NCBI GenBank assembly: GCA_021732145.1 | Contig: JAKFVN010000007.1 | Coordinates: forward strand, 21,001 to 85,000 | Length of the DNA: 64,000 nucleotides | Source of the DNA: Alphaproteobacteria bacterium | Lineage (GTDB): Bacteria > Pseudomonadota > Alphaproteobacteria > UBA9219 > RGZA01 | Reading direction: 5' to 3' | Part shown: positions 1 through 64,000 of the stretch, piece after piece | Position numbering within the stretch: position 1 is the stretch's first letter | Layout: every line of letters starts with the position of its first letter | Position numbers and translations under genes: made by a program | The notes under the pieces: generated by a model | What the model saw: the letters and a program-made list of their open reading frames with translations, nothing else | What the model was told of the DNA's origin: nothing | Database searches by the model: none

Positions 1-3
1 CCT

Positions 4-2178
4 ATGCGCATTGCCTTTCTTAATGTTTGGACCGCCACCAGCGCCGAGGAACAGGCCGCGCAGGCCATCCGCATTGCAGGTGAACGCATCGGGGTGGAGG
101 TTGTTCCCTGCTTCAACAATGCGCAGGTTGAAGATGCGAAACCCGATTTCGTGATTGTGAATTCCAGAACGCAGGCAAAGCTGACCGGCTTTCCAACCTA
201 TGCGTGCTTGAATGAACCCAGCACGGTTTATTTCCGCGACCCGAAATTATTGCAGTATCTTTATTCGTTTGATGGCTACACGTCGCTATCCGACAGCCTT
301 GCGGAATTTGCGCAGCATGCGATGTATGGCATTGGGCGGCAGGAAGATATTGGAACCTATTTCAGTACCGCGCTAAAACAAACAAGCAGCCAAGATGATA
401 TTAAAGCCGCGCTGACCAGCGGCCCAAATAATCAAGGGGCCAAACTCCCCTACTTTGGCACCAATTGGGATGGCCGACGCATTGATTTCTTCAAATCATT
501 TGGGGCGTGGGTGTCGGGCGAGGTTTATGGCCCCGCCACCAGCTGGGCGCATTATAACCTGCCGTCTTATAAGGGTTCGGTGCCGTTTGATGGCGTGGCG
601 GTGCAGAATGTTTACCGCAAGAACGGCATGGGCTTGAACCTGCTGGGTGACCACCATTTGCAGGAAGACGTGATTTCCAACCGCATATTCGAAATCGCAT
701 CGGTTGGTGCAGTGATTATCAGTTGCCGCATGCCTTGGCTAGAAAAGCATTTTGGCGATAGCATTTATTATTTCGACCAATCGCGTTCCAACAAACAGAT
801 GTTCGAACAGGTTCAGGATATTCATGCGCGCATCCTGAAAAATCCGGCGGAGGCTTTGGAAAAAGCCGCGCGTTCCCGCAAAATTTTTGAAGAACAATTT
901 GCCCTGGAAGTCTTGTTAAAAAAGACGGTGGAGTTTCACAAACAACACCAAAGCAAAATTGCCGCCAAAATGCGCGGCAAGCAACCAACGGTCAGCGTGC
1001 TGATTAAAAGCGATGGCAGCCGCCCTGAATTACTGGAACGCGCGGTGAATTCCGTGGCAGCGCAGGTTCACAAGCAAACCCAAATCATTCTGGTTAAAAC
1101 AAAGCCCTTTGTTTTCAAGCATAAAGCCGCCGTTCTTCAAGTGGATGGCACCAGCCTTTGGGATGGCTTGAAACAGGTGAAAGGCGATTATTTTGCCGTG
1201 CTGCGCGAATGCGATGAATGGTTCCCGCAGCATTTGCAGCGCGCGTTAGAACTTTCAAAGCCAGATCATTTTGTGCATAGCGCATTGGTGACGGAGCATT
1301 TAACGCCCGCGCCCGATACGGCGTGGATTAAGAATGATGAGAAGCGCGGTGTAAGTCACCAATTGGATTTAAAAGAAAAAGATTTTATGACGTGTCTCGA
1401 ACTCATCACGCCATCGGGCTATCTTGCGCCGCGCAGTGTGATTGATGATGCGCTTTTGAAAACACCGCCGATTAAGGGCGATGAAAAAGCGCTGATGATG
1501 GATGTACTTTCACGTGCCACGCCCATTCAAAGCTTTGCAACCACAGTGCTAACCCGTGCCAGCCAGCCATATGTGACCGAGCGATTAGACACGCTGGAGC
1601 AAACCAAACTGATGCTGCGCCATTGGCGTTCCAATTCGCATACGGGGGTTCCAAATACGCTGTGGGATACAATAGTTGCCGTGGGGCACCGCGCACGCGC
1701 TTTCCGTTATGAAACCGACCGCACGGTGGAAGGCGATGTGATTATTGACCGTTTGCGTGATTGCCGCTTTGACCGTAAGCGGTTGAAGCCCATGCCGATG
1801 CCTTATATGAAAGCCAATACGGTTTTCCAGCAGGGCTGCGTGTTAGAAAACGAAACTACACTTACCGCTAATATCAATGCGGGTAATCAGAACAGTGGTG
1901 TTGCCGCTTATGTTGTATTGGCGCAGGACAATAATTTACCCAGCGAATTTCTGGTGGTGATTGAAGCCGAGATTACCGAAGGGCAAATTGGCGTTCATTT
2001 AATCCAGAATGAAAACACGCTGGAGCGTTACAGTGTTGCGCGCGCCCTACCCGCTGGTAACAGCTATATTCTGGAATTGCCGATTTATTACCGCCCGGAA
2101 ATCGCAGGCATTGCGATTGATTTGCAACCCGGAACCAAGGGCCGCATCAAATCCATCACCGCTTACCGCGAAGAATAA
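4..2178 (+). CDS. Large multidomain glycosyltransferase-like protein (724 aa)
   Basis: Full ORF. N-terminal half looks like a GT-B/GT1-type glycosyltransferase. Middle segment 'PTVSVLIKSDGSRPELLERAVNSVAAQ' resembles a GT2 fold. C-terminal part looks beta-rich. Confidence 0.65.
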   Translation: MRIAFLNVWTATSAEEQAAQAIRIAGERIGVEVVPCFNNAQVEDAKPDFVIVNSRTQAKLTGFPTYACLNEPSTVYFRDPKLLQYLYSFDGYTSLSDSLAEFAQHAMYGIGRQEDIGTYFSTALKQTSSQDDIKAALTSGPNNQGAKLPYFGTNWDGRRIDFFKSFGAWVSGEVYGPATSWAHYNLPSYKGSVPFDGVAVQNVYRKNGMGLNLLGDHHLQEDVISNRIFEIASVGAVIISCRMPWLEKHFGDSIYYFDQSRSNKQMFEQVQDIHARILKNPAEALEKAARSRKIFEEQFALEVLLKKTVEFHKQHQSKIAAKMRGKQPTVSVLIKSDGSRPELLERAVNSVAAQVHKQTQIILVKTKPFVFKHKAAVLQVDGTSLWDGLKQVKGDYFAVLRECDEWFPQHLQRALELSKPDHFVHSALVTEHLTPAPDTAWIKNDEKRGVSHQLDLKEKDFMTCLELITPSGYLAPRSVIDDALLKTPPIKGDEKALMMDVLSRATPIQSFATTVLTRASQPYVTERLDTLEQTKLMLRHWRSNSHTGVPNTLWDTIVAVGHRARAFRYETDRTVEGDVIIDRLRDCRFDRKRLKPMPMPYMKANTVFQQGCVLENETTLTANINAGNQNSGVAAYVVLAQDNNLPSEFLVVIEAEITEGQIGVHLIQNENTLERYSVARALPAGNSYILELPIYYRPEIAGIAIDLQPGTKGRIKSITAYREE

Positions 2179-3894
2179 TTAAATATCGCCATACACGTGC
2201 GTTTCAGCTTTTGCGCCTGGGTGCGTGACCGCGCCCTTTTCCGCATCGCCTACTTGCTGCGCGTATTTCCACAATGCACCGGCCTGGAAATTATTGGTGC
2301 GTGGCTTCCAATCGTTCTTGCGCTTCGCCAGCTCTTCATCCGACAGCTTCACATTCAAGATGCCCTTAATCGCATCCATTTCAATAATGTCCCCGTCTTT
2401 GATGAGGCCAATCGGGCCGCCCACTGCTGCTTCAGGGCCAACATGGCCAACGCAGAAGCCGCGGGTTGCACCCGAAAAACGTCCATCGGTAATGAGCGCA
2501 ACCTTATCACCCACGCCTTGTCCATAAAGCGCTGCGGTGGTGGATAGCATTTCAGGCATGCCCGGGCCGCCGCGCGGGCCAACGTAACGGATGACCAATA
2601 CTTCGCCTTCCTTATAAGTGCGGGCTTCAACGGCAGCAAAAGCGTCTTCTTCGCAATCAAATACGCGTGCTGGCCCAGTGAACACTTGGTTCTTCATGCC
2701 AGCTACCTTCACAATCGCGCCTTGCGGGGCAAGATTGCCGCGCAGACCAACCACGCCGCCGGTTGGCGTAATGGGGTTTTTGGTGGTGCGAATAACGTCT
2801 TGATCTGTTCTAAACACAACGTCCTTCAAATTTTCGGCAATCGTCTTACCCGTTACCGTCATGCAATCGCCGTGCAGGTAACCGCCATCCAGCAATGCCT
2901 TCATCAGCATTTGAACGCCGCCTGCTTCGAACATGTCCTTGGCTACATACTTACCGCCGGGTTTCATGTCAGCAATATATGGTGTGCGGCGGAATACATC
3001 GGCCACAGCGTGAATGTCAAAATCGATACCGCATTCATGCGCAATGGCTGGCAAGTGAAGCGCCGCATTAGTTGAACCGCCGGATGCAGATGCGATAACC
3101 GCAGCATTTTCCAGCGCCTTGCGCGTTACAATATCACGTGGGCGGATGTTCTTCTTAATCAGTTCCATCACCGCTTTGCCGGATGCAGCGGCATATTCAT
3201 CGCGTGATAAATAGGGTGCAGGTGCGCCAGCAGAACCCGGCAATGCAAGGCCAATCGCCTCGGAAACGCAGGCCATCGTATTCGCAGTGAATTGACCGCC
3301 GCATGAACCAGCGGAAGGACACGCCACGCATTCCAATTCGTGCAAATCCTCATCGCTCATTTTACCGGCGGCATGTGCGCCAACGGCTTCGAATACATTT
3401 TGAACCGTTACGTCTTGGCCGCGGAATTTACCCGGCAAGATGGAGCCGCCATACATGAACACGGATGGCACGTTTAAACGCACCATCGCCATCATCAGCC
3501 CCGGCAATGATTTATCGCAGCCCGCCAAACCCACCAGCGCGTCATAGCAATGGCCGCGCATGGTCAATTCAACCGAATCTGCAATCAGGTCACGGCTGGC
3601 CAAGGATGATTTCATGCCTTCATGGCCCATAGCGATGCCATCGGTCACGGTGATGGTAGTGAATTCGCGTGGGGTGCCAAACCCTTCCTTCACGCCCTTC
3701 TTTACCGACTGGGCTTGGCGCGAGAGGGAAATATTGCACGGCGCAGCTTCATTCCAGCAGGTGGCAACACCAACGAAAGGCTGGTTGATTTCTGCTTCGG
3801 TCATGCCCATTGCATAATAATATGAGCGGTGCGGCGCACGTTCTGGCCCTACGCTGACATGACGGCTTGGTAATTTGCTTTTATCCCACTTCAC
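2179..3894 (-). CDS. ilvD: Dihydroxy-acid dehydratase
   Basis: 571 aa, with '[11 protein letters not shown]', '[14 protein letters not shown]' and '[16 protein letters not shown]' motifs typical of IlvD. Confidence 0.96.
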
Positions 3895-3934
3895 CTGATA
3901 GTCTCCTTAGATTCATCAATATAGGGTTCTTTTA

Positions 3935-4804
3935 ATGGAAAATGACAGTAAACAGCAAGTCCTAGTCTTGGGAGGCGGTAGCCTTGTCGGAAATTACCTT
4001 TTGCCGTTACTGGCGGAGCAAGGATATCGCGGTTATGTCGTTAGCCGCAAAAAGACCGATACCGGCCTGAATTTCGCATGGCTGCCCACCAATGAGGTGC
4101 AGGATGCCTCATGGCATTTGCATGACCGTGCCGTGATTATCAGCCTGTGGCCCATCTGGCTCCTGGGCCCGGTCATGCCGCAATTCTTGGGCGCATCGCA
4201 ATTGATTACCCTTAGTTCCACCAGTTTATTCGGCAAATCGAAAAGTTTAGATAAGCAGGAAAAGGAATTGGTGCGCAAAATTGGCGCTGCCGAAGAAGTC
4301 GTGCGGGTGAACAGCGAAACCTTCCGTATCCCCTATACCATTTTGCGCCCTACCCTGATTTATGATTGCGTGAATGACCAGAACATCACCTTCATCGCGC
4401 GCATGATTAAGCGCTTTGGGTTCTTCATGGTCTCTGGTGAAGCGATGGGGCTGCGCCAACCCATTCATGCGCAGGATGTGGCGCAGGCCGTCATTAACAG
4501 TATCGGCAATAAGGATGCATTCAACAAATCCATTAATGTCACGGGCGGGGAAACGGTGACGTATTTCACGATGATACGCCGCGTGGCTGAAAGCCTGGGA
4601 CGTCCCATTCGCATCTTTTCATTCCCCACATACCTCTTGAAAAACCTGCTGCGCGTGGTGCGCGCGATGGGGCTGACGAATTTAAGCCCAAGTCTGTTTG
4701 AGCGCATGAACCAGGATTTGGCGTATGATGGCACGGACGCGCTGTCGATTTTGAAATTGAACGCGCGTGATTTTAAGCCGGAATTTCCAAAAGATTTGGA
4801 TTAA
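3935..4804 (+). CDS. NAD(P)-dependent epimerase/dehydratase family (SDR) protein
   Basis: 289 aa, N-terminal 'VLVLGGGSLVGNYLLPLLAEQGY' Rossmann-type start and epimerase-like body. Confidence 0.75.
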   Translation: MENDSKQQVLVLGGGSLVGNYLLPLLAEQGYRGYVVSRKKTDTGLNFAWLPTNEVQDASWHLHDRAVIISLWPIWLLGPVMPQFLGASQLITLSSTSLFGKSKSLDKQEKELVRKIGAAEEVVRVNSETFRIPYTILRPTLIYDCVNDQNITFIARMIKRFGFFMVSGEAMGLRQPIHAQDVAQAVINSIGNKDAFNKSINVTGGETVTYFTMIRRVAESLGRPIRIFSFPTYLLKNLLRVVRAMGLTNLSPSLFERMNQDLAYDGTDALSILKLNARDFKPEFPKDLD

Positions 4805-5679
4805 GCCAGTTTGCTGCGCAGCACGGTTAAATAATAGCGTGCCCATATGGCGATGTTCAGCAGCCAAAGTAGCGGCGGGAATGTTGAACCTGAAAAATTC
4901 TTGTGAAAATAACGCACCATGCTCATGGCCTTATGGCGCTCAACCACCAAGGATGGCACATCGCTGGTTGCGCCAATATGCTTGACCGCCAATTGCGGCA
5001 TGAAGAAAATTTTTGCGCCGCGTTGATGCAAGCTGTAACAAAAATCAACATCCTCCACATGCAGGAAATAGCCCTCATCGAGGCCGCCAACAAGCCAGAA
5101 ATCGCCTGATGGCAAAAACATCGCCGCACCGCTAATGGCAGGCACTTCCTGAATATCCGTTGGCAGATTTGCTTCATGCCATTTCCAACGGCGGAAAGCA
5201 TGGCTTTTAGGGAATAATCTATAAAGCGCGAGCGCTTCCACGGTGGCGCGCCACGGGGTGAGCACATCACGGCGGCTACCGCTTTGTTCATTGCCATTGG
5301 CATCCAGAATACGCGGGCCGATTAAATGCGGGCGCGGCAGCTTTTGCGACTGTGCCATCAGCTTATTCAAATCCCCGGCTTCCAGCACAGAGTCAGGATT
5401 TAAAAGAAATAGATAATCACCCGTTGCAGCTTTGGCGCCAAGATTATTGCCCTTGGCAAAGCCAACATTGCCATGACCGCTCAAAAATCTCAGACGTGGA
5501 TTTTGCGCGGCCATGCCTTGCAGTTTTTCAACTACATCTGCGGGGTTACCGTTATTGACGATAACCAGTTCCGCAAGACCATCTTGCGCCAACACCGACG
5601 CAATCATCTCGAACAGCACCGCGCCCGTGTGGTACGAAACCGTTATAACGCTTGTTTTAGCTGGATTACTCATGCGCAA
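4801..5679 (-). CDS. Glycosyltransferase family 2 (rhamnosyltransferase-like)
   Basis: 292 aa, 'VITVSYHTGAVLFEMIASVLAQ', 'NNLGAKAATGDYLFLLNPDSVLE', 'GGLDEGYFLHVEDVDFCYSLHQRG'. Confidence 0.88.
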   Translation of the reverse strand: MRMSNPAKTSVITVSYHTGAVLFEMIASVLAQDGLAELVIVNNGNPADVVEKLQGMAAQNPRLRFLSGHGNVGFAKGNNLGAKAATGDYLFLLNPDSVLEAGDLNKLMAQSQKLPRPHLIGPRILDANGNEQSGSRRDVLTPWRATVEALALYRLFPKSHAFRRWKWHEANLPTDIQEVPAISGAAMFLPSGDFWLVGGLDEGYFLHVEDVDFCYSLHQRGAKIFFMPQLAVKHIGATSDVPSLVVERHKAMSMVRYFHKNFSGSTFPPLLWLLNIAIWARYYLTVLRSKLA

Positions 5680-5743
5680 AGGCCTAAACCGCTATGCATA
5701 GCCTGTCAATTGAGTTTCAAAACGCCCCTGTGTAATATGCGCC

Positions 5744-6739
5744 ATGTTTATCATACCGCTCATCATCATTCTAACTGCTGCCCTTTCATGGTTCATTTGT
5801 GGCGTGGTTCGCAAGCGATTATTGGCTGCATCCATCCTTGATAATCCGAATGAGCGCAGCATGCACACAGCGCCCGTACCACGCGGCGGCGGCATTGCGA
5901 TATGGCTGACCATTCTTGCCGTATGGATTGCGTTTGACCTTTACACGCAGCAAATAACCGAACACCTTCTTTTACTCGTCGCGGTCGTCGCCCTTATCAT
6001 TGTTTCATGGCTCGATGATAAAAAATCACTGCCTGCGCGGGAACGCTTTGCGGTGCATATTCTGGCGGTTGGGCTTGGGCTTGCATCACTGCCGACCGAG
6101 CAATTTGTGTTTCAAGGCGCGCTGCCCTTATGGTTAGACCGCGTGGTTGCTGGCTTTGCGTGGCTGTGGTTTATCAACCTCACCAATTTCATGGATGGCA
6201 TTGACGGCATTACCGGCGCGCAAACCGTGCATATGGGCATTGGCTTTGTGATTATCGGCTTGCTGGCCGGAAACATTCCCGAATTCGGGTTTATTCTTGC
6301 ATGCGCGATGATTGGCGCGTCCATCGGCTTCCTGATTTGGAATTGGCATCCTGCAAAATTATTCATGGGTGATGTGGGCAGTATTCCACTCGGCTTTATC
6401 CTTGGCTATCTGATGATGGTGCTCGCAAGTAATGGCTATCTTGGCATCGCTATCGCTTTACCGCTTTATTATGTGTTTGATGCCAGCTTCACGCTTATCC
6501 GCCGCATTCTGAAAAAGAAGAAGTTTTGGGAAGCGCACCGCGAGCATTATTACCAGAAAGCCGCCCTTGGCGCAGGCAGCCCCGTTCCCGTCGTAATCGC
6601 AATAATCCTTGCAAATGCTGGGCTTTTGGTGCTGTGCATGGCGGCGCTCACCCTTAACATTTGGCTACTTTTATTGGCCCCTTTGCTTGTTGAAGGGCTG
6701 TTGTGGTATTTAAAACGCTTAAGTAATTTAAAAGAGTGA
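5744..6739 (+). CDS. WecA/MraY-like undecaprenyl-phosphate glycosyl-1-phosphate transferase
   Basis: 331 aa polytopic protein with 'NPNERSMHTAPVPRGGGIA', 'NLTNFMDGIDGI', 'KLFMGDVGSIPLGF'. Confidence 0.88.
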   Translation: MFIIPLIIILTAALSWFICGVVRKRLLAASILDNPNERSMHTAPVPRGGGIAIWLTILAVWIAFDLYTQQITEHLLLLVAVVALIIVSWLDDKKSLPARERFAVHILAVGLGLASLPTEQFVFQGALPLWLDRVVAGFAWLWFINLTNFMDGIDGITGAQTVHMGIGFVIIGLLAGNIPEFGFILACAMIGASIGFLIWNWHPAKLFMGDVGSIPLGFILGYLMMVLASNGYLGIAIALPLYYVFDASFTLIRRILKKKKFWEAHREHYYQKAALGAGSPVPVVIAIILANAGLLVLCMAALTLNIWLLLLAPLLVEGLLWYLKRLSNLKE

Positions 6740-8658
6740 TGGCATTGCCCCGTTTTAACCGCGTCATATTTTCGTTTGTGCATGATGTATTCATGGCCGC
6801 GCTTACCTTTGCGGTGGCTATGTATCTGCGTCTTGGCGGTGGGCTGTTTGAAATTCCGGCGGAGCCTTGGTTGCTTCAAATGCTGCTTTTCGTTTCAAGC
6901 AGCATTCTTGCATTTGCGATTACCGGCGTTTACCGCGGCGTATGGCGTTATACATCGGTTCGCGATTTGGGAAATATTTTACGCGCGGTGACGATTGCGG
7001 TTGCCATTTTCCTTCCCGTTTCATTTCTGCTCACGCGCCTTGATGGCATGCCGCGTTCGGTAGCTGGCATTGTGTGGTTTGTGCTGGTGGCGTTCATGAG
7101 CGGATCGCGCCTGTTTGTGCGCCTGCTGCGCGAAGGCCGCCTTGACCGTTTCTGGAACGCCAATCACCAGGATCGCACCAATGTGCTGGTGGTGGGCGCA
7201 AGCGATGAAGCCGTGCTGTTTATCCAAAGTTCCATCGCCGACCGCGCATCGCCGTATCACGTTGTTGGGGTGCTCGATGAAAAAGGCACCCGCACGGGCC
7301 GTGAAATCCATTCGGTTTCCATTCTTGGCAACATGGCCGACCTGAAGCAGGTTGTGAATGATTTGAAGGCCAGGAACCTTGCCCCTGCCCGCTTGATTAT
7401 CAGCAAGGTTGCCGGACGCAGTGCGGGGTTTGAGCAATTCCTTTCCGAGGCGCAGGCGCTTGGCCTCACGCTGTCGCGCCTGCCATCCATCACGGAACTG
7501 CATGAAAGCGCCGGGTCGCTTTCCAACGTGCGCCCGATTGCGCTGGAAGATTTGCTGGGCAGAGCAGAAACCGTCCTGGATAGAAACGCGATGACCGCAT
7601 TTGTGCAGCATAAACGCGCCCTGGTAACCGGTTCCGGCGGTACGATTGGCAGCGAATTAACCCGCCAAATCGCGGCATTAAAACCAAGCGAACTGGTATT
7701 GGTGGATAGCAGCGAATTCAATTTATACGCGATTGAGCTGGAACTGCGCGAAGCATTCCCGATGCTGAACATTCAAGCACAGATTGCCGATGTGCGTGAT
7801 GCGCAGCGCATCAACCAGATTTTTGCAACCTTCAAACCCAATATCGTGTTCCATGCGGCAGCGTTGAAGCATGTACCAATGGCCGAAGCCAATGTGCGCG
7901 AAACGCTCCTCACCAATGTATTGGGCACAAAGAATGTTGCTGATGCCGCTGCGCAATATAACAGCGATGTGATGGTGCTGATTTCAACCGACAAGGCCGT
8001 GCGCCCGGCGAATGTGATGGGCGCAAGCAAACGCATTGCCGAACATTATTGTCAGGCATTCGACCATGATAATTCCGGCAAGACGCGCTTTCTGACCGTG
8101 CGCTTTGGCAATGTGCTGGGTTCCACGGGTTCGGTTGTTCCGCGCTTCCAGCAGCAATTGGCAAAGGGCGGCCCGCTTACCGTTACCCACCCCGATATTA
8201 CGCGCTATTTCATGACCGTACGCGAAGCAGTTGAACTGGTTTTACAAGCATCTGCGCACGCAACTACAGGCATTACCGAACGCGGTAAAATCATGGTGCT
8301 GGATATGGGTAACCCCATGAAAATTGCTGATTTAGCAAAGCAGATGATACGCCTTGCGGGTTTGAAGCCGGATGAGGATATCAAAATCGTCTATACCGGC
8401 TTGCGTCCGGGCGAAAAACTATATGAAGAATTATTTAGCGATAGTGAAAAACTGACACCGTCTGGCGCGGATGGTGTGCATTTGGCTGCCGCTGCGCCCA
8501 AACCATTTAATGATGTAAACAGCTTCATCACATCGCTTGGCGCGAAAGCGCAGGATGCAAATACCGATGAACAGCTATTGCGCAGCGAAATTGTAAATCT
8601 AGTGCCGGAATTTACTGGTGCCCAAACTGAGCAGCAAAAGAAAATCGTCAATGGATAA
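6736..8658 (+). CDS. Polysaccharide biosynthesis nucleoside-diphosphate-sugar epimerase/dehydratase (CapD/FlaA1-like)
   Basis: 640 aa. N-terminal TM region, CoA-binding-like domain, then 'ALVTGSGGTIGSELTRQIAAL', 'FHAAALKHVPMAEANVRE', 'STDKAVRPANVMGASKRIAE'. Confidence 0.92.
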   Translation: MMALPRFNRVIFSFVHDVFMAALTFAVAMYLRLGGGLFEIPAEPWLLQMLLFVSSSILAFAITGVYRGVWRYTSVRDLGNILRAVTIAVAIFLPVSFLLTRLDGMPRSVAGIVWFVLVAFMSGSRLFVRLLREGRLDRFWNANHQDRTNVLVVGASDEAVLFIQSSIADRASPYHVVGVLDEKGTRTGREIHSVSILGNMADLKQVVNDLKARNLAPARLIISKVAGRSAGFEQFLSEAQALGLTLSRLPSITELHESAGSLSNVRPIALEDLLGRAETVLDRNAMTAFVQHKRALVTGSGGTIGSELTRQIAALKPSELVLVDSSEFNLYAIELELREAFPMLNIQAQIADVRDAQRINQIFATFKPNIVFHAAALKHVPMAEANVRETLLTNVLGTKNVADAAAQYNSDVMVLISTDKAVRPANVMGASKRIAEHYCQAFDHDNSGKTRFLTVRFGNVLGSTGSVVPRFQQQLAKGGPLTVTHPDITRYFMTVREAVELVLQASAHATTGITERGKIMVLDMGNPMKIADLAKQMIRLAGLKPDEDIKIVYTGLRPGEKLYEELFSDSEKLTPSGADGVHLAAAAPKPFNDVNSFITSLGAKAQDANTDEQLLRSEIVNLVPEFTGAQTEQQKKIVNG

Positions 8659-9508
8659 GGAAGCCCTACCCCTTCTCGCCCGTATTGCGGAAGCGTTGGA
8701 GCGCATGAAGCCGCCCGCGCCGCAAGCCAAGAACGTGGCCAAGGCCGATGCCTATATTTGGCAAGGCGAAACGCAACAATTGGAAGCATTATCAAGCGTT
8801 TCGCGTGTTGATTTAAAGTTGATACATGGCGTGGATTTGCAGAAAGAAATTCTGCTGAGTAACACCATGCAATTCGCCAAAGGACTTTCCGCCAATAATG
8901 CATTGCTGTGGGGCGCACGCGGGATGGGCAAAAGCTCCCTCATCAAAGCCATCCACGCGGATGTTTTAAAACAAATTCCAAACTCCATCGCGCTGATTGA
9001 AATTCACCGCGAAGATATTCTAACCCTGCCCGTGCTGCTGCGTTTGCTGCGCGGTGATAAGCGCCGCTTCGTTTTATTTTGCGATGATTTGTCATTCTCT
9101 GAAAATGAGAGCAGCTATAAATCGTTGAAAGCCGTGTTGGAAGGTGGCCTTGAAGGCCGCCCTGATAACGTGATTATTTACGCAACATCAAACCGCCGCC
9201 ATTTAATGCCGCGCGATATGATTGAAAATGAACGTTCAACCGCCATCAACCCATATGAAGCGGTTGAAGAAAAAGTGTCGCTTTCCGACCGTTTTGGCCT
9301 ATGGCTGGGCTTTCATCCCTGCGATCAGCAGACATTCTTTGCGATTATTGATGGCTACGCTGAGTGGCTTAAACTACCGCAATCAAAAGACGAGCTGCAC
9401 GCAGCCGCGATTGAATGGTCGGTGACGCGCGGTGCGCGTTCAGGCCGTGTGGCATGGCAATTTATTCAGGATGCTGCTGGCAAAGCCGGAATTAAAATTC
9501 CGCTATAA
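8651..9508 (+). CDS. DUF815-type AAA+ ATPase
   Basis: ORF runs from 8618; the ATG at 8651 (MDKEALPLL) is the likelier start. 'ALLWGARGMGKSSLIKA' Walker A, 'RRFVLFCDDLSF' Walker B, 'VIIYATSNRRHLMPRD'. Confidence 0.88.
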   Translation: MDKEALPLLARIAEALERMKPPAPQAKNVAKADAYIWQGETQQLEALSSVSRVDLKLIHGVDLQKEILLSNTMQFAKGLSANNALLWGARGMGKSSLIKAIHADVLKQIPNSIALIEIHREDILTLPVLLRLLRGDKRRFVLFCDDLSFSENESSYKSLKAVLEGGLEGRPDNVIIYATSNRRHLMPRDMIENERSTAINPYEAVEEKVSLSDRFGLWLGFHPCDQQTFFAIIDGYAEWLKLPQSKDELHAAAIEWSVTRGARSGRVAWQFIQDAAGKAGIKIPL

Positions 9509-9509
9509 T

Positions 9510-10727
9510 TTATTTGTAGAGATATTTCGAGGGATCCAGCGCTTCTTTATTGCGGCGGATTTCAAAATGCAGTTGCGGTGTATCAACCCCGCCTGTTGTG
9601 CCAACACTACCCAGCAAATCACCCTTCGCTACCACAATATCTTGCTGCACAAACATGCGGTCGAGGTGGGCATAGGTGGTCATAAGACCTGTGGGGTGGC
9701 GTACCAGCACAACATTGCCATAACCCGGAATATCGCTGCCCGCATAGGCCACCGTGCCGCCATCTGCGGCCACCACGGGCGTTCCGCGTGGCACGCCAAT
9801 GTTGATGCCATCATTGTTCAGGCCGTTTGATTTAGGGCCAAAGGTTGAAATAACCGTGCCATTCACAGGCCAGATGAAATTTTTTGGCTCCACGCCTTTT
9901 TCAATCCGGCTATGCATTCCGCCATCATCCTTTAGCGCCTCAACTTTCTTTGGTTCCGGTGCTTTTAGCTGCGGCGGAATAACAGCAACCTTTGGCTGCG
10001 GCAATGGTTCGCTTGCCTCATCATTCGGGTCTGGTTTTATTTTTCCGTTTTTATCGCGCGGCACATATGTGCTTGCTGATACTTTTGGCGTTACCAGTTT
10101 TTCGGCAACTGCTTTTTCGGGAAGCGTTTTATCCGGAACAGCGACATTCACGGCAGTGTTTGGATGCTTGCCCACTGCAAGGCGCTGGTTTTTTGAATCA
10201 AACACCATCGGCTGCAAATTCAGCGCGCTGGTTGGCGTTTGCGGGGCTGCATCAAATTGCTGGTTGGCTGCATCCTGCAATGCTGATGGCGAGCCATTTA
10301 AGCGCGGGGCATAGGGCGTATCATCCGCCAATTCCCCTGCCCGCTGCGACGTAATGGGCTCCGGTGCAACCTGCGTATAGGTGGTTTTGGGCTTGCCGGA
10401 ATGCTTTTTCTTATAGTCTTTCTCATTCTCCGCCGCCACGGGGCCCAGTTCGACCGATGGCAAATCGCTGTCGGATGCAGGCAGGCGCAACGTGCTGCCT
10501 GACGTTAGCTGATATGGCGCTTGCAGGCGGTTTAAATCAATCAACTCGCGCATCGAGGCCTTGTTGCGGCGCGCGAAGCTGTACAGTGTTTCGCCCTGCT
10601 GCACGGTAACCGTTCGCCCGGGCTTGATGCTGACGGTTGAGGTTGGCGCGCTGCGCGGCGGCGCTGCGCATGCGGACAACACCAACACGGCAGTCATCAA
10701 GATGTATAAAGGAGCATTGCGCAACAT
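9510..10727 (-). CDS. LysM + M23 peptidoglycan metallopeptidase lipoprotein
   Basis: Lipobox 'LVLSACAA', LysM 'TVQQGETLYSFARRNKASMRELIDLNRL', M23 'YGNVVLVRHPTGLMTTYAHLDRMFV...QLHFEIRRNKEALDPSKYL'. Confidence 0.92.
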   Translation of the reverse strand: MLRNAPLYILMTAVLVLSACAAPPRSAPTSTVSIKPGRTVTVQQGETLYSFARRNKASMRELIDLNRLQAPYQLTSGSTLRLPASDSDLPSVELGPVAAENEKDYKKKHSGKPKTTYTQVAPEPITSQRAGELADDTPYAPRLNGSPSALQDAANQQFDAAPQTPTSALNLQPMVFDSKNQRLAVGKHPNTAVNVAVPDKTLPEKAVAEKLVTPKVSASTYVPRDKNGKIKPDPNDEASEPLPQPKVAVIPPQLKAPEPKKVEALKDDGGMHSRIEKGVEPKNFIWPVNGTVISTFGPKSNGLNNDGINIGVPRGTPVVAADGGTVAYAGSDIPGYGNVVLVRHPTGLMTTYAHLDRMFVQQDIVVAKGDLLGSVGTTGGVDTPQLHFEIRRNKEALDPSKYLYK

Positions 10728-10755
10728 GAGCCTTAAGGGTTAAGCGATGGAAATT

Positions 10756-12093
10756 TTATAACGTAATTTTTTCCAGACCGCCCATGTAAGGTTTCAAGGC
10801 AGATGGAATCAAAACGCTTCCATCATCTTGCTGATAATTTTCAAGAACCGCAATCAGCGCGCGGCCCACAGCAACGCCCGACCCGTTTAGTGTATGTAAA
10901 AACTGCGTATTTTTATCACCCTTGGCGCGGAATCGCGCCTTCATGCGGCGTGCTTGGAAATCGCCGCAATTGGAACATGACGAAATTTCGCGGTATGCAT
11001 TTTGTCCCGGCAACCATGCTTCGATGTCATAGGTTTTCTTGGCCGAAAAACCTATATCGCCGGTGCACAGCAACACGGTGCGGAATGGGATTTCCAGCTT
11101 CTTTAAAATGGTTTCCGCGGCATCCGTCATGCGGTCATGCTCGGCATTCGATTGCTCTGGCGTGGTGATGCTGACCAGCTCAACCTTGTAGAATTGATGC
11201 TGGCGGATCATGCCGCGCGTATCGCGCCCCGCTGCACCCGCTTCGGCGCGGAAACACGGCGTACGCGCCACAAAACGATATGGCAGGCTTTCAGCTTCCA
11301 CAATGCTGTCATAGACGATGTTGGTCAGCGGCACTTCGGCGGTTGGGATAAGCCAGAGAGGCGGCGCAACCCTGATATCACCATCATTTGCCCAATTTTT
11401 TGCTACAGCCGTAGGAATTGAAGCGTAACCTGCATAAGTTGAAAACTGATCATCTGAAAATTTAGGAAATTGCCCTGTACCAAACATCATTTCCGGGCGC
11501 ACCATCAACGGCGGGGAGATTTCGGTATAGCCAAAATCACGCGTATGCACATCAAGCATGAAGTTGCCAAGCGCGCGTTCCAGCTGCGCCAATTGACCCT
11601 TTAAAATGGTAAAGCGCGCGCCCGACATTTTGGCGGCATTATCAAAATCCATCAGCTTCAATTTTTCGCCAATGTCATAATGTTCCTTGGCTGAATTCAT
11701 GCGGCGGGGTTCCCCCACTTTGCGCAGTTCCAGATTAGCTTTTTCATCCTTGCCATAGGGCACATCATCTGCTGGCACATTTGGTAATGTGGAAAGCAAC
11801 TTATCAATTTTTTCCGCAGCAACGAGTTCTTCATCTTCGAGTGCAGGAACAAGCGTTTTAAGCTTCGCAACCTCTTCGGTAAGCTCGGTTGCATCCCCGC
11901 CACTGCGCTTCATATAGCCAATTTGCTTAGATAATTCGTTACGTCTTGCCAGCATTTCCTGTAACTGGGTTTGGATGGCGCGGCGTTCCGCGTCCAGCTT
12001 TACAACTTCGGCGGCTTGGGGCGGCAAATTACGGCGTTCCAACCCATTATCCAGAACTTTTGGATTATCGCGGATGAGTTTTATATCGTGCAT
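10756..12093 (-). CDS. serS: Seryl-tRNA synthetase
   Basis: 445 aa, [11 protein letters not shown] start, '[26 protein letters not shown]', '[28 protein letters not shown]'. Confidence 0.97.
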
Positions 12094-12099
12094 TTCAAA

Positions 12100-12906
12100 T
12101 CAAACCTTTACTACGTCCCGGGCCTTGGCCGCCTTCTTTTTATCAATCACACCAGCAATCACTATGGCTACTTCATAAAGCAGGCAGAGCGGTATGGCTA
12201 GGGAGAGCTGACTAATCACGTCTGGCGGCGTTAAAACCGCAGCTAGGATGAAGTTGATGACAATCGCAAAACGACGAAATTTCTTTAATTGCTCCGCGCC
12301 CAATATGCCCAGATGCACCAGCAGGATAAGCCCCAGCGGCAGTTCAAACGCAAAGCCAAACGCCAAAATCATCGACATCGCCAAACTCAGGTAATCCCCC
12401 ACCCGCGCTTCCAGTTGAATGGGAAGCCCAGCCGCGCCGCTGCTGTTTTCAAAGCTGAGGAAGAAATGCCATGCCGCCGGAAACACAAAATAATAAGCAG
12501 CAGCCGCGCCCGCATAAAACAGAAATGGTGTCAGGAATAAATATGGGCGGATGATATTTTTTTCATTGGCATAAAGCCCCGGTGCCATGAAGCGCCAAAT
12601 TTGAATAAGGATGAATGGCGCGGTGATGAAAAAACCGGCCCATACCGCAACCCCCATATAGGTAAAGAATGCTTCGGTAAGATTTGTATAAATCAGGCGG
12701 CGCGGCATGTCCGCGCCCTGCGCTTTCATCGCCTCCGCCAGCGGGGCAACCAGAAAGCTGTAAATATCCTGCGCAACGAAATAGCTGCCGGCGATAGCAA
12801 TAAATAACGCTGCTATGCACCATACCAAACGGTTGCGCAGTTCCACCAGATGCGCAAGAAGCGGCATTTCATCTTTCTTTACAGGTTCAGGCGGGAAATC
12901 GGTCAT
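12100..12906 (-). CDS. tatC: Sec-independent protein translocase TatC
   Basis: 268 aa, 'MPLLAHLVELRNRLVWC', 'GLYANEKNIIRPYLFLTPFLFYAGAAAAYY', 'FELPLGLILLVHLGIL'. Confidence 0.96.
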   Translation of the reverse strand: MTDFPPEPVKKDEMPLLAHLVELRNRLVWCIAALFIAIAGSYFVAQDIYSFLVAPLAEAMKAQGADMPRRLIYTNLTEAFFTYMGVAVWAGFFITAPFILIQIWRFMAPGLYANEKNIIRPYLFLTPFLFYAGAAAAYYFVFPAAWHFFLSFENSSGAAGLPIQLEARVGDYLSLAMSMILAFGFAFELPLGLILLVHLGILGAEQLKKFRRFAIVINFILAAVLTPPDVISQLSLAIPLCLLYEVAIVIAGVIDKKKAAKARDVVKV

Positions 12907-13244
12907 GATGAAGGCTTCTTGTCTTTTGCGGCCGCTGCAATATGCGCTTCATCTTCCTGCTGGTCGGCCTTTGCATCTACTTTTTGCACTTCGGCCTTGG
13001 TTACATCGACGCCGTATTTTTCAAAGGTCTTTTTCTGGATATCGTCGGCTTCGCGCTGCATTGATGCCATGTCAACCTGATTGGGCAAATCATCCCAGTG
13101 CTTTTGGAAATCATGCATCATCAGGCGCGCCTTGCGTGACCATGCCCCCGCCTGCCGCATCAATGGCGGAATATCCTTTGGCCCTATCGCAATAACGGCG
13201 ACCGCGCCAATCAACAATAACTCTGGCCAGGCAAGTCCAAGCAT
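12903..13244 (-). CDS. tatB: Sec-independent protein translocase TatB
   Basis: 'MLGLAWPELLLIGAVAVIAIGPKDIPPLMRQAGAWSRKAR', adjacent to tatC. Confidence 0.92.
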   Translation of the reverse strand: MLGLAWPELLLIGAVAVIAIGPKDIPPLMRQAGAWSRKARLMMHDFQKHWDDLPNQVDMASMQREADDIQKKTFEKYGVDVTKAEVQKVDAKADQQEDEAHIAAAAKDKKPSS

Positions 13245-13262
13245 GATGATGTCCGAATTATT

Positions 13263-13436
13263 TTACTTCTTATCGTCGGGAAGTTTCTTGTTTTCCCCGT
13301 CCTTGCCTTCAAGGCCTTCTTTGAAGCTGCGGATGCCCTTGCCCAAATCGCCCATCACGTTTGGAAGCTTTCCAGCGCCAAACACGATAAGGATGACCGC
13401 AAGAACAATCAGTAAATGCCAGAAGCTAAGACCCAT
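13263..13436 (-). CDS. tatA: Sec-independent protein translocase TatA (57 aa, below the ORF-track cutoff)
   Basis: Manual translation of the minus strand: MGLSFWHLLIVLAVILIVFGAGKLPNVMGDLGKGIRSFKEGLEGKDGENKKLPDDKK*. Position upstream of tatB-tatC fits. Confidence 0.95.
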   Translation of the reverse strand: MGLSFWHLLIVLAVILIVFGAGKLPNVMGDLGKGIRSFKEGLEGKDGENKKLPDDKK

Positions 13437-13467
13437 GCAATTGCCTTTTCCTAATTAATCGTCACCA

Positions 13468-14520
13468 TTAATCGTCACCGTCAGCGTAATGGCCTTTATA
13501 GCCTGCAAGCCTGTCGGCAATTTGATATGCGGCGTTACGTACAGCCTGCATGGTCATGTCATTGAGGTTGCCCCAGTTGCCTTCAAACCGCGCAAGGCCG
13601 GAGAATGTGCGCGGGCGCGACCCCGACCCTTCGGCACCGCTGATATGATCGTCGCTGTCTGCGCGGAAGGTTTCAACGGCAAGGATAGCCCCATTATTGC
13701 GAACCAGCATCGCCGTGCCTTCAACCACAACGGTACGTGTACCGCCACCAAGTATGCCTGCCAAAATCGGGCCTTCTTCACGCGGCGATAAACGCATATG
13801 CGCATCAACCAGCAAGTACGCCTCCGCACCGATGCGATGGGTGATTTCGCCGATGGCGCGGCGCATTGGCTGGGTTGCCCAGCGGTTGTCATCCGCGCCG
13901 CCCAGAACCGTCATGGATGGGGTTGATAAATTTGTGCCAAATTCAAGCTGCGGGAATATGCGGGTGTTCGCGCTGCTTACGATATCCTGCTGGTCTTGAT
14001 TGATGGTGGGCGTGCGGTTCAGCGACGGCATCAGGTTATATTGCGATGGCGTGCGTTCATTCGACGTAAACGTGCCGGCTGGCTTTTGGGTGTGCAGCAT
14101 CGTCAGTTTCTTCATATTATTCGCAAGGAACTTGAACTCCGCGCCGCTTTGCAGATTGGTCAGGATTTCAGGATTATTGGCGATATACAAATCTTCGTAA
14201 TCGGTTTCACGCGTATAGGCCACACGGCTTACGGCAGGATTCACAACATTAAAGCCCTTAAGCAGCAGGTATTCGAAAATTTCATTTTCAAGCTTGGTGA
14301 GCGCGCGAACAATATGCCCCTGCGCCAAGGGCAGCATTTCATGCGTTTCACTTGGGCGCGCGGTGACCGATGCCAGCGCAATGCTGCGAACCGCGGCGAC
14401 TTCGCGCGGTGATGCATCGAGTGTGATGTTGCGATAACCGGAACCACATGCAGTCAGACTTGCCAAAAAAACGATACTGAAAATCACACGTATCGGGCGA
14501 AGCGTTAAGCGAATAGACAT
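13468..14520 (-). CDS. Putative lipoprotein of unknown function
   Basis: 350 aa with lipobox 'FLASLTACGSGYRN'. No recognised catalytic motif. Confidence 0.7.
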   Translation of the reverse strand: MSIRLTLRPIRVIFSIVFLASLTACGSGYRNITLDASPREVAAVRSIALASVTARPSETHEMLPLAQGHIVRALTKLENEIFEYLLLKGFNVVNPAVSRVAYTRETDYEDLYIANNPEILTNLQSGAEFKFLANNMKKLTMLHTQKPAGTFTSNERTPSQYNLMPSLNRTPTINQDQQDIVSSANTRIFPQLEFGTNLSTPSMTVLGGADDNRWATQPMRRAIGEITHRIGAEAYLLVDAHMRLSPREEGPILAGILGGGTRTVVVEGTAMLVRNNGAILAVETFRADSDDHISGAEGSGSRPRTFSGLARFEGNWGNLNDMTMQAVRNAAYQIADRLAGYKGHYADGDD

Positions 14521-14796
14521 GGGATCCTCATCAAATTTTACTGGGATTTAGGGAAACAAACTGAAAAAGCTTACGAAGGCAACGGAATCAGATACATCAA
14601 GGCGGTAACTAGCTATGGCATTCGCATAATGCACAGGCAAGAAAATTATGTATTTTTTGCAGGCCGATTTGCGCGGAAGCCTTTGATTCACTAACCTATT
14701 TACATCTTGTTAATAATTGAAGCCCATAGTTTAGGATAAGGACTGTCAGATTTATTGGGCTATATTGATTTCAATTAGTCAGGAAAGAAACACGCC

Positions 14797-15132
14797 ATGC
14801 CTTATGTAATTCGCGATGCAGACGGTAAAGTATCAAAAGTAAGCGTTCGCCCTATTCCCGGCGCAGATATGCTGCCCCATGATCATGCTGATGTGCTGAC
14901 TTTCATGCAGGCCAAAGGCATTGAAACCAAGATTATCGCAGAATCCATCAGCGAATTGCGCAGAACCGACAGTGAAATGTCCCGCGCCGTTGAAGACGTG
15001 ATTACCGCCCTGCTGAAAAAAAATATCCTGAAGATGACGGATTTGCCAAAAGCGGTTCAAGACCGCATCGCCTTCCGCGTGAAGATGCGCATGCAAATCC
15101 AGGAAACCTACGACCGCGCATCGCAAAGATAA
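14797..15132 (+). CDS. Small conserved protein of the type often annotated 'tryptophan synthase subunit beta like'
   Basis: 111 aa, 'MPYVIRDADGKVSKVSVRPIPGAD...MSRAVEDVITALLKKNILKMTDLPKAVQDRI' pattern. Real function unknown. Confidence 0.7.
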   Translation: MPYVIRDADGKVSKVSVRPIPGADMLPHDHADVLTFMQAKGIETKIIAESISELRRTDSEMSRAVEDVITALLKKNILKMTDLPKAVQDRIAFRVKMRMQIQETYDRASQR

Positions 15133-15139
15133 TTCGGGG

Positions 15140-16522
15140 CTAATCAATAAAGCAAATATCGTTGGCGTTTGGTTGCCCTGCATGACGCATGTGTACCGGG
15201 CGTACTGCAACGCGCGGTTGCGCATCCTTGATTACGGCAGCAAGTTTATCATGGACATCCTGCTGGCTGCTTTTATTGCGGCGTTTATTGGCTGCTTCCA
15301 ACCCGCTTAATAAATCATGGGAAATCATTCCCTTTTCCAGCATCACATCTAATAGCTCAGTGTATTTCATGCCCTTGGGGTCTACTCCTGCTGGGTGGTG
15401 ATAAAGCTTATGTACAAGGCCCTTTATGGCAGCAGGCCCTAAATCTGCGCGCACAGTCACCACATCAATCGCTTGCTTCACCAGCATACCGCCATCGCCT
15501 TGCGGTGAATTTTCGCGGAAGCAATAACGTTCAAACTCATCATACGTAAACGCATCAGGATTTAGCGTGACGACCGCGCTGAATAAATTGAAGGCCTGCG
15601 TTTCTTCGGTGGTGCGCGTTGAATGCGCCAGCCCATCAAACACATATTTGCTGATGTTGTCGGTAAAGACTTTCGTGAAGGCAAGTGCGGGGTTTTGATA
15701 AAGTGCCGCAGCAATATTACCCAAGACCGCGCGGTATTCATGGCGGTAATTATTGATGCGGTTTTGCGTCTGGTTGGCCTTAGCCAGTGCAATCATCCAT
15801 TCGGCTTTAAAATGCCCCGCATCCACTTCAGCAAAATATTTGGCCAGCACATCCACATCCTTGGGATGTTCCAGCATGTCTGTAATCAGCGCCGCGAGTT
15901 CGCGGTTCTTGGCATCCGCAATCTCGGTATACAGCATGGGGTGCTTGATAACCGTTGCAGCACCGGGGTTTTTAGCCTCCGCGCGGAAGCTTTGCGCAGA
16001 TGATTTCGCAAGGTCTTGTTCCTGCTCTATCAACCGGTTTTTTCTAATGGCATACATCGCGCTTAAAATATCATCCGGCGTCATGGTGGACATGACCACT
16101 TCTGCATCCGCATGGCTTTCCAACGGATGCAGGCGTGATAATTCGGCGCTAATCCATTCCACTTCCTGACGCGTCACGCCAAATTCAACGGCAATGCGCT
16201 TAAAGGTGATTTCCAGCTTGTTGGTAAGTTCGCCGTCCTTATCAACCGGCTGCGCAATGCCAAGACCCACTTCGACCAGCAAGCGCACAACTTCCAGAAT
16301 GGCTTCGGCGCGCAGCGGTAGATAAACCGCGTCATACCCCGCGTGGGTCGCTTCGTTGCGCAAGATTTCATATGCATCGGCTTTCTGGCGGAATTCGGCG
16401 TAACCTTCGATGGTGCTTAAGTCACGGTTGGCTTTGGCCAAGCGGAATGCTTCGTGAATCTCGGCGCGTGACGCGTAGGGGTGCGTACCCAGCACCGCAT
16501 AATATGACCTTTGTTCCGACAT
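15140..16522 (-). CDS. J-domain-like protein lacking the HPD motif, with possible TerB-like segment
   Basis: 460 aa. N-terminus 'SYYAVLGTHPYASRAEIHEAFRLAKANRDLSTIEGYAEFRQKADAYEILRNEATHAGYDAVY' follows J-domain spacing but has 'NRD' where HPD is expected. Confidence 0.65.
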   Translation of the reverse strand: MSEQRSYYAVLGTHPYASRAEIHEAFRLAKANRDLSTIEGYAEFRQKADAYEILRNEATHAGYDAVYLPLRAEAILEVVRLLVEVGLGIAQPVDKDGELTNKLEITFKRIAVEFGVTRQEVEWISAELSRLHPLESHADAEVVMSTMTPDDILSAMYAIRKNRLIEQEQDLAKSSAQSFRAEAKNPGAATVIKHPMLYTEIADAKNRELAALITDMLEHPKDVDVLAKYFAEVDAGHFKAEWMIALAKANQTQNRINNYRHEYRAVLGNIAAALYQNPALAFTKVFTDNISKYVFDGLAHSTRTTEETQAFNLFSAVVTLNPDAFTYDEFERYCFRENSPQGDGGMLVKQAIDVVTVRADLGPAAIKGLVHKLYHHPAGVDPKGMKYTELLDVMLEKGMISHDLLSGLEAANKRRNKSSQQDVHDKLAAVIKDAQPRVAVRPVHMRHAGQPNANDICFID

Positions 16523-16619
16523 TTATGCTCGCAAGGCATGTGTGGAAATATGTAATTGTGTCGGTAATCGTATGCTTAAAGTTTTTCTTAAATACTACCA
16601 AACATGGTTAACTAAACAG

Positions 16620-18284
16620 TTAACCGAAGAATTTGTTGGTAAGCGGATAACGGCGTTCACGGCCAAAGCTATGCGCGGTAATTTTAACACCCGGTGGTGC
16701 CTGGCGGCGTTTATATTCGGAAAACTTCAGCATCTTAAGCACTTTGGTTACTGTCGCTTCATCATGCCCGCGGCCAATAACATCTTTAATGCTCATTTCG
16801 CGTTCCACAAGGCATTGGATAATGTCATCTAACTGTGGATAAGGCGGCAACGTATCTTGATCCACCTGATTAGGCTTTAATTCTGCGCTTGGCGGGCGGG
16901 TAATAATGCGTTCGGGCATGACAAACCCCTGCGGCCCAAGGCCAATCGCGGGCTTATTCACGTTGCGCCATTTGCACAGGCGGAAGACCAGCGTTTTATA
17001 CACGTCTTTAATCAAGGCAAAGCCGCCGCACATATCGCCATAGAGCGTCGCATAGCCCGTCGCCATTTCCGATTTATTTCCGGTTGCCACCACCATGTGA
17101 CCATAGGTGTTGGATAGCGTCATCAAAATCAAACCGCGCAACCGTGATTGCACGTTTTGGTCAGCAATATCCGTATTGAAACCTTTGCTGTGCGGCTTCA
17201 CGGCATTGCCCAAAGCCTTCATGCCTTCTTCAATTGAAATGGTTTTGTATTCACAGCCAAGCATGGTGCTAGCTTTCTGCGCATCTTCCAGACTGTCTTT
17301 CGATGTATAGGGTGATGGCATCATCACATTGATGACTTTGTCTTTGCCCAGCGCATCAACCGCCAGCGCGGAAACCAGCGCGCTATCAATCCCGCCGGAC
17401 ATACCAATCAGCACACCGGGAAAGTTATTTTTCTGTACATAATCGCGCAGCGCCAAAGTGAGCGCGGAATAAATGCTTTCTTCTTCGCTTAATGGTTTTG
17501 GTAATTCCTCTTGGCGCGGAATCCAATGCTCGCCCTGCTTATTCCAATAGGTAAGCTGCACTTTTTCCTGATACTGACCCAGATTGGCGCATTCATCGCC
17601 CTTCGTATTCATCACGAACGAACCGCCGTCAAACAGCAATTCATCCTGCCCGCCCAGTTGGTTGACATAGACAATCGGCAAGCCCGTTTCCTTGATGCGT
17701 GCAGTCATAATCGCGCGTCGTACAAGTGGCTTATCGGTTTCAAACGGGCTGGCATTAATTGTAATCAAAATATTTGCGCCGCGACGTTTTAGGGAAGCCG
17801 CGCGTTCCTTGCTCCACATATCTTCGCATATGGTCACGCCAATGCGCGCGCCTTTAATCAGGAACGGCTCGCCATCATCCTTGCCGCCAAAACTGAAGAC
17901 GCGCTTATCATCAAACACGCCGTAATTCGGCAAATCGAATTTGTACCAGACCTGTTCAATCCTGCCGTTCATCAGCAGCGCAGCCGCATTATACGGATTG
18001 CCACCTTCCGGATTTTTCCAAGGCAAGCCAACAATCATCGCAGCAGAATTTTTGGTAACGAGCGCCAATGCTTCGGCAGCTTTCATGCACGCATCGACAT
18101 AGGACGGACGCAGCGTTAAATCTTCGGGCGGATAAGCGCTGATCGATAATTCGGAGGTCACAATCAAATCAGCGCCTCGCGCTGCTGCGTTTTGATGCGC
18201 GACTTTGATTTTTCCGGCATTCGCCTCAATCCCCCCGATGGTGAGGTTTAATTGGGCCAGCGCGATGATGAGGGGTTCTGACAT
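16620..18284 (-). CDS. nadE: NAD+ synthase (glutamine-hydrolysing)
   Basis: N-terminal nitrilase-type domain ('IGVTICEDMWS') plus NAD synthetase P-loop 'GVLIGMSGGIDSALVSALAVDALG'. Confidence 0.95.
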   Translation of the reverse strand: MSEPLIIALAQLNLTIGGIEANAGKIKVAHQNAAARGADLIVTSELSISAYPPEDLTLRPSYVDACMKAAEALALVTKNSAAMIVGLPWKNPEGGNPYNAAALLMNGRIEQVWYKFDLPNYGVFDDKRVFSFGGKDDGEPFLIKGARIGVTICEDMWSKERAASLKRRGANILITINASPFETDKPLVRRAIMTARIKETGLPIVYVNQLGGQDELLFDGGSFVMNTKGDECANLGQYQEKVQLTYWNKQGEHWIPRQEELPKPLSEEESIYSALTLALRDYVQKNNFPGVLIGMSGGIDSALVSALAVDALGKDKVINVMMPSPYTSKDSLEDAQKASTMLGCEYKTISIEEGMKALGNAVKPHSKGFNTDIADQNVQSRLRGLILMTLSNTYGHMVVATGNKSEMATGYATLYGDMCGGFALIKDVYKTLVFRLCKWRNVNKPAIGLGPQGFVMPERIITRPPSAELKPNQVDQDTLPPYPQLDDIIQCLVEREMSIKDVIGRGHDEATVTKVLKMLKFSEYKRRQAPPGVKITAHSFGRERRYPLTNKFFG

Positions 18285-18381
18285 AAGGATATATTAGAGA
18301 TGCGTAATGCTTTAACACCTGTATTTAAAACTATTTTGGCGCATTTATCAAAATGATGTTTGGATTTGCGTATTTTTTTGC

Positions 18382-18455
18382 TAGTGTGACATCTCGCAAT
18401 TGCTTAATACGCTGCCGTAAAGACACAGTGCAATTGCGAGATATAAGTCACACTA
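18382..18455. repeat. Palindromic element E1 (74 bp, TA-flanked)
   Basis: TAGTGTGAC-ATCTCGCAATTGC-(26 nt)-GCAATTGCGAGAT-ATAA-GTCACACTA. Arms match except a 4-nt bulge on the right arm. Confidence 0.85.
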
Positions 18456-18470
18456 ACTTTACAATTCTTC

Positions 18471-18540
18471 TAGTGTCCTAACCTCCAAATTGCCTTAACA
18501 TTCTGGCACTACCTGTGAAGGCAATTTGGAGGGGACACTA
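18471..18540. repeat. Palindromic element E2 (70 bp, TA-flanked), homologous in layout to E1
   Basis: TAGTGTCC-TAA-CCTCCAAATTGCCTT-(21 nt)-AAGGCAATTTGGAGG-GGACACTA. Arms match except a 3-nt bulge on the left. Pairing extends to TTC/GAA outside (18468-18543). Confidence 0.85.
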
Positions 18541-18580
18541 GAAATCGCCCATAAAGTCACACATCTCCAAGGCTCGTTCC

Positions 18581-18883
18581 ATGTCCGATCGCGAACATTC
18601 AAATCCGCCACAAACACAGATTGAAGACCACATCAAAAGCCAGGTTCAGGATACCAGCACATGGGTTCGCCTGTTCTTCATGATCTTGTTCATGGTGATT
18701 TTCTATATCGTATTCGCGATTACGGGCGTGGTGGCCATCATCCAATTCGTGACGCGCATTTTAACTGGCAAACCGCTTGGCAGCTTGCAGGATTTTAATG
18801 CGAAGCTCGCGGAATATGCGCGTGACCTTGTGGCCTACATCACCTACGCATCCGATGCGAAGCCGTTTCCCTTCAAGGAATAA
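18581..18883 (+). CDS. DUF4389-type membrane protein
   Basis: 100 aa, 'WVRLFFMILFMVIFYIVFAITGVVAIIQFVTRILTGKPLGSLQDFNAKLAEY'. Confidence 0.75.
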   Translation: MSDREHSNPPQTQIEDHIKSQVQDTSTWVRLFFMILFMVIFYIVFAITGVVAIIQFVTRILTGKPLGSLQDFNAKLAEYARDLVAYITYASDAKPFPFKE

Positions 18884-19597
18884 CTAGCCGTTATTCTTTT
18901 CGGAAATACCCAGCCACTTCTTCAGAATTCTATTCACAGGCGCTGGCTGTTCCAATGGCGCGAGATGCCCCGCGCCAGGGATAATGTGCAGTTCCGCGCC
19001 TTTAATATAATTTGCCATTTCCTGCGCATGTTCGGGCGGGGTTAGTGCATCCTGCTCCCCGCAGATAATCACAGTTGGCACGGTGATAAGCGATAGATGC
19101 GGGCGGCTATCAATGCGGCCAAGAATTGCCGTCTGCTGATTTAAGAAAGCATGCATCCCCACCCTGCCTGCCATGTCGATAATCAATTTGGTAAGTTCTT
19201 CATCCTGCAAACGGGATGCGGCAATCAGCATCGGAAGCAAGCGTGGCGTTACGCCTTTGAAGTCGCCTTTTTGCGCGAGTTGAATAAGCCCACGACGCTT
19301 GCGGCGGCTTTCATCCGTATCGGGGCGCGCGGATGTATCGATAAGCGCAAGCTGGGTGATTCGTTGCGGCGCTTGGCGCATCAGCTCCATCGCCACATAG
19401 CCACCCATAGAAAGCCCTGCCAAGGCAAAGCTTTCGGGTGCTATGGAAAGCACACTCTTTGCCAATTCGCGCATGTTATCGCTGGCCGTTAAATCGGGCA
19501 CAATCACGTCAACATATGCCTCTAAGGCATTGATTTGATGCTGCCAAAGGGCCTTATCACACAAAAGGCCGGGCAGTAGGATAAGCGTTGGTTTCAC
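18884..19597 (-). CDS. Alpha/beta hydrolase
   Basis: 237 aa, 'LILLPGLLCDKALWQHQ', nucleophile elbow 'ALAGLSMGGYVAMEL', C-terminal 'IPGAGHLAPLEQP'. Confidence 0.85.
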   Translation of the reverse strand: MKPTLILLPGLLCDKALWQHQINALEAYVDVIVPDLTASDNMRELAKSVLSIAPESFALAGLSMGGYVAMELMRQAPQRITQLALIDTSARPDTDESRRKRRGLIQLAQKGDFKGVTPRLLPMLIAASRLQDEELTKLIIDMAGRVGMHAFLNQQTAILGRIDSRPHLSLITVPTVIICGEQDALTPPEHAQEMANYIKGAELHIIPGAGHLAPLEQPAPVNRILKKWLGISEKNNG

Positions 19598-19747
19598 GTG
19601 TTAAAATGCTCCTTTTCCTTGGAATGCGGGATTGAAGAGTACAGGGGCTTTATGCTAAGTCATGCCGCGATGCAAGAGACTTTGCATCTGAAAAAGCCGA
19701 AAGATGTGAAAGCCCATAGCGGCTTTTGAAGAAATTGCGAGGAAGAG

Positions 19748-21166
19748 TTGTTATTTAGCGAGTTGGGCTTGAAGCCCGAGATATTAGCCGCGCTTGAAGA
19801 GCGTGGATATAAAGAACCCACCCCCATCCAGGAATTAGCCATCCCCTATGTACTCATGGGCCGGGATGTCCTTGGCTGCGCGCAAACAGGCACGGGGAAG
19901 ACCGCAGGCTTTGCCCTGCCGATGATTGAAATTCTGTCATCCGGAAAGGCAAAGGCGCGCATGCCGCGCTCCATCATTCTGGAGCCTACCCGCGAATTGG
20001 CCGCGCAGGTTGCCGAAAACTTTGCGTATTATGGGAAAGGCCTGAATTTATCTGTCGCCTTGCTCACCGGCGGCCAAGGCATGGAAGACCAGATCAAGAA
20101 GCTGGAACGCGGCGTGGACGTTCTGATTGTAACGCCGGGCCGCATGCTTGATTTATACGAGCGCGGCAACGTCATGCTGCACGACATTAAAATTTTCGTG
20201 ATTGATGAAGCCGACCGCATGCTGGACATGGGATTCATTCCCGATATTGAAAAAATTGCGGGCATTCTGCCAAAAATCCGCCAGACCTTGTTCTTCTCGG
20301 CAACCATGCCCGCAGAAATCAAGAAGCTGGCTGACAAGTTCCTGATGAACCCCAAGGAAATATCGGTGGCTGCGCCAGCAACAACCGCCAGCACGGTTGA
20401 GCAAAGCATTGTGCGCCTTGGTGTCAGGCAAAAGCGCGAAGCGCTGCGCACACTGCTGAAGCAGCATGAATTCAAGAGCGCATTCGTGTTCTGCAACCGC
20501 AAGAAAGACATCAACATCCTGGTTGAATCCCTGCAACGGCATGGCTTTTCTGCCGCTGGCCTGCACGGCGATATGGTTCAAACCAAGCGCAACGAAGCCC
20601 TGGATAAATTTAAAAAAGGCGAAATTGCATTATTGATTTGCAGCGATGTGGCTGCGCGCGGCCTTGATATCAAAGGCGTTGATGCCGTGTTCAATTTCGA
20701 TGTGCCATTTGATGCGGATAGCTATGTTCACCGCATTGGCCGTACTGGCCGCGCGGGCGCAGATGGCAAGGCATTCACGTTTGTCACATCAGATGATGAC
20801 AAGTTGCTGGCCAATATCGTCGCACTCATCAAAAAGGAAATTCCTGAAGCAACGGTTGAAGGATTGACGGAGCAAGGCGATGCCCGGCATCCGCATTTCA
20901 AGTCCCGCCATGAGCGCGGCGAAGGCCGCAATGAAGGCAGGGGCGACAACCGCCGTGAATCCCGCTCTGAACGCAACCGTGACCGCAATAGAGGCGAACG
21001 CAATAACCGCCGCAGCCAGAATCGCGAACAGCGCCAGGAACAGACCAGCGATAGCGCAGGTTCAAATGTGGTGGGCTTTGGCGATGATTTGCCCGCTTTC
21101 CTTCGCGGCACACGCCAGAAAATGGCTTCGCTTGCCCCTATGATTTCCAAGGAAAAAATCGTTTAA
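19748..21166 (+). CDS. DEAD-box ATP-dependent RNA helicase (RhlE-like) with RG/RN-rich tail
   Basis: TTG start with upstream GAGGAAG. Motifs 'AQTGTGKT', 'PTRELAAQ', 'DEAD', 'SAT', 'HRIGRTGRAG'. C-terminal 'RGEGRNEGRGDNRRESRSERNRDRNRGERNNRRSQNREQRQEQ'. Confidence 0.93.
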   Translation: MLFSELGLKPEILAALEERGYKEPTPIQELAIPYVLMGRDVLGCAQTGTGKTAGFALPMIEILSSGKAKARMPRSIILEPTRELAAQVAENFAYYGKGLNLSVALLTGGQGMEDQIKKLERGVDVLIVTPGRMLDLYERGNVMLHDIKIFVIDEADRMLDMGFIPDIEKIAGILPKIRQTLFFSATMPAEIKKLADKFLMNPKEISVAAPATTASTVEQSIVRLGVRQKREALRTLLKQHEFKSAFVFCNRKKDINILVESLQRHGFSAAGLHGDMVQTKRNEALDKFKKGEIALLICSDVAARGLDIKGVDAVFNFDVPFDADSYVHRIGRTGRAGADGKAFTFVTSDDDKLLANIVALIKKEIPEATVEGLTEQGDARHPHFKSRHERGEGRNEGRGDNRRESRSERNRDRNRGERNNRRSQNREQRQEQTSDSAGSNVVGFGDDLPAFLRGTRQKMASLAPMISKEKIV

Positions 21167-21201
21167 TCAATCCCTTATCTAGGTTTCTTCAGGTTTAGGG
21201 C

Positions 21202-23430
21202 ATGCGGTTATATTCAAAACACATCATGGGGAGGATTACGGCGTTCGCCTCGCTATGTGTTTTGTTATACCCGCTGGCGGCTAATGCGGACGGCGAAGTA
21301 AAGCGAACCCCAAAACCCGCCATCACCAAATCTACCAAAGCGGATGCAGAAAAGGAACAATATCTGCTCTCCGCCAATGAAATTACCAATGACGATCCGA
21401 ATGGAATTGTGACTGCCAGCGGCGCCGTTGAAATCCATAATGATAAAAAAATCCTGCAAGCCGAACATGTCGAATACCAGCAAAAACTGGATATTGTAAA
21501 AGCCAATGGCAATATCGCGCTGATTAGCGAAGACAACAATGTCATCTATGCCAAGCAAAGCACGCTGAGCACCGATTTCGCCAATGGCAGTGCCGAGCAT
21601 GTGGCGATGCTGATGACCGATAACTCGCGCTTTGTTGCCAATGACGCACGGCGGCTTGATAACCGTTACATGCTGTTTGGCATGGGCATGTTCTCGCCAT
21701 GCAATCTCTGCGCAACCAATCCGCGCAAAGCGCCCATCTGGCAGGTGAAGGCCGCCAAAGCAACCCATGATAATGTTGAGAAAAATATCATCTACCGTGA
21801 TGCGACGCTGGAAATGTGGGGCATCCCCATTATATACACGCCCTACATGTCGCACCCCGACCCGACGGTAAAACGACGCCAAGGTCTGCTGAATATGCGC
21901 TACGTGAATTCGCCGGATCTGGGTTCGCAGGTTGTTGTCCCCTACTATTTCGATATTGCGCCGGACATGGATTACACTTTCAAGCCTAATTTCAACGGCA
22001 AGGACGGCATGCGGTTTGCGGGTATATTGCGCAAACGCTATGAACGCGGCGATATCAACATCGACCACTCGCTGGTTGTCACTGATCGCGTGGATGATGA
22101 TGGCATCACCAAAAAAGACCAAATCCGCGGGCACTTGGCAGGCTATGCGCATTTCGACATTGATAATATTTTCAGAACCGGCGCTGATTTTGCCATGCAA
22201 ACCGATAAAAATTATCTTGCTCGCTATAACGAGAAAAAAGACGACGTGCTGACCAATCGCCTTTTCCTTGAAGGGTTTAAAGGCCGCGGGTTTGGCGCGG
22301 TAGAAATGTTCTATTTCCAGGATAACCGCCCGGGCGGCAGGCCACAGCAACCCCTGGTACTGCCACGCTTGCGCATATCCCAGGTGGGTGAGCCGAACAT
22401 GACGCTTGGCGGCCGCTGGTCATTTGATGGCGAAGCCGTTTCGCTGAAACGGGATAGCGGACAGGACATTAAAAAATTCGGCGTTGATTTCGGCTGGGAA
22501 CGCCGCGATGTGCTGCCGCTTGGCTTTGTAAGCACGATTAAAGGCTCCGTGCGCAACGACACATTCCTTGTGAACAATCTGGCTTCGACCGATGTGCCTG
22601 GCCGCATTTACAATGATGATGCGACCAACCGCTTATTCCCGCAAGGCCAGGTAACCTTGAGTTATCCGCTAGCCGGTTACGCCGAAACATTCACGCATAC
22701 GATCGAGCCCATTTTTGCCCTTAGCGCATCGCCAACCCGTAAGCATGACCCGCGCATTCCGAATGAAGATAGCCTGGATGTCGATTTTGACACGACCAAT
22801 TTGTTTGATCTGAACCGCTATCCCGGCACGGATAGCATGGAGCAAGGCATACGCACCAGTTATGGCTTTAAAACAGGGTTTTATAACCATTCCGGCGGCT
22901 TTAGTGAATTCACCTTTGGGCAAAGCTATCGCATCAGCGATGACCCGCTCTTTCCAAAAGGCACCGGATTTGACGCGCCGCTTTCCGATTATGTGGGCCA
23001 GTTGAAGCTTGACCCCGGACGATGGATGACGATGGATTATAACTTCCGCATTGACAAGGATTTGGCAACATCGCGCCGCCATGAAATTTATACCAGCTTT
23101 GGCATTCCGGAATTCCGCCCGCGCTTTACGTATACCTATAGCGACCCTGCTCTATTTGTTCCCGGCGTTTCCAACCGCGTGGAAGAGCTTAAATTCGGAT
23201 TCACAACGCAGTTCGCGCAATTCTGGGCATTCAACTTTGACCAGACAAATGACTTACGCCCTCTCACCAATGGCCCGCGCACTACGGCGGCATCGCTTAC
23301 CTATCAGGATGAATGCTTTACGACGTACCTTAGCATGACGCGCGACCATACCGTTCGCACTGGCGTGCGATCGGGCGATACGTTCTTTTTTCGTATCCTA
23401 TTTAAGCATTTGGGCGGCATTGACGGTTAA
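21202..23430 (+). CDS. lptD: LPS-assembly outer membrane protein LptD
   Basis: 742 aa. Signal peptide, OstA-like N-terminus ('ASGAVEIHNDKKILQAEHVEYQQKLDIVKANGNI'), long beta-barrel C-terminal half, Cys motif 'PCNLC'. Confidence 0.88.
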   Translation: MRLYSKHIMGRITAFASLCVLLYPLAANADGEVKRTPKPAITKSTKADAEKEQYLLSANEITNDDPNGIVTASGAVEIHNDKKILQAEHVEYQQKLDIVKANGNIALISEDNNVIYAKQSTLSTDFANGSAEHVAMLMTDNSRFVANDARRLDNRYMLFGMGMFSPCNLCATNPRKAPIWQVKAAKATHDNVEKNIIYRDATLEMWGIPIIYTPYMSHPDPTVKRRQGLLNMRYVNSPDLGSQVVVPYYFDIAPDMDYTFKPNFNGKDGMRFAGILRKRYERGDINIDHSLVVTDRVDDDGITKKDQIRGHLAGYAHFDIDNIFRTGADFAMQTDKNYLARYNEKKDDVLTNRLFLEGFKGRGFGAVEMFYFQDNRPGGRPQQPLVLPRLRISQVGEPNMTLGGRWSFDGEAVSLKRDSGQDIKKFGVDFGWERRDVLPLGFVSTIKGSVRNDTFLVNNLASTDVPGRIYNDDATNRLFPQGQVTLSYPLAGYAETFTHTIEPIFALSASPTRKHDPRIPNEDSLDVDFDTTNLFDLNRYPGTDSMEQGIRTSYGFKTGFYNHSGGFSEFTFGQSYRISDDPLFPKGTGFDAPLSDYVGQLKLDPGRWMTMDYNFRIDKDLATSRRHEIYTSFGIPEFRPRFTYTYSDPALFVPGVSNRVEELKFGFTTQFAQFWAFNFDQTNDLRPLTNGPRTTAASLTYQDECFTTYLSMTRDHTVRTGVRSGDTFFFRILFKHLGGIDG

Positions 23431-23481
23431 CAGCCGCAAACTATATCCTATCTGCCCTAACCCCTTATCGGAGGCATCCTT

Positions 23482-24108
23482 ATGTATAAACTCTATTATT
23501 CTCCCGGCAGCTGTTCGATGGCCATTCACGTGCTGCTCAACGAAATCGGGGCAGATTTCCAGCTTGAAAACACCGCCATTCGCGAAGGCAAAAACAAAAG
23601 CGAAGCATTCTTAAAAATCAACCCGCGTGGCCAGGTTCCTGCGCTTGCCGAAGACGGCAAGGCGATGCTCGAAGGCGGCGCGATCCTCACCTATCTTGCC
23701 GACAAGCATTCCAGCCATTTACTGCCAAGCGAAGGCTGGGCGCGCGCGCAAGCATTGCAATGGCTGATGTTCTGCAATTCAACCCTGCACCCTGCCTATA
23801 GCCGTTGCTTCTGGCTGATGCGCAGCGAAGAGCCAGGCAAAGACGCATTCCTGAAAAAATCCGCCGAATGGGTCAACCGCTTGTGGCAGGACGTTGAACA
23901 TCAACTGCAAAACCAGCTTTATCTATGCGGTGAAGAATGCACGATTGGCGATATTCTGCTGACGGTGATTGCGAACTGGAGCGGTAACATTCCAGTGCCC
24001 ATCACGATTGGCCCAAAAGCACGCGCATTATTCGCACGCGTGATTGCCCGCCCTGCTTACCAAAAAGCGCTGGCAACGGAGCAGGTTGAATACAAAATGG
24101 CGTCATAA
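23482..24108 (+). CDS. Glutathione S-transferase family protein
   Basis: 208 aa, 'YKLYYSPGSCSMAIHVLLNEIG', 'INPRGQVPALAEDGKAMLEGGAILTYLADK'. Confidence 0.9.
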   Translation: MYKLYYSPGSCSMAIHVLLNEIGADFQLENTAIREGKNKSEAFLKINPRGQVPALAEDGKAMLEGGAILTYLADKHSSHLLPSEGWARAQALQWLMFCNSTLHPAYSRCFWLMRSEEPGKDAFLKKSAEWVNRLWQDVEHQLQNQLYLCGEECTIGDILLTVIANWSGNIPVPITIGPKARALFARVIARPAYQKALATEQVEYKMAS

Positions 24109-24133
24109 CACCTGAAAAGAAAAACCCCATTCT

Positions 24134-25009
24134 ATGCAGCAGAAACAAAAGATTATCGGCATCGTCCTTCTTGTGATTGTGCTGGGATGGGGAATTTTCA
24201 CGCTTGCCAATAAGGGCCGTGAGTCAACCGATGATGCCGCGATTGAAGCGCATGTTATCCCTGTCAGCTCCCGCATCAGCGGTTATATTTCCAAGCTCAA
24301 CATCAAGGACAATCAGGCCATTAAAAAAGGCGATGTGCTGGTTGAAATTGACCCTTTGGATTACCAGCTCCGCCTTGATGCGCAGCGCGCATTAGTGGCA
24401 TCCGCCGACGTACTGGCAAAGAATGCGAGCATCAATGCCAAGCGCCAGCAGGCCATTGGCGAAGCCGCAGGCAGCCGCCGTGAAATTGACAACGCCATTG
24501 CCAATGAGCAATCGGCGATTGCTGTGCTCAACAACGCCAAATCGCAATTGGCGATTGCCGAAAAAGATTTTGCAGATACCAAAATCACCGCACCGGATGA
24601 CGGCGTGATTACCATGCGTACCGCTGAGGCAGGCGCCTACATCACGCCGGGCAAGGAGCTGTTCAGCATCGTCACGCCGCCGCGCTGGGTCGTCGCCAAT
24701 TTCAAGGAAGTGCAAATCACCCGTATGCGCAGCGGCCAAAAAGTGGATATTCATATCGATGCCTATCCCGATTTAAAATTAAAAGGCGTGGTAGACAGTA
24801 TTATGAATGGCACGGGCGGGCGCTTCTCCGCTTTTCCGCCTGAAAATGCAACGGGCAATTTCGTGAAAATCGTGCAGCGCGTTCCGGTAAAAATTCTTTT
24901 TCATACGCCGCCTGAAGGCAGCGAAGTGCTGGGCGCTGGGCTCTCGGTGATTGCGACGGTTTATGTTGACGAAGAAAAACCATCTGCCGAAGAACCCGCC
25001 AAAAAATGA
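24134..25009 (+). CDS. HlyD/EmrA family membrane fusion protein
   Basis: 'STDDAAIEAHVIPVSSRISGYISKLNIKDNQAIKKGDVLVEIDP' and periplasmic adaptor organisation; overlaps the next MFS gene. Confidence 0.9.
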   Translation: MQQKQKIIGIVLLVIVLGWGIFTLANKGRESTDDAAIEAHVIPVSSRISGYISKLNIKDNQAIKKGDVLVEIDPLDYQLRLDAQRALVASADVLAKNASINAKRQQAIGEAAGSRREIDNAIANEQSAIAVLNNAKSQLAIAEKDFADTKITAPDDGVITMRTAEAGAYITPGKELFSIVTPPRWVVANFKEVQITRMRSGQKVDIHIDAYPDLKLKGVVDSIMNGTGGRFSAFPPENATGNFVKIVQRVPVKILFHTPPEGSEVLGAGLSVIATVYVDEEKPSAEEPAKK

Positions 25010-26559
25010 CCGACGCAGCGCAGCCAGCAGCCAAACCAGTTGTCAATAAATGGCTGGTGGCGTTTGTGGTCAGCCTTGCCACGTTTATGGAAGTGCTGGA
25101 TACCACCATCACCAACGTATCGCTGCGGCACATTGCAGGTTCGCTTGGTGCGGGGCAGGAAGAAAGCACATGGGTGCTAACGTCATACCTTGTTGCCAAC
25201 GGCATCATCCTGCCGCTTTCGGGATGGCTGTCGGACGTAATGGGGCGTAAACGGTTTTTCATCACCTGCATTCTTGGCTTTACCATCGCGTCATTCGCTT
25301 GCGGTGCGGCGACATCACTGATTGGTCTGGTTATCTTCCGCATTATTCAGGGCGCAGCGGGCGGCGGTCTGCAACCCACACAGCAAGCAATCATTCTGGA
25401 CAGCTTCCCGCCCAAAGAACGCGGCGCGGTGTTCACCATTACTGGCCTTACCATGATTGTTGCGCCCGTGCTTGGGCCAACGCTTGGCGGATTAATCACC
25501 GATAACATCGACTGGCGCTGGATTTTTTATATCAACATTCCCGTTGGGTTGGCGGCGGCATTTTTCGTGTGGCGTTTGGTGGACGACCCGCCGCATGCCA
25601 AGGCCAAAGGCTTCCGGCAGATTGATTTTGTCGGCCTTGGGCTTGTTTCATTGGGTTTGGCCGCGCTGCAAATTGTGTTGGATAAAGGCCAGACGGAAGA
25701 CTGGTTCAGCAGCGCGTTTATTCAAAGCTGGGGCATTGTCAGCTTTACCTGCTTATGCATTGCAGGTATTTGGTTGTGGAAACGCGCGGAACCGATTGTT
25801 GATTTATCGCTGCTGACCAATCGCGCTTTTTTGTCATCCTGCATCCTGATTTTCCTGACCGGCTTTGCGCTGTATTCCAGCAGCGCCTTGTTGCCGCTGA
25901 TGCTGCAAACCGAATACGGTTATAACGCCACATGGGCTGGGTTTATTCTGTCGCCCGGAGCGCTGTGCATCATCTTCATCATGCCGTTTGTCGGCAGGAT
26001 GGTGAGCAAGGTGCAGGCGCGTTACCTGATTGCGATTGGGCTTACGCTGTGCAGCATCGGCATGTTCGCGACGATGCGTTTCACGCCGGAAACCGATTTT
26101 CATACCTTTGTGATATTCCGCATTATGCAGGTTGTGGGCTTGCCGTTCCTCTTTATCCCTGTCAGCACGCTTGCCTTCGCCAATATCGAAAAGGAACGAA
26201 GTAACAAGGCGTCCGCGCTGTTTTCACTCTCGCGCAATCTGGGCGGCAGCATCGGCATTGCGATTGCGCAGGCGTTTATCTCGCACGGGCAGCAGGTGCA
26301 CCGTTACTTCCTTTCCGAGCATCTGGTGCCCGGAAGCCAGAATTACGAACGGCTGTTATCGCAAACACAAAAGGTGATACCGGATACGCATAGCGCCTTG
26401 GGGCATATCAACCAGACATTGCAGCAGCAAGCCAATATCCTCGCCTACTCCGACACCTTTGCATTGATGGGAACGTTAATGGCCGTTGCGCTGGTGATTT
26501 CGCTGTTCGTATTGCCCGCCAATAAACCCGGCGGCGCGCCAGCAGGCAACGGACACTGA
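25006..26559 (+). CDS. DHA2 family MFS multidrug exporter (EmrB/QacA-like)
   Basis: 517 aa, 'FMEVLDTTITNVSLRHIAGSLG', 'LSGWLSDVMGRKRFF', 'IQGAAGGGLQPTQQAI'. Confidence 0.92.
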   Translation: MTDAAQPAAKPVVNKWLVAFVVSLATFMEVLDTTITNVSLRHIAGSLGAGQEESTWVLTSYLVANGIILPLSGWLSDVMGRKRFFITCILGFTIASFACGAATSLIGLVIFRIIQGAAGGGLQPTQQAIILDSFPPKERGAVFTITGLTMIVAPVLGPTLGGLITDNIDWRWIFYINIPVGLAAAFFVWRLVDDPPHAKAKGFRQIDFVGLGLVSLGLAALQIVLDKGQTEDWFSSAFIQSWGIVSFTCLCIAGIWLWKRAEPIVDLSLLTNRAFLSSCILIFLTGFALYSSSALLPLMLQTEYGYNATWAGFILSPGALCIIFIMPFVGRMVSKVQARYLIAIGLTLCSIGMFATMRFTPETDFHTFVIFRIMQVVGLPFLFIPVSTLAFANIEKERSNKASALFSLSRNLGGSIGIAIAQAFISHGQQVHRYFLSEHLVPGSQNYERLLSQTQKVIPDTHSALGHINQTLQQQANILAYSDTFALMGTLMAVALVISLFVLPANKPGGAPAGNGH

Positions 26560-26576
26560 AACCTAGTATGAACTTA

Positions 26577-27970
<1,394 letters not shown>

Positions 27971-28053
27971 TTAAGAGGGCTTAATTAGAACAATACGCCC
28001 AGCCTTGCAAGTTTGATGTAGGGGGCCTAATTTGAGGCTTGGTATTCCAACGG

Positions 28054-28072
28054 TTAATACGCCGTTAACCAT
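28054..28072 (+). promoter_or_regulatory. Candidate CtrA-type binding site TTAA-N7-TTAACCAT
   Basis: Sequence TTAATACGCCGTTAACCAT, about 55 bp upstream of the likely gltA ATG (28126). Confidence 0.6.
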
Positions 28073-28125
28073 ATTTCCCTATGGTTTGATTATAGAATCT
28101 TCCCTTGTTTTTGGAGAGTACCCGC

Positions 28126-29463
28126 ATGTCAAATTTGCCGCCATCACCCCCTTTTGTACCTGCAAAACCGTCGGGTGAAACGGTGACTCTCACCGAAGAC
28201 GCAACGGGCAAAAGCTTCAAGATGAACATGATCAATGGTTCGGTTGGGCCAAAGGTTATCGACATCAGCAAATTGTATGCAGAGACCGGTCACTTCACAT
28301 TTGACCCCGGCTTCACATCAACTGGAAGCTGCGAGTCAAAAATCACCTTCATCGACGGTGAAAAAGGAATTCTGCTGCACCGCGGTTACGCGATTGAAGA
28401 TTTGGCAACCAAAAGCGATTTCATGGAAGTCGCGTTCCTGTTGCAGCACGGCGAATTGCCAACCGCGCCGCAGAAAACCGAATTCGTCAAGCACATTACC
28501 TATCATACTATGGTGCATGAACAGCTGATGAAATTCTATTCCGGCTTCCGCCGCGATGCGCATCCAATGGCTGTTATGACAGGCGTTGTGGGCGCTTTAT
28601 CCGCGTTCTATCATGACAGCCTGGATATCAACGACCCCGTGCAGCGCGAAATATCGATGCACCGCCTGATTGCAAAAATGCCAACGATTGCGGCAATGGC
28701 CTATAAATACTCGGTTGGCCAGCCATTCGTGTATCCAAAGAATGAGCTCAGCTACACCGAAAACTTCCTGAACATGACGTTCTCCGTTCCGGCAGAGCCT
28801 TATAAAATCAACCCGATTTTGGCAAAGGCGATGGACAGGATTTTCATCCTTCATGCTGACCATGAACAGAACGCATCGACATCAACCGTTCGTCTTGCGG
28901 GTTCATCGGGCGCGAACCCGTTTGCATGCATTGCATCAGGCATTGCATCGCTTTGGGGCGCAGCCCATGGCGGCGCAAACGAAGCCGTGCTGACCATGCT
29001 TGCCGAAATTGGCAGCGTGGCGAACATTCCAAACTGCATCGCACGCGCCAAGGACAAGAGCGATAATTTCCGCCTGATGGGCTTTGGTCACCGCGTTTAT
29101 AAGAACTTTGACCCGCGCGCTACCATCATGCGCCAAACCTGCCATGAAGTCTTAAGCGATTTGGGCGTGAAAGATCCGTTGCTGGATATCGCGATGGAGC
29201 TGGAAAAGATTGCGTTGCAGGATGATTACTTCGTCACGCGCAAGCTGTACCCGAATGTGGATTTCTATTCCGGCATCATCCTTCGCGCGATGGGCTTCCC
29301 GACCAAGATGTTTACGCCGCTATTCGCATTGGCGCGCACCACGGGCTGGGTTGCACATTGGGCCGAAATGCTGTCTGACCCGACACAAAAGATTGGCCGC
29401 CCGCGCCAGCTTTATACGGGCGCACCGCAACGTTCATTCGTGGCACTCGCATCGCGCAAGTAA
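28126..29463 (+). CDS. gltA: Citrate synthase
   Basis: ORF from 28105; start at ATG 28126 preceded by GGAGAG. '[48 protein letters not shown]', '[15 protein letters not shown]'. Confidence 0.96.
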
Positions 29464-29516
29464 GCCGCAAGCAAATAAGTGCTTGCCGCCATCTGTACCG
29501 CAAAAGATAATGCGGC

Positions 29517-29786
29517 ATGGACGAAAAAGCGCTGTTTTTCTCGATATTATGCGGATGCTTTATCCTGCTCCCCTACGCCATCATGAATTGGCGCGAGGGC
29601 AATAAGCGCATCTACAAGCATGTGCTGTATTGGACGATGATTATGCTGATGATGTTTATCATCGGCAAAACTATCAAGGGCACGTTTATTCCTGATGAAC
29701 AGCCGGATCACCCCCGTGGTGCCTTAATAGAAGACACAGATCCTGCGTCGCGGCGGAAATCGCAGATTCTTCCCGCCCCCTTATAA
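29517..29786 (+). CDS. Small membrane protein of unknown function
   Basis: 89 aa with two hydrophobic segments. Its 3' end overlaps the CinA-like gene on the other strand. Confidence 0.5.
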   Translation: MDEKALFFSILCGCFILLPYAIMNWREGNKRIYKHVLYWTMIMLMMFIIGKTIKGTFIPDEQPDHPRGALIEDTDPASRRKSQILPAPL

Positions 29787-30441
29787 CAAGGCTAAGGCCA
29801 AACCCGCCCGGGCGGTAATACGGATATGACCCAATATCCAAATCGGGATACTTGGCGGCAATCTCCCCCAATTCTTTCGCGATGATGCTTTCCGGAACCA
29901 GTGATGATACGGTGCGGCTGATAATAGGCGGCCCGCCTTGCAACTTGGCCACCACGCCATCCAGCATGCCTTGCATCACGGATGGCACGCCCGCCAGCAC
30001 ATAGACATTGCCCATGCAAAATCCGGGCGCCGAGCTAACCGGATTGGGAATAAGGCTTGCGCCCTTGGGGATACGCGCCATGCGCAGCCGGCCTTCGTTC
30101 AGATGCTCCGCGCCCTTGTAATGCTTGATGAGGATTCGGCGGGCTTCTTCATTCACTTCGATATCAACCCCGAAGGCCTTGGCGATGCAATCCGCGGTAA
30201 TATCATCATGCGTGGGGCCAATGCCGCCAGTCGTAAACACATAATCGTATTTTGCGCGAACGTCGTTCACGGTCGCGACAATATCGGCTTCGATATCGCA
30301 GATGACCCGCGCATGCATCAACCGGATGCCTTTGGCCAAAAGCTTCTTGCCGATATAGCCAAGGTTCACATCCTGGGTACGGCCTGTCAGGATTTCATTC
30401 CCGATAATAATCGCACATGCTGTTTTGCTACCCTCTGCCAT
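29686..30441 (-). CDS. CinA/MoaB-like molybdopterin-binding domain protein
   Basis: 251 aa, 'ACAIIIGNEILTGRTQDVNLGYIGKKL', 'YDYVFTTGGIGPTHDDITADCIAKAFG'. Confidence 0.88.
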   Translation of the reverse strand: MAEGSKTACAIIIGNEILTGRTQDVNLGYIGKKLLAKGIRLMHARVICDIEADIVATVNDVRAKYDYVFTTGGIGPTHDDITADCIAKAFGVDIEVNEEARRILIKHYKGAEHLNEGRLRMARIPKGASLIPNPVSSAPGFCMGNVYVLAGVPSVMQGMLDGVVAKLQGGPPIISRTVSSLVPESIIAKELGEIAAKYPDLDIGSYPYYRPGGFGLSLVIRGREESAISAATQDLCLLLRHHGGDPAVHQE

Positions 30442-30465
30442 GCGCGTATCTTAACAAAAAGAAAA

Positions 30466-30491
30466 CCCCTTATCCATTTCTGAATAAGGGG
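30466..30491 (-). terminator. Rho-independent terminator of hppA
   Basis: Minus strand: AAAG-CCCCTTAT-TCAGAAATGG-ATAAGGGG-TTTTCTTTTT, just downstream of the hppA stop. Confidence 0.85.
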
Positions 30492-30515
30492 CTTTCAAAC
30501 AGTTATGCTTGGCAA

Positions 30516-32612
30516 TTAACCAGCGATGAACTTCGACAAGATTGCGAGCAAGAGCAGCGCAACGATGTTGATAATCTTAATCATCGGGTTAACGGCCGGG
30601 CCAGCGGTGTCCTTGTAAGGATCGCCAACCGTATCGCCTGTTACAGCGGCCTTGTGGGCATCGCTGCCCTTGCCGCCAAAATTGCCTTCTTCGATGTACT
30701 TTTTGGCGTTATCCCATGCGCCGCCGCCCGAGGTCATCGAGATAGCAACGAATACGCCCGTTACGATGGTGCCGAGCAACATCGCGCCAAGTGCGGTGAA
30801 CGCGGATGCAAGGCCGTTTACGAAGTAAATCACGCCAAACAATACAACCGGTGCGAACACTGGGAGAAGCGAAGGAACAACCATTTCGCCAATCGCGGCT
30901 TTGGTCAGCATATCTACAGCCTTGCCGTATTCGGGCTTGGCGGTGCCTTCCATAATGCCTTTGATTTCCTTGAACTGGCGGCGAACTTCAACCACTACGG
31001 AACCTGCGGCACGGCCCACAGCAGTCATGCCCATAGCACCGAACAGGTATGGCAGCAAACCACCCACCAGCAAGCCCACAACAACGTATGGATTTTGCAA
31101 TTCAAACGTTACGGATGTTTTCGGGAAGTAATGCTTCAAATCCTGAATGTAGGATGCAAACAATACCAGCGCCGCCAAACCGGCAGAACCGATGGCATAG
31201 CCTTTGGTCACCGCCTTGGTGGTGTTGCCAACCGCATCAAGCGCGTCGGTTACCACGCGAACTTCTTTTGGCAGGCTCGACATTTCAGCAATGCCGCCAG
31301 CGTTATCGGTCACAGGGCCGTAAGCATCAAGCGCTACGACCATGCCCGCCAGAGCAAGCATAGTGGTTGCGGCAATACCAATGCCGTAGAGACCGCCAAA
31401 CGTATAGGCAACCAGGATACCTGCGCAAATCACGATCACGGGCAATGCGGTGGATTCCATGGAAACCGCAAGACCTTGAATGACGTTGGTGCCGTGACCG
31501 GTTTGCGAAGCAGCAGCCACTGAACGCACAGGGCGGAAATTAGTGCCCGTGTAGTATTCAGTGATGACAATGAGCGCCCATGTCACGCCAAGACCGGTGA
31601 GAACGCAGATAATCAAATCCTTCATGTCGATGGTACGGCCATCGGTCAACGCAATGCTTGCGCCGTTGAAGGATTGATAGGTCAAGCCAATGATGAGCAC
31701 GGCGGAGATAACAGCCGACACCGTAAAGCCCTTATACAAAGCGCCCATGATGTTGTTGTCTTTGCCAAGCTTCACGAAGAAGCTGCCGATAACCGATGCC
31801 ACGATGCAAAGCGCACCAATCAGCAAAGGGTACATCATCATAATGCCGCGTGCATCACCGGTGAAGAACATCGCGCCCAGCAACATGGTCGCAACCATGG
31901 TTACGGCGTATGTTTCGAACAAGTCGGCAGCCATACCTGCGCAATCGCCCACATTGTCACCAACGTTATCTGCGATAACGGCTGGGTTACGTGGATCATC
32001 TTCTGGAATGCCTGCTTCAACCTTACCAACCAAATCAGCGCCTACGTCCGCGCCCTTGGTGAAGATACCGCCGCCAAGACGGGCGAAAATGGAAATCAGC
32101 GATGAACCGAAGCTAAGCGCAACCAATGCTTCAATCGTCGGGCGAATATCTTCGCTGCCGCCGGTTGCCAGCAAGTAGTAGTAATAGCCAGCCACGCCGA
32201 AGAGGCCCAAGCCAACAACCAGCATACCGGTTACTGCGCCCGATTTGAATGCGATGCTAAGCGCTGGCGCCAAACCGCCCGTTGCCGCTTGCGAGGTGCG
32301 CACGTTCGCGCGAACCGACACATACATACCGATGTAACCAGCGATGCCCGAAAGCACCGCGCCAATCACGAAGCCGATGCAGACTTTAGGGCCGAGAACA
32401 AAGAAAAGGATAATCGCAACAACCACACCCACAATACCGATGGTGGTGTATTGGCGGTTCAGGTAAGCGCCCGCGCCTTCCTGAATGGCTTTGGCAATTT
32501 CCTGCATTTTTGCATTGCCAGCGGATGCCTTGAAGATGCTGCTTGCGGTGAAAAGGCTGTATAAAATAGCCAGCGCCACGCACGCCAAAATAATAATAAA
32601 CGACTGTTCCAT
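30516..32612 (-). CDS. hppA: Membrane-bound H+-translocating pyrophosphatase, K+-independent type
   Basis: About 698 aa from M at 32612. '[54 protein letters not shown]'. '[10 protein letters not shown]' has Lys at the position diagnostic for K+-independent enzymes. Confidence 0.95.
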
Positions 32613-32817
32613 AAGCATGGAAATGTCCCTTTCTTTGTGAAACCTATTGTAGAACTAGGAAATGAGCCAAGCGAATGCAGGCCCAATTAAGAAGCGGCAA
32701 GTTTCAACGCATGTGCGGGGGTTGGTCAAGGGGCAAATAAGGCAGAAATGCGTGTTATGGCGCGTAATGCGGCTTAAAAGACGCACTCTGCCATCAAATT
32801 GTGGGGATTAATTGGGT

Positions 32818-33330
32818 CTAGTTAAAGCGACGCTGGCTCACGCCCTGAATAAGCACGTCTTGAATGACTTTCTTATCCGCAAAGCCTTCCGTCACCATCA
32901 CCAGCTTGTTCTTGACCTTGTTGATATCAAGAAACTGGCCGTTGCGGTAGGAAGCCTTGTTCAAATTGCCATAGAGGGCGCTCATATAAGCATCCTTGAT
33001 TTTTGGAACCAAATGGCTGACCTCAGCAATATTTTTCTGTTCCGAAACCTGTAGCGCAACAATCATCGAAACCACTTCCTGCACATTGTCCTTGCCCAGC
33101 ACAGGCATAATCATCGGATCAAGCTTCAGGTAGAAGGAATTGGAGGGGCCATCGGAAACGTCGATGCCCGGGCCTTTGCTTTTTTTCTTTTCTTCTTTTT
33201 TCTCGCTTTTGCCGCTTTCGGCTTTTTTTTCACCGCCACCACCCGACGCGTAAGCAGGCGAAGCAACAAACAGCGTTGCGGCAAGCAGCATGCAAAGGGC
33301 GATTAAAAACGTGCGCATATAAAATCTCAA
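32818..33330 (-). CDS. Secreted/periplasmic protein, weakly FliL-like
   Basis: Signal peptide, Lys/Glu-rich low-complexity linker, then 'FYLKLDPMIMPVLGKDNVQEVVSMIVALQV'. The second Met (33318) may be the start. Confidence 0.55.
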   Translation of the reverse strand: MRFYMRTFLIALCMLLAATLFVASPAYASGGGGEKKAESGKSEKKEEKKKSKGPGIDVSDGPSNSFYLKLDPMIMPVLGKDNVQEVVSMIVALQVSEQKNIAEVSHLVPKIKDAYMSALYGNLNKASYRNGQFLDINKVKNKLVMVTEGFADKKVIQDVLIQGVSQRRFN

Positions 33331-33461
33331 TATCTTTTGAATATGTCTTCAACGAATAAGGAGAGTTTACACTGCAATGCAATAACATCCGTTTAACATT
33401 GCACGGCTTTTTAGCTAAATATGCGTGGTGGTAGAAGGGCTTAACGGCTGCGAAACGCGTT

Positions 33462-34454
33462 TTAGAAGTGCTGCCAGCCCTTTTGCTTGAGCATCATCAT
33501 CCGCTTATTGGCATCTAAAACCTGAATACCGCCCTCGCCATACTTTAATTGGCCGATTTTGGTTAATGGCACATTAATCTTAGTAGCTGCGATTTTTAAC
33601 AGGCTGGCTTCGCGCTCATCAATAATAAAAGCGAGTTCATAATCTTCGCCGCCCGTCAAAATCGCTTCCATATGTTCGGGCCATGCATCCAGCGCTTTTT
33701 TGGCGGCAGGTGACAGTGGAATTTTATCGGCTTCGATAATCGCCTGCGCTTGCGATGCAACGGCCATGTGGCCGATATCCGCCGCCAGGCCATCGGAAAT
33801 ATCAATTGCCGCCAAAGCAAAAGTGCGGATGGTGCGCGCCAATTCCAAGCGTGGTTCGGGTGCATAATGGCGCTGCTTTAAAAATTCGATATCGTCGGAA
33901 TTGACGCCGTATAGCTTTTTACCCTGTGCGGCCATTAGGCCAAGCGTTGAATCCCCAATCGTGCCGCTGACATAAATGTCATACACATCGCTGGGCATCA
34001 TTGCACGTTTCAGCGTGCGGCGCATGAGCTGGCCATGCGGCACCACGCCGAATGCGGTGATTGAAAAATGCATCGCGCCTTCGCTGCGCACGGTGTCGCC
34101 GCCCATTAAGTGAATGGCGTATTTTTTCTGATCACCCTGCAAAGTTTCAGAAAAGGCCTGCAACCAATCATCGGTCACATCCTTGTTCAGCGCGGTAACC
34201 AGCGTATAGCTGACGGGCTGCGCGCCCATCGCAGCTAAATCTGACAGATTGCTGCGCAATAAACGCTGCGCGATGCTTTGCGGGGTATCAGTGCCCAGAA
34301 AATGCACGCCTTCCATCATCGCATCCGTCGTCACCACCAAATCAACGCCTGGCGGTGTCTGCATAATCGCCGCATCATCCGTCAAGCCCAATGCGCCCGG
34401 AAAATCCTTGGCGAGCGGTTTAAAGAAACGCGCGATACGGTCAAATTCATTCAT
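33462..34454 (-). CDS. thiL: Thiamine-monophosphate kinase
   Basis: 330 aa, 'LTDDAAIM', 'TTDAMMEGVHF', 'IDISDGLAADIGHM', 'ILTGGEDYELAF'. Confidence 0.95.
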   Translation of the reverse strand: MNEFDRIARFFKPLAKDFPGALGLTDDAAIMQTPPGVDLVVTTDAMMEGVHFLGTDTPQSIAQRLLRSNLSDLAAMGAQPVSYTLVTALNKDVTDDWLQAFSETLQGDQKKYAIHLMGGDTVRSEGAMHFSITAFGVVPHGQLMRRTLKRAMMPSDVYDIYVSGTIGDSTLGLMAAQGKKLYGVNSDDIEFLKQRHYAPEPRLELARTIRTFALAAIDISDGLAADIGHMAVASQAQAIIEADKIPLSPAAKKALDAWPEHMEAILTGGEDYELAFIIDEREASLLKIAATKINVPLTKIGQLKYGEGGIQVLDANKRMMMLKQKGWQHF

Positions 34455-34472
34455 GGATTGGCCTTAATGTGA

Positions 34473-34958
34473 TTAGCTGCGGAGGGATTTGGAAACTTTA
34501 TCAAGCACGGCGTTGACCAATGCAGGCTCTTTTCCTGCAAAGAAGCCATGCGCAACATTGACGTAATCATTGATGATAATGGCGGTATCGGTTTTGGCAT
34601 TATTGAGCAATTCCCCGACGCCTGCACGCAAAATGCTTTTGATGATTTTTTCTAATCTGTCCATCGGCCATTTGGGGTCAAGGCCGCCGGCGACCATATC
34701 ATCAATATCTTTCTGGCGAGCCAGCGTTCCATCAACGATGGATTTGAATAATTCCGCATCAAAATCTTCCGGCCACATTTTATTATCTTTTGGCGCATCC
34801 ACATCAACCGGCATGTTACGTTGCAAGAAATCCTGCACGGTTGTGCCTGATGCATTGCCCGTATAATCGATGGTGTACAGCGCCTGCACGGCGGCCATGC
34901 GCGCGGCAGATTTCTGCGCGGGAGATGAGGGTTTTACTTTTTCTAATGCTTCGGACAT
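34473..34958 (-). CDS. nusB: Transcription antitermination factor NusB
   Basis: 161 aa, 'SAARMAAVQALYTIDYTG', 'IINDYVNVAHGFFAGKEPALVNAVLDKV', in the rib cluster. Confidence 0.93.
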   Translation of the reverse strand: MSEALEKVKPSSPAQKSAARMAAVQALYTIDYTGNASGTTVQDFLQRNMPVDVDAPKDNKMWPEDFDAELFKSIVDGTLARQKDIDDMVAGGLDPKWPMDRLEKIIKSILRAGVGELLNNAKTDTAIIINDYVNVAHGFFAGKEPALVNAVLDKVSKSLRS

Positions 34959-34988
34959 TTATAACTTTCTTCTTACTTATTCGCGTAT

Positions 34989-35459
34989 TTATTCTCTGGG
35001 CCACAGGCCAAGTTTTGCTTTTAATGAAATCATATCAAGGCAGGTTTGCGCCGCAGCGCCGCCTTTGTTTTCGCCGGTGATGCTGGCGCGTTCCCATGCT
35101 TGTTCTTCGGTATAAGTGGTGAGAATGCCATTGCCAAGCGCGAGTGAATAATTGGCGGTTAAATCGCTAAGCGCACGGCTGCTTTCATTGGATACCACTT
35201 CAAAGTGATAGGTATCACCTTTAATCACGCAGCCAAGGGTAATAAAGCCATCAAAGCGCCGACGCGCCGGATGGTATTGCTTCATTTTAATGCCGTATAA
35301 AACACCCGCTGGAATTTCCAATGCGCCGGGCACTTCAAATTTTTCAAACGTCGCGCCATTGGCGTTCAGCACAATCAATGCACCCTTCAACAACTCCGCA
35401 GAGATGTCTTTATAAAATGGTGCCTCGACAATCATGATGTGCGGTTTTTTATCAGCCAT
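34989..35459 (-). CDS. ribH: 6,7-dimethyl-8-ribityllumazine synthase
   Basis: 156 aa, 'FEVPGALEIPAGV', 'FDGFITLGCVIKGDTYHFEVVSNESSRAL'. Confidence 0.94.
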   Translation of the reverse strand: MADKKPHIMIVEAPFYKDISAELLKGALIVLNANGATFEKFEVPGALEIPAGVLYGIKMKQYHPARRRFDGFITLGCVIKGDTYHFEVVSNESSRALSDLTANYSLALGNGILTTYTEEQAWERASITGENKGGAAAQTCLDMISLKAKLGLWPRE

Positions 35460-35462
35460 AAT

Positions 35463-36596
35463 TTACGAACCTTTGATGGGTCTGTGGCCTTCAACGGATA
35501 ATCCATATCCATCAAGTCCAACCACCAGCTTCTTAGGGGAGTTGGTGAGCAAAATCATCTTCTTAATGCCTAAATCGAGCAGAATTTGGGCACCCACCCC
35601 GTAATCACGCAAGCTTTGCGCGGGTTTTTCGCCTGCTTCTTCGGCCATTAAACGCTGTGACAGAGTGCTGGGTTGCGGTTCGCGCAGCAATACAATCGCG
35701 CCGCGGCCTTCTTTTGCAATCGCCTGCATGGCGGCTTGAATCTCCCCGCCCCGGCCATCGCTGTGATCGCCCAATACATCTTCCAGAACATTGATTGCGT
35801 GCATACGCACCAGCACGGGCGCATCGCCGCTTAAATCGCCCTTCACTAATGCAATGTGCTCGGCATATGAAACCTTGTTGGCATAGACATGCATTTGGAA
35901 TTCGCCGCCGAATACCGAATGGAATGGCTGGCTGATACGCTTTTCAATTATCGTTTCCTTGCGGCGGCGGTATGCGATTAAATCAGCAATCGTACCAACC
36001 TTCATATTATGCAATTGCGCAAATGCAATCAGATCAGGAAGACGCGCCATGCTGCCATCATCCTTCATGATTTCGCAAATTACGCCCGCTGGCAGCAGCC
36101 CCGCCAGGCGCGCAATATCAACCGCGGCTTCGGTGTGGCCTGTGCGCACCAATACGCCGCCATCCTTTGCAATCAGCGGGAATACGTGGCCGGGCGTCAC
36201 GATATCTTCGGGGCGCGTTTCGGGGTCAATCGCAACCGCAATCGTTCGCGCGCGGTCGGCGGCGGAAATGCCTGTGGTAACGCCTTCGCGCGCTTCAATC
36301 GAAACCGTGAATGCCGTTTGATGGCGCGTGCCATTATTCGAACTCATCGGCGGGATGTTGAGGCGTTCGACCATTTGCCTATCCATCGCCAGACAAATCA
36401 AACCACGCGCATGTTTTGCCATGAAATTCACGGCATCGGCATTGCACATTTGGGCGGGCATAATAATGTCGCCTTCGTTTTCACGGTTTTCATCATCCGC
36501 CAAAATGAACATGCGGCCCGCTTTTGCTTCGGCAATAATTTCTTCGGGCGTTGATAACGCCTTATGCCATTCCATGTTTACCGCTGCGTTTGCCAT
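35463..36596 (-). CDS. ribBA: 3,4-dihydroxy-2-butanone-4-phosphate synthase with degenerate GTP cyclohydrolase II-like C-terminal domain
   Basis: RibB part intact ('[21 protein letters not shown]', '[29 protein letters not shown]'). RibA-like part lacks the SLRCDCG zinc motif. Confidence 0.9.
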
Positions 36597-37195
36597 TATG
36601 AAGCCTTATAGTTTTGAAGGCGCGCGACATAGCGCGCCAGCATATCAATTTCAATATTCACTGATGTGCCAGCTTTTACATGCTGGATACCGGTGTTGGT
36701 AAAGGTGTGCGGAATAATCATCACACCAAAGCGGTTACCTTCCACGCTGTTTACTGTAAGCGAAATTCCGTCAATCGTAATGCACCCCTTTGTCGCAATG
36801 TAGGGGGCCAAATCCTTAGAAACCGTAAAGTCAAAGCGCCAGCCATCGCCCTCTTCCCGCACGCTTACGCACTCACCCACGCCGTCCACATGGCCATAAA
36901 CCAGATGCCCGCCCAGCTCATCGCCCAGTTTAAGCGAACCTTCCAGATTAACGGCGGTATGGAATGCCCATTTGCCAACGGTTGTCTTGGCAAGTGTTTC
37001 TGCCGACACCTGAACCTTAAACGTATCACCGGTTTTTTCGGTGAGCGTTAGGCACACGCCGTTGCACGCAATGGACGCGCCGATTTTGGCAGCATTCAGA
37101 TTCAAATTTTTGGTTTGGATAGCAAGCTCCACATCGCACTCGGTTTTTTCAACCGCGACAATCAGCCCCACATCCTGAATTAACCCTGTAAACAT
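36596..37195 (-). CDS. ribE: Riboflavin synthase alpha chain
   Basis: 199 aa, MFTGLIQDVG start, 'GASIACNGVCLTL', 'LGGHLVYGHVDGVGE', 'TIDGISLTVN'. Confidence 0.95.
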   Translation of the reverse strand: MFTGLIQDVGLIVAVEKTECDVELAIQTKNLNLNAAKIGASIACNGVCLTLTEKTGDTFKVQVSAETLAKTTVGKWAFHTAVNLEGSLKLGDELGGHLVYGHVDGVGECVSVREEGDGWRFDFTVSKDLAPYIATKGCITIDGISLTVNSVEGNRFGVMIIPHTFTNTGIQHVKAGTSVNIEIDMLARYVARLQNYKAS

Positions 37196-37204
37196 TGCAC
37201 TCTT

Positions 37205-38305
37205 CTATCCTGCCCGAACGAAGCTTTCCAGCCTGTCATTGCCAAGCATCTTGCACGCATATGGCTTGAATTGGTGGCGCTGCACCAAGGTTTCAACCCC
37301 CAATGGCTTCAGGCTTGGCTTGCCATCATCGCCAATCAGCGACGGCGCAGTAATCCATTCCAGCCTATCAATCACGCCGTCTTTAATCAGCGCAGCCGCC
37401 AGATACGCGCCGCCTTCGACCAGCACGCGCGTTAATCCGCGTTCGCCCAATTTGCGCGCAGCAACGCCCAAATCAATATAGCCATCATCATTGGTTGGAA
37501 CGGTGAGCACAATTGCGCCGCGCTTTTCCAATTCCTTGATTTTCCCGGCATCGCTTTTTTCGCGCGTGATAATCCAAAGCGGTTTTTCACCCGCGGCTGT
37601 GACCATTTTTCCGGTCATTGGAATATTCAATTGCCTGTCCACCACAATGCGGATGGGTGATGCTTTTTCAAGGCCCGCCAAACGGCAAGTCAGTTCAGGG
37701 TCATCCGCCAACACCGTGCCAATGCCCACCATTACAGCGTCATTCGATGCGCGCAGCGTATGCACATATTGGCGCGCGGTTTCGCCGGTTATCCAGCGGC
37801 TTTCGCCGCTTTCGGTGGCGATGCGGCCATCGAGTGTGCTGGCCAATTTCAATGTGAACATGGGCCGGCCATGCTTCACGCGCTTTAAAAAACCTTCCTG
37901 CTGGAATGCGGCTTCTTCGGCCAGCACACCCGAAACCACTTCAATGCCCGCAGCGCGCAGCATCGTAAAACCTTTACCACTCACACGTGGATCCGGATCT
38001 TCCATCGTTGCGACTACACGCGCAATGCCCGCGTTAATTAAAGCTTCGGAACATGGAGGGGTTTTACCGTGATGGGAGCAAGGCTCTAAGGTCACATACG
38101 CAGTTGCGCCTTTGGCTTTATCTCCCGCTTGCGCAATCGCTTGCGTTTCCGCATGCGGGCGGCCCCCCGGCTGCGTTACGCCGCGGCCAACAATCATGCC
38201 GTCTTTGACAAGCACGCAGCCAACCGATGGGTTTGGCGCCACCTGCCCTAACATGCGCGCGCCCATATTCAGCGCGATTTTCATATAGTCGATGTCGTTG
38301 TGCAT
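37205..38305 (-). CDS. ribD: Bifunctional diaminohydroxyphosphoribosylaminopyrimidine deaminase / reductase
   Basis: 366 aa, 'PHAETQAI', 'VTLEPCSHHGKTPPCSEALI', C-terminal reductase 'LASTLDGRIATESGESRWITGE'. Confidence 0.96.
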   Translation of the reverse strand: MHNDIDYMKIALNMGARMLGQVAPNPSVGCVLVKDGMIVGRGVTQPGGRPHAETQAIAQAGDKAKGATAYVTLEPCSHHGKTPPCSEALINAGIARVVATMEDPDPRVSGKGFTMLRAAGIEVVSGVLAEEAAFQQEGFLKRVKHGRPMFTLKLASTLDGRIATESGESRWITGETARQYVHTLRASNDAVMVGIGTVLADDPELTCRLAGLEKASPIRIVVDRQLNIPMTGKMVTAAGEKPLWIITREKSDAGKIKELEKRGAIVLTVPTNDDGYIDLGVAARKLGERGLTRVLVEGGAYLAAALIKDGVIDRLEWITAPSLIGDDGKPSLKPLGVETLVQRHQFKPYACKMLGNDRLESFVRAG

Positions 38306-38779
38306 TTAGGTGCCGGATTTCTGGTTATCTTGGCGCAGATTATCAATGAATTCATTGAAATCATCTGGCTCACGGAAATCTTTATAAACCGATGCGTAAC
38401 GCACATAGCCAACGTGGTCGAGCGTCAATAACGCATCCATCACATATTCGCCGATTTGTTTGGTGGTGATTTCGTTTTCACCCAAAGATTCCAACTGGCG
38501 CACGATGCTGTTCACCACGGCTTCAATGCGTTCTTCATCAATCGGGCGTTTGCGAAGCGCAAGACGAAGCGAGCGTTCAACCTTGCTGCGTTCAAAGGGC
38601 TGGCGTTCGCCATCCGATTTCTTGATAACGATGAGTTCGCGCAATTGCACGCGCTCAAACGTCGTGAAGCGCGCACCGCATTGATTGCACTGACGGCGAC
38701 GACGAATAGCCGCATCATCATCCGTTGAACGGCTGTCTTTTACTTGGCTATCTTCATGTCCGCAGAACGGGCAGCGCAT
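38306..38779 (-). CDS. nrdR: Transcriptional repressor NrdR
   Basis: '[46 protein letters not shown]'. Confidence 0.97.
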
Positions 38780-38787
38780 AAATGCTC

Positions 38788-40110
38788 CTACCTTGTTTCA
38801 GCCTGGTAAATCGGGAAACGATCGCACAGGGCTTTCACCTCCGCCTTTACCTTGGCTTCGACCAAATTGTTGCCATCAGGATTTTGTGCAAGCGTAGCAA
38901 CGGTTTCCGCAATCCAGTTTGCAATCTGCTTGAACTCGGCCTTAGTGAATCCGCGCGTTGTTGCGGCGGGTGAACCCAAACGCACGCCCGAAGTCACGGT
39001 TGGCGGTTTGGTATCAAACGGAATGCCGTTCTTGTTCGATGTCATGCCTGCGTTTTCCAAAGCAGTCGTCGCATCCTTACCCGTGATGTTCTTTGATGTT
39101 AAATCGACGAGCACAATGTGGCTGTCGGTTCCGCCCGATACAACGCCGAAGCCGTGGCTTACAAGGGTGTCAGCAAGAATGCGTGCGTTATCAAGAACAT
39201 TTTGCGCATAGGTTTTAAATGCAGGTTGCAATGCTTCACCAAACGCAACCGCCTTTGCAGCAATCACATGCATGAGTGGGCCGCCCTGAATACCCGGGAA
39301 GATAGCGGAGTTGAATTTTTTACCGAGTTCCGGGTCGTTCGATAAAATCATGCCGCCACGTGGGCCGCGCAATGTTTTATGCGTGGTGGTGGTTGCAACA
39401 TGCGCATGCGGGAACGGGCTTGGGTACACGCCGCCAGCAATCAAACCGGCATAATGCGCCATATCCACCATAAACACTGCACCAACTTCATCGGCAATGT
39501 TGCGGAAACGTGCGAAGTCGATGGTGCGCGGGTAAGCCGAGCCACCAGCGATAATCATCTTCGGTTTATGCTTGCGTGCCAATTCTTCCATTTGTTCGTA
39601 ATCAATCAAATGCGTATCGCGCTTCACGCCGTAGCTGACCACGTTAAACCATTTGCCGGATTGATTGACGGATGCGCCGTGGGTTAAGTGACCACCAGCA
39701 GCTAAATCCAAACCCATGAACGTATCACCGGGCTTCATCACCGCCATGAACACGGCCTGGTTTGCTTGGGAGCCGGAATTGGGTTGCACGTTGGCATAGG
39801 TGCAGCCGAATAATTTGCAGGCGCGGTCAATCGCCAGTTTTTCGGCGATATCGACATATTCGCAGCCATTGTAATAACGCTTGCCCGGATAACCTTCGGC
39901 GTATTTGTTGGTGAGCACGGAACCTTGCGCTTCCAATACCGCGCGGGACACGATGTTTTCCGAGGCAATCAATTCAATCTGGTCTTGCTGGCGGACAAGT
40001 TCGCCGCGCAGCGCTTCAAACAATTCAGGGTCGGATTTACGAACAGATTCTTCAAAGAACCGGTTACGAATTCCTGCAACGCTGTCATTTGCGGGTTGTG
40101 CTAAAGCCAT
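38788..40110 (-). CDS. glyA: Serine hydroxymethyltransferase
   Basis: 440 aa, '[40 protein letters not shown]', '[19 protein letters not shown]'. Confidence 0.97.
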
Positions 40111-40124
40111 TGGTCTTACCTTTC

Positions 40125-40574
40125 TTATAATTTATTCGGATCAAGTTTGTTTAATTTTTCAACGCGTTCGGCATATCGCCCGCCCAGAAATTCGGTTTTC
40201 AAAAAGACTTCCACGCAATCTCTGATAAGGTCATAGCCCATGAAATCAGCCGCAAGGCTGAGGATATTCGCATCATTATGCTGGCGCGCCATTTTGGCGG
40301 CGGTCACGTGCGGGCAAAGCGCTGCGCGCACATGCTGAAAACGATTGGCTGCCATCGCAATGCCATTGCCAGAGCCGCAGATGATAATTGCCTTACCTGC
40401 TTTGCCGTCTTTTAAGGCCAGCGCAGCAGCGACGCCAAAGTCCTGGCTATCTACGCGGTCGGCGCTTTTTGTTCCGAGATCAAGCGTCATGAAACCGAGG
40501 CTCTCGATGAACTTAATCAGCTCGCCCTTATAGGCAAAACCGCGATGGTCGGATGCAAGTGCGATAGTTTCCAT
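40125..40574 (-). CDS. rpiB: Ribose-5-phosphate isomerase B
   Basis: ORF extends to 40955, but the conserved start is '[16 protein letters not shown]' at 40574. '[18 protein letters not shown]'. Confidence 0.93.
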
Positions 40575-40686
40575 AATTGTTAAAAACCCGGTCTTTGGCA
40601 GAAATTTAAAGGAGGCAAAGACTATCAAAAATGGGGCTTTAAACAAAGCCTTTCTGAAAACATTATTTTTATGCTGAAATGCCCTT

Positions 40687-40893
40687 ATGAACAGCAAAAA
40701 CGGCACGAAAACTACCAAGGAAATCCTCTTCGAAATCACGCACATGGGCGCCGTTGCAAGGGTTACGGCCATTGACCCTATCACTGGCACCGAAGTGGTT
40801 ATCCAAGGCCCTGCCAGCGCAGGCGATGCCGTTTTAAAGCAAAACGCCGCCCGAAAACTGATGTTCGTGCTCAACAAAGAAAAGAAAAAATGA
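40687..40893 (+). CDS. Small conserved alphaproteobacterial-type protein (DUF6898-like)
   Basis: 68 aa, 'EILFEITHMGAVARVTAIDPITGTEVVIQGPASAGDAVLKQNAARKLMFVL'; abuts the downstream GNAT gene. Confidence 0.65.
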   Translation: MNSKNGTKTTKEILFEITHMGAVARVTAIDPITGTEVVIQGPASAGDAVLKQNAARKLMFVLNKEKKK

Positions 40894-41471
40894 ACCTGCA
40901 ATCTGTCACGTTGGAAAACGAAATTGTCCGCCTTGTTCCACTTACACTTGACCATGCAAAGGAACTGGGCGCAGCCGCTGCCGATGGCGCGTTATGGGAA
41001 CCGCAATATTCATCCATCCCATTGCCTAATGAAGAAACAAAATATATCCAAAACGCATTGAATGCCTGTGATGCAAAAATTTGCATTGCATTCGCAGTCA
41101 TCGAGCAACAATCGGGCGATTTAATCGGCACCACGCGGCTTTATCACTACGATGAGGAAAACGAACGTATTATGCTTGGCTACACATGGTATGCGAAACG
41201 CGCACAGGGTTCGAAAATCAACCCTTCATGTAAATTATTAGTGTTAGCGCACGCGTTTGAAATGTTGAATTGCGGCGCTGTTGAATTCCAAGTAGACAGC
41301 ACCAATGAACGATCATTGGCGGCAGTCAAAAAACTTGGTGCAAAACAGGATGGCATTTTGCGCAATCACAAAAAACGCCGTGATGGCAGCTATAGAGACA
41401 CGGTATCTTTCAGCATCACACGTGAAGAATGGCCACATATCAAACAACAGCTACAACAGAGAGTGGCCTGA
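40890..41471 (+). CDS. GNAT family N-acetyltransferase (RimJ/RimL-like)
   Basis: 193 aa, 'IMLGYTWYAKRAQGSKINPSCKLLVLAHAFEMLNCGAVEFQVDSTNERSLAAVKKLGAKQDGILRNH'. Confidence 0.88.
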   Translation: MNLQSVTLENEIVRLVPLTLDHAKELGAAAADGALWEPQYSSIPLPNEETKYIQNALNACDAKICIAFAVIEQQSGDLIGTTRLYHYDEENERIMLGYTWYAKRAQGSKINPSCKLLVLAHAFEMLNCGAVEFQVDSTNERSLAAVKKLGAKQDGILRNHKKRRDGSYRDTVSFSITREEWPHIKQQLQQRVA

Positions 41472-42292
41472 TGCCCGCCCCTTTAATTATGGGAATTCTA
41501 AACGTCACACCGGATAGTTTTTCCGATGGCGGGAAGTTTGTGTTGGTTGATGCGGCGATAAAACACGGCGTTCAGTTGATGAATGACGGCGCGAATATTC
41601 TGGATATTGGCGGGGAATCCACACGACCAAACGCAACACCTGTTTCACCAAATGAAGAACAGAAACGCGTATTGCCCATTATAACCACATTAAAAGCAGA
41701 GGCACAAAAACGCGGCGTAAAAATTTCCGTTGATACGCGCAATGCCAGCACGATGCGCGAAGCGGTGAAAGCTGGCGCGGATATCATCAATGACGTCAGC
41801 GCTCTCACCCACACGCCTGAGAGCATGAAGGTTGCCGCCGAATGTGATGCGCAGATTGTGCTGATGCATATGCAAGGTAACCCGCAAACCATGCAAAACA
41901 ATCCAACCTATAAAGATGTCGTGCAGGATGTTTATGATTATCTGGAACAACGCATTGATGCATGCATGATGGCGGGCATTCAAAAATCACGCCTTATTGC
42001 CGATCCGGGCTTGGGGTTTGGCAAAACGGCGGAGCACAGTATCGCGCTGTTGAATAATGCACGGATATTCCAAAATCTTGGCGTTCCCATACTTATCGGT
42101 GCCTCACGCAAAAGCTTTCTTGCCAAACTTGCCAAGCTGGCAGAAGGCGAAGACCGACTGCAAATATCGCTAATTGCGGCAGTAATGGCCGTGGAGCACG
42201 GCGCACAAATCCTACGTGTGCATGATGTGGCCGAAACCAAAGAAGCCTTAATGATTTGGCAAGGTTTGGACCGTATTGATAACAGCCATTAA
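41471..42292 (+). CDS. folP: Dihydropteroate synthase
   Basis: Start at ATG 41471, overlapping the previous stop as TGATG. 'IMGILNVTPDSFSDGGKF', 'GANILDIGGESTRPNATPV', 'LIADPGLGFGKTAEHS'. Confidence 0.95.
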   Translation: MPAPLIMGILNVTPDSFSDGGKFVLVDAAIKHGVQLMNDGANILDIGGESTRPNATPVSPNEEQKRVLPIITTLKAEAQKRGVKISVDTRNASTMREAVKAGADIINDVSALTHTPESMKVAAECDAQIVLMHMQGNPQTMQNNPTYKDVVQDVYDYLEQRIDACMMAGIQKSRLIADPGLGFGKTAEHSIALLNNARIFQNLGVPILIGASRKSFLAKLAKLAEGEDRLQISLIAAVMAVEHGAQILRVHDVAETKEALMIWQGLDRIDNSH

Positions 42293-42308
42293 AGGGATTA
42301 TTGTCTAA

Positions 42309-43313
<1,005 letters not shown>

Positions 43314-43403
43314 AAAACAGCGCTTATTGCACTGCAACCTTGCGCCCTTGTGCGAAAGGCCATGGTCATGTCTAATTCCCCCATAATTTAGGGAATTTAA
43401 AAT

Positions 43404-44291
43404 ATGACGATGGAAATTGCAGGAAGCGAACCTAAGGCAAAATCACATATCGGTGATATTGCATTTTTATTTGGCTATGCTGCGGCAACGCTCGCGGTAG
43501 TCAGCGGTGTTCGTTATATTCAATCACTTCCTGATCATAACGCCCATCAGGCGTTACGCGAAGTTGTCGGCACGCAAAATCTTCACCCCAAGGGCGGGCT
43601 TAATCAGGAATTTGCGGCAAGCCTGCGTTCCAAAGTCATGCCGCATGTCACGCAAACCGGCCTTCCCGGATTTGACCGCGAGCGGGTTTTTATTCATCCG
43701 GTCAGGACATTCAATATCGAAATGCTGGACACGCCCGAACGCAGCGTTCCTGTTAGCGTTACGTCCGCATTCCCGAATGCAGGTAATTTATACTATTCCA
43801 TTCCCTATAATGGCCGCCAAACGCTGGTTCAATGCGATTGGCGGCAATGGGTGCGCGTGCAGATTGCGGGGTTTGTGTCGCAGCAACCTGCAACCTTGAG
43901 CGAAGTAATGAATGGCTGTAATATAGTTGGCAATACAACGAACCCGATGCATGCCAAACGCATGGCTGCAAGCCAGTTTGAAACGCCAACCGGCCTGCGC
44001 GATGAAGCGGCCAATGCACTCCAGCAAATCGTGCAATATGGCGATGTGTTAAGCAGCGACCCAGCGCGCATTAATGTGCTGCTGGATGGATTTGGCATTG
44101 GCAATGTGGTGACGGAACCCATGAAGACCACCAATGTTCAAGTGCAGTTGTTCATGGATGGCAAATTGCTGACCTGCGAAAAAAGAACCGCCAACATCAC
44201 TGAAGTAAAATTACCGGGCCGCAAAACCGTTGCCGATATGGCCGATGGGTTCCGCGTGCGCGACTTCGTCACGCTGCAATTTTGTGGTTAG
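43404..44291 (+). CDS. Hypothetical protein with N-terminal hydrophobic segment
   Basis: 295 aa clean ORF, possible TM 'IAFLFGYAAATLAVVSGV'. No family recognised. Confidence 0.55.
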   Translation: MTMEIAGSEPKAKSHIGDIAFLFGYAAATLAVVSGVRYIQSLPDHNAHQALREVVGTQNLHPKGGLNQEFAASLRSKVMPHVTQTGLPGFDRERVFIHPVRTFNIEMLDTPERSVPVSVTSAFPNAGNLYYSIPYNGRQTLVQCDWRQWVRVQIAGFVSQQPATLSEVMNGCNIVGNTTNPMHAKRMAASQFETPTGLRDEAANALQQIVQYGDVLSSDPARINVLLDGFGIGNVVTEPMKTTNVQVQLFMDGKLLTCEKRTANITEVKLPGRKTVADMADGFRVRDFVTLQFCG

Positions 44292-44300
44292 TTTTTGGAG

Positions 44301-45449
44301 CTAATCTTCAATCGTAATTTTTGGTGCGGCGCGCTGCGGGCTGCCTGACAGCTTTTCCCATACCTTGCCGGCTATTGCTTGATAGCTTTGTGAAATCACA
44401 TCGGCGGGCTCAATCGCGGTAATCGGCGTACCCGCATCCGATGTTTCACGAAGGCGCATGGTCAGTGGTATTTCGCCAAGGAATGGCTCGCCAATGCGTT
44501 CCGCTTCATGCTTTGCGCCGCCATGCCCGAAAATATCGCTCTGCGTTCCGCAGCTTGGGCAGATGAAGCTGCTCATATTCTCAATCAAACCCAAAATCGG
44601 AATTTCCACGCGGCGGAACATGGCAATGGCTTTACGCGCATCAATCAATGCCAAATCCTGCGGCGTTGAAACAATCACCGCGCCGGCCATCGGCACATTC
44701 TGCGCAAGCGTCAATTGCGCATCGCCCGTGCCCGGCGGCATATCAATCACCAGCGTGTCCAATGGCCCCCAATTCACGTCATTCAGCATTTGTTTTAGCG
44801 CAGTCTGTACCATTGCGCCACGCCAAATCACGGGCGTTTCTTCTTCCACCATGAAGCCGATGGACATAATTTTCAGGCCGTATTTTTCAAGCGGGACAAG
44901 CTTGTTATCCTTCGTTTCCGGTTTGCTGGTGAGGCCGAATAAACGCGGCACCGATGGGCCGTACACATCGGCATCGAGCAATCCGACGCGCAATCCTTTT
45001 TGCGCCAATGCGCAGGCAAGGTTTGCAGCCGTGGTTGATTTTCCCACCCCGCCCTTGCCCGAAAGCACGGCAATAATTTTTCCAAGATGCCTGGTTTCCA
45101 TGTGCGGGCGGCCATGTGGCTTTGCCGAATGCGGCGCAGGTGCTGGCGCGTGGTGCCGCGCCACAGGCATATCATTATTTGACGATGTAAAAATCGCGCG
45201 TGCGCCGGTCACGCCTTTAATCGACAGCACTGCTTTTTCAGAAACTTCGCGCAGGCGTTCCATCAATGCTTCATCGCCATCGCGCATATCGACCACGAAA
45301 GTTACAACTGTGTCTTTTTCTTGGCGCTTGAGCACAATGCCTGAAATCATCTTAAGTGCCATCAGGCTTTGCCCTTTTACAGGGTGCAACACGGCATTTA
45401 GTGCTTTTTCTATATCCGCCTTCGTAAGGTTTTTAGATTTGAAGAACAT
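44301..45449 (-). CDS. mrp: Mrp/NBP35 family ATPase (Fe-S carrier)
   Basis: Start set at MFFKSKNLTK (45449). Deviant Walker A 'VLSGKGGVGKSTTAANLACALAQ', 'DMPPGTGDAQLTLAQ', 'ENMSSFICPSCG'. Confidence 0.93.
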   Translation of the reverse strand: MFFKSKNLTKADIEKALNAVLHPVKGQSLMALKMISGIVLKRQEKDTVVTFVVDMRDGDEALMERLREVSEKAVLSIKGVTGARAIFTSSNNDMPVARHHAPAPAPHSAKPHGRPHMETRHLGKIIAVLSGKGGVGKSTTAANLACALAQKGLRVGLLDADVYGPSVPRLFGLTSKPETKDNKLVPLEKYGLKIMSIGFMVEEETPVIWRGAMVQTALKQMLNDVNWGPLDTLVIDMPPGTGDAQLTLAQNVPMAGAVIVSTPQDLALIDARKAIAMFRRVEIPILGLIENMSSFICPSCGTQSDIFGHGGAKHEAERIGEPFLGEIPLTMRLRETSDAGTPITAIEPADVISQSYQAIAGKVWEKLSGSPQRAAPKITIED

Positions 45450-45538
45450 GAAACTCTGCTTTAACTTTTTGTGCTGAAGCACTATATTCGTGCCCTTAAA
45501 CTTATAAAGCAAACATGCTTCGTAACAAAGAGGTTCTG

Positions 45539-46660
45539 ATGAGTTGGAATAATGGTGGCCCTTGGGGTAATAACGGGGGCAATAATTCGCCAAACAATTC
45601 AAGTGGCGGCAATCGTGGCCCCAACCGCCCGATGGGCAATAATAATCAAGACCCTGATATTGACGAATGGCTGCGCAAAAGCCGTGAGCAAATCCGCCAG
45701 GCCTTCCCCGGCAACCAGGGCAGCCCGCGCCGCCTGATTAGCATCGGCATTGTCGCCATCATTCTGCTATGGCTGGCCAGCGGATTTTATCAGGTGTCCA
45801 CCAACCAGATTGGTGTCGTCTTGCGCTTTGGCCAAGTGGTGCGCACGGAGCAAGCGGGGTTGCGCTATCACCTTCCTGAACCCATCGAAATGGTGCTGCT
45901 GCCTGACGTAAAAAGCATTCATCAAATCAAAATCGGGTTTCGCGATACCGGCAATGACAGCGACAGCAATTTAAGCGTGGATGGTGAAAGCCGCATGCTG
46001 ACGGGCGATGAAAACATCGTTGATATCGGCTTTTCCGTGTTCTGGAGCGTGAAGAACCCCGAAGATTATCTGTTTAACATGCGCAATCCTGATTTAACTG
46101 TGCGCTTGGCTTCGGAAAGCGCCATTCGCGAAATTGTGGGCCGTATGCAAATCCAGCCCATCCTGACCGAAAAACGCTCGGAGATTGAACGTGAAACAAC
46201 AGCACTGGTTCAAGCCATGCTCGATGAATACAAGGCAGGGATTGTGGTGACGCAGGTTCAACTGCTTAACGTCACACCCCCGCTTCCGGTTGTGGATGCA
46301 TTTAATGATGTGCAGCGCGCACGGGCAGATGGCGAGCGTTTAAGAAACGAGGCCGAAGCCTACCGCAATGACATTATTCCGCGCGCGCGCGGTGAAGCAG
46401 CCAAAATGCTGCAAGAAGCGGAAGGTTATCATGATCAGGTCATCAGCTTTGCCAAGGGTGATGCCGCGCGTTTCGAAAGCGTGCTGGCGGCTTACCAGCA
46501 GGCACGTGAAGTAACGGCAACCCGCCTCTACTTCGAAGCGATGGAAAACGTTTTGAAAAACGCCAATAAGGTTCTGATTGACCCTGCGATCAGCAAAGGC
46601 GGCGCGATGCCTATTTTGCCATTGCAGGACTTCGTTCGCAACCGCGCCAGCACACCATAA
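45539..46660 (+). CDS. hflK: FtsH protease modulator HflK
   Basis: Gly/Asn-rich N-terminus, SPFH domain 'SGFYQVSTNQIGVVLRFGQVVRTEQAGLRYHLPEPIE'. Start set at ATG 45539. Confidence 0.94.
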   Translation: MSWNNGGPWGNNGGNNSPNNSSGGNRGPNRPMGNNNQDPDIDEWLRKSREQIRQAFPGNQGSPRRLISIGIVAIILLWLASGFYQVSTNQIGVVLRFGQVVRTEQAGLRYHLPEPIEMVLLPDVKSIHQIKIGFRDTGNDSDSNLSVDGESRMLTGDENIVDIGFSVFWSVKNPEDYLFNMRNPDLTVRLASESAIREIVGRMQIQPILTEKRSEIERETTALVQAMLDEYKAGIVVTQVQLLNVTPPLPVVDAFNDVQRARADGERLRNEAEAYRNDIIPRARGEAAKMLQEAEGYHDQVISFAKGDAARFESVLAAYQQAREVTATRLYFEAMENVLKNANKVLIDPAISKGGAMPILPLQDFVRNRASTP

Positions 46661-46683
46661 TACGGGCCATAAGGATAAGCGCC

Positions 46684-47556
46684 ATGACACCTAAACAAGT
46701 TTTTATAGCCATCGTAATCTTCCTTGGATACATGCTCGTCTCCGACAGCATTTTTGTCGTGAACCAGCAGCAGCAAGCCTTGGTATTGCAATTCCGTGAT
46801 GTGGTGCGCACCATTCACGACCCTGGCCTTAATTTCAAAATCCCGTTCTTCCAGACGATTGCCTATTTCGATAAGCGCGTGCTGCCATTGGAAGCGCCGG
46901 AACAGGAAGCGATTTTGGCTGACCAAAAGCGTTTGGTGGTTGACGCATTTGCGCGTTACCGCATCACCGATCCGCTTAAATTCTTCCAGCGCCTGAACAA
47001 CGAACGCGTAGCGAATGACCAATTGGGTATTCTGGTGAATTCATCCATGCGCCAAATTCTTGGCACGCTCAGCATGACCGATGTGTTGTCGGAACAGCGC
47101 GCGAAAATCATGATTGCGATTCGTGATGAAATGAATGAAAAGGCAAAATCCGCCGATTACGGTGTTGAAATCGTGGATGTGCGCATTCGCAGCGCCAATC
47201 TGCCGAATGAAACCAGCCAGTCAATCTTCGCCCGCATGATTTCCGAGCGCAAACGTGAAGCCGCCGAGTTCCGCGCCAAGGGCCAGGAATTATCGCAAGA
47301 AATTAAAGCAAAAGCCGAACGTGAAAAGACCGTTCTGCTTGCCGAAGCGCAACGCAAGGCCGAGACCAAGCGCGGGGATGGCGACCAGGAAGCCTTGCGA
47401 ATTGTTTCACAGGCAACCGGCAAGGATGCGCAGTTTTATAATTTCTACCGCAGTTTGCAGGCCTACCGCGAAACAATGGCGAATAAGGACACATCGATTA
47501 TCCTCAGTCCCGATAGCGATTTCTTCCGTTATTTCGGCAAAGTTTTGACAAAATAG
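46684..47556 (+). CDS. hflC: FtsH protease modulator HflC
   Basis: 290 aa, 'DSIFVVNQQQQALVLQFRDVVRTIHDPGLNFKIPFFQ', immediately after hflK. Confidence 0.94.
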   Translation: MTPKQVFIAIVIFLGYMLVSDSIFVVNQQQQALVLQFRDVVRTIHDPGLNFKIPFFQTIAYFDKRVLPLEAPEQEAILADQKRLVVDAFARYRITDPLKFFQRLNNERVANDQLGILVNSSMRQILGTLSMTDVLSEQRAKIMIAIRDEMNEKAKSADYGVEIVDVRIRSANLPNETSQSIFARMISERKREAAEFRAKGQELSQEIKAKAEREKTVLLAEAQRKAETKRGDGDQEALRIVSQATGKDAQFYNFYRSLQAYRETMANKDTSIILSPDSDFFRYFGKVLTK

Positions 47557-47626
47557 GCGGTAAGACTGCGCGGTCATGATTGCATGTTGCGGTTACAAAG
47601 GCGTTTCATCACGTAAAGGATTGATT

Positions 47627-49171
47627 ATGAAGCAGGTTTCGATATTGGGTCTTGCCTTTCTGTTTTGTGCATCACTTTTTACTTCGGCCTTTGCCGAAAC
47701 GCCACCTACCGCGCCAACATCTGCGCCATCCTTCCCGCATGAAGGCTTTGCCGATGAAGCCGAACGTTTGCTGCCTGCGGTCGTCAACATCTCCACCACG
47801 CAAATCATTAAAGATGATAAGGGTGTAAAAGAACTTCCTGATTTCCCGCAATTCCAGCCCGGTTCCCCGTTTGAAGATTTCTTCAAAGACTTCATGGAAA
47901 AACACAAAGGAGCGCCCGGCCTTCCCAAGCAGCGCAAAAGCACATCGCTGGGTTCGGGCTATATCATCACCGCGGATGGCCTGGTTGTAACCAATAACCA
48001 CGTGATTGAAGATGCCGATGAAATCACGGTTATTTTGCATGATGATACAAATTTAAAAGCCGAAGTGGTTGGCCGCGATAAAAAGACCGATGTTGCGTTG
48101 CTGCGCGTGAAAAGCAAAACGCCCCTGCCTTTTGTGACCTTTGGGGACAGCGATAAAATGCGCATTGGTGACTGGATTTTGGTGATTGGCAACCCATTCG
48201 GCCTTGGCGGCACAGTAACGACAGGTATTATTTCCGCCCGTGCGCGCGATATTAATTCAGGCCCCTATGATGATTACATTCAAACTGACGCGCCGATTAA
48301 CCGCGGCAATTCCGGCGGCCCGATGTTCAACATGAAGGGCGAAGTGATTGGCATGAACACGGCCATCTTCTCCCCATCCGGCGGCTCCGTGGGTATTGGC
48401 TTTGCCATTCCATCCACGCTTGTAAAAAATGTGGTGGAGCAGTTAAAGGGCGGCGGCAAAATCCGTCGTGGCTGGCTGGGCGTGCGTATCCAAAACGTGA
48501 CCGAGGAAATCGCCAAATCGCTGAACCTTGACAAAGCACGCGGCGCGCTGGTTTCAAGCCTCACCACGGACAGCCCTGCCGGGAAAGGCGGCGTAAAAGC
48601 GGGTGACGTTATCATCGCCTTTGACAACAAGCCGGTGAACGAAATGCGCCGCTTGCCGCGCATTGTGGCTGAAGCAGCAATTAATCAAAAAGTGCCGATG
48701 GTTGTGTGGCGCGATGGCAAGGAAGTTACCCTCAGTGTCATGGTTGGCGAATTGAAGGAAGATGAAAAAGCCGATGGCCAAGATGAAAAGCAGGAAGATG
48801 AAAAAGCACCCAAGGTTGCCAAGTCCATCAGCATTCCTGAATTCGACATGAAGGTTGGCAATCTGACCGCCGAAGCGCGCAAGGCGTTCGAGATTGATGA
48901 GAAGACCAAAGGCATCATCATCACCGAACTGGGCGATAATAGCCCGCTGATTGATAAAGGCATTAAACCAGGTGATTTGATTGTCGAAGCTGGCCAAAAA
49001 GAAATGAAGGATGCCAAGGATTTGGTGGAGTTAGCCAAGAACGCCGCAACCGACAAAAAACCGCTTCTGCTCCTCCTCAACCGCGCGGGTGATTTGCGCT
49101 TTGTAGCGGTGAACACGATTGATCCAAGCGCGAAGAAGGACAAGCCGAAAAAGGATGATGCGCCGCAATAA
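47627..49171 (+). CDS. Do/DegP-type periplasmic serine endoprotease
   Basis: Signal peptide from M at 47627, 'TNNHVIEDADEITV', 'DVALLRV', 'QTDAPINRGNSGGPMFN', PDZ-like repeats. Confidence 0.94.
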   Translation: MKQVSILGLAFLFCASLFTSAFAETPPTAPTSAPSFPHEGFADEAERLLPAVVNISTTQIIKDDKGVKELPDFPQFQPGSPFEDFFKDFMEKHKGAPGLPKQRKSTSLGSGYIITADGLVVTNNHVIEDADEITVILHDDTNLKAEVVGRDKKTDVALLRVKSKTPLPFVTFGDSDKMRIGDWILVIGNPFGLGGTVTTGIISARARDINSGPYDDYIQTDAPINRGNSGGPMFNMKGEVIGMNTAIFSPSGGSVGIGFAIPSTLVKNVVEQLKGGGKIRRGWLGVRIQNVTEEIAKSLNLDKARGALVSSLTTDSPAGKGGVKAGDVIIAFDNKPVNEMRRLPRIVAEAAINQKVPMVVWRDGKEVTLSVMVGELKEDEKADGQDEKQEDEKAPKVAKSISIPEFDMKVGNLTAEARKAFEIDEKTKGIIITELGDNSPLIDKGIKPGDLIVEAGQKEMKDAKDLVELAKNAATDKKPLLLLLNRAGDLRFVAVNTIDPSAKKDKPKKDDAPQ

Positions 49172-50062
49172 TCAGGCGGCCAAGTCTTTGGCGTGATAGC
49201 CCTGCGCCCATAGCAATGCGCGCAAATTGGCAAAGCGGATATTGAAATGTGCCTGTTTTTGCACGGCGGGTTTTGCGTGATATGCAATACCAAGGCCTGC
49301 CGCCAATAGCATCGGCACATCATTTGCCCCATCGCCCACTGCGCAGACATCTGCTTCGCTGATATTCAGTTTCTTGGCAGTTTCCGCGAGTGTATTACGC
49401 TTGCTGGTTTTATCGAGAACAGGTTCCAGCATTTCGCCGGTGATTTTTCCGTCTTTGATATCCAGCGCGTTTCCATAATTTTCATGGAAGCCCAGCTTAT
49501 CGGCAATGTATTGTGTGAAGATTTTAAAGCCGCCGGAAACGATGATGCAGCGCGCATCATGCTTGCGCATGGTTGCCACTAATTCTTTTGCGCCGCCGGT
49601 AATAGTTGCCTTCTGGCATAACTCATCAAGAATTTTGGCATCAAGGCCCTTCAGCAGCAGCAGGCGTTCTTTAAGCGCTGCCTTGAAGTCCAGCTCGCCA
49701 TTCATGGCTCTTGTGGTGATTTCCTCCACCTTTGCGCGCAGGCCGACAAAATCGGCTAATTCTTCCAGCATTTCTTCTTTAATCAGGGTGGATTCCATAT
49801 CCGCCAGCAGGACTTTTTTACGCCGTCCCGCAATGGGCTGCACCACAATATCAATGCCGTGGTCGATGACCCATTCATGCAGCATGGTTTTCAATTCATC
49901 GCTGCCGCCATCGAAATAGATATCAACGGCTTCGTTTTCAGAGAGCCAGCTGTGGCGAATGACCTTTCCGCCCTGCTCGGTGATAAGGTCAATCACAAGG
50001 CTTAGCGCCAGTTCATTAATAGGTGATGTGCTGCTGCCGATAATCGTCGCGACGTTTTCCAT
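49172..50062 (-). CDS. serB: Phosphoserine phosphatase
   Basis: 296 aa, 'LLADMESTLIKEEMLEELADFVG', 'CIIVSGGFKIFTQYIA', 'VCAVGDGANDVPMLLAAGLGIAYHAKP'. Confidence 0.94.
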   Translation of the reverse strand: MENVATIIGSSTSPINELALSLVIDLITEQGGKVIRHSWLSENEAVDIYFDGGSDELKTMLHEWVIDHGIDIVVQPIAGRRKKVLLADMESTLIKEEMLEELADFVGLRAKVEEITTRAMNGELDFKAALKERLLLLKGLDAKILDELCQKATITGGAKELVATMRKHDARCIIVSGGFKIFTQYIADKLGFHENYGNALDIKDGKITGEMLEPVLDKTSKRNTLAETAKKLNISEADVCAVGDGANDVPMLLAAGLGIAYHAKPAVQKQAHFNIRFANLRALLWAQGYHAKDLAA

Positions 50063-50071
50063 AAGGCCTTA

Positions 50072-50752
50072 TTATCTATTTTGTGCAACGGCATCGCTTT
50101 CGGTGTCGGGAATATATTCCAAATCTTCATCTTCGATTTCAACGTCGCTGGCATTTTCAGCATCGTCAGAACCAAACGGCGCAAGCACAGGACGGCTATC
50201 GAGCAAGCCGGACTCGCGTAAGTCTTGAACACCCGGCAGGTCTTTCAGACTGCCTAAACCAAAATGGCGCAGGAATTCATCGGATGTAATCCATGTTAAT
50301 GGGCGGCCCACTGTTTCGCGGCGCTTGCCGGGGCGCACCCAGCCAAGTTCCATGAGCATATCAAGCGTTTCACGCGCGGTTGCAACGCCGCGAATGCTTT
50401 CGATTTCCGCACGGGAAATCGGCTGGTGATACGCAATAATCGCCAAAGTTTCTGCGGCAACGCGCGGCAATTTGCGACGCACCTGAATGGTGATGTTAAG
50501 CTGCGCAGATAAATCGGGCGCGGTGCGGAACATCCAGCCACCTGCGATTTCAACCAATTCAACGCCGCCGCCTTTAAATTCTTCGCGCAATTTTTCCATG
50601 ATGGGCGCAACCGGCTGGCTTGGCCCTACTTTTTGCTGCAACAATTCATTGGTCACAGGCATGGTGGAAGCAAAAATCACCGCTTCGCACAAACGCTTTG
50701 CCTGATCAAACGTATATTCTTGTTCATTTTCTTTTTGAGCTGTCTTACTCAT
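50072..50752 (-). CDS. scpB: Segregation and condensation protein B
   Basis: Start set at MSKTAQ (50752). 'LCEAVIFASTMPVTNELLQQKVG', 'ETLAIIAYHQPISRAEIESIRGVATARETLDML'. Confidence 0.93.
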   Translation of the reverse strand: MSKTAQKENEQEYTFDQAKRLCEAVIFASTMPVTNELLQQKVGPSQPVAPIMEKLREEFKGGGVELVEIAGGWMFRTAPDLSAQLNITIQVRRKLPRVAAETLAIIAYHQPISRAEIESIRGVATARETLDMLMELGWVRPGKRRETVGRPLTWITSDEFLRHFGLGSLKDLPGVQDLRESGLLDSRPVLAPFGSDDAENASDVEIEDEDLEYIPDTESDAVAQNR

Positions 50753-50753
50753 C

Positions 50754-51620
50754 TTACTCACCTGACTGTTCTTGTTGTTCTGTTGTTGGCGCGTCATTAT
50801 TATTTGATACCGGGCGCACATAAATGGAGCCAAAACTACCGTCCTGGCGCAGTTCAATCACGCCTTGCTTTGCAAGTTCCAGGCTTGCCGCAAAGGTGGA
50901 TGCCAGCGCGGAGCGCAGCACGACTTCGCCGCTGCCATCGCCTTCGGCCAGATTAATATCTTCCCATTCTTCGGGCATGAACAGGCTGAGTTCCGACCAT
51001 TGCGGCATGAAGCCGAGCATTTTTTTCATGCGTTCACGCGCTTCATCCATGCTGAACAGCTTGGTTGGCGTGATGCGGTATTCGCCCTGATTGTTACGTT
51101 GCAACGGCGCCTTCACCGCTTTGAGCAAATCGTAAAGGCCGAGCGTATAAACAGGCACGATGTGTTTGATATCTGGTTCGCGCATGCCGCGGAACACAAA
51201 GCCGCGACCTTCCTGCGGTAAATCCTGCAACCAGCCGGATGCCTTCTGCATCGCTTCCAGACGCTTCAATTGGAATGCCAATGCTTCGGCCAGTTCAATC
51301 GCGGTTGGTTCTTCCGCTTTTGGCGGCGAAGGAATGAGCAAACGGGATTTAAGGTAAGCAAGCCATGCGGCCATCACCAAATAATCGGCGGCGATTTCAA
51401 GGCGCAATTTGCGCGCTTCATTCACGAATGAAAGATATTGTTCAGCCAGCGCCAGAACGGAGATTTGCGCCAAATCCACCTTTTGCTCGCGCGCCAGCAT
51501 CAGCAACAGGTCAATCGGGCCTTCAAACGCGTTCAATTTCAAAAACAGGTCGGCCGCGCCGCCGGCAGCGTTGCCGCGCGCCTCAGCCGTCATTTCATCA
51601 ATATTAAGGGCTTCTTCCAT
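50754..51620 (-). CDS. scpA: Segregation and condensation protein A
   Basis: 288 aa, 'LNAFEGPIDLLLMLAREQKVDLAQISVLALAEQYLSFV'. Confidence 0.94.
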   Translation of the reverse strand: MEEALNIDEMTAEARGNAAGGAADLFLKLNAFEGPIDLLLMLAREQKVDLAQISVLALAEQYLSFVNEARKLRLEIAADYLVMAAWLAYLKSRLLIPSPPKAEEPTAIELAEALAFQLKRLEAMQKASGWLQDLPQEGRGFVFRGMREPDIKHIVPVYTLGLYDLLKAVKAPLQRNNQGEYRITPTKLFSMDEARERMKKMLGFMPQWSELSLFMPEEWEDINLAEGDGSGEVVLRSALASTFAASLELAKQGVIELRQDGSFGSIYVRPVSNNNDAPTTEQQEQSGE

Positions 51621-51689
51621 GGTTTTCTAATGTGTTTTAAACGTTCCGATTCAGTAATAAGCCTCGTAAAGAGATTGGGATTTTAGACG

Positions 51690-52775
51690 TTAAGTGGTGA
51701 TAGCCGCAACACCTAAAAGCATGTCCAAGCGGTCTAAAAGGCCACCCTTATCCACAAACATGGGGGGCGTACCAAGGCGTAATTGCGCCCTATCCCACCT
51801 ATCCATTGCCGCATCGGTCATGGGTGGGCATGCGCCCGATACCAGCACCATCTCCGACATATTGCCATTGCAGTGAAGCGCGATGTCACTTCCTGCCTTT
51901 AAACAATTAATCACCAGATCTTCGATGCGTCCATAGACGCCCTTCATGTTCAAATCATCGGACATCAGCAAGCCATCAAAGCCGATTTCCTTGCGGATGA
52001 TGTCGTGCATCACGGACGACAGGCTGCATGGCAATTGATCGAACGCCTCAAAAATAATGTGGCATGTCATGCCCAGCGGCATATCGCGCAGCGCGCGGAA
52101 TGGCGCAAAATCAATATCGTGCAATTCTTGCGCGCTGGCTTTCACAACCGATTGCGTGTGGTGCGGGTCAACCACAGTGCGGCCATGCCCCGGAATGTGC
52201 TTGATGATTGGCAAAACACCCGCCCATAACAGGCCTTCGGCGGCGGCGCGCGCGCATTCGCTGACAATGGCGGTATCGGATGAATAGGCGCGGTCGCCAA
52301 TCGCGTTATCGGTCACATCGAACAAGGTATCAGCCAGCGGCGCGCAGTTCACGCTAATGCCGAGTTCGGCAAGTTCAAGGCCGATAAGCTGTGAATTTAT
52401 TTTGGCGGCTTCTAAACCTAAATCCAAACCCTGCTCCACCATTTTGCCAATCATGCGCGCGGGCGGAAATTCCGGCCAGTGCGGCGGCTTTAATCGCGCA
52501 ACACGTCCGCCTTCCTGATCGATTAAAATGGGAGCATGCGGGCGCCCAACCGCATCGCGCAATTCTTTAATCAGGCTTTTGGTTTGCTGCGGGTTGACGC
52601 AATTGCGCTGGAACAAAATAAAACCCAGCGGATTGGAGTACGCAAAAAATTTTTTCTCCGCATCGGTCAGTGCGATGCCGGAAACGCCCAAAATCATGGC
52701 CTTGGGCGGCTTGTCGCGGTTTAATTCGCGGCCTTCGGTTTTATTGCCGCCATCTTTACTGCCTGATGATAACAC
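51690..52775 (-). CDS. nagZ: Beta-N-acetylhexosaminidase (glycoside hydrolase family 3)
   Basis: 'ILIDQEGGRVARLKPPHWPEFPPARMIG', 'IKHIPGHGRTVVDPHH', 'GLLMSDDLNMKGV'. True start may be internal near MILGVSG (52697). Confidence 0.92.
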   Translation of the reverse strand: MLSSGSKDGGNKTEGRELNRDKPPKAMILGVSGIALTDAEKKFFAYSNPLGFILFQRNCVNPQQTKSLIKELRDAVGRPHAPILIDQEGGRVARLKPPHWPEFPPARMIGKMVEQGLDLGLEAAKINSQLIGLELAELGISVNCAPLADTLFDVTDNAIGDRAYSSDTAIVSECARAAAEGLLWAGVLPIIKHIPGHGRTVVDPHHTQSVVKASAQELHDIDFAPFRALRDMPLGMTCHIIFEAFDQLPCSLSSVMHDIIRKEIGFDGLLMSDDLNMKGVYGRIEDLVINCLKAGSDIALHCNGNMSEMVLVSGACPPMTDAAMDRWDRAQLRLGTPPMFVDKGGLLDRLDMLLGVAAITT

Positions 52776-53808
52776 ACGTGCCGCCTTTGGCCTTTATGTC
52801 ACTGCATATATCGGATGCGGTTGCAGCGCTTGCTGCGCTTCCTTGAATGCGGAACACCTGCTTGCCGCCATTGATGGTTGCGGATGCGATGTTGAGCCAT
52901 GCGCCCCGCAATTCACCCGCATATTTCGATTTGAATTGCGCCAATCCCTTATCGGCCGATGGCTTGTCAAAAAAGCTGGCCAATTGGAAATGCGCCTTGC
53001 CGTTTGCCGCTTCTTTTTTGGATTCAGGTGCCGCATCGTCGTCATCTTGCGCGGCCAAGGCAGCCGTGTCTTTTACCCGTACTTTTGATTTTGGCCCTGA
53101 TGTATCCACTGCCGGCTCTTCTTCGGCTGCGGTTTCTTTTACAAACGGTTCTTTTACCGTTGGCTCTTTAGCGGCGGGTTCTGCGGCCTGGGGTTCTTCT
53201 TCCGGCGCGGCTTCGGGAATGGGCGTTGGCTTTACCAATGGTTGCGGTTCTCCTTTTGACATATCAAAGGCTGCCGATGGTTTTGCTGACTGCACAGGCG
53301 GTTTTACAGCATTTGGCGCTGCTTCCACAACGCGGCCCATCGCCGCAACAGCAACGGGCGCATCAACCGCCTTGCCAGCCGCGGCTGGCGTTGGAAGCGG
53401 CGCGGTTTTTTCAACCTGCTTGTCGTCTGGCTGATCGTTTTGTTTGTCTGCCGGCCTGCCCGCTTTGGCATCTGGCGCGGGAACAGGCACAGGAATGTCT
53501 GCCGCAACAGGCTGTGTGTTGAGCGGGGTTTCAGGGCCGGGCAAAATGCGTTCAACCGTCACCATTTTTCCATCGGATGAAACGGTATTGAAAATCAATT
53601 TATCCTGATGCGGGATTTGCATGCCGCCTGGTTGATCTGGCTTCACCTTATAGGGTGTGTTGTCTGCTTTCAGAATTGCGATTTGCCCATTGTCTTCCGG
53701 CCAGATGAAACCGGCCACGAGCCACAGCGCGCCGACAATCACCAGTAACGTCACCAGTCCGAATATAATCCGTAACCGCGGATTATGTTCATCAAAATCA
53801 CGCATCAA
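52756..53808 (-). CDS. SPOR-domain membrane protein
   Basis: N-terminal TM segment, long Pro/Ala/Glu-rich linker, C-terminal SPOR-like 'AHFQLASFFDKPSADKGLAQFKSKYAGELRGAWLNIASATINGGKQVFRIQGSA'. Confidence 0.85.
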   Translation of the reverse strand: MMRDFDEHNPRLRIIFGLVTLLVIVGALWLVAGFIWPEDNGQIAILKADNTPYKVKPDQPGGMQIPHQDKLIFNTVSSDGKMVTVERILPGPETPLNTQPVAADIPVPVPAPDAKAGRPADKQNDQPDDKQVEKTAPLPTPAAAGKAVDAPVAVAAMGRVVEAAPNAVKPPVQSAKPSAAFDMSKGEPQPLVKPTPIPEAAPEEEPQAAEPAAKEPTVKEPFVKETAAEEEPAVDTSGPKSKVRVKDTAALAAQDDDDAAPESKKEAANGKAHFQLASFFDKPSADKGLAQFKSKYAGELRGAWLNIASATINGGKQVFRIQGSAASAATASDICSDIKAKGGTCVIIRQ

Positions 53809-55559
53809 CGCATCTCCTCTAACGGCTTAACGCCAATCACGGCAAGGCCGCTGGCGATTACAGTAGTTATTCCTTTTAGCAATGCAAGCCTTGCCATCGT
53901 GAGCGGCAAATTATCCTCGATAATAAAACGAAGCTGCGCGTCGTCCTTGCCTTTATTCCAGAAGGAGTGGAACAGCGCCGCAAGGTCATAAAGGTAAAAA
54001 CTGATACGATGCGGCTCGCGTGTTTGTGCAGCAGCTTCTACCATTTTCGGCCAATTGCACAGGAAACGGATGAGCGCGATGTCATCTTCGCTGGTCAGCA
54101 AACTTAAATCCAGATTGCTGAGCGTGTTAACGCTTATGTCGGCTTTAGGGAATAATTCCGCAGCTTTTCTGAATACCGAATAGCACCGCGCATGCGCGTA
54201 TTGAATATAGAATACGGGATTATCACGCGACTGCTCCTTGGTTTTGGCAAAATCAAATTCAAACTGGCTGTCAAAGCTGCGGGTTAGAATGGTGAAGCGC
54301 ACGCTGTCCGCGCCCACCTCCTCTACCATTTCGCGAAGGGTGATGATATTGCCTGAACGCTTGGAAAGCTTAACGGCTTCACCGTTATTAAACACCTTCA
54401 CCATCTGGCAAAACAGTACATCGAGTTTGGCCGAACCATCTGAAATCGCAGCAATCGCGGGACGCATGCGTTCCAGGTAGCCACCATGATCCGCGCCAAG
54501 CACGTTGATCATCAACTTAAACCCGCGCTGGATTTTCGTATAGTGATACGCAATATCCGGCATGATGTACGACCATGTGCCATCACGCTTTTTCAATGAG
54601 CGGTCGCTGCTATCGCCAAATTGCGATGAACGGAACAATGTCAGTGGCTCCGGTTTCCAATCTTCCATTTCCTTGCCGCGTGGCGGCGGCAATGTGCCGA
54701 CATAAATCAGGCCTTTGTCTTCGAGTGACTTGAATACTTTATCCAGCGTGCCGTTTTCAATCACATCGCGTTCATTGCTGAACACATCATGTTTGATGCC
54801 AATCATGTTCAAATCTTCGCGAATGGCCTGCATCATTTCCGCAACCGCAAATTCGCGCAGCGGCTTCAGCCATTCAGCTTCATCTTTGCCTTGCCATTTT
54901 TTGCCGTCACGCGCCACCAGCTTTTCAGCAACTGGCTTTAAATAATCACCGGGATATAAGCCTGCGGGAATTTCACCAATGCTTTCGCCCAATGCTTCGC
55001 GGTAGCGTAAATGCACGGTTCTGGCCAATACATCAACCTGCGTACCCGCGTCGTTAAAGTAGTATTCGCGCGTTACATCATAACCCGCTTTTTGCATCAA
55101 ATTGGAAAGCGCATCCCCAAACACTGCGCCGCGCACGTGACCCGCATGCATCGGGCCAGTTGGGTTTGCAGAAACATATTCGACAACCACTTTTTCGTGA
55201 TTACCAAGATTCAAATCGCCGTAATGCGTTCCGGCATTCAAAATTGTTTTAAGTTGTTCCTGCCAGATGGATGACGCAAGACGCAGATTGATGAAACCCG
55301 GGCCTGCAACTTCTACACTTGTGTATGAGGTATCTTTTTTAAGCGCTGCGACCATCGCATCTGCAATCGCGCGCGGTGGCTTGCCAATAAGTTTCGTCAG
55401 CGTCATCGCCAAATTGGTTGCGATGTCTCCGTGTTTTGTATCGCGCGGCGCTTCAACTGTGAAGTCAGGAAGTTCTGCTGGTAATGTCCAGCCTTCGGCC
55501 TTGGCAACATCGGCCAGCGTGCTTTTCAAAAGTGTTTTAATATGTTCGTAAATCATCAT
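53805..55559 (-). CDS. argS: Arginyl-tRNA synthetase
   Basis: 584 aa, 'VVEYVSANPTGPMHAGHVRGAVFGDALSNL', 'KLSKRSGNIITLREMVEEVG'. Confidence 0.97.
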   Translation of the reverse strand: MMIYEHIKTLLKSTLADVAKAEGWTLPAELPDFTVEAPRDTKHGDIATNLAMTLTKLIGKPPRAIADAMVAALKKDTSYTSVEVAGPGFINLRLASSIWQEQLKTILNAGTHYGDLNLGNHEKVVVEYVSANPTGPMHAGHVRGAVFGDALSNLMQKAGYDVTREYYFNDAGTQVDVLARTVHLRYREALGESIGEIPAGLYPGDYLKPVAEKLVARDGKKWQGKDEAEWLKPLREFAVAEMMQAIREDLNMIGIKHDVFSNERDVIENGTLDKVFKSLEDKGLIYVGTLPPPRGKEMEDWKPEPLTLFRSSQFGDSSDRSLKKRDGTWSYIMPDIAYHYTKIQRGFKLMINVLGADHGGYLERMRPAIAAISDGSAKLDVLFCQMVKVFNNGEAVKLSKRSGNIITLREMVEEVGADSVRFTILTRSFDSQFEFDFAKTKEQSRDNPVFYIQYAHARCYSVFRKAAELFPKADISVNTLSNLDLSLLTSEDDIALIRFLCNWPKMVEAAAQTREPHRISFYLYDLAALFHSFWNKGKDDAQLRFIIEDNLPLTMARLALLKGITTVIASGLAVIGVKPLEEMR

Positions 55560-55574
55560 CTGTCTTGGTCTTAT

Positions 55575-56741
55575 TTATAATGGTTTATCTGGATATAACC
55601 GTTTGAATTCCAGCACCGCGAAGCTGTCCGTCATCCCCGCAATATAATCCGCAACCATTCTGGCGCGGCTGGGCAAGTCTTCAAGTGTTGTTTTATCGGC
55701 AAAACGCTCTACCCATGTAACAGGCAGTAATGACGGGTTGTTGAAAAAGGAATCAAACAGGCCTTTCACCAGCTGGTCGGCCTGCCGATTCATCAATTTC
55801 ACTTTTTCGGCGCGGTACATGTGCTTGAACAAGAAATCACGAAGCACATTCAGGCTCGCTTCAACCTTTTCGCTGAAGGCGACAACGGGCTGTTTGGCGG
55901 CGCGAATATCTTCCGCGCTTTTGGGGTTCAGCTTTGCCAAACGTGATTTGGTTTCGTTTAGCAAATCCGCCACCAGCACGCCAATTGCTTCGCGCACAAT
56001 TTCATTCATCAACCGGCGTTCTTCGATATTGGGGTAGCGCTGACGGGTTTCCTTTACAATCGTATCGAAAATCGGCAAGGCTGCCAATTCATCCATCGTG
56101 AACATGCCGGCATTAAACCCATCATCAAAATCATGGGTGTTATAGGCAATATCATCCGACAGCGCGGCAATCTGCGCTTCAATGCCAGCATAGCTGCCCA
56201 GTTCCAAATCATATTCGTTTTGGAATGCGCGAATGGTTGGCGGAATTTTTTCGCCCACCAATGGGCCGTTGTGTTTGGCAACGCCTTCCAACATTTCCCA
56301 GGTTAAATTCAACCCATCAAAGGCTGCGTATTTTTTTTCCAATATGGTCAGCAAACGAAACGTCTGGTCATTATGATAGAACCCTCCATAAGGTTTCATC
56401 GCTTCATTCAATGCTTTTTCACCTGCATGACCAAAGCAGGTATGGCCCAAATCATGCGCCAGCGCCATGGCTTCCGCCAAATCTTCATCCACATTTAAAA
56501 CACGCGCGATGGTGCGCGCGATTTGCGCGACTTCCAATGAATGGGTTAAACGCGTGCGGAAATAATCGCCTTCGTTTGCAATGAACACCTGCGTTTTATT
56601 GCGCAGGCGGCGAAACGCGCTGGAATGGATGATGCGGTCACGGTCGCGCTGGAACGGGCCGCGCGTCGGGCTTGCGCTTTGGACAAAAAGACGACCACGG
56701 CTTTTATCGGGATGGGTTGCAAATGGGGCTAAATCAGGCAT
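55575..56741 (-). CDS. dgt: Deoxyguanosinetriphosphate triphosphohydrolase-like protein (HD domain)
   Basis: 388 aa, 'RDRIIHSSAFRRLRNKTQVF', 'RTRLTHSLEVAQIARTIAR', 'ALAHDLGHTCFGHAGEKALN'. Confidence 0.93.
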   Translation of the reverse strand: MPDLAPFATHPDKSRGRLFVQSASPTRGPFQRDRDRIIHSSAFRRLRNKTQVFIANEGDYFRTRLTHSLEVAQIARTIARVLNVDEDLAEAMALAHDLGHTCFGHAGEKALNEAMKPYGGFYHNDQTFRLLTILEKKYAAFDGLNLTWEMLEGVAKHNGPLVGEKIPPTIRAFQNEYDLELGSYAGIEAQIAALSDDIAYNTHDFDDGFNAGMFTMDELAALPIFDTIVKETRQRYPNIEERRLMNEIVREAIGVLVADLLNETKSRLAKLNPKSAEDIRAAKQPVVAFSEKVEASLNVLRDFLFKHMYRAEKVKLMNRQADQLVKGLFDSFFNNPSLLPVTWVERFADKTTLEDLPSRARMVADYIAGMTDSFAVLEFKRLYPDKPL

Positions 56742-56873
56742 ATGAAATGTTTACCCTAACTGCCGGAAAAATCATCTGAAATAATGTCCGAAAACGTCAT
56801 GTTGCTAAAGTATTTTTGCTTGGTAAAGTAGCACCTCTTTTACTCCCTCCTTCCGTTAATAAAGGTTCTTTCC

Positions 56874-58292
56874 ATGTCCGCTGTTGCTGCACCTGCCAAA
56901 AACACATCCGTTCGCTCCGAAACCGATAGCTTCGGCCCGATTGATGTAGCCTCTGATAAATATTGGGGCGCGCAAACGCAGCGCAGCTTGCAGAATTTTA
57001 AAATCGGCGGACAGCGTATGCCCGAAGCGCTTATTCGCGCATTTGGCATTTTGAAAAAGGCCGCGGCTGAAACCAACGCGGAACTAGGCGCACTGGATAA
57101 AGCATTATGCGATGGGATCTGCAAAGCGGCTGATGAAGTGATTAGCGGCAAATTGGAAGGCCATTTCCCATTGGTTGTATGGCAAACGGGTTCCGGCACC
57201 CAAACCAATATGAATGTGAATGAAGTGATTTCCAACCGCGCCATTGAAATCATGGGCGGCGTGGTGGGCAGCAAAAAGCCCGTTCACCCCAATGACCATG
57301 TGAATATGGGCCAATCATCGAATGATAGTTTCCCAACGGCCATGCATATTGCGGCGGCAATGGAGATTGTGAATAGCCTTCTGCCTGCCCTCGCGCATCT
57401 GCATGGCGCACTGAATAAAAAGGCCAAGGATTTCGAAAATATAGTCAAAATCGGCCGCACCCATTTGCAAGATGCAACGCCCGTAACACTGGGGCAGGAA
57501 TTCTCCGGCTATGCCATGCAGGTGCATTTGGCGATGGTGCGCGCCAAGGAATGCCTGTACCGCATTTACCCGCTCGCGCAAGGCGGCACTGCCGTGGGTA
57601 CGGGTTTGAACTGCAAAAAAGGGTTTGCAGAATTGTTTGCGAAGAAGGTTGCAGCAATGACCAGCCTTCCCTTCATCACCGCGCCAAATAAATTTGAAGC
57701 GATGGCCGCGCATGACGCGATGGTGGAAGCATCGGGCGTCATGAACACGATTGCCGTGTCATTCATGAAGATTGCGAACGATATCCGATTGCTGGGTTCG
57801 GGCCCACGCTGCGGTATTGGCGAAATTTCATTGCCGGAAAATGAACCCGGTTCATCCATTATGCCGGGCAAGGTAAACCCAACCCAATCCGAAGCGATGA
57901 CGATGGTTTGCGCGCAAATCATGGGCAACCATGTTGCGGTAACGGTTGGCGGCAGCAACGGCCATTTTGAACTCAACGTGTTCAAGCCGGTTATCATTCA
58001 TAACTTGCTGCAATCCATCCGTTTGCTGGCCGATAGCGCGAACAGCTTCACTGATAATTGTGTGGTTGGCATTACCGCGAATGAAGACCGCATCAAGAAG
58101 ATTGTGAATGAAAGCCTGATGCTGGTAACGGCGCTGAACCCCCATATCGGTTACGACAACGCCGCGAAGATTGCCAAGAAAGCGCACGCTGAAGGCAAGA
58201 CGCTGAAGGAAGTCACGCTGGAACTTGGCCTGCTGACATCAGAAAAGTTTGATGAAGTGGTTCGCCCCGAACAAATGGTTGGCGAAAAATAG
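56874..58292 (+). CDS. fumC: Class II fumarate hydratase
   Basis: 472 aa, '[18 protein letters not shown]', '[21 protein letters not shown]', '[27 protein letters not shown]'. Confidence 0.96.
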
Positions 58293-58498
58293 TGCGCCTG
58301 AAGAAGCATTCCCTGACATTGCGCGGTCATCGCACCAGCATCAGCCTCGAGGAAATCTTCTGGGCGCAATTGCAAGGGATTGCAAAAAAGCAAAACCAAT
58401 CGGTTCAGGAACTCATTGAAAGCATCGATAAAACGCGCAAAGGAAATCTTTCCAGCGCCATCCGCGTTTATATTGTCGAGAGCCTGCTCAAGACTTAA
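58292..58498 (+). CDS. Ribbon-helix-helix domain protein
   Basis: 68 aa, GTG start sharing the G of the fumC TAG stop. 'RLKKHSLTLRGHRTSISLEEIFWAQLQGIAKKQNQSVQELIESID'. Confidence 0.85.
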   Translation: MRLKKHSLTLRGHRTSISLEEIFWAQLQGIAKKQNQSVQELIESIDKTRKGNLSSAIRVYIVESLLKT

Positions 58499-58670
58499 AG
58501 AACGCAGCCGCTGCGGATTTATGCGATTGCTTGCGCGCGATTTCTTCGCGCACGCGCGCAATCTCCCCTTCCAGCATGGCGATATATTCTTCCAAATCGC
58601 CAACCGAAATCGCTGACAAATCCTTGGGTTTTGGCTTTTGTTTACGGGGCTCGAAGTCTTCTAAATCCAT
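58488..58670 (-). CDS. DUF1192-type small protein
   Basis: 60 aa, 'MDLEDFEPRKQKPKPKDLSAISVGDLEEYIAMLEGEIARVREEIARKQ'. Confidence 0.82.
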   Translation of the reverse strand: MDLEDFEPRKQKPKPKDLSAISVGDLEEYIAMLEGEIARVREEIARKQSHKSAAAAFFKS

Positions 58671-58726
58671 GCTTAACCTTTATTTGCTAGGAATATTGAC
58701 CTTACCCCTTCAGGAAAACCTTGTAA

Positions 58727-59245
58727 ATGAAGCTGGATAATCTCACGCCAGAACAGCAAAAGGAATGGAAAGCGCTTCAGCATGAAAATGACATGCTGCG
58801 GGAAAAGCTGCGCCAGATGGAAACCACCAATCCCGGCGAAGCGACCACTATTCTGCCCCGCCCTGAATTTATCCGCGAAATTGCACGCCTTGTTGCTCAT
58901 GATGAACGCTACGGCGGTATCTCCAGCCTGCTGGTGCTTAGCTTTAACCGCTTGCTTGAGTCAAAACCAACGCTTGGTAATGCAACTTACGGCGCAATCA
59001 TCATTGCCATTTCTGATTGTATTCTTGCCAATGTTCGTTCATGCGATTTGGTGGGCAGGACAGGCAGCAATGATTTCAGCATCATGCTGACCCGCTGCAA
59101 AATCCTCGATGCGGAAACGAAAGCCAAATCACTCACCGCTGCTATCAAGGCGAAATTAGACCCATTGCTGCAAGGCAAGGCGGCCATCGATTTAAGCTAT
59201 ACGATTAGTATTCTGAACAGCCGGGATGACATAAAAAAGGCTTAG
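58727..59245 (+). CDS. Degenerate GGDEF-like domain protein
   Basis: 172 aa, N-terminal coiled-coil then 'RPEFIREIARLVAHDERYGGISSLLVLSFNRL...VRSCDLVGRTGSNDFSIMLTRC'. GSNDF occupies the GG(D/E)EF position. Confidence 0.65.
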   Translation: MKLDNLTPEQQKEWKALQHENDMLREKLRQMETTNPGEATTILPRPEFIREIARLVAHDERYGGISSLLVLSFNRLLESKPTLGNATYGAIIIAISDCILANVRSCDLVGRTGSNDFSIMLTRCKILDAETKAKSLTAAIKAKLDPLLQGKAAIDLSYTISILNSRDDIKKA

Positions 59246-59442
59246 GCGATAATATCGGGGATCAGCATCCCTTCGATTTTCACGATATCATCCTTCAATT
59301 GCAGCTTCCGCTTTTTCAGGCGGCGCATTTGCAGCTCATCCCGTGGATAAGTCTCCTCAAGCCGCGTGAGGATGTCATCAAGGTCGCGGTGCTCCTGCTT
59401 TAACGCCGAAAGCCTGTCACGCAATTGGTTTAGGTGGTCCAT
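59242..59442 (-). CDS. YdcH/DUF465 family small protein
   Basis: 'MDHLNQLRDRLSALKQEHRDLDDILTRLEETYPRDELQMRRLKKRKLQLKDDIVKIE'. Start set at 59442 inside the ORF. Confidence 0.82.
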   Translation of the reverse strand: MDHLNQLRDRLSALKQEHRDLDDILTRLEETYPRDELQMRRLKKRKLQLKDDIVKIEGMLIPDIIA

Positions 59443-59503
59443 GAGCAAAGAACGAGCCTTAATCCCGATTAAAGGGGGTATGAAGGGAGGGCAATATAAC
59501 GCT

Positions 59504-59583
59504 TTATAGCCAATCACATCAATAATAATTAATGCGATTGGCTATAACGGATATGACCATATCCGCGCCCACTTATGTGGGCG
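59504..59583. other. Cluster of three consecutive inverted repeats/hairpins upstream of pfk
   Basis: TTATAGCCAATC(20 nt)GATTGGCTATAA at 59504-59547; CGGATATG-AC-CATATCCG at 59548-59565; CGCCCAC-TTAT-GTGGGCG at 59566-59583. Confidence 0.75.
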
Positions 59584-59704
59584 AACTGCAACGAAGTCCG
59601 GCCAAAATACATAAAATTCTTAAAGATTTGGTAACCCGCCATATGCGTAAATTATTGGCTAAATTCGCCTTTGTTTGACCCCACGCCGCCCAAGAGTTAC
59701 CCGC

Positions 59705-60802
59705 ATGGCTGAACCTTCCAAACAAACACCTAAGAAACTGGGGCTTTTGACCAGCGGCGGCGACTGCGCCGGCTTAAACGCCGTTATCCGCGCTGTGGTG
59801 ACCCATGCGATCCGCCATTATGGTTGGGAAGTGATTGGCATTTGCGAAGGCACGCACGGCCTCATCTACAGCCCGCCGCATATCTTGCCTCTTACCCTCG
59901 ATAAAATGGACAGTGAATTGCTGCGCCGTGGCGGCACGATTTTGGGTACCACGAATAAGGGTGACCCGTTTGCCTTCCCGACCCCTGTCGGTAAAAAAGA
60001 TTTATCAGATGATATTCTGCGCGGCTTCAAAAGCCTTGGGCTTGATATGCTCATCGGCGTTGGAGGCGATGGCAGCTTAAGCATTCTAAAGCGCCTGGCA
60101 GATAAGGGCGGCATCAAGCTGATTGGCATTCCCAAAACCATTGATAACGATGTGGGCGCGACCGAAATGTCGGTTGGGTTCTCAACCGCCGTAGACATCG
60201 CAACCGAAGCGCTCGATCGCTTGCAACCTACGGCCGCAAGCCATAATCGCGTGATGGTTCTGGAAGTCATGGGGCGCGATGCCGGGCACATCGCCCTGCA
60301 CTGCGGCATTGCGGGCGGCGCAGACGTCATTCTGATGCCAGAAATTCCCTATGACATAGAAAAAGTTGCCCACCACATCAACACCATCCGCAAAAATGGC
60401 CGTAACTTTTCATTAGTTATTGTGTCGGAGGCGGTGACGACAACGACCGGCAAGAAAATCAGCAAGGTATTTAACGACCAGCAAAAACGTTTGGGCGGCA
60501 TTGGCGATTATATCGGCCAGCAGATTGCCGAAAAATGTAATGCGGAAGTGCGCGTAACGGTGCTTGGCCACGTGCAGCGCGGCGGCCAGCCCAGTGCGCA
60601 AGACCGCGTTATTGCTTCAGCGATGGGAGTTCATGCGGTTGATTGTTTGGCGCAAGGCAAGCATGACCGCATGGTATGCTGGCGTTACCGCCGCGTGGAG
60701 GATGTTCCACTTGCCGACGCCATTGCCACCTATCGCGATGTGGAACTGGATGGCCCGTTAGTTGCAACGGCCAGAGCACTGGGCATTTGTCTCGGTGACT
60801 AA
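59705..60802 (+). CDS. 6-phosphofructokinase family protein
   Basis: 'LLTSGGDCAGLNAVIRAVV', 'LIGVGGDGSLSIL', 'GIPKTIDNDVGATEMSVGFSTAVDIATEALDRL'. Start set at ATG 59705. Confidence 0.93.
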   Translation: MAEPSKQTPKKLGLLTSGGDCAGLNAVIRAVVTHAIRHYGWEVIGICEGTHGLIYSPPHILPLTLDKMDSELLRRGGTILGTTNKGDPFAFPTPVGKKDLSDDILRGFKSLGLDMLIGVGGDGSLSILKRLADKGGIKLIGIPKTIDNDVGATEMSVGFSTAVDIATEALDRLQPTAASHNRVMVLEVMGRDAGHIALHCGIAGGADVILMPEIPYDIEKVAHHINTIRKNGRNFSLVIVSEAVTTTTGKKISKVFNDQQKRLGGIGDYIGQQIAEKCNAEVRVTVLGHVQRGGQPSAQDRVIASAMGVHAVDCLAQGKHDRMVCWRYRRVEDVPLADAIATYRDVELDGPLVATARALGICLGD

Positions 60803-61167
60803 ACTCACGGATGATTAAGTTCGCATGTGACTGAATCATGATTGAAAATTTACGGTTCAATCCGTCATGCTTAATCGGTTCCTAATTGCGGAAAAAATAT
60901 CGTGCAAGTAAATTAAGATTGTATTTACCGCACTGCGTCATGATGTTCATTCCGCGATTGAATAGTGGACTCCAATCACTTGAAAAACATAGGAACAATC
61001 GCCCGGTTACTTCAAAAATCGATGCAATTTTAGAGGTAAATTTTTAGTAAACATGGACTTATAAAGCGATCAAGAATCGGCTATAGTAGATTCTAGTTCC
61101 AGGCAAAGATTCTTTCCTTGTCTGTTGCTGAAAAGTCCAAGGAAACAATCCAACCAAGGAGGAAATC

Positions 61168-61398
61168 ATGGCATTAGGTCAGCGTATAGTAGCCCTACAC
61201 AAGCGTCACGAATGGTTAGATGAAGTTTTAACAGAGGAAATGCATCACCCACATCCCGATGAAGTCAGAATGGCTCAGATTAAAAAATCGAAGCTACGGG
61301 TAAAAGACGAAATTCAACAACTTGAAAAAATGGAAGGCCGCTATCTTCGTGCGATTAGTACCGAAGAACAATTTCAGAAAAAAGCGGTGAGGCACTAG
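61168..61398 (+). CDS. YdcH/DUF465 family small protein (second copy)
   Basis: 76 aa, 'RIVALHKRHEWLDEVLTEEMHHPHPDEVRMAQIKKSKLRVKDEIQQLE'. Strong Shine-Dalgarno AAGGAGG upstream. Confidence 0.85.
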   Translation: MALGQRIVALHKRHEWLDEVLTEEMHHPHPDEVRMAQIKKSKLRVKDEIQQLEKMEGRYLRAISTEEQFQKKAVRH

Positions 61399-61471
61399 CA
61401 GCTAACTCTGCACGCTCCCCGCCTTTTCAAATCCTCCTGGCTTTATGCGGGAGGTAAGCGCCCCAAAAACC

Positions 61472-61508
61472 AACCCCGCTCATGCCATTGAGCGGGGTTT
61501 TTATTTTA
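61472..61508 (+). terminator. Rho-independent terminator
   Basis: AACCCCGCTCA-TGCCAT-TGAGCGGGGTT followed by a T-rich tract (TTTTATTTTA). Confidence 0.93.
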
Positions 61509-61583
61509 CTAATAATTAAATAGTACCGATACTATAGTGGTTCCCGTAACCACGCCCCGACCATCCCCTTCGATAGCAAGCAC

Positions 61584-62555
61584 ATGAAAATACTATTTGT
61601 CGATTGCGTTGCGTATAAGGCCTACAACTACGCCACGCCCAAAAAGGAAGGGCTTGGTGGATCAGAGTCGACCGTGATGCGCATCGCGCACGGGCTTTCC
61701 CAGCGAAACCACGAAGTATTCCACTATAACCGCATTGATAGCGCGCGAACCCAGATTGAATATAGCTATGGGATTGGCCATTTGGGTGCGAACACGCCCT
61801 ATCCAACCCCCGATGTCGTCATTCACATCAGATGCTATACCGACCCGGCAAGTTGGAAAGCACGCTTTCCAAATGCCAAGCATTTAATCTGGTATCACGA
61901 TTTTCCAAGCCAGTGGATTACTCCGGCGGACTCTGACATCGACGGCGTTTGCGTCAGTCACAGCCATAAAATAAATCTTGAGCGGTATATGGCAACTGTT
62001 CCCGGTTTTATAAAAAGGCCTATTCGCGTTATTTATAATCCTGTCGTCTCCTACCCTGTTCGTCACGCAAAAATTCCTGGGCGTCTGGGCTTCTTTTCTT
62101 CACCAGAAAGGGGGTTAGACCGCTGCTACGAGCTTTATTCAATGGCCAAGAAAATCAGGCCGCATCTTAGTTTCGCCTATTCCAACCCGGGATATTTTGC
62201 AGATGGCACATTGCCTGATGATGCCATCAATATGGGGCAGATGGCGCACCCGCAGGTATGCGAAGAAATCAGCAAATGCGAGGTTCTATTTTACCCGCTC
62301 GCGCGGGTGGTTGAAGCATTCGGAATTGTATATGGGGAAGCCAACGCCATGGGCACGCCTGTTCTCGCCTGCGATTTGGGCGCAGTGCGTGAAGTATTGG
62401 GTAATGGCAATACAATATTGCCAACGGATGCGTCAGAAGAACAAATTATCACCGCACTATTTGAAATGATGGATAAGAAACCACTGGTTAAAGCCGATGC
62501 GCGTTTTGCCATTGAAAATGTGATCGACCAATGGGAATACCTTTTATCCCAATAA
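61584..62555 (+). CDS. Glycosyltransferase (GT4-like)
   Basis: 323 aa, 'PKKEGLGGSESTVMRIAHGLSQRNHEV', 'FFSSPERGLDRCYELYSMAKKIRP', 'YPLARVVEAFGIVYGEANAMGTPVLACDLGAVREVLGNGN'. Confidence 0.88.
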   Translation: MKILFVDCVAYKAYNYATPKKEGLGGSESTVMRIAHGLSQRNHEVFHYNRIDSARTQIEYSYGIGHLGANTPYPTPDVVIHIRCYTDPASWKARFPNAKHLIWYHDFPSQWITPADSDIDGVCVSHSHKINLERYMATVPGFIKRPIRVIYNPVVSYPVRHAKIPGRLGFFSSPERGLDRCYELYSMAKKIRPHLSFAYSNPGYFADGTLPDDAINMGQMAHPQVCEEISKCEVLFYPLARVVEAFGIVYGEANAMGTPVLACDLGAVREVLGNGNTILPTDASEEQIITALFEMMDKKPLVKADARFAIENVIDQWEYLLSQ

Positions 62556-62594
62556 CCTAAACACGAAGCCCCAACCGTTAAGCTGTGTTTTCAT

Positions 62595-62807
62595 TTGCCT
62601 TATTATTTTAGTATTTACTTAATCAAGCTGGTGAATGTTGAGATTAACGCGCAGCAGCGTATTTATTCGCTTAATCAGCATGGTATTGCAGAAATTGAAC
62701 TTTGGGCTTCTAAAATAAAGCAGCTATGGGAAATGCGCTTTGATGCCCTTGATGAATTTTTGAAAACTGAAGTTAAAAAAACCAAAAAGAGGAGAAAAAA
62801 GAAATGA
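62595..62807 (+). pseudogene. 5'-truncated ArsR-family regulator remnant
   Basis: 'KLVNVEINAQQRIYSLNQHGIAEIELWASKIKQLWEMRFDALDEFLKTE' matches the C-terminal wing/helix of ArsR regulators paired with SRPBCC genes. The HTH region is missing. Confidence 0.6.
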
Positions 62808-63319
62808 CCCAACAAAATATAAACGAGCCAAAATTCAACATCACCCGCACCTTTGATGCGCCGCGCGAAACCGTATGGAATGCATGGACAGATCAAAAGC
62901 AGTTCGGCCAATGGTTTGGGCCGCGCGGCTTCACGGCCACCTGCAAAACCTTTGATTTACGCCCTGGCGGTATCAATCATTCATGCCTTTCCAATGGCGA
63001 GGGCGTGGAGATGTGGGCCAAATTTGTGTACCGCGAAGTTATCGCGCCAGAAAAACTGGTTTGGGAACATTCCTTTTCTGATGCCGCCGGTGGCATTACC
63101 CGCCACCCGATGAGCCCGACATGGCCGCTGAAAATGCTGACCACTGTTCTATTCATCAGCGAAGGCAACAAAACCAAAATCGACCTGACATGGAACTTGC
63201 TGGAAGCATCAGAAATCGAAACCGCCACCTTCATCGCTGGCTTGCCAGGCATGAATATGGGCTGGACGGGAACCTTCGATCAGCTCAGCGATTTCTTGAA
63301 AGTTGCTAAAGCAGCCTAA
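62804..63319 (+). CDS. SRPBCC/AHSA1 domain protein
   Basis: 171 aa, 'FNITRTFDAPRETVWNAWTDQKQFGQWFGPRGFTATCKTFDLRPGG'. Confidence 0.93.
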   Translation: MTQQNINEPKFNITRTFDAPRETVWNAWTDQKQFGQWFGPRGFTATCKTFDLRPGGINHSCLSNGEGVEMWAKFVYREVIAPEKLVWEHSFSDAAGGITRHPMSPTWPLKMLTTVLFISEGNKTKIDLTWNLLEASEIETATFIAGLPGMNMGWTGTFDQLSDFLKVAKAA

Positions 63320-63937
63320 TTATTCTTCCCCGTATTTGATGCTGCAACCATACGCGCGCGAAGATGGCGTTGTTAGCTTCTTTTCAGCTTTCAATTCAGC
63401 AATTGCTTCGCTCACGTAATTGGTTGCGGTTTTAATGTCTTCAGGATTGGCTGACTCTTTGCTGTCAATTGCGCCTTGATATGCAAGGTTGCCATCACGG
63501 TTGATGATGAACATATGCGGCGTTGTCTTTGCGCCATACATTCTGCCGATATTGCCATGCGGGTCGAGAATATAGGCCGTGCCTGCCCAGCCGCGTTCTT
63601 TGTTGATTTTTATTGCTTGCTCAGGGGTCAGTGAACCCTGCTTTCCATCCGCTGATGAATTGATGGTCAGCCAAATTACGCCATCCGCCACTGCGGCTTT
63701 TTGTAATTCCTGCATCTTGCCGGCACCGTAGAATTTCTTGACGAACGGGCATTCCGGATTGTTCCATTCCAGAACAATAATCTTGTGATTGTATTCAGAT
63801 GGCGACACGCGGCGGCCATTAATATCCTGCACGGCGAATGCTGGTGCGGTCTGGCCGATTTCCAGCGCAGCGGCGGAATCTGCAAAGCCACCAGAAAAAA
63901 ATAAGCCCGCTAATAAAGCCAAGGCAAAACGCAGCAT
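63320..63937 (-). CDS. Redoxin (AhpC/TSA, thioredoxin-fold) family exported protein
   Basis: Signal peptide from M at 63937, 'EIGQTAPAFAVQDINGRRVSPSEYNHKIIVLEWNNPECPFVKKFYGAGKMQELQ'. Confidence 0.88.
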   Translation of the reverse strand: MLRFALALLAGLFFSGGFADSAAALEIGQTAPAFAVQDINGRRVSPSEYNHKIIVLEWNNPECPFVKKFYGAGKMQELQKAAVADGVIWLTINSSADGKQGSLTPEQAIKINKERGWAGTAYILDPHGNIGRMYGAKTTPHMFIINRDGNLAYQGAIDSKESANPEDIKTATNYVSEAIAELKAEKKLTTPSSRAYGCSIKYGEE

Positions 63938-64000
63938 GATAACCCCCATATGAAAAGTGATGGTCAAAGATGAACTGCAATTATGGCTTTGATAAGCCCA

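Follow-up and report, generated by a model that had tools for sequence, protein, structure and literature searches.

A two-hairpin, probably IS630-type mobile element at a CTAG site between nadE and a DUF4389 gene in an alphaproteobacterium

Two adjacent hairpins, E1 and E2, located between the divergent starts of nadE and a DUF4389 gene, are the two halves of one mobile element of about 160 bases that entered a CTAG site in this lineage. The hairpins lie in a 64,000-nucleotide stretch of an alphaproteobacterial genome (GenBank assembly GCA_021732145.1, a 2.09-Mb draft in 54 contigs), referred to here as the window. The 159-bp element codes for no gene and is very probably a non-autonomous transposable element of the IS630/Tc1-mariner type (MITE). 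While such an element is ordinary in principle, and well supported at this site, the family to which it belongs is unusually widespread and structured.

A single insertion at the nadE locus

The original prediction described two tandem palindromic elements, and its account of their parts agreed with our reexamination of the sequence: E1 (18382-18455, 74 bp) and E2 (18471-18540, 70 bp) are 15 bp apart, have TA at all four ends and outer helices starting with TAGTGT, carry a bulge (ATAA in the right arm of E1 and TAA in the left arm of E2), contain AATTGC within their inner helices, and enclose loops of 26 and 21 nt, respectively. Folding energies were -33.3 kcal/mol for E1 and -37.7 kcal/mol for E2 (z about -8), values matched by none of 200 shuffled sequences, and the expected number of TAGTGT..ACACTA pairs at the spacing seen in E1 and E2 was 0.00 in shuffled windows. 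The geometry is mirror-like, with both bulges pointing to the 15-bp linker (Table 1). The window contains another strong inverted repeat (59504-59547; 20-nt arms, 90% complementary, 4-nt gap), the sequence of which is unrelated to E1 and E2.

Table 1. Parts of the two-hairpin element and its target junctions (window positions)
Feature	Position	Strand	Basis
Whole mobile element, two inward-facing hairpins and linker	18382..18540	.	159 bp including both TA copies; absent as one block from G002 and G001; end-to-end match to model R2
Left target junction C/TA, first half of CTAG plus TA duplication	18381..18383	.	Empty site TTTGCTAGAAATCG in two relatives
Right target junction TA/G	18539..18541	.	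Empty-site comparison
E1 outer arm, left; terminal repeat start TAGTGTGAC	18382..18390	+	Sequence, folding
E1 inner arm, left, ATCTCGCAATTGC	18391..18403	+	Sequence, folding
E1 loop	18404..18429	.	Sequence, folding
E1 inner arm, right	18430..18442	-	Sequence, folding
E1 bulge ATAA on inward-facing arm	18443..18446	.	Folding; homologous 4-nt bulge in aligned units
E1 outer arm, right	18447..18455	-	Sequence, folding
AT-rich linker, 15 bp	18456..18470	.	All aligned units have a linker of about 15 nt
E2 outer arm, left	18471..18478	+	Sequence, folding
E2 bulge TAA on inward-facing arm	18479..18481	.	Folding
E2 inner arm, left, CCTCCAAATTGCCTT	18482..18496	+	Sequence, folding
E2 loop	18497..18517	.	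Sequence, folding
E2 inner arm, right	18518..18532	-	Sequence, folding
E2 outer arm, right; terminal repeat read inwards TAGTGTCCCCTCC	18533..18540	-	Sequence, folding

The decisive comparison came from two genomes of the same genus, G002 (NadE 95% identical) and G001 (83%), in which the gap between nadE and the DUF4389 gene aligns on both sides of the element. Both carry the exact empty site TTTTTTTGCTAGAAATCG, where the window reads TTTTTTTGC, then TAGTGT...ACACTA, then GAAATCG. Since E1, E2, and the linker are missing together from this site, they represent a single insertion into CTAG with duplication of TA, and because two relatives lack the element, parsimony favors one gain in the window lineage over two losses. 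The empty orthologous sites that the original prediction had proposed to look for thus do exist, and they support the suspected mobility and TA target duplication; the MITE reading stood as to the kind of element (terminal inverted repeats TAGTGT..ACACTA and duplication of TA at CTAG) and had to be amended as to the unit, which is one 159-bp two-hairpin element instead of two elements. The site of a second full unit in the window genome (C19) is also empty in G002 and G001, and one G002 unit is absent from the matching place in the window genome; in both of these cases the junctions have drifted and are not base exact.

Two independent single-hairpin MITEs that happened to insert 15 bp apart would account for the presence of separate TA ends and TAGTGT repeats in E1 and E2, and another copy in the window genome (C22) is indeed a single hairpin. 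Still, we consider such a coincidence very improbable: neither the hairpins nor the linker are present at the empty site, intact copies elsewhere consist of two hairpins in a fixed arrangement with a linker that aligns, this unit recurs across the class, the bulges always face inwards, and C22 is followed by linker-like sequence, as expected for half a unit. Equally little credence is given to a role in the regulation of nadE or the DUF4389 gene, as an RNA or an operator, for which hairpins of such stability, situated between divergent genes and showing compensatory changes within the family, might seem suited. The element is absent from this position in same-genus relatives, leaving no sign of the conservation linked to nadE that had been put forward as an alternative, and other copies adjoin unrelated genes. 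In addition, Rfam searches of the region and of canonical copies gave nothing above the cutoff, and promoter and terminator scans revealed no pattern, the latter in line with the earlier view that simple termination is not the obvious role. The inserted MITE may nonetheless have a secondary effect on expression.

A family of two-hairpin units in Alphaproteobacteria

Further copies, as anticipated, were present in the window genome, in its genus, and in other Alphaproteobacteria. A search of the window genome for AGTGT..ACACT identified C19 and the half unit C22 (G000:C22:20962-21033; L010:2963-3034), bringing its content to only two units and a half; the gene lying upstream of C22 takes its TAG stop codon from the TAGTGT of this half unit. 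When the class was searched by pattern and by model, 20 of 385 sampled alphaproteobacterial genomes proved to contain the two-hairpin unit, which measures about 163 bp; it was likewise found in named records of Bradyrhizobium, Caulobacter, Phenylobacterium, Magnetospira, a Parvularculaceae bacterium, Roseospira, and Hoeflea. The plan of the unit is recurrent (two hairpins with inward-facing bulges and an AT-rich linker) and is retained in short-loop variants (L255 to L257) of 128 to 131 bp. As is typical of MITEs, the units are short (159 to 166 bp), gene-less, and, in some genomes, numerous, with 59 model matches in OFTM380, 124 in RYN_472, and at least 150 in LHD-71 (some copies being counted on both strands). 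Insertion at CTAG is evident from CTA..TAG flanks in 32 of 46 nonredundant model-found copies, and tandem copies, including those in sequences L080 and L151, overlap by exactly 2 bp, as would be expected when one copy inserts into the CTAG that ends another.

A covariance-model search recovered the whole window unit. Model R2, built from 31 units without any sequence from the window genus, matched positions 18382 to 18540 over their full length (82.2 bits; E about 2e-17, under a rough calibration), while the same alignment stripped of its structure gave only a partial match of 13 bits. Membership of the window copy is therefore based on structure, termini, target, and empty site rather than on primary sequence. 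As for its orientation relative to the two hairpins of aligned units (A and B), linker similarity judged by eye favors E2 as B, whereas model R2 favors E1 as B.

Several other observations were made during these searches. In Chelatococcus asaccharovorans (L068, minus strand, about 7145-7330), one unit abuts another with a single CTAG common to both; the sequence of its B hairpin, TAGTGGAGC..GCTCCACTA, is altogether different yet remains paired. A genome of the same order as the window genome (G007; e.g., G007:C2:84788-89097) is rich in AGTGTGGAGT / ACTCCACACT repeats, which are of another, simple type and gave 49 pattern matches in 1.5 Mb. Among viral contigs, two matches to the canonical arm were obtained, and element copies were located on two short IMG/VR contigs of putative viral status, L305 (2119-2280 and 4347-4475) and L306 (1766-1863). 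The E1 inner helix had no match in viral contigs, none of the phage records searched matched, and no plasmid matched the window element in sequence.

Paired arms and IS630-type ends

The original prediction read the divergence of sequences with conserved pairing as compensatory change, a view upheld by the covariation of both hairpins across units. In 34 aligned units, 98.1% of pair cells were standard, and both sides had changed at 31 of 48 pairs, with the observed values reached by none of 500 shuffles; slid structures gave 26 to 44% pairing. These covariation counts are inflated by the relatedness of the sequences, and many units owed their inclusion to a pattern matched in a single arm of the A hairpin. 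Since the B hairpin was not selected in this way, its helices, with double changes at 6 of 9 and 12 of 15 pairs, represent the cleaner evidence. The pairing may be under selection, either as an aid to transposition or because an insert with structure is tolerated better, or it may be maintained by template switching. Quasi-palindrome correction by template switching as the sole cause of the matched arms is disfavored, because it should have erased the bulge too, and the bulge is kept in aligned units. Whatever the cause, the family offers a natural set of covarying transposon ends that can be used to examine why hairpin structure persists.

GANTC is the site of CcrM methylation. The A-end stem of most units (e.g., in L095 and L131) holds this motif as GAATC or GATTC, with the N being the most frequently covarying position, and 36 of 46 nonredundant copies have it in an outer arm. 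IS630 ends carry GANTC as well (GAGTC and GAATC); the terminal 30 nt of E1 and E2 do not.

The connection to IS630 started from a weak BLAST match, which led to an intact IS630-family element on plasmid p1 of Cupriavidus KK10. This element has 22-nt repeats, CTAGTGTCCCGAGTCAGAAATT / AATTTCTGACTCATGACACTAG, and encodes a 361-amino-acid protein with DDE_3 and helix-turn-helix domains, and IS630 relatives in S. meliloti end in TAGTCATCCGAATCCGAAATTCG and TAGTCACCCGAATCTAAAGTTCG. Aligned with the A-end consensus of the family, TAGTGTCCCGAATCCGAAGTTCG, the Cupriavidus end and the two S. meliloti ends match at 20, 19, and 19 of 23 positions, compared to an average of 7 for random TA-starting 23-mers, none of which in 100,000 reached 18. 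Two genomes carrying the element provided further cases: in G099 a near-complete transposase gene adjoins TAGTGTCCTGAACCGGAAGTTCG (20/23), and in G399 a transposase remnant adjoins TAGTGTCCCGATTCCGAAGTTCG (22/23). Similarly, the A end of a Roseibium unit, TAGTCACCCGAATCTGAAGTTCG, is identical to an S. meliloti IS630 end at 22 of 23 bases. The proposed IS630 link is thereby supported for the family, whose outer arms match IS630 terminal repeats and whose insertion into TA, with CTAG preferred, follows the IS630 target. The window copy itself shares only TAGTGT and the central AATT.

A transposase with matching ends, for which the original prediction had proposed to look, was found in part: IS630 genes or remnants with such ends occur in the other carrier genomes named above, while the draft assembly of the window genome yielded no DDE_3 transposase, IS630 loci in its nearer relatives had no TAGTGT ends, and the transposase that moved the window copy was not found. 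Searches for ends on IS630 elements of Streptomyces and Shinella returned none or dissimilar ones. The ends of E1 and E2, both with AATTGC, have diverged in parallel, which, judged from these sequences, suggests that the window copy was moved by a transposase of different specificity; a cognate IS630 would carry the end pair TAGTGTGAC/TAGTGTCCC.

PMC2170065 and works that it cites describe the IS630 family as moving by cut and paste into TA, with IS630 itself preferring CTAG. By analogy, mobilization of the gene-less element in trans by an IS630-type transposase would be the most economical account. The enzyme would bind the outer arms, that is, the terminal repeats starting with TAGTGT, excise the element, and insert it at CTAG with duplication of TA, presumably by cut and paste, as in the studied relatives. 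Each end would then consist of a terminal repeat, a loop, and an inverted second repeat copy interrupted by a 3- to 4-nt bulge, an arrangement that makes it a hairpin; the inner arm looks like a second terminal repeat disabled by the bulge. One point counting against the MITE reading is that ordinary MITEs do not require two internally paired ends.

The inverted orientation of the two palindromes also recalls REP/BIME elements moved by a RAYT (HUH) transposase, and alphaproteobacteria do have REPs of the CGTC type (PMC3733652). This origin is extremely improbable, given that the hairpins measure 70 to 76 nt rather than 20 to 40 bp, that no GTAG or CGTC tag is found at their foot, that TA is duplicated in CTAG, and that the ends match those of DDE-type insertion sequences.

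Comparison with known repeats

The literature searched contained no earlier description of this two-hairpin element, which is probably a new family within a known type, the IS630-type MITEs. The IS630-family elements of Cupriavidus and S. meliloti plasmids have similar repeats, such as TAGTGTCCCGAGTCAGAAATTCG and TAGTCATCCGAATCCGAAATTCG, and C/TA..TA/G flanks; unlike our units, they are about 1.17 kb long, encode a transposase of about 361 amino acids, and show no adjacent inverted second repeat copy at their reported ends.

Closest in shape are two groups of two-armed repeats. The CcrM-associated intergenic repeats (CIR) of Caulobacter, which occur in Brucella as well, consist of two long inverted repeats and a linker with TA ends (Chen and Shapiro 2003, as given in PMC2229807), and their mechanism of mobility was described as unresolved (PMC2229807). 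Like CIR, the present family is alphaproteobacterial and intergenic, has two inverted repeats, a linker, and TA termini, and contains GANTC. CIR elements, however, are about 110 bp in length with GANTC at the terminal loop, whereas our units are about 163 bp (128 to 131 bp in short-loop variants) with GANTC, if present, in one stem. The family is set apart on the basis of the CIR description rather than CIR sequences, and it may yet be identical with a CIR class.

The second group comprises repeats of about 100 bp in Rhizobium and Bradyrhizobium, which we take to be those named RIME. These follow the same plan of two hairpins and a linker between CTA..TAG flanks, and the first of their hairpins likewise has a 4-nt bulge in its inner arm; they differ in length and have unrelated sequence with TAAAGC ends. 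In Bradyrhizobium pachyrhizi (L081, minus strand, about 3996-4098), a RIME/CIR-like two-hairpin repeat, TAAAGCATGATCC..GCGCTTTA, with GATTC in a loop, sits in the internal CTAG of a family unit, with TA duplicated. This insertion, together with C/TA..TA/G flanks at most of five plasmid copies inspected, suggests that the RIME-like repeat is also an IS630-type MITE.

We speculate, with some reserve as we deem it rather less than probable, that this family, CIR, and the RIME-like repeats constitute one superfamily of two-hairpin IS630-type elements, each end of which needs the terminal repeat a second time, inverted and with a bulge. If so, the hairpin would itself take part in transposition, as an auxiliary site for the transposase or as a folded-strand signal, its arms would coevolve with transposase specificity, and the GANTC found in the stem at one end might link movement to CcrM methylation and hence to the cell cycle. 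In any case, these results tie two-armed repeats, whose mechanism of mobility a 2007/2008 review had called unresolved, to IS630 transposases and explain a repeat found widely among Alphaproteobacteria, with high copy numbers in some genomes.

Closest in mechanism is RUP of Streptococcus pneumoniae, the classic example of an IS630-derived MITE, small and gene-less, which stems from IS630-Spn1 and has IS630-like terminal repeats and a TA target (PMC2229807, PMC3049150). The small size, the lack of genes, the type of terminal repeat, and the target are shared by the family described here; RUP differs in being a 107-bp Firmicute element with a single pair of terminal repeats rather than two separate hairpins.
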